Source: a virus
Direction: 5' to 3' (one strand)
IMG/VR virus record: IMGVR_UViG_3300008216_001052
Span: 1-26,250 of that record
Length of the DNA stretch: 26,250 nucleotides
The notes beneath the pieces were generated by a model. It did no database searches, was not told the DNA's origin, and saw nothing but the letters and a program-made list of their open reading frames with translations. Of this stretch, positions 1 through 26,250 are shown in pieces (position 1 is the first letter of the stretch; the number at the start of each line of letters is the position of its first letter). A program made the translations under genes and the position numbers.

Positions 1-3000
1 GCCTTCACCCACGCTTCAATACTAAACGGTCTATCATCAGTTCCATCACCAAAACTCAATACATCCGAATCTGGCACTTCCACATATTCAGCACCATTCA
101 GCGTAAGCACATTCTCGTCTGTATTGGTAAGATAGAATCCTTGCGAATCTCTACCACTTGTAAGACCTTCCGTGAGTACGATTGATGCTGGTGAGCCAGA
201 TGCTGTGCCATTGTTTGAATTAGTGCTTCTATCCGTCCAAGTGGTATCATTATCATTACGCCAATATCCTTGTAGGTCACCAGAACTGGCGTAGTTACCA
301 CTATCAGCAGTAGCATCTAATGGTGTGCCTGAATTGTAGAGAGCAGTTATTTCTGATGCGGTTAGGTGAGTATCCCAAACTGCAAATTCATTAATTATAC
401 CATCAAATGCTGTACCAGATGCCGCCGCTTGCCTTCCAATAGTAAGCCCTTCTCCATAGGAATCTGCTGGGTCTGTGCTGTTTGTTGTATCTGTGGATAT
501 TTCAGTAGCATCAATATATAGTTTACAACTTGCAAGGTCACTTACATCAACAATAAGAGCATAGTGATGCCAGTTTCCATCATCTTGTGCTGAATTATCA
601 ACCCAATATCTGAAACCTGCACCAGCCAAATATAATAAAGGTTTATTCGCAGAAAAGTTTAAATGAAAAGCCTTGGCGGCACCACCGTGACCAAACACAG
701 TATTAGCAGTCGTTTTTGTTGATTTTGACCACCACGAATAAGTCGCATCTCTTGCAACATTATCCGTGCTATTTGTAACACAATCATCCACCCCATCAAA
801 CACCATAGGCTTATTCTGTCTCACAAGTCCTACTTGTGCTATGTCGGTTTCTGCTTTTACCCAGGTAGCACCAGTTATTGTGCCGTGATTCTGATTACCG
901 CTTCCATCATAGTTATAAGCACCAACACCTTCATTCATTGGGAGATATAGTTTTAGATTACTCGATGAAACGCCTGTAGGTAGTATCTGCTCAGGATTGA
1001 GATACATCTCTTGGATTTCAGATTCGGTTAAGGCAGAATTGAATATTTTTATGTTTGAGATTTTGCCAGCAAAGAATAATTGAGCAACATCATTTTGGTC
1101 TCTTGCCCCAATCCAAATTTCATCAGCAGAAGTATATTCAGACATTGTAACGCCAGACATTGATGTAGTCTTAATAGCAGAACCATCTAAATAAGTAATC
1201 ATATTTACTCCATCTGCTATAAAAACAATATGTTTCCATCCAGTTATCCCATCTGAAAGAACAGCCGATGATGCACTTATCACAGAATTTGTATTTGCTT
1301 TAAATACAAACCTTATAGTTCCATTATATAAATCGCCCTGTACCCAATCTGACTCATCTGCATTTCTCGCACCAAATAACACTCGATATTGGGCTTCTTG
1401 TCCATCGGTGGCATTAACCCACATTGATATTGAAAACGAATCTCTGAATGTAGATTGAAATGCTGAACCAGAATCAACATAATCATTAGTCCCATCAAAA
1501 CTAACCGCAGTACCAGATTTGATAGTACCATAGTTAATCGGGTCTACTACTCCGTGTGGTGATGATGTGTAGCCTGTGGTGGTGGTTGCACCGTAGACCA
1601 CTCCAATATTTCCACCACTTGTTACTTCTTTATAAGATATAGTATCGAATAACATTGTACCAGAAGTTGATGTGTTTTTAATTAGTTGAAGTTTCATTGA
1701 AGTTGTTAATGCTATTCCAAATACACTATACTGCACCCAAGAACTGCTTGATGTTCCAGTTGTTACGCCTGTTACTGTTGAGCCATCAAGAAGTTGAAGT
1801 TTAAATTCTTCATTACCAGAAGTTCCACTTTTAACATAGCCAGTTATTCTATATATTTTTCCAGCAGTTACAGTAACTGTTTGATGTGCCTTTTGATTGT
1901 CGCTACCAGTTCTTGTAACTTCTAAACAATTTCCAGATTGACCAGATGAAACGCTGTCAAGCGTAGCATTAGATACACTCCAACCAGAAGTATCAGAATC
2001 AAAACCACCATTACTAATTAATTCACTACCGAATGAATAAGATGAATTAACTTGGTCTAAAATTAAATTATCGCTTTCTACTGCTTCACCCAAATCATAC
2101 CAAGATACCAGATTGGTCTTTAAGCCACTTGACAATCCAGCATACTTCTCGGTGAACATTAATTCTTGGACTTGAGATTGGGTGAGTGCGGATGAGTGGA
2201 TGGATACGTTGGCTAATTTGCCTTCGTACATACTTCCAGTACTATACTGCCCTATTCTTGACTCAAGACCATTTAGGTCTAAATTAGCAGAACTATACGA
2301 ACCAGCAACAGAATCACTTGTTTGAACAGAACCATCTAAATATAGTTTATTATTACTCGCATCACCCCCATCAAAAATTATAGCCATGTGATGCCAAGTA
2401 TTTGCATCTGTAAATACCCATTTATTTCTATAACTATTTGCATCAACATATAGTATTATCTTGTTGCCTTCTATATCTATATCAATTTCACCACTTCCAG
2501 TATAAGCACCTATGCTAAATATCCCGTCATCACTATTTGTGTTTGCTGAATTAAACCAACAGGAAAAAGTAAGTTGATTAGAATAATTATCACCCAATGC
2601 AGTACCCAGACCAGTGCCAAGACTGATATAATCATCAGTACCATCAAAACTGGTACTCCCATCAGCCAACTGCACGGCTTGTTTCGGTTGGGCTACATCT
2701 AAAATTCTCGGTATCTGTGGGGCGTTGTCTCCATATACACTATTGGTAAGTGTACTGCCACTATTCGTACCATCATTACTTCCGTGTGCATCATCGTAGT
2801 ATACATCAAGCCCCCACCAAGACACTAAATTGGTTTTATCTACACTACCCAAATCGCTATACTGCTTATACATTATGCCTTGTACTTCAGAAGCGGATAA
2901 GGCACGACTCCAGATTCCTACGTTACAGATGGAGCCTGTAAACCATTGACTATTACTTGGTTGTCCATTACCAATGATTAAATGTGAATCAGTAGAATTA

Positions 3001-3482
3001 CAAGTTATACTTGAACTTGTATCTTCCAATGAGCCATTAACATATACTCTTATTTTATCACCATCATAAGTAAATGCTACATGATACCAAGTGTTTACAG
3101 CAAATACTGTGGTTCCTGTTGCATTTGTTCCATTTGCATCAAATCGAAGTTTGCAAGTATTAGCAGACTCCTCAAACAATTTAAACTGATTTGCTTTTGT
3201 TGCAGATGCTTCTCCCCAATCAAATATTACTGCATGGTCATCTACTGCTGTTGGATATATCCAAGCACATCCAGACTTTGCAGAAGCACCAGTAATTCCT
3301 ACGTTAGACCCAGATTCTACATAATCATTCGTACCATCAAACGAAGTTGAGCCTGTGGAGGCGTGGGAGATTGGGTTGTCTTGATGCTCCTTGAAGTTGA
3401 AAAACAACTTAAGGTTATCTCTCACATAAGTAACTATGTTAGCAAACGCACCCTTGGCAAGAGATATGCCTAATCCAAGCAT
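1..3482 (-). CDS. LamG-repeat tail fibre/adhesin-like protein (partial, C-terminus off the window)
   Basis: This open frame was read from ATG at 3482 to the left edge without a stop: 1160 full codons plus two bases. At least four complete LamG / concanavalin A-like jelly-roll units and the start of a fifth are visible. Each opens with an FDG-T/V-(N/D)DY motif near residues 46, 276, 660 and 892; the fifth is a diverged NGAEYVEVPD near 1126. Each full unit carries a W-hH-h strand and ends in a helix such as NVGIWSRALSASEVQ. Residues about 482-619 (NGGFDSDTSGW...) look like a CBM4/9-type carbohydrate-binding module inserted between units 2 and 3. LamG folds in phage tail proteins usually bind glycans, so a receptor-binding or decorating fibre is likely (inference). 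It starts 4 bp after the upstream stop, so it is probably translationally coupled. Confidence 0.85.
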   Translation of the reverse strand, partial: MLGLGISLAKGAFANIVTYVRDNLKLFFNFKEHQDNPISHASTGSTSFDGTNDYVESGSNVGITGASAKSGCAWIYPTAVDDHAVIFDWGEASATKANQFKLFEESANTCKLRFDANGTNATGTTVFAVNTWYHVAFTYDGDKIRVYVNGSLEDTSSSITCNSTDSHLIIGNGQPSNSQWFTGSICNVGIWSRALSASEVQGIMYKQYSDLGSVDKTNLVSWWGLDVYYDDAHGSNDGTNSGSTLTNSVYGDNAPQIPRILDVAQPKQAVQLADGSTSFDGTDDYISLGTGLGTALGDNYSNQLTFSCWFNSANTNSDDGIFSIGAYTGSGEIDIDIEGNKIILYVDANSYRNKWVFTDANTWHHMAIIFDGGDASNNKLYLDGSVQTSDSVAGSYSSANLDLNGLESRIGQYSTGSMYEGKLANVSIHSSALTQSQVQELMFTEKYAGLSSGLKTNLVSWYDLGEAVESDNLILDQVNSSYSFGSELISNGGFDSDTSGWSVSNATLDSVSSGQSGNCLEVTRTGSDNQKAHQTVTVTAGKIYRITGYVKSGTSGNEEFKLQLLDGSTVTGVTTGTSSSSWVQYSVFGIALTTSMKLQLIKNTSTSGTMLFDTISYKEVTSGGNIGVVYGATTTTGYTSSPHGVVDPINYGTIKSGTAVSFDGTNDYVDSGSAFQSTFRDSFSISMWVNATDGQEAQYRVLFGARNADESDWVQGDLYNGTIRFVFKANTNSVISASSAVLSDGITGWKHIVFIADGVNMITYLDGSAIKTTSMSGVTMSEYTSADEIWIGARDQNDVAQLFFAGKISNIKIFNSALTESEIQEMYLNPEQILPTGVSSSNLKLYLPMNEGVGAYNYDGSGNQNHGTITGATWVKAETDIAQVGLVRQNKPMVFDGVDDCVTNSTDNVARDATYSWWSKSTKTTANTVFGHGGAAKAFHLNFSANKPLLYLAGAGFRYWVDNSAQDDGNWHHYALIVDVSDLASCKLYIDATEISTDTTNSTDPADSYGEGLTIGRQAAASGTAFDGIINEFAVWDTHLTASEITALYNSGTPLDATADSGNYASSGDLQGYWRNDNDTTWTDRSTNSNNGTASGSPASIVLTEGLTSGRDSQGFYLTNTDENVLTLNGAEYVEVPDSDVLSFGDGTDDRPFSIEAWVK

Positions 3483-3486
3483 GAAT

Positions 3487-3789
3487 CTAACCTAAGTAAA
3501 TAATACAAAGACCAGCGTTCACAGTTACAGCACTCCAACTGCCGTATATTGTGACTCCCGCTGGAAATACGTCTGTATTAACAATAGAGTTTCCATGCGT
3601 GGATGTTCCTGTGCCTGTTATAGTGGCATTGGATTGAGTGAGTGTGGTAAAGGTAGTATCTTCAAGCATTGTAATCGCTACTACTGTACCAAGACTTGCA
3701 CCGGATTCACCATTATCTAAAACGGCTGAACCTACTTGTCCAAGTCCTACATTACCTGATTCTACTACTGAATATGATTGCATTCCCAT
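3487..3789 (-). CDS. Small virion-associated protein, 100 aa
   Basis: The start at 3789 is preceded by GGAGG with a 7-base spacer. The protein is rich in Gly, Thr, Ser and Val and has no Lys or Arg. Its C-terminal part (FPAGVTIYGSWSAVTVNAG) resembles short beta-rich structural proteins found downstream of capsid genes in marine phages, recognised from memory and not searched. It lies between the neck-protein genes and the LamG fibre gene, so a role as a small head, neck or fibre-base component is inferred. No catalytic motif is visible. Confidence 0.7.
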   Translation of the reverse strand: MGMQSYSVVESGNVGLGQVGSAVLDNGESGASLGTVVAITMLEDTTFTTLTQSNATITGTGTSTHGNSIVNTDVFPAGVTIYGSWSAVTVNAGLCIIYLG

Positions 3790-3844
3790 CTTGTTTCCTC
3801 CAGTTATGCCTTACCGAGCTTGGGTATTCTCATGGGCATATTGA

Positions 3845-4504
3845 TTAATTTGTTCCTATAAAAGCTTTTAGACTACTTGCGTACTTCCCTTCTAATAAAG
3901 TTATTTGTGCCTGAATAGCCTGTATCTCAAGCATTTCAGCTTGTGCTAATTCAGAATCTTCATCTGTTTGTATATATACCTTTAATTTTTCATTTTTTAA
4001 TGCCAATAATTGTTGCAAACATCTCGCTGCTGCACCTGTAACTAAAATATGTATAGCTTCTTGTGGAAAGTTCACTATGGCAGTTGAACTATGGGCAATC
4101 GCAGTGCTTCCATCAGAAGTAGGGACTAGGGGAACATAAACCACATTACCGGTAGCTTCACTACCATCTACAACAACATAGACCTTACTGCTTGAATAAT
4201 AGTAAATAGGATTTCTTGCGGTAGCGTAATGAATTGACCCTGAATCCTTTGCGCTTGCAACGCTACTGCTCTGTATTGGTCTTGCCTGTCTATTACTCTT
4301 ATGTATCTCCAAGACCCGTTTATCCAATACAGTCAATCCATCAGTCGTAATATCAGCTTCTTTCGAAAGCGGTATTAATTTCATGGAAGGAGTTGCTTTG
4401 ACTATTTCTGCTCCTACATCTTGAATAGCCGTAGTGATGAACGTAGTATCGTCAAATGCGGTTGTTCCAATCATATCTTCTATTTGTACTTGAAAGGTTT
4501 GCAT
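3845..4504 (-). CDS. Putative virion structural protein, 219 aa
   Basis: The ATG at 4504 shares one base with the stop of the upstream gene (TGATG), so coupled translation is expected. The N-terminal three quarters are mixed and beta-rich. Residues about 150-215 form a helical stretch (AIHILVTGAAARCLQQLLALKNEKL... then SELAQAEMLEIQAIQAQITLLEGKYASSL) with a heptad-like pattern, suggesting a coiled coil. The position between connector genes and the tail fibre suggests a neck or tail-completion protein. The family is not recognised. Confidence 0.75.
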   Translation of the reverse strand: MQTFQVQIEDMIGTTAFDDTTFITTAIQDVGAEIVKATPSMKLIPLSKEADITTDGLTVLDKRVLEIHKSNRQARPIQSSSVASAKDSGSIHYATARNPIYYYSSSKVYVVVDGSEATGNVVYVPLVPTSDGSTAIAHSSTAIVNFPQEAIHILVTGAAARCLQQLLALKNEKLKVYIQTDEDSELAQAEMLEIQAIQAQITLLEGKYASSLKAFIGTN

Positions 4505-4809
4505 CAGCTTATAGTTACCTCAGTAAATGCTGTAGAGCCAATTGCGTTATATGATGTTTCATGCACTAGAGTGTCATTTAGTATTGTTCCTGTACCCGTC
4601 CAAGAAGATGCTGCACCAGAAAGTCTATTTGTCCCCGTATCGTTTGCTGTGTATGTTAATTTTTGTAACTGGGACAATGAATCAAGAAAAACAATAGTGC
4701 CTGTACTTGGAAAATCCGCAGTGCTATCCAAGGTTATAATGTTAGACCCATTAGCTAAAGTCCCATTCGCATTGCTCGATGCACCATTGCTATTATTTAT
4801 TTCAATCAT
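4504..4809 (-). CDS. Small beta-rich structural protein, 101 aa
   Basis: It starts at 4809 in a TAATG overlap with the upstream gene and ends in a TGATG overlap with the next. The protein is dominated by Thr, Ser, Asn and Gly. It contains a segment, LANGSNIITLDSTADFPSTG then TIVFLD, typical of small beta-sandwich virion proteins. The tight overlaps on both sides place it in the connector/neck sub-operon. The function is unknown beyond likely virion association. Confidence 0.7.
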   Translation of the reverse strand: MIEINNSNGASSNANGTLANGSNIITLDSTADFPSTGTIVFLDSLSQLQKLTYTANDTGTNRLSGAASSWTGTGTILNDTLVHETSYNAIGSTAFTEVTIS

Positions 4810-5204
4810 TAATAGTCGGTCCCCTGAATATAGTAAGCCGTACCATCCCGACCCTTATTAGCGTACTTCTTACCTTCCCTGACATCTTCGTTGAATAAAC
4901 TTCTGAAGTATCCAGCTTGCCTTATTAATTCAGGCTTTAGTTCATAACCTTTAGCTATGGCATAATTAGCCAATGCTTCATGGAACTCAGCGGGAATGTT
5001 GGGGGATTCTGTCATATCCGTACCAGTTCCAGATGCTACAAAATCAGCATCAAGTTTAACGGCATGGACATTGACTGTTTTTACTTCAGATACGGAAACA
5101 AGACTAGTTGTGCTATCTGTTGCTGAGTTTTTAACAATAGCAATAGCATCCCGTTCTATCCACCAAGCGTGCTTTAAGGCACTTGTTCTAGCGTCATCAG
5201 CCAT
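4809..5204 (-). CDS. Head-tail adaptor-like protein, C-terminal half (131 aa)
   Basis: Residues 14-25 (WWIERDAIAIVK) and 68-83 (PNIPAEFHEALANYAI) match the C-terminal half of phage adaptor proteins that sit under the portal, where a P-x-x-F-H-x-A-L-x-x-Y-A helix is characteristic (from memory). The N-terminal half of that family (short helices, then YYxLxxDILEVxRVxYD) lies in the separate upstream ORF. The two ORFs overlap by TAATG and are in different frames. They may form a two-subunit adaptor, or be one gene broken by a frameshift or a base error. Confidence 0.7.
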   Translation of the reverse strand: MADDARTSALKHAWWIERDAIAIVKNSATDSTTSLVSVSEVKTVNVHAVKLDADFVASGTGTDMTESPNIPAEFHEALANYAIAKGYELKPELIRQAGYFRSLFNEDVREGKKYANKGRDGTAYYIQGTDY

Positions 5205-5470
5205 TATACATCCGTATCTATTTTTTCAGGAGGATTGCTTAATCTCGGTATTTCGTAATTATCGTAATCCACCCGAGTAACTTCTAATATATCGCTATCC
5301 AAGTTGTAGTATCTTTTATCAACAACTGTAGGAAACGTATATAGAGTTTTTAAAATTCTTGTTTTTCTACAGAACTCGTCCAATGCACGATTCAGATATA
5401 AACGGATCTGAGTCTCGCCCATTTCGGGGTGATGTTGTTGAACCAGTTCTATTATTTGTGTTTGTGTCAT
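5204..5470 (-). CDS. Head-tail adaptor-like protein, N-terminal half (88 aa)
   Basis: The sequence has a short helical N-terminus (TQIIELVQQHHPEMGETQIRL then YLNRALDEFCRKTRIL). It continues with VDKRYYNLDSDILEVTRVDYDNYEIPRLS, the usual layout of the first half of phage adaptor proteins that dock on the portal ring. The family is normally near 200 aa; this ORF stops after 88, where the next ORF begins in a TAATG overlap. The Shine-Dalgarno sequence is weak (TAAAG). It follows an intercistronic hairpin. Confidence 0.7.
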   Translation of the reverse strand: MTQTQIIELVQQHHPEMGETQIRLYLNRALDEFCRKTRILKTLYTFPTVVDKRYYNLDSDILEVTRVDYDNYEIPRLSNPPEKIDTDV

Positions 5471-5486
5471 AATTCTTTACAACTCT

Positions 5487-5506
5487 GGGGGAGCCGAAAC
5501 TCCCCC
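5487..5506. terminator. Intercistronic hairpin, possible terminator
   Basis: A perfect 7 bp stem GGGGGAG/CTCCCCC with a 6-base loop lies between the decoration-like gene and the adaptor genes. On the plus strand it is followed by a T-rich stretch (ATTGTTATTTGTTTT), which would suit a terminator of rightward, antisense transcription. On the coding (minus) strand no T-run follows, so there it may act as a partial terminator or an mRNA 3'-end stabiliser. Confidence 0.6.
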
Positions 5507-5519
5507 ATTGTTATTTGTT

Positions 5520-5936
5520 TTAACCAAATGCTATTCCGTTGGTTGTTACCTTAGATGAACTTCCAACAACATACCAATTTGTACCATTCGATACTAATTT
5601 CACCATATCTCCCGCAATGGTTGCGGAACCGAATTGGATAAAATCATCAGTACCTGCTGAATTGTCACCTGCGCCAGTTTGAGCATGAATATTTCCAACA
5701 AAGTTATTTGAATCTGCTGATAAAACTTTACATACAGCAGTATCGTATGCACTTTTTTGGATAATTGTAAACTCTAACCCAACGTTTGAAGCTGCCGGTA
5801 ATGTGACCACTAAAGCACCCGCACTTGATGGTGGAGTAAATAGTATTGTCTTTCCAGAATCGGCCTCTTGTAAAGTAGCACTTGCAGTGAGGTTTTTGAT
5901 TCCCCCACTTGTTCCGCCTAAATAAGGTCTAGCCAT
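5520..5936 (-). CDS. Putative capsid decoration/stabilisation protein, 138 aa
   Basis: A strong AAAGGAGG lies 6 bases before the ATG. The N-terminus MARPYLGGTSGGIKNLTAS followed by DSGKTILFTPPSSAGALVVTLPAAS is beta-rich and matches, from memory, small proteins encoded just after the capsid gene in many marine phages. There are few charged residues and many Gly, Ser, Thr and Val. Its place immediately downstream of the major capsid gene, 12 bp away, supports a role on the capsid surface or as a small fibre base. The exact role is inferred. Confidence 0.7.
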   Translation of the reverse strand: MARPYLGGTSGGIKNLTASATLQEADSGKTILFTPPSSAGALVVTLPAASNVGLEFTIIQKSAYDTAVCKVLSADSNNFVGNIHAQTGAGDNSAGTDDFIQFGSATIAGDMVKLVSNGTNWYVVGSSSKVTTNGIAFG

Positions 5937-5948
5937 AATTAACCTCCT

Positions 5949-7250
5949 TTATGAAATTTCAAAGAGTTTATGACTTTCAATCAGCGTTACTCCAATACCT
6001 TCATCAGACATATACTGATCCTTGACACCATCGTAAGCATCATCTGTTAAGATGTTAGCTTGGAACTTTGGCGCCCTGTATTGAGCATGGAACAGATTCT
6101 CATCCGATACAATAAGCATAGTCTTATTATATGCCTGACGTAGAGCCGGAGTTGGAATCAACTGCAACGCACCGTGAGGTGTCTCAAGAACTCTGTAGTT
6201 AAAACCAAGAGAGTCACGTTTCATGTCGCCAAGGTTTACTGTCCAACCAGAGTTACCTGCCATACCTGAAGAACCAGCCATCTTAGACCAGTAACTCAAA
6301 GCACCTGCACCACAGAAAGCACGTTTCACACCCGCTTCGGGAACATACTGGAATACCTTTTCCATATCGTCCACGAAATCACTATATGAATATGATGCTT
6401 CTGTTATGGTGAAACGACTTTGATCTGCACCAGATGCAGCACCGTGTTTTTCAATTGCTGGGATAATACCCATTGTTGTACGCACTTGATTGCTATTCGC
6501 ATCTGTTAGATCATCGTCAGAAAAGGCACCGCTTGTATGGATCGGTGAACGACCAAATAAGAATGCACGTTCTTTCTGAATCTTATGTTCCTGTGATTTC
6601 TGGTCACGAAGCCTAGCCAATTCAGATGATTCACCACGTAAAGCAGCCGCAAGGAGTGTCCCTGTGATCTGCAATGGTGTTTTGAATATCTGACACTGGT
6701 TATAAACTACTGCCAGTTCATCTGACCATGCAGTCCCGGCTACGGTACCTTCACCGTATGCGTTACCAACAATAACCAAATAGTCACCAGATTGAGTAGT
6801 CCAACTTGCTTCACCTGCGTTTTTAACCACCCAAGCATTAGCACTGGTACTTGTCACAATTCCAACACCACGTTTTGTTGAACCTGGGACTATACCATCC
6901 CACACTTCAAACATTAGCCCAATATGGCTAGCATATGAAGTATTTCCACCTTCACCTTCAAGACCAACAATAGAACTAGCAGTTAGATTTAGCGTGTCTG
7001 CTGCATTATCTGCGGCTACTGCCTGAGCAGATGAAGTTCGGACATACTGTGTTACCCATGGATTACGATGTTCAAACATTTTAAACTGCGGATCAGCCAT
7101 ACCTGAAATAGTATTTTGATTGGCAATCACAGTTGTAAAAGGCGAAACGTCAGTCCATAGCTCCTTAACTACGTTTGGACGAATGTAAAAATCTCGTCTA
7201 TCCGTATATAGAACCCCACTTGAAGTGAGGACTTTGGCATTACTTGCCAT
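5949..7250 (-). CDS. Major capsid protein, 433 aa
   Basis: This lies between the scaffold-like gene and the decoration-like gene, the standard position for the capsid gene. The N-terminal part (VVKELWTDVSPFTTVI then MADPQFKMFEHRNPWVTQYVR) resembles the capsid family that includes phage SU10 (DUF5309-like), where an SPF-h segment leads to an aromatic/charged strand. A long central helix with ELARLRDQKSQEHKIQKERAF is plausible as the HK97-fold spine region. Its length suits an HK97-fold capsid protein. The RBS is excellent (AGGAGGG, 8-base spacer), preceded by a perfect hairpin. The exact capsid subfamily is uncertain; the role as capsid protein is firmly supported by synteny. Confidence 0.85.
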   Translation of the reverse strand: MASNAKVLTSSGVLYTDRRDFYIRPNVVKELWTDVSPFTTVIANQNTISGMADPQFKMFEHRNPWVTQYVRTSSAQAVAADNAADTLNLTASSIVGLEGEGGNTSYASHIGLMFEVWDGIVPGSTKRGVGIVTSTSANAWVVKNAGEASWTTQSGDYLVIVGNAYGEGTVAGTAWSDELAVVYNQCQIFKTPLQITGTLLAAALRGESSELARLRDQKSQEHKIQKERAFLFGRSPIHTSGAFSDDDLTDANSNQVRTTMGIIPAIEKHGAASGADQSRFTITEASYSYSDFVDDMEKVFQYVPEAGVKRAFCGAGALSYWSKMAGSSGMAGNSGWTVNLGDMKRDSLGFNYRVLETPHGALQLIPTPALRQAYNKTMLIVSDENLFHAQYRAPKFQANILTDDAYDGVKDQYMSDEGIGVTLIESHKLFEIS

Positions 7251-7266
7251 TTTTTATTACCCTCCT

Positions 7267-7288
7267 AGATACCTTTATGAAGGTATCT
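7267..7288 (-). promoter_or_regulatory. Perfect hairpin abutting the capsid gene RBS
   Basis: The arms AGATACCTT and AAGGTATCT form a 9 bp stem with a 4-base loop. On the coding strand the hairpin ends exactly where the AGGAGG of the capsid gene begins. Such 5' hairpins often stabilise or set the 5' end of very abundant capsid mRNA. No T-run follows on the minus strand, so it is not a clear terminator. Confidence 0.6.
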
Positions 7289-7293
7289 TTTAG

Positions 7294-8205
7294 TTAAACC
7301 GTTCTTTTATTTTGCATCAAGCCAAGATTGAAATTATCCTCTTCAGTATACTGGGGTTGATTTTCACCGCCTCCGACACTTGCCGGTGGTGGCATATTCA
7401 CCCTATTCTGACGATTCTTCATCATCGTAGCTTTCTGCCTCGTTTCCACTTCAGCCGTACTTGGAGCATTCCTGATTCTATCTAAGGCAACAAGGTTTTC
7501 TAGGGATATACTATCGGGTGATGAGTAATACTGAATGAACTCATTTGCTCTTTCAGGTGTATACCCATATCCTTCCTGTAGATTCCGCTGCATGGCTTGT
7601 TGTTGTTGTTGAGCCATTGCTTCCTGTTGTTGTTTCTGTTGCAGTGCATACTGCCTATCCGCTTGTGCTAAACGATGTGTTTCCATGTCTTCTTGGTACG
7701 AAACCAAGTCCTCACGATAACCGTCTAAAGCATCACGGTATTTGAAACTAGATGATTCGGGGTCCATGTAGGCTTCCGATGGATCATAGTTACTTGGCTT
7801 ACTAGGACGTTCTGGTTTCTTTGGTGATCCTTGAGGTTCGGTTTTACCGGAAACCCCTTGGGTATCACCAGAGAGTGATTTTGCAACATTGTCAAGAATC
7901 CAAGGGTTCTCTTCGATATGCTTTGCGATAGGCGCCACATTCTCTAAACTCTTAAGCTTCTCTTCCATTCTGTTGTACTCACTCGCCTTTTGGTCATACT
8001 TACTTTGCCAATATTCATAGCGTTCTTCCTGTGGTTCTTCCACAGCTTCTGCTACAGGTTGCGCTTGTTCCGCACCTTCATCAGCCAAAAACATTCCGCT
8101 TTCTGGATTGAAAGAGGGGTCAAATGGCTCTAATACGTCAGTCTGTTCAACTGCACCATCGTTTGTAGTTTCCTCAGCAACGATATTCTGTACTTGTTCT
8201 TCCAT
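7294..8205 (-). CDS. Scaffolding-like protein, 303 aa
   Basis: The N-terminal 60 residues are very acidic. They are followed by a predicted coiled coil (YEYWQSKYDQKASEYNRMEEK...), a Pro/Ser/Lys linker and a Gln-rich helical stretch near residues 185-210 (QQKQQQEAMAQQQQQAMQR). It is encoded between portal and capsid, where phages of this layout place the scaffold that guides procapsid assembly and is then removed. No protease motif is visible. The start has AGGAG with a 6-base spacer. The assignment rests on composition and synteny. Confidence 0.8.
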   Translation of the reverse strand: MEEQVQNIVAEETTNDGAVEQTDVLEPFDPSFNPESGMFLADEGAEQAQPVAEAVEEPQEERYEYWQSKYDQKASEYNRMEEKLKSLENVAPIAKHIEENPWILDNVAKSLSGDTQGVSGKTEPQGSPKKPERPSKPSNYDPSEAYMDPESSSFKYRDALDGYREDLVSYQEDMETHRLAQADRQYALQQKQQQEAMAQQQQQAMQRNLQEGYGYTPERANEFIQYYSSPDSISLENLVALDRIRNAPSTAEVETRQKATMMKNRQNRVNMPPPASVGGGENQPQYTEEDNFNLGLMQNKRTV

Positions 8206-8227
8206 GCTATTCTCCTATCCGATTTGT

Positions 8228-10402
8228 CTATCCGACAGCAACCGGTGTTTGGGTTTCAGCTTCCGTTTCCCGTTCCATACTCAGTTGATCTCCTAACCGA
8301 GCCTCAAACAATTCCACTGCTTTAGCGGTCTTGTCACTGGATCGTCCCAACTGACGTTTAAATTTTTCTATCTCAACTCGTTTCTTATCATGGACGCTTT
8401 CACGTTCAGACGTTTGCAGATCGCCCTTGATACGTTTTAATTCTTCTTGCAACTGTTGTATCTGTTGTTGCTGTTGACCGATAATAGCCGTTCTTTCCAA
8501 TACACCTTCTGTATCGGCAACTTCTGTTTGTTCCAGTATCTCAACTTGGTCAATAATGCCAGCTTGATAGAGTTGCATATAATATTCAAATCTTGCCCAA
8601 CGATTAGACGGCATCGTAGAACCGCTTACAACAATTAGGTCATAGCTACCAATTGTTACGTCATTTACTCTTCCTAGTATTTCACCAGTGAAATCATCGT
8701 ATATAGGTCTATTCAGAGTAGCTTCGCTTGTTCTTCCGTCTGGTTTCATAAGGCGAATCACCTTTTCATCTGTATAAGTCTGTTGGATCAACTGAACCAC
8801 ACTACGAGCTACCTGATTCAGCATTTCATCTATGTCATCCAACTTTGATTTGATACGTCGTTGGGCGTATTCATCAACGGCAACAGTTCCCTTGTATGTC
8901 TGCGGAGCAGCACTAGGGTCACCCTGAGATAGTGGGTGTATGCCTAAAATGTGATAGATACTTGATTTCGCATCTTCTTTATTCTTATATAATTCATTTG
9001 GCAGTGGAATCGGACCCGCTACAATAGGTTGTCCTAATTCAGGGTCATATTCGATTACACCAGTTCCAGCTCTAGACCATTCTTCTTCTAATTGTTTTCT
9101 ATCCATAGACCCACGTGGTATAAGTAGCTTTGTGTTTGTGGAACTGGATGCATGGGCTATAATGAGAGATGTTAGCTTATTGATATATTCCTGTATAGGC
9201 TTTACGAAGCGTACATCACTCATAGGGTAAGGATTTCTATTATGCCTATTCATTAGCGGAACAATTGGATAGTTATCTATATCCATAATTGATTGTTCTA
9301 CCATTAAACCGCCAATAGACATTATTCGCTGAATCCTATCAACCATTACTTCATTTAAGACGATAACGCCTTCTTCTATCATAGTCTCATTAGTTACAGG
9401 AGTAATGCGAGTTGTAGTACCCGGTATTGACCCCTCATGTTCTTCCCCTGGCATAATTGTAGGTTGCCCAGTCGCAGGGTCAGGCATCATGTGATATACA
9501 CCGCCTGTGGACTCATATATCTGTAATAACTCCATAACTGCTTTATCGTCAGTTACGGGCTGTACACCTTGAGCAGTTTCCATAAATACTGCAGGTTCTT
9601 CAGCGAACTCATTAAATCCGTCTTCATTCATAATATTCTCTTCACCAGTAAGTGAATCAAGAATATGGAAGTATGGTAATTTTACTTTTTCATATCTATC
9701 TATTATTTCATAATGTCTGTTATTGCCATCATTGTCTTCAGTGGGGCCGACTTGCTGATCTTCTGATCCATCCCTAGATGTGGCGGGATACCTGTTATTA
9801 CTTGAGCAAGTCATCATATCGTCTATTTTATCAACCACAGACGGAAATACAGTTTTAATCTGCTCTTCTGTAATTCGTTTAGCCACAATCATACAGGCAG
9901 AGTCCCTAGCGAAAGGGTCTTTGCTATTGGGGTCAAGATATAAATCAAGAGGGTCAATATTCTTAATCTTGATTTCACCTCTCCCAAAGTCCGCCATACC
10001 ATCCACATAGGTTTGTAAGACTCCCATACCCTTTACATAGTAATCATCCACCACTTGTTTCAACTCTACGTTTCCATTAGATATATCCCATATATAAGCC
10101 ATTATATCTGAAAAGAGCCTACCGACCTTATTATCGGAGTCATCCCTGCCTGCTGATTGAAATTTTGGTTTATTTGCGGTCAGTAGTGATTTTGCCTGTT
10201 CTACTGCCGGATATATGATATTGTCCACAATGGGGACTTGAGACCGTTTGGCAAGTACGTTTTTATGTTCCGTCTTCCATTGCTGGTTATTACGGAACTC
10301 ATCGTCTTCCATGGCTTGTGTTGCCCATGTTGCCCTACCTTCGTGGTAGTTATCTAATAGGCGTTCTGATTTGGCTACTTCTGGGTGTTTTTCGTGTGGC
10401 AT
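8228..10402 (-). CDS. Portal protein, P22-like, 724 aa
   Basis: The N-terminal region (WATQAMEDDEFRNNQQW...RSQVPIVDNIIYPAVEQAKSLL) and the following VDDYYVKGMGVLQTYVD and IDPLDLYLDPNSKDPFARDS segments match the large P22-type portal family. In that family the DP-h-xxYxDP motif recurs in the wing/stem region. Residues about 640-710 form a Gln-rich coiled coil that could be the barrel-like C-terminal extension. The portal forms the dodecameric DNA gate that docks the terminase and adaptor. The length of 724 aa agrees with P22 gp1. No clear Shine-Dalgarno precedes the ATG, which is odd for so highly needed a protein. Confidence 0.88.
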   Translation of the reverse strand: MPHEKHPEVAKSERLLDNYHEGRATWATQAMEDDEFRNNQQWKTEHKNVLAKRSQVPIVDNIIYPAVEQAKSLLTANKPKFQSAGRDDSDNKVGRLFSDIMAYIWDISNGNVELKQVVDDYYVKGMGVLQTYVDGMADFGRGEIKIKNIDPLDLYLDPNSKDPFARDSACMIVAKRITEEQIKTVFPSVVDKIDDMMTCSSNNRYPATSRDGSEDQQVGPTEDNDGNNRHYEIIDRYEKVKLPYFHILDSLTGEENIMNEDGFNEFAEEPAVFMETAQGVQPVTDDKAVMELLQIYESTGGVYHMMPDPATGQPTIMPGEEHEGSIPGTTTRITPVTNETMIEEGVIVLNEVMVDRIQRIMSIGGLMVEQSIMDIDNYPIVPLMNRHNRNPYPMSDVRFVKPIQEYINKLTSLIIAHASSSTNTKLLIPRGSMDRKQLEEEWSRAGTGVIEYDPELGQPIVAGPIPLPNELYKNKEDAKSSIYHILGIHPLSQGDPSAAPQTYKGTVAVDEYAQRRIKSKLDDIDEMLNQVARSVVQLIQQTYTDEKVIRLMKPDGRTSEATLNRPIYDDFTGEILGRVNDVTIGSYDLIVVSGSTMPSNRWARFEYYMQLYQAGIIDQVEILEQTEVADTEGVLERTAIIGQQQQQIQQLQEELKRIKGDLQTSERESVHDKKRVEIEKFKRQLGRSSDKTAKAVELFEARLGDQLSMERETEAETQTPVAVG

Positions 10403-10469
10403 TAAAATTTATGGAGTGAAACTGGGGGCGAGTTTATTAAAGAGAAATCCCGATTCTCAACAGCATTTA

Positions 10470-11963
10470 TTAAACTAATTGCCAATCACTGAATATATTA
10501 TATCTTCTCTTCGATAATAACGGCACATCGTCTACTTTATGGTAAGGAGAGAATGAGCCCTTGTTTGCATAGTATAAGCCATCCAATATATCATCGTGCT
10601 TTCCCCTAGGGAACAAAAGTAACTCATCCATCAGTTCTTGTTGTTTCTGATGTATAAACATCTGCCTTTTAGCAAATATGGGCTGAAGTGACTCTAGTCT
10701 GTTGCTTTTAGAGTTTCGTGGGTTTTCCTTGATATTTAAACCCGGAATGAACAGATTTTCCTCCCTAGAGCGTTTTATGACATATTCACGAAGCATTTCC
10801 TGATAACCAACAGATTCTATCCTTGTCTTCTCTGAACGGTACCTCCTGAAGTTATTTACAATAGCTTCTGCCAGATTTAACGGTGTAGCGTGTTTTCTGT
10901 AATAAGGAAGTGAGAATCTTCGTTCCTGGTCATCAATAGCCAGATTGTAGATTACTGAATAGTCAGCGCTTCTTTTAACACTTGATGCTGGATCAACCCC
11001 CGTAAACACATTTATGGGAACTATCTCATCACAAGGTGAACCATCCAATGATGTAATCTTTAAAAAATTTTTATTATTTTTTCTGTAGAAATCACCCTCA
11101 TAGAACCTGAAATCTTCCGCTTTAAACAATTGATCCTCATCACCAACTATTTCACAAGCATATTCCCTATAGAACACAGACAATCTGTTAATAGAGTCCA
11201 GTTCCTTCTTCTTTTCCAGTAATTTCTCAATACTCCACCATTCTTCCCATAATGCTATATTATTCTCAAAATCTGGCTTAAAGGTCATATTTTCCCATCC
11301 GTGCATATCTTTCAGCGTCTCCACCAGACATCTTTGGTGCTGAGGTGTACCAATAACAACTATACGCCCTTTCATGGGGTCTAACGATGGAACTGCACTT
11401 TGTAGCAGCCATCTTAGGTTATTTTCCATAGCTTCGGCTGTTTTGGTATTATTCTCGTCTTCGGGGTCATCTACAATAATAAGCGTAGGACGTTGGTTCC
11501 CTACCTTGATTCCCCTTATCTGTTGTCCCGTACCCTTGCAGATAATCATAGACCCGTCTTTTAACTCTATTTCTGATTTAGACCATATCTTTGCGCTGTG
11601 AGACCCCCAATAGCCATACAACGAACGGAATGTTTCAGAGAAATCCATAGTGTCTTTCAATAGACCCAGTAGCTTGACCGCATGATCCTGTGTTCTAGAC
11701 ACCAAAATTATCAGTTTCTGCCCTTTTCCGTACATAAGGTGATATAATGGGAATATACCCCCTATAATTGATGATTTGGCGTGTCCACGTGGCGCCACTA
11801 TGTTCATTTGCTTTATATCGGGGTTAAGCAGTCTTTCTGCTATCTCATAATGGAATTTCGGGGAGTTTACTGCAAACATATTCGGCATACAGACTTTACC
11901 AAATAACACCATATCGTGTTTTAGCTTCTGGAGTATCTCCTTCTGCTGTTTATCAGTATCCAT
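10470..11963 (-). CDS. Terminase large subunit, 497 aa
   Basis: The ATPase domain shows Walker A PRGHAKSS (residues 58-65), Walker B LIIVDDPED (161-169) and the coupling motif VVIGTP (202-207). The C-terminal RNase H-like nuclease shows its acidic residues in VDPASS (D324), RIESVGYQ (E383) and GKHDDILDG (D457/D458). The arrangement and length suit a headful-type large terminase that pumps DNA through the portal and cuts the concatemer. The start overlaps the basic micro-ORF by 11 bp and has a short-spaced AAAAAGG. All key residues are present, so it should be active. Confidence 0.93.
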   Translation of the reverse strand: MDTDKQQKEILQKLKHDMVLFGKVCMPNMFAVNSPKFHYEIAERLLNPDIKQMNIVAPRGHAKSSIIGGIFPLYHLMYGKGQKLIILVSRTQDHAVKLLGLLKDTMDFSETFRSLYGYWGSHSAKIWSKSEIELKDGSMIICKGTGQQIRGIKVGNQRPTLIIVDDPEDENNTKTAEAMENNLRWLLQSAVPSLDPMKGRIVVIGTPQHQRCLVETLKDMHGWENMTFKPDFENNIALWEEWWSIEKLLEKKKELDSINRLSVFYREYACEIVGDEDQLFKAEDFRFYEGDFYRKNNKNFLKITSLDGSPCDEIVPINVFTGVDPASSVKRSADYSVIYNLAIDDQERRFSLPYYRKHATPLNLAEAIVNNFRRYRSEKTRIESVGYQEMLREYVIKRSREENLFIPGLNIKENPRNSKSNRLESLQPIFAKRQMFIHQKQQELMDELLLFPRGKHDDILDGLYYANKGSFSPYHKVDDVPLLSKRRYNIFSDWQLV

Positions 11964-12036
11964 ATACCTTTTTCTTGGTCTTTTTAGGAGTAGCTCTCTT
12001 TCTTTTACTTGGTTTTATTGGTTTTTTCTTTTTCAT
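11953..12036 (-). CDS. Extremely basic 27 aa peptide
   Basis: Reading from ATG at 12036 gives MKKKKPIKPSKRKRATPKKT then KKKVYGY and a TGA at 11953-11955. More than half of the residues are Lys or Arg. The ATG shares one base with the stop of the 52 aa ORF (TGATG), and the 3' end overlaps the large terminase start by 11 bp, so it fits as a coupled cistron. The tail resembles disordered nucleic-acid-binding tails. It has no independent RBS. A role in terminase expression or DNA binding is speculation. Confidence 0.5.
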   Translation of the reverse strand: MKKKKPIKPSKRKRATPKKTKKKVYGY

Positions 12037-12194
12037 CAGTAATCAGACCCCATTAATCTATGTATTTCACCATCACTAACACTTAAGCCCATATCTTCAG
12101 CCACGGCAGAAAGCACGTCCATGAAAGTCAATAGCTTTTGTTCGTCAGTAGACTCTATTACGACTAGTTTTTTAAGCTTCTTTGACTTCTTCAT
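12036..12194 (-). CDS. Small protein between terminase genes, 52 aa
   Basis: The ATG at 12194 lies inside the end of the terminase small-subunit-like gene and is preceded by AAGGAA with a 7-base spacer. The protein begins with a basic stretch (MKKSKKLKKL), then a short strand VVIES and an acidic helical part (EQKLLTFMDVLSAVAEDMGL), and ends RLMGSDY. It could be a small accessory of the packaging complex, judging only from its place. The family is not recognised. Confidence 0.6.
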   Translation of the reverse strand: MKKSKKLKKLVVIESTDEQKLLTFMDVLSAVAEDMGLSVSDGEIHRLMGSDY

Positions 12195-12948
12195 GCGGTA
12201 TTTCCTTCTTTTGCGACATTTTCAGGCTTTTCTTCTCTTCAGTTGCTATTTTATCAAGGATGGTACTGGTCATATCTATTTGAACCATATCTGTCTGCAT
12301 AGATTTCTTAGGCAGCATATCCATAATCCTTACAAATTGCTCCGCACCCCTGAGAATGTTCGACGCGTCCCCGTTTGTCTTAGCAACAGTAATGCCATCC
12401 AGTATAATATCCAGTACATCACCTTGTGATATATTCCTGTCACTTAAGGCTTTTTGTATTTCTTCATCCAACATTCTCTGTATCCTTTCTTTCTTGAATA
12501 AACGCTTTGCAGTAAGGTCGGGGCGTTCCTGATCGCTCCTGTAAACATTACCAATAAGGTTCCAGTCAATCAAATGACCGCCTAGCATCATTTCAGCATA
12601 AACTTTTACTGCGTTCTTTGTTCTAGTTTTACCCGCTTCTTGCTCATCCCATGTAAGAACACCCACCTGAGAATACTGCCCCGCATTTCTATGGGGTATA
12701 TACTCCAGTTTTGACTTATTCAGCCACTGCCTCCCAAATGGAAATGTTACCTGTTCTACTGTTTTGTACTGCTTACGATAAATACACTCAGAAACATACC
12801 CATCGTCACTAATACCAAAGTCACCTACCTGACATTTCCGCCAAGACTTGTATTGTATTTCTCTATTAGTTGCTTCTTCTTCGGAATACACAGGATAAGT
12901 AACATCTTGGTAATTATTTTTCTTAAATTTTCTGGTAATAAAGTCCAT
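12172..12948 (-). CDS. Putative terminase small subunit, 258 aa
   Basis: It precedes the large terminase in the operon, the usual place of the small subunit, which recognises phage DNA and regulates packaging. Residues 145-215 (AKRLFKKERIQRMLDEEIQKA...DVLDIILDGITVAK...ILRGAEQFVRIMDML) are helical and resemble the oligomerisation region of small terminases. The N-terminal half contains SWRKCQVGDFGISDDGYVSE then CIYRKQYK (residues 35-62), unlike a classic HTH and of unknown fold. The only possible ATG has no Shine-Dalgarno and directly abuts a 16 bp palindrome. The assignment is by synteny plus the helical C-terminus. Confidence 0.65.
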   Translation of the reverse strand: MDFITRKFKKNNYQDVTYPVYSEEEATNREIQYKSWRKCQVGDFGISDDGYVSECIYRKQYKTVEQVTFPFGRQWLNKSKLEYIPHRNAGQYSQVGVLTWDEQEAGKTRTKNAVKVYAEMMLGGHLIDWNLIGNVYRSDQERPDLTAKRLFKKERIQRMLDEEIQKALSDRNISQGDVLDIILDGITVAKTNGDASNILRGAEQFVRIMDMLPKKSMQTDMVQIDMTSTILDKIATEEKKSLKMSQKKEIPHEEVKEA

Positions 12949-12964
12949 TACTGTTATAACAGTA
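12949..12964. promoter_or_regulatory. Palindrome A next to the virion operon start
   Basis: TACTGTTATAACAGTA is a perfect 16 bp palindrome ending one base before the ATG at 12948. The half-site TACTGT/ACAGTA recurs in palindrome B and, imperfectly, at 18451-18472. It could be an operator, or an RNA hairpin that controls translation of the first virion gene in place of a Shine-Dalgarno. Confidence 0.55.
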
Positions 12965-13012
12965 TACTATAATAAATAATACAGTTGCTTTAAGGAGCAG
13001 TTCCGTATATAT

Positions 13013-13034
13013 TACTGTTATATATATAACAGTA
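13013..13034. promoter_or_regulatory. Palindrome B, 22 bp, SOS-box-like dyad
   Basis: A perfect 22 bp palindrome of the form TACTGT-N10-ACAGTA with an all-AT centre. It resembles the enterobacterial LexA box (TACTG, alternating TA, CAGTA; CTGT-N8-ACAG) but the spacer is two bases longer. The site at 18451-18472 has the same overall length and outer half-sites. It lies between two leftward genes, so it probably controls the virion operon. Confidence 0.6.
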
Positions 13035-13065
13035 GTGTTTATTACAGTAGTTTATATACAGTAGT
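13029..13065. repeat. Three direct repeats of ACAGTAGT
   Basis: ACAGTAGT occurs at 13029, 13044 and 13058 (spacing 15 and 14 bp), each preceded by an AT-rich stretch. The first copy is also the right arm of palindrome B. The helical-turn-like regularity suggests cooperative binding of one protein, as at an iterated operator or a replication iteron array. Confidence 0.6.
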
Positions 13066-13080
13066 ATAATCCATGCAGTT

Positions 13081-13281
13081 TTAATCAAATTCAATGTGTG
13101 GAACTCCATCTTTGTACTTCATCCATTTCTCCGTTTCAATAGTCTTTAAGTAAATCTTCTCTTCTGCACTAAATACACTCAGTATATGGTAAACAGATAT
13201 ATCATCTAAAGTCTCTACAACTTCAAATTTGCCAGTATTATGGTCATAACGCTCTAGTTTCTGCGTTTCTTCATATTTCAT
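13081..13281 (-). CDS. Small protein of unknown function, 66 aa
   Basis: This is a charged protein (MKYEETQKLERYDHNTGKFE then VVETLDDISVYHILSVFSAEEKIYLKTIE...). It is the first leftward gene from the divergent region and lies upstream of the operator-like cluster that precedes the virion operon. No strong Shine-Dalgarno is seen. The family is not recognised. Its position makes a regulatory role possible, but there is no DNA-binding motif to support that. Confidence 0.55.
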   Translation of the reverse strand: MKYEETQKLERYDHNTGKFEVVETLDDISVYHILSVFSAEEKIYLKTIETEKWMKYKDGVPHIEFD

Positions 13282-13387
13282 GTAGCGAAGATAAACTAGC
13301 GTAACTCCGATTCTCTACAGCCCATTTTTGAAAAATTAACGTAGACTGCGTGTGTGGGATATATAGGGTACCTACCCCCGTCTTCTT

Positions 13388-13473
13388 GGGTTGCGGTAGG
13401 GTCGCAACACGTTGAAAAAACGTGTTTGTGTTGCAAGACCCTATCCGCACCCATTCATCCGCCCTGGGTGAAT
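13388..13473. other. GC-rich region of nested and competing hairpins
   Basis: An outer stem pairs GGGTTGCGGTAGGGTC (13388-13403) with GACCCTATCCGCACCC (13437-13452), with a single bulge on each side. Inside it, AACACGTT/AACGTGTT forms a perfect 8 bp stem with loop GAAAA. GCAACAC can instead pair with GTGTTGC. To the right, CACCCA (13448-13453) can pair with TGGGTG (13465-13470), which would break the outer stem. It lies in the 256 bp gap between divergent transcription units, so it may be a structured leader or attenuator, or a replication origin hairpin. Confidence 0.6.
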
Positions 13474-13500
13474 ATCCCGTATTATTTCTTAAATGATGCG

Positions 13501-13514
13501 GTTAACTAGTTAAC
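13501..13514. promoter_or_regulatory. 14 bp palindrome upstream of the first rightward gene
   Basis: GTTAACTAGTTAAC is a perfect palindrome that can also be read as a tandem GTTAACTA repeat. It lies 23 bp before the ATG at 13538 and immediately before the RBS AAGGAG. It is operator-like; its half-site differs from the ACAGTA family. Confidence 0.45.
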
Positions 13515-13537
13515 TAACCTAATAAGGAGTTCTAACC

Positions 13538-13894
13538 ATGGACTTAATCACAATCAAATTCTCGGCTTATAATACATTTAAGAAAGCCTTTGAACCACTC
13601 TTCGAACCCGTCCATACTGACGACCTAACCGATGACCATATCCAAATGGTAATTGACAACGCTACATCTGTAAGTGCATTCTGTGCCCTTGAATCACAGG
13701 TTCCTGATGTTACTTCACATATGGATGAGATTAAACAGATGCTTAACTGGAAGGGTGATGTAACGGTCACAGACTACTCTTACGATTTAAAGGGCAAGGA
13801 ACGTTCAGGGTTCTCTATCAATCTGCAACGTGAAAAGTCCCGCAAGATTGGATTAGTGGGGTTTAAAGAGCGTTTGGCTGGTCTTGTGAGATAA
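13538..13894 (+). CDS. Early protein of unknown function, 118 aa
   Basis: This is the first gene of the rightward early module, with AAGGAG and an 8-base spacer. The N-terminal half is acidic and helical (FEPVHTDDLTDDHIQMVIDN...). The C-terminal half is basic (YDLKGKERSGFSINLQREKSRKIGLVGFKERLAG). No catalytic motif or HTH is recognised. A terminator follows, so it is probably transcribed alone and early, as host-takeover genes often are (inference). Confidence 0.75.
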   Translation: MDLITIKFSAYNTFKKAFEPLFEPVHTDDLTDDHIQMVIDNATSVSAFCALESQVPDVTSHMDEIKQMLNWKGDVTVTDYSYDLKGKERSGFSINLQREKSRKIGLVGFKERLAGLVR

Positions 13895-13911
13895 GCATAG
13901 TCATCTACATA

Positions 13912-13943
13912 GAGCAGGCGGGCATTGTTCCGTCTGTTCTTTT
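13912..13943 (+). terminator. Rho-independent terminator
   Basis: GAGCAGGCGG (13912-13921) pairs with CCGTCTGTTC (13930-13939): ten pairs including two G-U, with an 8-base loop and a following TTTT. It lies just after the 118 aa early gene and just before the promoter-like motif at 13971. Confidence 0.7.
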
Positions 13944-13970
13944 AAACCCTGCGAATAAAAACGTGCATAT

Positions 13971-13992
13971 TGGACATTAATGTAAAGTATGC
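13971..13992 (+). promoter_or_regulatory. Promoter-like motif shared with 18454-18475
   Basis: TGGACA-N5-TGTA-A-AGTATGC matches 19 of 22 positions of the segment at 18454-18475. Both copies end 20-22 bp before a start codon that has its own RBS. A classical -35 at 17 bp from TATGCG is absent here, so the conserved element could be a phage-specific promoter or an activator site. It directly follows a terminator, the expected order for a new transcription unit. Confidence 0.5.
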
Positions 13993-14014
13993 GAAACTTA
14001 CAAGGAGCAACACT

Positions 14015-14152
14015 ATGATTTGGTTATTAAAACAAAACAGTAATTACTGGCACTTTGCTACTATATTTGAAAGTGTCATAGAAGTACGGAAATCTGAATA
14101 CCCTAACCTATTTGAAGCAATGGCGAGAGCCCGTGACAAGGCATTTGGGTAA
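14015..14152 (+). CDS. Small early protein, 45 aa
   Basis: The start at 14015 is chosen over an upstream ATG at 13970 because AAGGAG lies 7 bases before it and the longer version would begin inside the promoter-like motif. The protein reads MIWLLKQNSNYWHFATIFES then VIEVRKSEYPNLFEAMARARDKAFG: an aromatic N-terminus followed by a helix. The function is unknown. It is coupled to the next ORF by TAATG. Confidence 0.6.
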   Translation: MIWLLKQNSNYWHFATIFESVIEVRKSEYPNLFEAMARARDKAFG

Positions 14153-14235
14153 TGGATATCATACTTGCAATACTGGTCTGGGTACTCTTAGGACTACTGT
14201 TATATCCAGACTTAGTTGATTTCTTTAACAATTAG
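14152..14235 (+). CDS. 27 aa single-pass membrane peptide
   Basis: The frame from ATG 14152 gives MDIILAILVWVLLGLLLYPD then LVDFFNN and TAG. Residues 3-18 form a strongly hydrophobic helix long enough to span most of a membrane. It starts in a TAATG overlap with the previous gene. Small phage membrane peptides of this kind may be superinfection or host-envelope factors; no family is recognised. A chance ORF with such a composition cannot be fully excluded. Confidence 0.5.
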   Translation: MDIILAILVWVLLGLLLYPDLVDFFNN

Positions 14236-14264
14236 GGAACTCCGCATCTTCCCTTTTAAGGTTT

Positions 14265-14380
14265 GCCCAGTACCTTTCGGCGTTTACAGCTGATAAAACT
14301 GGGCTGATCGTTGTACAATACCACAGGTGTGAAACAATACTATTGAAGTTCGCAACCGATTAGTAGGTGTCCACCTGTGG
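14265..14380. other. Non-coding stretch with two inverted repeats
   Basis: Between 14236 and 14414 no gene is seen. GCCCAGT (14265-14271) pairs with ACTGGGC (14298-14304), and CCACAGGTG (14321-14329) pairs perfectly with CACCTGTGG (14372-14380). They could be folded parts of a leader or of a small RNA. No T-run follows either, and the fold does not match a tRNA. Confidence 0.45.
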
Positions 14381-14414
14381 ATTAATTTTCAGACATAAAC
14401 CAAGGAGCAATAAA

Positions 14415-14693
14415 ATGAACCCCAAAGAATATAATTTCAAAGAATATGAAACTAACACTGTTGAAAAAACGGTCATTGAATATGGTAGAGGCAATATACA
14501 TACTGCCGTATTAAATATGAATTCTAAAATTGCTGATTTAGAAATGACCATAGCCGGAATAAAAGAAAACGCCAATACCGATTGGGAAGAAGAATGTGGT
14601 AAGCTTTATGATTTCCTTTGTGAACATAAACCTTATAAAAATTATCCAAAAGGCAAACTTATGGATGAATATCATAAAACAACAAATAACTAA
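14415..14693 (+). CDS. Early protein of unknown function, 92 aa
   Basis: The ATG at 14415 has AAGGAG with a 7-base spacer, so the longer frame starting upstream is rejected. The protein has a helical middle (NIHTAVLNMNSKIADLEMTI then AGIKENANTDWEEE) and a short C-terminal part with two Cys (C62, C69 approx.) in CGKLYDFLCEHKPY. The function is unknown. Confidence 0.7.
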   Translation: MNPKEYNFKEYETNTVEKTVIEYGRGNIHTAVLNMNSKIADLEMTIAGIKENANTDWEEECGKLYDFLCEHKPYKNYPKGKLMDEYHKTTNN

Positions 14694-14699
14694 TAAATA

Positions 14700-14771
14700 C
14701 CCCCGTAATGGACATATTTGTGTATAACCTACCCTTACTTCAAATATCTTATAATTTGTCTGTTATGGGGG
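14700..14771 (+). other. Long-range inverted repeat in the 14694-14839 gap
   Basis: CCCCCGTAA (14700-14708) pairs with TTATGGGGG (14763-14771): nine pairs with one G-U, enclosing a large AT-rich loop. The loop includes TGGACA-TATT-TGTG (14709-14722), which resembles the TGGACA-N4-TGT motif seen at 13971 and 18454. It may be a terminator base or a regulatory leader; no gene is present here. Confidence 0.35.
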
Positions 14772-14839
14772 CAATTAACCCTTAAAACACCCCATATATC
14801 GCTCGTATTTAAAGACCTGTGATATATAAAGGAGAAATA

Positions 14840-14998
14840 ATGACTAAAGAGAAAGAAAAGAGAAGAATTGCTTCTATAATTAAAGCTCTTAATAATGTAC
14901 TTGAAAAGAATTTAAAGAAAGCTAAATCTCTTAACGATTCTACTGAAATTAACGCTTATAAATATGTTCTAAATATCATAAAAAAACATGAACAATAA
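14840..14998 (+). CDS. Small basic helical protein, 52 aa
   Basis: AAAGGAG lies 5 bases before the ATG at 14840. The product (MTKEKEKRRIASIIKALNNV then LEKNLKKAKSLNDSTEINAYKYVLNIIKKHEQ) is almost wholly helical and rich in Lys. It may bind nucleic acid or another protein; there is no recognised family. A run of small genes follows with 0-11 bp between them. Confidence 0.65.
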   Translation: MTKEKEKRRIASIIKALNNVLEKNLKKAKSLNDSTEINAYKYVLNIIKKHEQ

Positions 14999-15009
14999 GG
15001 ATGACTAAA

Positions 15010-15183
15010 ATGAAAAAACGGGGAAAAGTGGATATTGTTGATAGAGATATTGCAACCGTTGAAGTTCTACACGACTTATTACTGGATGCTCATGGATATT
15101 CTCTTTCCTTTTGGGCATTAGAAAGAGCAAGGAAATTAACCGCCAAGATGTATAAGGCTTTAAAGGAGAATAAAAAGCAATGA
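15010..15183 (+). CDS. Small early protein, 57 aa
   Basis: Two ATGs are possible, at 15001 and 15010. The AAGG at 14997-15000 directly touches the first but stands 9 bases from the second, so 15010 is preferred. The product begins MKKRGKVDIVDRDIATVEVL and has a helix ALERARKLTAKMYKALKENK. The function is unknown. Its stop overlaps the next ATG (ATGA). Confidence 0.6.
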   Translation: MKKRGKVDIVDRDIATVEVLHDLLLDAHGYSLSFWALERARKLTAKMYKALKENKKQ

Positions 15184-15344
15184 AATATAAAGCAGAAGTA
15201 AAAGTAGGAACAGACCCTAAATGGTATTCTAATGCATTAAGGTTTGATACCTTTAAACTCGCTGAAGTATATGCAAAAGACTTATTTAGTCGATGGTTAG
15301 CAACTACTAAATGGAGAGTTGTAAAAGATAAGGAATCAAAATAA
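15180..15344 (+). CDS. Small early protein, 54 aa
   Basis: The ATG overlaps the previous stop (ATGA), and TAAAGGAGAA lies upstream within the preceding gene. The product MKYKAEVKVGTDPKWYSNAL then RFDTFKLAEVYAKDLFSRWLATTKWRVVKDKESK looks like a compact strand-helix-strand fold with three Trp. It resembles small phage proteins with a 'FxTxxEAxxYAxxLxxRWxxVxxWRV' pattern (memory only). The function is unknown. Confidence 0.65.
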   Translation: MKYKAEVKVGTDPKWYSNALRFDTFKLAEVYAKDLFSRWLATTKWRVVKDKESK

Positions 15345-15345
15345 T

Positions 15346-15723
15346 ATGGGCAGATATGTCTATGGAGATATAGAACACAAATTCTGGTTTGCTACTCAAG
15401 AAAGTAATGATATAACTATTTTTGGTGGCAACGAAGATAAAGCACAATTCATTAACTGGTATTGGGATGAACAAGATATTCCCGTCTGTGAAGACAAATT
15501 AAAAGAAATATACAAAGACTGTGTTAAATCTACTGGAATTTCACCAAGACACTGGTTATCAAAGGTTAATCGTAAAGGATATACACTTTCTTCAAATGAT
15601 GATGAAACAAATGATGAAACTTGGAGAAAAGGTATTGAATATGCTGCTACCTTTGAACTTGGTATGAAAATCAGAAGAGTATTAAAAGACCAAGGATATG
15701 CCAGTGTTGAAGCTGAATTTTAA
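15346..15723 (+). CDS. Conserved-looking phage protein, 125 aa
   Basis: AAGGAA lies about 10 bases before the ATG. The N-terminus MGRYVYGDIEHKFWFATQES followed by NDITIFGG resembles a phage protein family of unknown role that begins MGRYxxGDIxGKFWFxxQ (recalled, not searched). The rest is acidic and helical, ending GYASVEAEF. It sits in the early gene run before the ParB-like gene. Confidence 0.7.
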   Translation: MGRYVYGDIEHKFWFATQESNDITIFGGNEDKAQFINWYWDEQDIPVCEDKLKEIYKDCVKSTGISPRHWLSKVNRKGYTLSSNDDETNDETWRKGIEYAATFELGMKIRRVLKDQGYASVEAEF

Positions 15724-15738
15724 AGGAGTCAGAATAAA

Positions 15739-15882
15739 ATGAGTAAGAATGAAAAAGTAAAATACAAGTGTTATTGTGGTAAAATGAAATCTCCATTTGC
15801 AATGGGACCAATAGTCGGGACTTGTCGTTACTGTTTAACAGAGTGTGATACATTAATTAAAAAACAAAAAGGAAACGAATGA
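15739..15882 (+). CDS. Small zinc-ribbon protein, 47 aa
   Basis: The frame from ATG 15739 (AAGGAG about 10 bases upstream) contains CYC (C11, C13) and CRYC (C29, C32) separated by 15 residues, a spacing suited to one zinc-binding ribbon. The rest is Lys-rich. The stop overlaps the ParB-like start by 4 bp (ATGA), so the two are translationally coupled and may act together. Binding of nucleic acid or of the ParB-like protein is inference. Confidence 0.65.
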   Translation: MSKNEKVKYKCYCGKMKSPFAMGPIVGTCRYCLTECDTLIKKQKGNE

Positions 15883-17579
15883 ACGTACCTATTAATGACA
15901 TTCGCCTACACGGAAATGTTAGAAGTAAAATAGATAAAAAGGAAGACTCTTTTAAAGAGTTAGTAAAGGATATTGACCAGAATGGTTTAATTCAGCCGTT
16001 GGTTGTATATCGTGTAGATGACCATTACTATTTAATTGCAGGACACAGACGTTTGGAAGCGTTAAAAGAACTGGCATTAGATAAAGCAGCCATCTATGAA
16101 AGACCAGAACCTAATGGTGACTTTACTCAACTACAAGTATCTGAAAACACTATGAGAAAAGACTTGACTCTCTATGAAGAGATAATGGCTTTTAAATCAA
16201 TGGTTGATACTAAAATGACTATTACTGAAGTAGCTGACAAGTTCGGTCATTCACGTAATTATGTTATCCGTAGAATTGAATTTGGCAATCTAATACCCGC
16301 ATTATTAAAACCTGAAACATTTGATGATGCACCAGATCGTTTTCTTTCACATTTGCGAGACTTTGCTAAACATCATAAAAGTCTACAGAAAGAGGCATTG
16401 GAGTGGGTTGCAAAAGAAAATAAATGTACAGTAAAAGAATATTGTACTGAACATTTTATTGATAAATCCTATCCAGTTCATTTATTTGGGTATCCTGGAC
16501 TAACTTCAAATAAGTTACCAAGAGAAGAAGTAGTAACCTTTTGTGATACTAATGTTAAAACAGATAAATACGGTGATACACCGGAAGAACGATTCGTAAA
16601 ACTACAGAAAGAGTATGGATATAAGGTTAAAACCAATCCAGTTCTTTTCCAAGATGAAGAGTTTAATGACTATTGTGCAGATATGGACTTTATTAAGTTT
16701 ATCTGGACAGAAGTTTATCCCGAAGAAACACATATTAAATTCAATAAATTGAAAATTGATAAAGATATGTATAGCTGGAATGATGGATGTAGTCGTGCCA
16801 TAATGCCTAAGCTTCTGAGGGCTTTGTATCTCAAAACTCCTTCCATTATTACTTGGAACGGTAAATGGGATGAACCAGTTGTTAAAGTAGCAAGTGGCAG
16901 TAAGTCATCAGCTTCATCAAAAGATAAGTCTGATAAACCAGTACGGGATAAATACTATCGTCAAACTAAGAAGTTCGGTAGAATTTTGTCTGCTGGTTAT
17001 TTAGCTTATCTTAAGAATCGAATCTATGTTTCTCGAAAGAAAGGTTGTATGCCATTGTATAATGCTGGCAATGCATCAAATATCATAGAAGAATGGACAG
17101 TAACACAAGGTTTAACTTTAAACCAAATTGATGTTCCCGACCATTTGAATGGTTACAATCTCGATAGAATACGCAAATTACTTGACAAAGATTATGCTTC
17201 AAGTGATTTAGCGAAGGCTATTTACAAAGCATTTGTAATAGAGTCTATGAATCAAGCATCATTCAAGAGTTTAAACAAACTTGCCAGAAAGTTAACAAAG
17301 CATCATTCGATAACTGCTGTAATGACTTTAAAGGAGTGGTTTAAGCAAGAATGGGATTCTAAAGATTCTGATGAGTTTAAACTTAATGTACTTAGTTGTT
17401 TCTCCTTGGCTAATCTAAATACAATATCTAAAGGTAAGAAAATTGATATTGTAGAGTATGCTATACAAAAAAACACTCCATTCCCCTTCATGAGCATTTT
17501 CTCTAGTAAGGAAGCAGAGTGGGATACCTTGTCCTTAAAACATTGTTACTTGGACAAGAATGCACTGTATAGTGCTTAA
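15879..17579 (+). CDS. ParB-like protein with long C-terminal extension, 566 aa
   Basis: Residues 1-75 form a ParB/Spo0J N-terminal domain: IDQNGLIQPLVVYRVDDHYY then LIAGHRRLEALKEL, with the GHRR motif at 55-58. SENTMRKDLTLYEE (88-101) matches the second nucleotide-binding motif of ParB CTPases. Residues 112-135 (MTITEVADKFGHSRNYVIRR) form the HTH. A Ser/Lys linker near 338-353 separates a further 200 aa part with no recognised fold. ParB proteins bind a centromere-like site and slide as CTP clamps; phage homologues also act in transcription or as nucleases. No ParA is encoded nearby. A terminator follows. Confidence 0.85.
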   Translation: MNVPINDIRLHGNVRSKIDKKEDSFKELVKDIDQNGLIQPLVVYRVDDHYYLIAGHRRLEALKELALDKAAIYERPEPNGDFTQLQVSENTMRKDLTLYEEIMAFKSMVDTKMTITEVADKFGHSRNYVIRRIEFGNLIPALLKPETFDDAPDRFLSHLRDFAKHHKSLQKEALEWVAKENKCTVKEYCTEHFIDKSYPVHLFGYPGLTSNKLPREEVVTFCDTNVKTDKYGDTPEERFVKLQKEYGYKVKTNPVLFQDEEFNDYCADMDFIKFIWTEVYPEETHIKFNKLKIDKDMYSWNDGCSRAIMPKLLRALYLKTPSIITWNGKWDEPVVKVASGSKSSASSKDKSDKPVRDKYYRQTKKFGRILSAGYLAYLKNRIYVSRKKGCMPLYNAGNASNIIEEWTVTQGLTLNQIDVPDHLNGYNLDRIRKLLDKDYASSDLAKAIYKAFVIESMNQASFKSLNKLARKLTKHHSITAVMTLKEWFKQEWDSKDSDEFKLNVLSCFSLANLNTISKGKKIDIVEYAIQKNTPFPFMSIFSSKEAEWDTLSLKHCYLDKNALYSA

Positions 17580-17607
17580 AGTTCTTATTTAAGAGCTGTA
17601 TTCTAAT

Positions 17608-17640
17608 GGGGGCGGTTTATGTTTTCCGTCCCCTATGTTT
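17608..17640 (+). terminator. Terminator after the ParB-like gene
   Basis: GGGGGCGG (17608-17615) pairs with CCGTCCCC (17626-17633), eight pairs with one G-U, loop of 10 bases, then ATGTTTTAT. It lies between convergent genes and could work in both directions. Confidence 0.65.
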
Positions 17641-17679
17641 TATATGAAACTGCAGAACTGCAGTAGGGTTTACTCCAAA

Positions 17680-18381
17680 CTATAAATCCGGGCATCCTTT
17701 TTTCACACAAGTTAATAATCCAACTGAAAATACATTTCCATTCACTCCAAACTCTTGTGCCTGGATGTTCATCATAGAATATTTTCCATTAGATTTTAAA
17801 ACACGCAAAGTGATGTCTCTCGTTTTTTTGTTGATTTCTTGAATAGCATCATCGTGATCGTCGGGATGAATAAACTCTAAAAGACTTTTTCCAAGCATCT
17901 CATCTTCATTAAACCCAAGAATTTTACATAATGCTGGATTCACATTTCTTAAGATTCCTTTACGGGTGCAACTCATCGGCTTATCTGTTTTGTAGAAAAC
18001 CCAATTCCACCGCTTAGATGCGTCACTCAGCATATCACTAACTTCATCTAATGTTTGTGGTTTGTTTTTTGGCTTGTGTTTAATTAAAGCATTTTTTTCA
18101 GCAAGCTCTTTTTCTAAGTATGTAATCTTATCTTTTTGCAAACCTACTATGTATTCAACGTCTACGTTCATTGGACTATCCTTTTCAGTTAAATTAATAT
18201 TGCCTACAATTTGAATTTCTTCGCTATAAACATTTATTAATTTATCGAGATTGCGATTCCTAACGGGCGATCCATTAAGCCAATTATACAATGTTGAGCG
18301 ACTGATTCCTGATTTTTTTGATATGGTTGTTAAAGGAATATCTGTTTTCTTCAACCAATTTATTATTTCTGTTTTATACAT
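17680..18381 (-). CDS. HTH-coiled coil-PAS regulator, repressor-like, 233 aa
   Basis: Residues 17-36 (TTISKKSGISRSTLYNWLNG) form a clear helix-turn-helix of the XRE/Cro type. Residues 74-102 (VEYIVGLQKDKITYLEKELA...) form a coiled coil suited to dimerisation. Residues 120-228 form a PAS domain: NVNPALCKILGFNEDEMLGK then SLLEFIHPDD and ITLRVLKSNGKYSMMNIQAQ. Phage repressors usually end in an S24 peptidase or an oligomerisation domain; a PAS sensor is unusual. PAS domains bind small ligands or cofactors or sense redox, and two Cys near the end (C225, C230) are notable. The gene is divergent from the rightward operon, the layout of an immunity region. Confidence 0.85.
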   Translation of the reverse strand: MYKTEIINWLKKTDIPLTTISKKSGISRSTLYNWLNGSPVRNRNLDKLINVYSEEIQIVGNINLTEKDSPMNVDVEYIVGLQKDKITYLEKELAEKNALIKHKPKNKPQTLDEVSDMLSDASKRWNWVFYKTDKPMSCTRKGILRNVNPALCKILGFNEDEMLGKSLLEFIHPDDHDDAIQEINKKTRDITLRVLKSNGKYSMMNIQAQEFGVNGNVFSVGLLTCVKKGCPDL

Positions 18382-18407
18382 ACTCCATACCCCATGAGAG
18401 TTGATTA

Positions 18408-18437
18408 ATTATACAAATAAAACTACAAACATTACAA
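18408..18437 (-). promoter_or_regulatory. Promoter of the HTH-PAS gene
   Basis: On the minus strand TTGTAA (18432-18437) and a perfect TATAAT (18408-18413) are 18 bp apart. The expected transcript would have a short leader before the ATG at 18381. This is a sigma70-type promoter by sequence only. Confidence 0.6.
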
Positions 18438-18447
18438 ATATTTAATT

Positions 18448-18476
18448 TTGTACTGGACAATTATGTACAGTATGCT
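18448..18476 (+). promoter_or_regulatory. Rightward promoter covered by a 22 bp dyad operator
   Basis: TTGTAC (18448-18453) and TATGCT (18471-18476) with 17 bp between could serve as -35 and -10. The dyad TACTGGACA-ATTA-TGTACAGTA (18451-18472) matches its own complement at 8 of 9 positions per arm and covers most of the promoter. It has the same length and outer half-sites (TACTG, CAGTA) as palindrome B at 13013-13034. Also, 18454-18475 is shared with 13971-13992. Binding here would block the DNA-metabolism operon. Confidence 0.6.
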
Positions 18477-18495
18477 TACCTTAAAGGGAGGTTAT

Positions 18496-18807
18496 ATGTT
18501 AATAAAGGATGCGTTAAATTTAGAAACTAGAAACAAACTTATAGAGTTTGGAATGTGGTGCAATGCCACTGAAGTAGACCTACAGCGCAAACTCATCAAA
18601 GGCAAAACTTACGCAGGAGAAATCATCAAAATACGGATGATGACTAAGCGAGAATTGTCTGGATATTTAAGAGATATAAATAGCAACAAAGCAGTAAAGA
18701 TTGCTAGAACAATAAAAGACCCATATATGTACAGGCAGTTTGACATCAAAATACGAACTCAAATAGAACTGTACAGTTATGCGTATAATAGAATGATAAC
18801 TCTATAA
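18496..18807 (+). CDS. First gene of the rightward operon, 103 aa, unknown
   Basis: The ATG at 18496 has an excellent AAAGGGAGG 4-5 bases upstream; a longer frame starting with TTG at 18448 would begin inside the operator and is rejected. The protein is mixed and basic (MLIKDALNLETRNKLIEFGM then WCNATEVDLQRKLIKGKTYAGEIIKIRMMTKREL...). Its place opposite the repressor-like gene is that of a Cro-like or antirepressor gene, but no convincing HTH is seen, so the function is left open. Confidence 0.7.
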   Translation: MLIKDALNLETRNKLIEFGMWCNATEVDLQRKLIKGKTYAGEIIKIRMMTKRELSGYLRDINSNKAVKIARTIKDPYMYRQFDIKIRTQIELYSYAYNRMITL

Positions 18808-18814
18808 CTTTACT

Positions 18815-18882
18815 GAGATAGGCTTTTGGCAATTACACACGCTTCCTTACCCCTTCCGCATACTGACGCCAGAAGCCTACTC
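18815..18882 (+). other. Long stable hairpin between 18807 and the next gene
   Basis: GAGATAGGCTTTTGGC (18815-18830) pairs with GCCAGAAGCCTACTC (18868-18882): 12 consecutive pairs with one G-U, then a bulged A and three more pairs. The loop is 37 bases, pyrimidine-rich (CTTCCTTACCCCTTCC). TTTAAG follows. It may be an attenuator or leader structure for the downstream genes. Confidence 0.55.
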
Positions 18883-18909
18883 TTTAAGAATCTGAAAGTA
18901 ATCAAACCT

Positions 18910-19152
18910 ATGAAATTAGACTCCACAAAATGCCCCTATTGTCAATCACCAACAGTTATAAGAGAAGTACCTGAATACGAAGATGAACGTGAAGGTATTT
19001 ATTTCCCTTATGAGATAGTTATTACCTGTACCGGTATACATAAAGGCAAACAACTAGATATAGCAGATTGGTATAATGCCGATGAAAGTATAGACTCGAA
19101 AATTCTTCAAAAATACACACAGGACGATCCAGATATTGTTACTCATAGATGA
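18910..19152 (+). CDS. Small protein with a CPYC motif, 80 aa
   Basis: The frame extends upstream to a TTG at 18826, but that start lies in the hairpin, so ATG 18910 is chosen although its RBS is weak. The product starts MKLDSTKCPYCQSPTVIREV and continues with an acidic part and VITCTGIHKGKQLDIADWYN. The Cys pair plus a further Cys and His could bind a metal. The family is not recognised. Confidence 0.55.
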   Translation: MKLDSTKCPYCQSPTVIREVPEYEDEREGIYFPYEIVITCTGIHKGKQLDIADWYNADESIDSKILQKYTQDDPDIVTHR

Positions 19153-19174
19153 ATTAAGAAATAATTGGACAGCA

Positions 19175-19360
19175 ATGTTTACTCACATAGATGAGATTGT
19201 CGAAACAATCACAAAAGATTATCCTCAATTCCAAAGTTTAATCAAACAAGATATAATACAAAAAGCAATTTTATCAACACAGAAGCTTGATAAAATAATT
19301 GAACAAGCACAAATACAATCCGATAAGAATCAGGAGCAATTATTTGATGTCAACGAATGA
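19175..19360 (+). CDS. Small helical protein, 61 aa (start uncertain)
   Basis: The product MFTHIDEIVETITKDYPQFQ then SLIKQDIIQKAILSTQKLDKIIEQAQIQSDKNQEQLFDVNE is almost all helix. An in-frame TTG at 19136 would add 13 residues and overlap the previous gene by 17 bp. ATG 19175 is preferred for its closer GGA. It overlaps the next gene by 14 bp. The function is unknown. Confidence 0.55.
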   Translation: MFTHIDEIVETITKDYPQFQSLIKQDIIQKAILSTQKLDKIIEQAQIQSDKNQEQLFDVNE

Positions 19361-19622
19361 AACAGATATACTCATTGATAATTTGTCTGAATATGCTTTT
19401 GCATATTTATATGACTTAAATAATACTAATGAAATGGATGATTCCGCTTTGCATACTGCATTGACTGAAGAATTTGAGCTTAGTAGTTATATTGCAGACA
19501 AGTTACTTGATGCTTGGAAAGATGACAGAAATAGACGATTGGCAAAAGCTTTAAAAGAGCCACACCCAGCACATAAACATAGAATAAAAACATTACAAAC
19601 ATTCATAAAGGAGATATTGTGA
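19347..19622 (+). CDS. Acidic helical protein, 91 aa
   Basis: ATG 19347 has AGGAG about 10 bases upstream. The N-terminal two thirds are acidic (MSTNETDILIDNLSEYAFAY...NEMDDSALHTALTEEFELSS) and the C-terminus is basic (DDRNRRLAKALKEPHPAHKHRIKTLQ). It overlaps the next gene by 4 bp (GTGA). The function is unknown. Confidence 0.65.
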   Translation: MSTNETDILIDNLSEYAFAYLYDLNNTNEMDDSALHTALTEEFELSSYIADKLLDAWKDDRNRRLAKALKEPHPAHKHRIKTLQTFIKEIL

Positions 19623-20395
19623 TACACATAGACCCTTATTTACCTGTTAGAACAGTTCCTGTTTTGACAAATGAAGATATAGCCACCGGTTTAGCAAGAC
19701 CGGAAATCCAACAAGACGGTATTTGGTCACCAATTAAGAACGTAGCCTACTCAACTGAATACAGTTTATTACCCAATGAACGTGTACGTGAAATCGGTGA
19801 TAGGTTTTCAAATCGCCAAGGTTACACAATTGTAAAAGAGCATTTTAACGGTAAACAATTCACTCTTGTTTATATGTCTGATATGATTCAAGAATCAGGA
19901 AGTCTCGGTACAATTCGCGTCGGTGCTATGTTCAGTAATAGTTATGATAGAAGCATTTCATTTAGGATGCAGCTTATGGCTATTGTAGAAATTTGTACAA
20001 ATGGTATGACAACAAATCGTTTCTTTCCATTTTACAAGTTTAAGCACGATTCGAACTTGGATAATAACTTGAATGAACTCGATAACCAGATTGATGTTTA
20101 TACAGACCCCAATGGTGATAATATAGACAGATTTAAAGAGTTTGTTACTGCTATTGAGCCCATTTACGACATGGGTGTAACAAAACATAGTTTATCTGAG
20201 TTAAGAAAGCTGTTGCCACCCAAGAAGTTGACTCCAAATAACTTTGGAAAGATAATGGATAACTATCTTAGCAGAAAAGATGACTCAATGTGGTCATTAT
20301 TTAATGCGGGTACAGATCATTACTGGCATAAGAAGAGCGACATGAATATGAATCGTCAATGGGTGGACGCATTCTTAGATATAGCAAAAGCATAA
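19619..20395 (+). CDS. DUF932-like phage protein, 258 aa
   Basis: It starts with GTG at 19619, preceded by AAGGAG with a 6-base spacer, and overlaps the previous stop by 4 bp. Residues 70-130 (VKEHFNGKQFTLVYMSDM...NSYDRSISFRMQLMAIVEIC then TNGM) match the core of the DUF932 / phage-plasmid-like family, where an NSYD/NSHDGS motif is followed by a helix ending in CxNG/CxNT. Members occur next to phage recombination genes; their biochemical role is not settled. The position upstream of the annealing protein fits. A hairpin follows. Confidence 0.75.
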   Translation: MIHIDPYLPVRTVPVLTNEDIATGLARPEIQQDGIWSPIKNVAYSTEYSLLPNERVREIGDRFSNRQGYTIVKEHFNGKQFTLVYMSDMIQESGSLGTIRVGAMFSNSYDRSISFRMQLMAIVEICTNGMTTNRFFPFYKFKHDSNLDNNLNELDNQIDVYTDPNGDNIDRFKEFVTAIEPIYDMGVTKHSLSELRKLLPPKKLTPNNFGKIMDNYLSRKDDSMWSLFNAGTDHYWHKKSDMNMNRQWVDAFLDIAKA

Positions 20396-20403
20396 TTTTA
20401 AAT

Positions 20404-20455
20404 GGGGGGCTGGAATTTTATTACATTACGGATTCCTCCTTTGTTTCAGTCCCCC
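20404..20455 (+). terminator. Hairpin after the DUF932-like gene
   Basis: GGGGGCTGGAA (20405-20415) pairs with TTTCAGTCCCCC (20444-20455), 11-12 pairs counting G-U. Only TTGCT follows, so it may be a partial terminator or a processing site. The RBS TAGGAG of the next gene begins 8 bases later. Confidence 0.5.
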
Positions 20456-20473
20456 TTGCTCCTAGGAGATTTA

Positions 20474-20704
20474 ATGGGAAAAGTAAAAGCAATGTACGCA
20501 GAAATGGAAGAAAGAAATAACTGGAAAGAAGCAGATGCATACTATGCGTCGAAAGAAGTTGATGATTGCCATGAACCTAAATACGGTTATGTATTAAAGG
20601 CTTTTCATGGAAGTTATTTTGGCATTTTCCTACATGAAATATTAAAAAGATTAGACGATGCTGAATACAAAATTCATAAACTGGAAAAGGAAAAAGAAGT
20701 ATGA
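20474..20704 (+). CDS. Small helical protein, 76 aa
   Basis: ATG 20474 has TAGGAG 5 bases upstream; the longer frame from 20402 would run through the hairpin and is rejected. The protein begins MGKVKAMYAEMEERNNWKEA and ends in a coiled-coil-like stretch (FLHEILKRLDDAEYKIHKLE). It overlaps the annealing-protein start by 4 bp (ATGA), so it may be a partner of it. The family is unknown. Confidence 0.65.
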   Translation: MGKVKAMYAEMEERNNWKEADAYYASKEVDDCHEPKYGYVLKAFHGSYFGIFLHEILKRLDDAEYKIHKLEKEKEV

Positions 20705-21522
20705 ATGAAATGGAATCAATGAATATCTACGATGTACTTAGGCTCGAAGAGTATAAGCAATTCGTAGAGAAGAAAGGAAAGTTTGATTACTTGTCTTGGG
20801 CAGTAGCCTGGGATAAAGTAAAAAGGAACTTTCCTTATGCTAGATATAAAGCAAGGGAGTATGATGTAATTATAGGTGGCAATACACTTACGCTGCCTTA
20901 CATGGTTTTACCTAACCAAACGGCTATGGTAAAAGTAGATGTTTGGATTACAGATGCAAATAACGATGAACACGTAGGTACTATGGAATTAGCTATTCGT
21001 GATAATCGAAACCAAGCAGTTGTAGACCCCGATTCTGCACAAGTAGAAAATTCAATACGCAGATGTTTAGCCAAAGCAGTATCTGCCGTTACTGGATTTG
21101 GTATAGAATTGTGGTTTGGTGAAGATATTAAAGGTCTTGATTATACCAAAGAGACGCATTTCACAGGACATGAGTTAAAGATTGGTAATGCAACTGGTAA
21201 ACAAACACGTAAACTGGATGAATTAAGAAGAAATACGGATTGTCCATCAGCTGATAAGAAACGTATCCAAGAAATCAAAGATGACGGTTGGGATATATCA
21301 GAAAATCACGCTCAAATTGTGATTAACGATGTTAGTGAAGCAGTTCGTCTTAATAAGAAACCAACAAAAACAAAAATTAACTCTGTTCAAAAGTTAGTGG
21401 ATACAGTTGATGTATCTGATGATAAAAGAAATGAGTTAAATAAGTTTATGGCAAGTGAAATGACAACACATGAGCTGGAAACCTTAGAAACTAAATTAAA
21501 TAACAAACTGGAGAGCAAATGA
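20701..21522 (+). CDS. DUF1071-like single-strand annealing protein, 273 aa
   Basis: Residues about 28-155 match the DUF1071 (SSAP, Sak3-type) family: FDYLSWAVAWDKVKRNFPYA then RYKAREYDV, LPYMVLPNQTAMVKVDVWIT, MELAIRDNRNQAV and SIRRCLAKAVSAVTGFGIEL then WFGEDI. Such proteins anneal complementary single strands during phage recombination and replication. The remaining 115 residues are charged, helical and Lys-rich, probably a flexible tail for DNA or SSB. It is directly followed by a possible SSB gene and lies in the same operon as a resolvase. Confidence 0.8.
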   Translation: MNEMESMNIYDVLRLEEYKQFVEKKGKFDYLSWAVAWDKVKRNFPYARYKAREYDVIIGGNTLTLPYMVLPNQTAMVKVDVWITDANNDEHVGTMELAIRDNRNQAVVDPDSAQVENSIRRCLAKAVSAVTGFGIELWFGEDIKGLDYTKETHFTGHELKIGNATGKQTRKLDELRRNTDCPSADKKRIQEIKDDGWDISENHAQIVINDVSEAVRLNKKPTKTKINSVQKLVDTVDVSDDKRNELNKFMASEMTTHELETLETKLNNKLESK

Positions 21523-22130
21523 GTTTTACTGTATCTAAAAATGGAAGTGCAGTACCTAATGGAGCATCAGATTGGCCAAAAGGTGTGTATATAGACAGAT
21601 TACTAATTACTGAAGTAGCAAATGTTGAGAATAAATATGATTATGATATATCAATATTTGTTAAAGGTGATACGCCCGATCACCCTAACTCTAAATACCC
21701 CACATCATTCTACATGAATGGCAATCACGCTAAAGATAAGGGTGTCAGCAGTGATTGGGGTTCAGGTAAGTCTGAACCTCCTGTAAGAGGTGGATCATGG
21801 AAGATCAGACACTTATTGGAAAAGATTGGGATAGAAAGCAAATCTCCAATGAATGACGATAAGAGTGGTTTAAGTGATGAATGCATTAGTGACTGTATTG
21901 GTAGAAGTGTTTATATCTTGCAGTATGAGACTACAGACACCAACCAAAATGGTAATCCTAAAAGAGCTACTTGGTTCTGGTTTGCTAATGAAGAAGAAGG
22001 CAAAAAAGTATTACTAGATAAATGGCGGTCTTTTAAAGACAAGCCCAAGAAGTACAATGCTAGTCCGACTCAAAAACTGTCTAATATGTGGGCAAGTAAA
22101 CCATCAGCTGACAGTACACCTGACTTATAA
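21519..22130 (+). CDS. Possible ssDNA-binding protein, 203 aa
   Basis: GGAG lies 5 bases before the ATG, which overlaps the annealing gene by 4 bp. The protein is rich in strands and aromatic residues (VYIDRLLITEVANVENKYDY then DISIFVKGD; GRSVYILQYETTDTNQNGNP then KRATWFWFANEEEG), as in an OB-fold. It ends in a flexible segment with SADSTPDL, only mildly acidic. The place between an annealing protein and a primase-helicase suggests an SSB, but no family match is certain. It could also be an unrelated replication accessory. Confidence 0.55.
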   Translation: MSFTVSKNGSAVPNGASDWPKGVYIDRLLITEVANVENKYDYDISIFVKGDTPDHPNSKYPTSFYMNGNHAKDKGVSSDWGSGKSEPPVRGGSWKIRHLLEKIGIESKSPMNDDKSGLSDECISDCIGRSVYILQYETTDTNQNGNPKRATWFWFANEEEGKKVLLDKWRSFKDKPKKYNASPTQKLSNMWASKPSADSTPDL

Positions 22131-22444
22131 TGGCTTTTCCATTTAATGAAGTCGGTGTCTCTAAAAGCGCTCCAAGGAAAGCACTGAATAGTGAAGACCT
22201 TATAGTTGAATGGCTTTCTCAGATACCCAATAAAAGCATTATTGGTTCTCACCACATACAGATAGATGTTGCTCAATGGATTCGTGAAACTTATGGTAAA
22301 ATGTTCAATCCCGATACTTTAATGAGAAAGTTCAGGGGCATTAAGAATGAAAAAACATATATGTTAAATAATTCTGGTGTCACCTTAAAGGAATTGAATA
22401 TAGGAGGAAAGGAGAAAACTTGGGAAGTACAGAACGCTACGTAG
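22130..22444 (+). CDS. Replication-module protein, 104 aa, unknown
   Basis: It starts in a TAATG overlap with the previous gene. The middle (EDLIVEWLSQIPNKSIIGSH then HIQIDVAQWIRETYGKMFNPDTLMRKFRGIKN) has the look of a small winged-helix or HTH fold, with the last helix basic. The 3' end carries the AGGAGGAAAGGAG used by the next gene and overlaps it by 25 bp. A role as loader or DNA-binding partner of the primase-helicase is inferred from place only. Confidence 0.6.
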   Translation: MAFPFNEVGVSKSAPRKALNSEDLIVEWLSQIPNKSIIGSHHIQIDVAQWIRETYGKMFNPDTLMRKFRGIKNEKTYMLNNSGVTLKELNIGGKEKTWEVQNAT

Positions 22445-24222
22445 AAATAGCATCTGGTCATATTACTAACAGGGGTTGGGCAGATAAAGTTTCAAATCTG
22501 CCTAATCTTATTGGTAATTCAGAAGATCAGCATGAATTGTACCATAGTTGGTATACATTTGACGATGATATAAAAAGACACCTAAATGGTAAAAACTCTA
22601 TTAGCAACTTTAGAGGGTCTTTCTACATAGAAAAGATAATACTGGATTTAGATAAGAAAAATTTATCTGATGAAGATTTTTTATCTTTTGTAAGGTTCTT
22701 TGTTAATACTGAATTGAAAGATGATTTAGGTATTAAAGATGAGCACATTCAAGTATGGTTTAGTGGTACAGGATTTCATGTTATTCTACCGAACTTGTTT
22801 GGATTTACTCCATCAATAACTCTACCCTTCTCTGTAAAAAGTACACTCCAAGATGTTTTCCCCGATTGTGATATTATATACGATGGGTCAAGACTCATAA
22901 GAGCATCATTCAGCTACAATAAAAAAAGTGGTTTATTTAAGATTCCGCTTACAATAAAAGAACTTAATAAGATGACTTTTGAAGAGATTCAGAAATATGC
23001 ATCTACTATTCCCGCAGATATAGATTTTACTAAATACGATTTTAAGAATGTAACTCCATACTTAAAACAATACCTGAAATTGAAATCCGATAAACTGATT
23101 CAATCGGCTACTATTAAAAGGTCAGCTTTTGACATTGACCCTACTACAGTAGTTACTTGTATGCAAACAGTTCTCTCTAAACCTCCTGTTCCTGGAGAAA
23201 GAAATGACTCAATGATGAGACTCGCAGCTTGGATGAGAAGAAATGGTCTTCCACAAGAAGTTGTACTTCGAACATTGGCACAATGGTCTGGAAATGAACA
23301 GGAAGCAATATCAACAACTAAAAGTGAATTTGAAAAAGGATACAATTACTGGTGTGATGATGCAATAATGTCAAAACACTGTGATCCTAAATGTATTTAC
23401 TTTAAACGTAAAGACTATTCAATGGCTTTAGAAAGCGCTGAAACTCTTGCTGAAAAGTTTGTTGTATTTGTGAAGAAAGGCATATCTGAAAAGGCATTCA
23501 ATTTCAAAGATATATATAACATTAATTACAATTTCTGGGTACTGCCCGGTGAATTGGTTATCATATTGGGAGATACCGGAATGGGTAAATCCACATATGT
23601 ATCCAATCTCTGTGCAATGCTTAGAAATCATAAGATAATGTATTTGTCATTAGAGAACAACTGGCATATGACCTATAAAAGGTTTTGTCAAATAGTTCAA
23701 GGCTATACGCACGATGAAGTAATGAAATATCATGCAGAATTAGACAATGTGGATAATCTTTATTCAATGTTTGACCATATCAACTTTGGTCATATGTCTC
23801 CTGATATTGATAAGCTTCAAGAAACAGTAGCATACCAAAGTCCTCATATTGTAGTTGTTGATACTACAGATGAAATGCACGTTAAAAATGTCCATAACGA
23901 GTTTGACAGAATGAATCAAATCATTATAAAACTAAAAGACATTGCAACGAATCAAGACTGTATAGTCTTGGCGGTTCATCATGTAAATAAAGAGGCTGCT
24001 AAGAATGGTATTGTGAACCTTCACTCTGCTAAAGGCACAAGCACCGTTGTTCAGAAAGCTGATAAAGTTCTTACCATTAATGGTGATGAGAACCATTCAG
24101 ATAGGATGATCTATTCTGAAAAGAACAGAGATGGCGGTAAGCTGAAGATGATGTTCGAATTTGACAAAAAGCATATGTTGTTTAAACAAAAGCTAGTACC
24201 AACAGTAGGAGACTATTCTTGA
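22420..24222 (+). CDS. AEP-type primase fused to RecA-fold helicase, 600 aa
   Basis: It starts with TTG at 22420, 5 bases after a strong GGAGGAAAGGAG. The N-terminal part has the archaeo-eukaryotic primase motifs: IILDLD (D76, D78), SGTGFHV (S115 to H120) and DIIYDGSRLIRASFSYNKKS then GL (151-172). A Cys/His cluster W-C-D-D...KHCDPKC (312-325) may bind zinc. The C-terminal half is a DnaB/RecA-type helicase: Walker A GDTGMGKST (384-392), Walker B HIVVVD (476-481), LAVHH (517-521) and KNRDGG (569-573), which resembles the arginine-finger region. It would prime and unwind at the phage fork. No DNA polymerase lies in this window. Confidence 0.88.
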   Translation: MGSTERYVEIASGHITNRGWADKVSNLPNLIGNSEDQHELYHSWYTFDDDIKRHLNGKNSISNFRGSFYIEKIILDLDKKNLSDEDFLSFVRFFVNTELKDDLGIKDEHIQVWFSGTGFHVILPNLFGFTPSITLPFSVKSTLQDVFPDCDIIYDGSRLIRASFSYNKKSGLFKIPLTIKELNKMTFEEIQKYASTIPADIDFTKYDFKNVTPYLKQYLKLKSDKLIQSATIKRSAFDIDPTTVVTCMQTVLSKPPVPGERNDSMMRLAAWMRRNGLPQEVVLRTLAQWSGNEQEAISTTKSEFEKGYNYWCDDAIMSKHCDPKCIYFKRKDYSMALESAETLAEKFVVFVKKGISEKAFNFKDIYNINYNFWVLPGELVIILGDTGMGKSTYVSNLCAMLRNHKIMYLSLENNWHMTYKRFCQIVQGYTHDEVMKYHAELDNVDNLYSMFDHINFGHMSPDIDKLQETVAYQSPHIVVVDTTDEMHVKNVHNEFDRMNQIIIKLKDIATNQDCIVLAVHHVNKEAAKNGIVNLHSAKGTSTVVQKADKVLTINGDENHSDRMIYSEKNRDGGKLKMMFEFDKKHMLFKQKLVPTVGDYS

Positions 24223-24410
24223 AGTATATAATAAGAATGCAATTTCAAAACGGTGAAGAAGGAGTAGGGATGCGCTTAGTATTCCTTACTCTGCTGAATA
24301 TGTTTGTGGGGTTTCATAGCATGAACGGAGAACATTTAAATCTCGGTTTAGGCATTGGACCAATGGAACTCAGCTTCACATTACACAGGTGGAATAGATG
24401 GCTACCATAG
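24219..24410 (+). CDS. Small hydrophobic protein, 63 aa
   Basis: It uses a TTG start at 24219 with TAGGAG 7 bases upstream and overlaps the previous stop (TTGA). Residues about 18-33 (MRLVFLTLLNMFVGFH) form a hydrophobic helix that may insert in a membrane. The rest is Gly- and Leu-rich. The next gene's RBS (AGGTGG) is in its 3' end. The function is unknown. Confidence 0.55.
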   Translation: MKYIIRMQFQNGEEGVGMRLVFLTLLNMFVGFHSMNGEHLNLGLGIGPMELSFTLHRWNRWLP

Positions 24411-24655
24411 TTAAAACATTAGACCATTTGAAAGAATGTGCGATTGTTGAGTCATCCGATTTTTGGATTAGGCTTAATGGTGGTGCAAAATCAAGTAAGG
24501 ATATAAAATACTACGAAGATGGTAGCTGGGGCGTATTTCACTCCATTGACGATTCTTTTTGTGAGTATGAAAACGATAAAGACTTCATAGAAGATGAAGA
24601 TTTTATTATAAAAGCCATTAAAACAAATAACCTTATTTGGGAAAATTATGAGTAG
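24398..24655 (+). CDS. Acidic protein of unknown function, 85 aa
   Basis: AGGTGG lies 5 bases before the ATG. The protein has SSDFWIRLNGGAKSSKDIKY then YEDGSWGVFHSIDDS, which looks like a small beta fold, followed by a very acidic stretch (CEYENDKDFIEDEDF). Acidic phage proteins next to nucleases sometimes mimic DNA, but nothing specific supports that here. It overlaps the nuclease gene by 8 bp. Confidence 0.65.
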   Translation: MATIVKTLDHLKECAIVESSDFWIRLNGGAKSSKDIKYYEDGSWGVFHSIDDSFCEYENDKDFIEDEDFIIKAIKTNNLIWENYE

Positions 24656-24950
24656 TCCAAGTAAACAAAAAGGTAATCGTTTCGAAAATGAATTAGTAAC
24701 CCTCGCTAAGGAGTGGGGGTTACAGGCTCAACGTGCATGGGGATCCAATGGTAGAGCCATGGGCGAACATGAAGAAGTTGATTGTAAGATAGAGGAGTAT
24801 ACAGTCCAGGCTAAACGTAGAAAGTCTATTGCCAAGTTTTTGAAATGTGAGCATACAGATATAGTAGCATTCAGGGAAGACCGTGGAGACACGTATGCCC
24901 TAATGCCTTTTGATACATTTTTAGATTTAATGAAAAGGATAAAAGGATGA
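24648..24950 (+). CDS. Holliday-junction-resolvase-like PD-(D/E)XK nuclease, 100 aa
   Basis: The protein reads KQKGNRFENELVTLAKEWGL, then QAQRAWGSNGRAMGEHEEVD and CKIEEYTVQAKRRKS. E13, S33, D45 and K56 fit the E, S, D, (E)xK layout of archaeal Hjc-type resolvases. The usual Glu of the ExK motif is Gln here (Q54-A-K56), which may lower or alter metal binding, although Q variants exist in this superfamily. Its length suits a minimal resolvase that clears branched DNA before packaging. It is encoded with an annealing protein and a primase-helicase. Confidence 0.7.
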   Translation: MSSPSKQKGNRFENELVTLAKEWGLQAQRAWGSNGRAMGEHEEVDCKIEEYTVQAKRRKSIAKFLKCEHTDIVAFREDRGDTYALMPFDTFLDLMKRIKG

Positions 24951-24997
24951 TAGAAATAAAGACTAAAGAGATTGTAAGGACAGAATATATGATATGA
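24947..24997 (+). CDS. 16 aa micro-ORF between nuclease and next gene
   Basis: MIEIKTKEIVRTEYMI starts in an ATGA overlap with the nuclease stop, 7 bases after AAGGA, and its stop directly touches the next ATG (TGA-ATG). The following gene has no close RBS, so this micro-ORF may serve mainly to carry ribosomes to it. The peptide itself may have no function. Confidence 0.4.
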   Translation: MIEIKTKEIVRTEYMI

Positions 24998-25204
24998 ATG
25001 TACTATTCACTTGATGATTTAAAAGAACAGGCAGAATTTTTGTATAAGACAAATCCTGAAAGTAACCAACTCCTTGTAATAAATAATGCTATAAGAGATG
25101 GTTCAAAAGCTATTGAAGATATGGAAAGAGCTGTTAATAAGTCTTCTGTAACTGAAACCGATGTTTTAAATAACGCAGATTGTCTAAATGAAAACTGTGA
25201 TTAA
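24998..25204 (+). CDS. Small acidic helical protein, 68 aa
   Basis: The ATG at 24998 follows the micro-ORF stop directly, and the nearest Shine-Dalgarno (AAGGA) is about 18 bases away. The product MYYSLDDLKEQAEFLYKTNP then ESNQLLVINNAIRDGSKAIEDMERAVNK is helical. Two Cys near the end (DCLNENC) could form a pair. The function is unknown. Confidence 0.6.
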   Translation: MYYSLDDLKEQAEFLYKTNPESNQLLVINNAIRDGSKAIEDMERAVNKSSVTETDVLNNADCLNENCD

Positions 25205-25295
25205 AGAATTGAGACTTCTCATAGGCAATGGTTGCCAAGCACTTTATCTAACCAATGATCCACTCGTGGAGAGGAAGGAAAAAGTAAAAAGGTAA
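25188..25295 (+). CDS. Small basic ORF, 35 aa
   Basis: MKTVIKELRLLIGNGCQALY then LTNDPLVERKEKVKR overlaps the previous gene by 17 bp and the next by one base (TAATG). No Shine-Dalgarno is seen at its own start. It contains the AAAAAGG RBS of the next ORF. It fills a gap of otherwise non-coding DNA and is kept with low confidence. Confidence 0.4.
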   Translation: MKTVIKELRLLIGNGCQALYLTNDPLVERKEKVKR

Positions 25296-25450
25296 TGGCA
25301 GATGAAAAGGTTGGCACTGAAGTCTCAAAAATTGCAATCATCGAAGGTGGGAACACTAGGATATGTAGGCTCTGTCAGGGGTGCCTATATGTCCGACCTT
25401 CCCACCTGAAATGTAAAGGAATATATGGAAGAACTATACGATATAGATAA
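25295..25450 (+). CDS. Small zinc-finger-like ORF, 51 aa
   Basis: The frame reads MADEKVGTEVSKIAIIEGGN then TRICRLCQGCLYVRPSHLKC and ends GIYGRTIRYR. C24, C27, H37 and C40 are spaced as in a small zinc finger, with an extra C30. It starts in a TAATG overlap, 2 bases after AAAAAGG. It overlaps the next gene by 26 bp and covers the nested hairpin at 25345-25407, so either the peptide or the RNA fold (or both) is the selected feature. Confidence 0.5.
   Translation: MADEKVGTEVSKIAIIEGGNTRICRLCQGCLYVRPSHLKCKGIYGRTIRYR
25345..25407 (+). ncRNA. Nested hairpin, possible structured RNA element
   Basis: The outer arms AGGTGGGAA (25345-25353) and TTCCCACCT (25399-25407) pair perfectly over 9 bp. Within them ATATGTAGGC (25361-25370) pairs with GCCTATATGT (25383-25392) over 10 pairs with two G-U and a 12-base loop. 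The fold ends 10 bases before the AAAGGA of the gene at 25425, so it may control that gene or be a stable RNA. Confidence 0.45.
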
Positions 25451-25682
25451 TATGGACACTTGGTATTTGAGTACACAGCCAAAAGCTAAAAAAGGACAGG
25501 CGAATCTCAAAACATACGCATTGTATTATTGCGAGAATTGTGAATCTGTATGGGAAATATCATGTACTGGTACAGTGTTAAGATATAAACATCTTCCGAC
25601 ATACGGAAAAACAAGAGTTGCGTGTCGTCCTTGTAAAAACGGACATAACAAAACATACCAGCAAACTAATGGAACACATTAA
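25425..25682 (+). CDS. Zinc-ribbon protein, 85 aa
   Basis: AAAGGA lies 4 bases before the ATG. CENC (C36, C39) and CRPC (C67, C70) bracket a strand-rich segment (ESVWEISCTGTVLRYKHLPTY), the classic zinc-ribbon layout. This suggests binding to nucleic acid or to a polymerase. The first 30 residues are acidic and then basic. It overlaps the next gene by 14 bp. The family is not recognised. Confidence 0.7.
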   Translation: MEELYDIDNMDTWYLSTQPKAKKGQANLKTYALYYCENCESVWEISCTGTVLRYKHLPTYGKTRVACRPCKNGHNKTYQQTNGTH

Positions 25683-25938
25683 AGAAGTATTAACAGATAT
25701 AATGAAAGAAAATACAAGTAACCCGCAAGTCAATTTTGACATAAGTGAAATTTACGATATTGAGATTGAAGGTATTGACTTAAAAGATTCACCAGATTTT
25801 TGCGATGCATACATATGTAAAGCATTTTACAACCTACTCATCCCACGTGAATTAACAGAAGAAGAATGCATTCAGTTACAAGATAATAATCCAGAATGGT
25901 TTTATGAAAAAGTATGTGATGAGGCTTATGGTGAGTGA
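25669..25938 (+). CDS. Acidic protein of unknown function, 89 aa
   Basis: ATG 25669 lies in the end of the previous gene; the frame is open further upstream to a TTG at 25618, but that would overlap the zinc ribbon widely. The protein is strongly acidic (MEHIKEVLTDIMKENTSNPQ...DIEIEGIDLKDSPDFCDAYI then CKAF...ELTEEEC). No RBS is seen, so coupling is likely. The function is unknown. Confidence 0.6.
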   Translation: MEHIKEVLTDIMKENTSNPQVNFDISEIYDIEIEGIDLKDSPDFCDAYICKAFYNLLIPRELTEEECIQLQDNNPEWFYEKVCDEAYGE

Positions 25939-26107
25939 ATTTATCAAAAATGAAATATTACTGAATCTTGAGCAAGTATGTAAAAATAAGCAAATATCCA
26001 TTACTAAAGCAGTAGCATCTGTAATGAATGACTGGCAACTTGATTCATTAACTGCCTCAGACCTTGTATTTGATTGGTGGACTACACTAAAACATTACAA
26101 TGAGTAG
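25928..26107 (+). CDS. Small protein of unknown function, 59 aa
   Basis: Starts at 25904, 25928 (ATG) and 25931 (GTG) are possible. GAGG sits just before the last two, so 25928 is given. The product MVSEFIKNEILLNLEQVCKN then KQISITKAVASVMNDWQLDSLTASDLVFDWWTTLKHYNE is helical, with a segment ISITKAVASVMNDWQLDSLT that is reminiscent of an HTH but not convincing. Confidence 0.55.
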   Translation: MVSEFIKNEILLNLEQVCKNKQISITKAVASVMNDWQLDSLTASDLVFDWWTTLKHYNE

Positions 26108-26183
26108 CTATATAATATTAACAGTTTGGATATTTATAATCTGTCTATGTGAGTATCTGCTAAGTTTTCAAAAAGGAAAATGA
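26100..26183 (+). CDS. 27 aa single-pass membrane peptide
   Basis: MSSYIILTVWIFIICLCEYL then LSFQKGK has a hydrophobic helix at residues 4-21 and a basic C-terminus, a simple membrane-anchored peptide. It overlaps the previous gene by 8 bp and has no clear RBS of its own. It is similar in size and design, not in sequence, to the peptide at 14152-14235. Confidence 0.4.
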   Translation: MSSYIILTVWIFIICLCEYLLSFQKGK

Positions 26184-26186
26184 AAA

Positions 26187-26250
26187 ATGAACGACCGACT
26201 ATTTACAGAAATGATAAATCTAAAAAATCGTATTGTGTATTATTACAGGA
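26187..26250 (+). CDS. Start of a further gene (partial at right edge)
   Basis: AAGGA lies 9 bases before the ATG at 26187. The first 21 residues read MNDRLFTEMINLKNRIVYYY then R and continue beyond the window. Nothing can be said of its role. Confidence 0.5.
   Translation, partial: MNDRLFTEMINLKNRIVYYYR

Follow-up and report, generated by a model that had tools for sequence, protein, structure and literature searches.

A candidate lysogeny repressor ending in a PAS domain, with an exchangeable C-terminal half, in a probable temperate phage most likely of Neomarinimicrobiota

Lambda-type repressors respond to DNA damage. The CI/Cro-type repressors of the S24 kind have an N-terminal helix-turn-helix (HTH), a site between divergent early genes, a dyad at the promoters and an integrase in the same phage, and the 233-aa protein described here resembles them in each of these features. 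In contrast to them, it ends in a PAS domain; none of its 20 Pfam matches at E ≤ 1 is to the S24 family, and it lacks the peptidase domain of the autoproteolytic S24/LexA-type repressors. A PAS-bearing phage regulator has been described in vibriophage VP882, where VqmA_phage, a phage receptor for DPO, turns on qtip, and the qtip product in turn sequesters the repressor of the phage (PMC8284805). VqmA_phage is reported as a phage-encoded, PAS-bearing DNA-binding protein that serves the lysis-lysogeny decision (PMC8284805, PMC12802170), a combination that we predict here as well. However, according to the same report, VqmA has its PAS domain first and its DNA-binding domain last, and VqmA_phage works on top of a separate repressor (PMC8284805), whereas our protein does not follow this order with an N-terminal PAS domain but has the HTH first, and it stands in the repressor's place. 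Prophage-inducing modules that act without DNA damage have been reported as well (PMC10432266). Among the titles and opening abstract lines listed from the open-access literature, we found no PAS-bearing phage repressor.

The protein is encoded at 17680..18381 on the minus strand of the window, by which we mean the whole analysed stretch of 26,250 nucleotides. The gene starts with ATG, and Pfam and NCBIfam matches together with an AlphaFold2 model give the order HTH, long helix, PAS domain; we propose it as a lysogeny repressor. A first-pass annotation of the window had outlined the feature as 17680-18476, which is right for the gene itself, but the end at 18476 takes in intergenic DNA, the gene ending at 18381. 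The HTH at residues 17-36 (18274..18333, minus strand), which that annotation had read by inspection as being of the XRE (Cro/CI) type, corresponds to model helices 17-24 and 28-35 and to Pfam matches just below their cut-offs: HTH_3, the top HTH match, had an E value of 1.3e-4 and 22.4 bits (cut-off 23), and HTH_26 scored 20.0 bits (cut-off 22), a model that the related protein L025 passes with 27.9 bits. A coiled coil proposed for residues 74-102 matches, within a few residues, a single model helix at 75-101 (18079..18159, minus strand), a probable coiled coil that may join two monomers. The PAS domain, originally placed at 120-228, scores above the curated cut-offs of three Pfam models (PF00989, 34.7 bits against 22.6; PF08447, 34.3 against 25.6; PF13426, 33.8 against 27) and of NCBIfam TIGR00229 (38.8 against 22.9), so that the protein belongs to the PAS domain superfamily by sequence profile. 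The domain possibly begins slightly earlier (~111-113), and we place it at about residues 113-228 (17698..18045, minus strand).

The AlphaFold2 model was built on a 17-row alignment holding the window protein and its relative L129 in full and 15 others as N-terminal pieces. It comprises a helical N-terminal domain, the helix 75-101 and an alpha/beta domain at ~111-226, with mean pLDDT per 10-residue block of 89-97 for residues 1-50 and only 47-85 for 111-230. Although confidence in the C-terminal region is thus modest, its predicted fold is that of a PAS domain: a fold search of the PDB returned 92 matches at E ≤ 0.001, and all 50 of those listed contain PAS, while a second structure aligner superposed the model on PAS domains with Z up to 11.0 (rmsd 3.0, 113 residues aligned). 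A viral fold library gave eight matches at E ≤ 0.001, some of them named as PAS domains in uncultured phages. A nameless 245-aa viral protein, A0A516M3Q0, was matched at E 7.5e-6, aligning over 271 columns with an rmsd of 18, and may be a precedent for the HTH-PAS architecture. A fold match in Cellulophaga phage phi19:1, taken as gp108 by protein length, was rejected; it has no Pfam match at E ≤ 0.1 and lies beside late genes.

LOV photoreceptors are marked by a flavin-binding cysteine motif. By eye, this motif is absent from the 233-aa sequence, and light sensing is therefore not favoured. We recognised no cofactor motif by eye in the PAS protein, and haem-PAS entries occur among its PDB fold matches, which is uninformative on the cofactor; haem, flavin, redox state and metabolites are all possible signals. 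Cysteines C138, C152, C225 and C230 are common to L129, and a redox role for them is speculation.

Relatives were obtained only through terminase and HTH-alignment searches. The terminase search of IMG/VR yielded 387 relatives, 80 of which were kept, and nine of these 80, not counting the same phage, encode a repressor homolog. Searching with an alignment of ten HTH halves gave 22 loci, one of them that of the window phage, and 21 of the 22 encode a full-length protein in the order HTH, linker, C-terminal domain. The exception, L144, has a frame at 2977-3204 (plus strand) that stops at 75 aa, while the near-identical L141 is full-length; the gene is broken or the assembly is in error. The same architecture thus recurs in related phages as far as domain order goes, but among the loci of the HTH search a canonical PAS domain is found only in L129, which is 76% identical in the PAS domain and 54% in the HTH. 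A different C-terminal domain, hereafter the common type, is shared by 19 proteins, namely those of 18 of the 22 loci and L088 (alignment A7). L139 is divergent and was assigned to neither set.

Among pairs of proteins with 50-66% identity between their HTH halves, the C-termini of the common type were recognisably alike in 64 of 64 cases (z > 5, median 20), whereas canonical PAS and common-type domains in the same HTH range exceeded z 5 in one of 25 pairs, with a median of -0.2 that equals background; L144 with its 75-aa frame, L025 and L139 were left out of these comparisons. A single one of 38 cross pairs (window protein and L130, z 6.7) hints at remote kinship of the two C-terminal kinds, and a profile-profile comparison between them gave a probability of 2.7%. 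The pair z-scores and this low profile-comparison probability both speak against gradual drift from one kind to the other. The comparisons indicate that the group has retained its DNA-binding half and exchanged its sensor half, most members found bearing the common-type domain.

PAS Pfam models did not match any of the eight common-type members scanned (E ≤ 0.1). An AlphaFold2 model of the common-type protein L131, built on a 20-row alignment with L139 among the rows, nevertheless shows strands and helices in the order typical of PAS, and from residue 111 onward 9 of 14 block means exceed 90 pLDDT. In Foldseek, PAS entries ranked first for this model but weakly, the best E value being 7.4e-3 and none reaching 0.001; VIA-align gave a best Z of 8.6 (rmsd 2.7, 101 aligned) to a PAS/PAC sensor, on a scale where the tool calls Z 7-8 common. 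Both kinds of C-terminal domain are probably PAS folds, the common one having passed beyond sequence recognition, as far as the predicted structures go.

Outside this family, the whole protein had only three matches among 50,697 phage records, all in the HTH part at E 0.7-0.9, and the proteins of L025 and L131 had none in the same records. A search of viral_contigs with the 233-aa protein and with alignment A2 recovered the same phage only, and L025 recovered nothing. Plasmids gave 30 records, in none of which the match reached 80% of the query; those listed, 15 in number, lie in the PAS part or run from residue 87.

A longer record of the same phage (45,891 bases) aligns with window positions 955-26250 at 99.98%, record positions being window positions minus 954. 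Past the window's end it encodes a 295-aa tyrosine recombinase (26880-27767, minus strand) with a profile score above the cut-off. The first-pass remark that the window holds no integrase is true of the window, but the longer copy of the phage does hold one. Just upstream of the integrase start we recognised by eye a tRNA-Pro(CGG) 3' half, 47 bp long. Exact copies of it are present in 13 genome contigs, of which 11 are assigned to Bacteroidota or Chlorobiota and two to Candidatus Neomarinimicrobiota. Each of the 13 copies follows what looks by eye like a tRNA 5' half, and identity with the phage ends at the 5' edge of the copy, while at the 3' end it extends 0 to 3 further bases. Such a pattern is typical of an attP core, and the tRNA half is likely to be one. 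With an integrase and an attP-like tRNA half in its longer copy, this is very probably a temperate phage. Outside the window, a single ORF of 2,999 aa (L006, 4077-13076, minus strand) lies in the late region of that copy.

With 11 of 13 matches labelled Bacteroidota or Chlorobiota, the att core alone is indecisive for the host. Among 245 Neomarinimicrobiota genomes, 53 match the 233-aa protein at E ≤ 0.001, mostly through the PAS part of long proteins. One that stands out is L025/L037, a prophage-like protein of a Neomarinimicrobiota genome with the order HTH, linker, PAS-like domain (26% identity to the window protein over 225 aligned columns); its gene lies immediately ahead of that for a tyrosine integrase and diverges from a small HTH gene. 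Unlike in the window, the PAS match of L025 is weak and below the cut-off (PAS_8, E 0.0094), and there is no operator copy; the element shares a nuclease-like protein, 48% identical, with the window phage. A profile of the common type matched 13 of 245 Neomarinimicrobiota genomes against one of 395 Bacteroidota genomes, the latter in the HTH only (p 3e-5), and seven of the 13 matches cover the common-type C-terminal domain. The Neomarinimicrobiota regulators L160-L164, L166 and L167 share this domain with most of the phage relatives, five of the seven in the order HTH, linker, domain. They differ from the window protein in having no canonical PAS domain and a chromosomal-looking setting, and two of them (L163, 5190-6305, and L164, 4684-5769, both minus strand) are receiver-LuxR response regulators ending in the common-type domain. 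In these two, an unnamed, sensor-like domain without a Pfam match is part of host signalling. The genes around the eight best Neomarinimicrobiota loci look chromosomal by eye, and searches with 11 further proteins of the phage gave no match near them; one of these contigs (G132 C87) carries an integrase-like frame elsewhere.

A Bacteroidota host was considered and rejected for the window protein: 13 of 395 genomes match (E ≤ 1e-7), none of the 14 matches listed reaches the HTH, and the shortest open frame among them, L043, is by eye the PAS start of a longer kinase-like protein. Shine-Dalgarno counts were 16/32 for the phage, 2/16 and 5/16 for Neomarinimicrobiota, and 8/53 and 0/10 for Bacteroidota. 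The L025/L037 element, the 13/245 against 1/395 genomes and the response regulators with the common-type domain together make Neomarinimicrobiota the most likely host phylum, and indicate, at the level of sequence, that phage repressors and regulators of that phylum share one sensor-domain family. On a Neomarinimicrobiota contig, L024 (123-701, plus strand) is a PAS piece with 58% identity in the PAS region and most of the HTH missing, which by eye precedes a polysaccharide-type gene; it could be a prophage remnant or a domesticated sensor.

The exchange of C-terminal domains bears on what the PAS domain does. In a lysogeny repressor it might be a dimerisation module only, with induction left to an antirepressor or another host route. 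The PAS domain of VqmA is reported to be responsible for dimerisation (PMC8284805), and the lack of a cofactor motif recognisable by eye would fit the same role. Replacement of the C-terminal half between proteins with similar HTH halves suits a sensory role better, however, as does the common-type domain at the end of host receiver-LuxR response regulators; neither amounts to proof, and we regard a purely dimerising PAS domain as possible but rather unlikely.

The first-pass annotation had also proposed a divergent operator, a dyad over the opposing promoter, and a dyad of this kind is present and shared by several relatives. This candidate operator, O1 (18451..18472), is a 22-bp element identified by pattern search and by recurrence in relatives; it reads TACTGGACA-ATTA-TGTACAGTA, with 9-bp arms and one mismatch, and sits at the divergent early promoter. 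A possible early promoter, TTGTAC - 17 - TATGCT (18448..18476, plus strand), was found by eye and overlaps O1; its first hexamer agrees at just 3 of 6 positions and it is missing from the computed promoter list. The divergent first gene of the replication-side operon (18496..18807, plus strand) encodes 103 aa of no known family and has homologs in many relatives. On the repressor side, TTGTAA - 18 - TATAAT (18408..18437, minus strand) is promoter-like with 10 of 12 matches, in an intergenic region where promoter-like sites are not enriched (6 found against 7.3 expected). A DNA hairpin there was rejected, the single-strand fold of the whole intergenic region being unremarkable (z -1.07).

Allowing three mismatches, the dyad pattern occurs in the window at two places, each on both strands (four rows; mean of 100 shuffles 0.05), and over 46.8 kb a symmetric consensus, searched with up to 3 mismatches in 18 positions, finds only O1 and one other site (60 shuffles averaged 0.0). 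This second operator-like site, TATTGGACATTAATGTAAAGTA (13968..13989), is 25 bp away from the start codon of a 45-aa gene downstream of it (14015..14152, plus strand; ATG at 14015). It is not conserved in 16 relative loci and was rejected as a general feature of the group. A ParB-like gene (15879..17579, plus strand) precedes the repressor gene, and between the two lies a 16-bp palindrome, ACTGCAGAACTGCAGT (17649-17664), that is kept in the repressor-less relative L058; that it is the partition site of the ParB-like protein is a guess.

With up to 3 mismatches allowed in 20 positions, the dyad recurs upstream of 10 of 24 family genes, as opposed to none of 569 other 250-nt blocks in the ~3 kb around, counts that describe conservation and are no independent test, the consensus having been taken from the same upstream regions. 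Leaving out a near-duplicate and the distant L025, it is present in 9 of 22 upstream regions. The remaining 14 of 24 regions, that of L129 with the same PAS domain included, have no site at up to three mismatches, while the common-type locus L142 has an upstream dyad almost identical to O1. Since L142 keeps the dyad and L129 is without it, the type of dyad goes with the HTH and not with the sensor. The closest copies accompany HTHs that read SRSTLY (window, L135, L140-L144). Longer loci have sites within three mismatches elsewhere too, in L058 (11527) and L064 (9913); the latter, at 9913-9936 with three mismatches, lies ~65 bp before the terminase gene of that relative, a different position from that of the second site in the window.

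An integrase was found in 17 of 23 repressor-bearing records, the six others spanning 7.6 to 29.6 kb, and in none of 12 repressor-less terminase relatives. In records of at least 29 kb, an integrase is present in 16 of the 17 that carry the repressor and in 0 of the 10 that do not (Fisher p 1.3e-6), although such p-values overstate independence because the records are fragments and share ancestry. The 12 include all ten repressor-less loci among the 80 kept whose record is at least 29 kb; G660, examined along with them, bears a repressor and was counted accordingly. The repressor-less relative L058 (2584-4730; from a 35.7-kb record) has no integrase either, and its ParB-like gene lies right next to the dyad region and the divergent gene, the latter with 70% identity. 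Its dyad is still symmetric, which points to recent loss of the repressor or to another binder, and L058 may represent a recent change from temperate to lytic life. That the protein controls lysis and lysogeny had at first been only an inference; the integrase and attP-like site, the co-occurrence, the dyad in several relatives and the gene-less L058 now carry it beyond that.

The symmetric dyad that L058 keeps at the same place without a repressor raises a different reading, in which the dyad is the target of another factor, perhaps a LexA-like regulator of the host or a different protein of the phage, while the HTH-PAS protein has its site of action elsewhere. The arms do resemble the E. coli LexA box, but the spacing CTGK-N10-MCAG is 2 bp longer than in that box. 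The position of the site just upstream of family genes (10/24 regions against 0/569 blocks) and the association of its closest copies with SRSTLY HTHs argue against a foreign binder as well, and we consider it improbable. A role as a positive regulator instead of the repressor, for instance as an activator of lytic or lysogenic genes, is likewise improbable. VqmA_phage provides an example of a phage regulator with a PAS domain that switches on an antirepressor gene (PMC8284805), and a site ~60 bp upstream of the gene's own expected start would suit activation. Against this, O1 overlaps the early promoter read by eye, 30 small, mostly early ORFs gave no further HTH match, and relatives without an integrase are also without the gene.

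We therefore return to a CI-like lysogeny repressor of a temperate phage with a host most likely in Neomarinimicrobiota, bound to its dyad as a dimer and released by a signal at the PAS domain, which we regard as the likely explanation as a whole. Within it, the identity as a repressor is well supported by the comparative evidence and the sensing role of the PAS domain is plausible. Two monomers would be joined via the long helix, and the HTHs of the dimer would occupy O1 between the divergent promoters. This would shut off the replication-side operon and perhaps, through the second site, the early group near 14015 too. O1 lies ~60 bp upstream of the expected start of the repressor's transcript, from where a bound dimer could support or limit expression of its own gene. 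With a PAS domain in place of the self-cleaving S24 domain, release would come from a signal felt by PAS, be it a ligand, the state of a cofactor or a partner, instead of from RecA-driven self-cleavage.

VqmA_phage is a separate activator, whereas the protein proposed here would be a repressor with a replaceable PAS-fold sensor built into it. The system is compact, consisting of one 233-aa protein and one 22-bp site, and nature supplies variants in which a different sensor goes with an almost identical site, as well as a relative without the gene. More tentatively, and with somewhat less than even confidence, we suggest that the repressor in this clade of marine temperate phages is a receptor for the environment or the state of the host, with an exchangeable sensor whose commoner form is shared with one- and two-component regulators of the host, so that the prophage would listen to a host signal and not to DNA damage. 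If this is true, phages of a little-cultured ocean phylum would show how prophage induction can be coupled to metabolism or to the state of the host while bypassing the SOS response.
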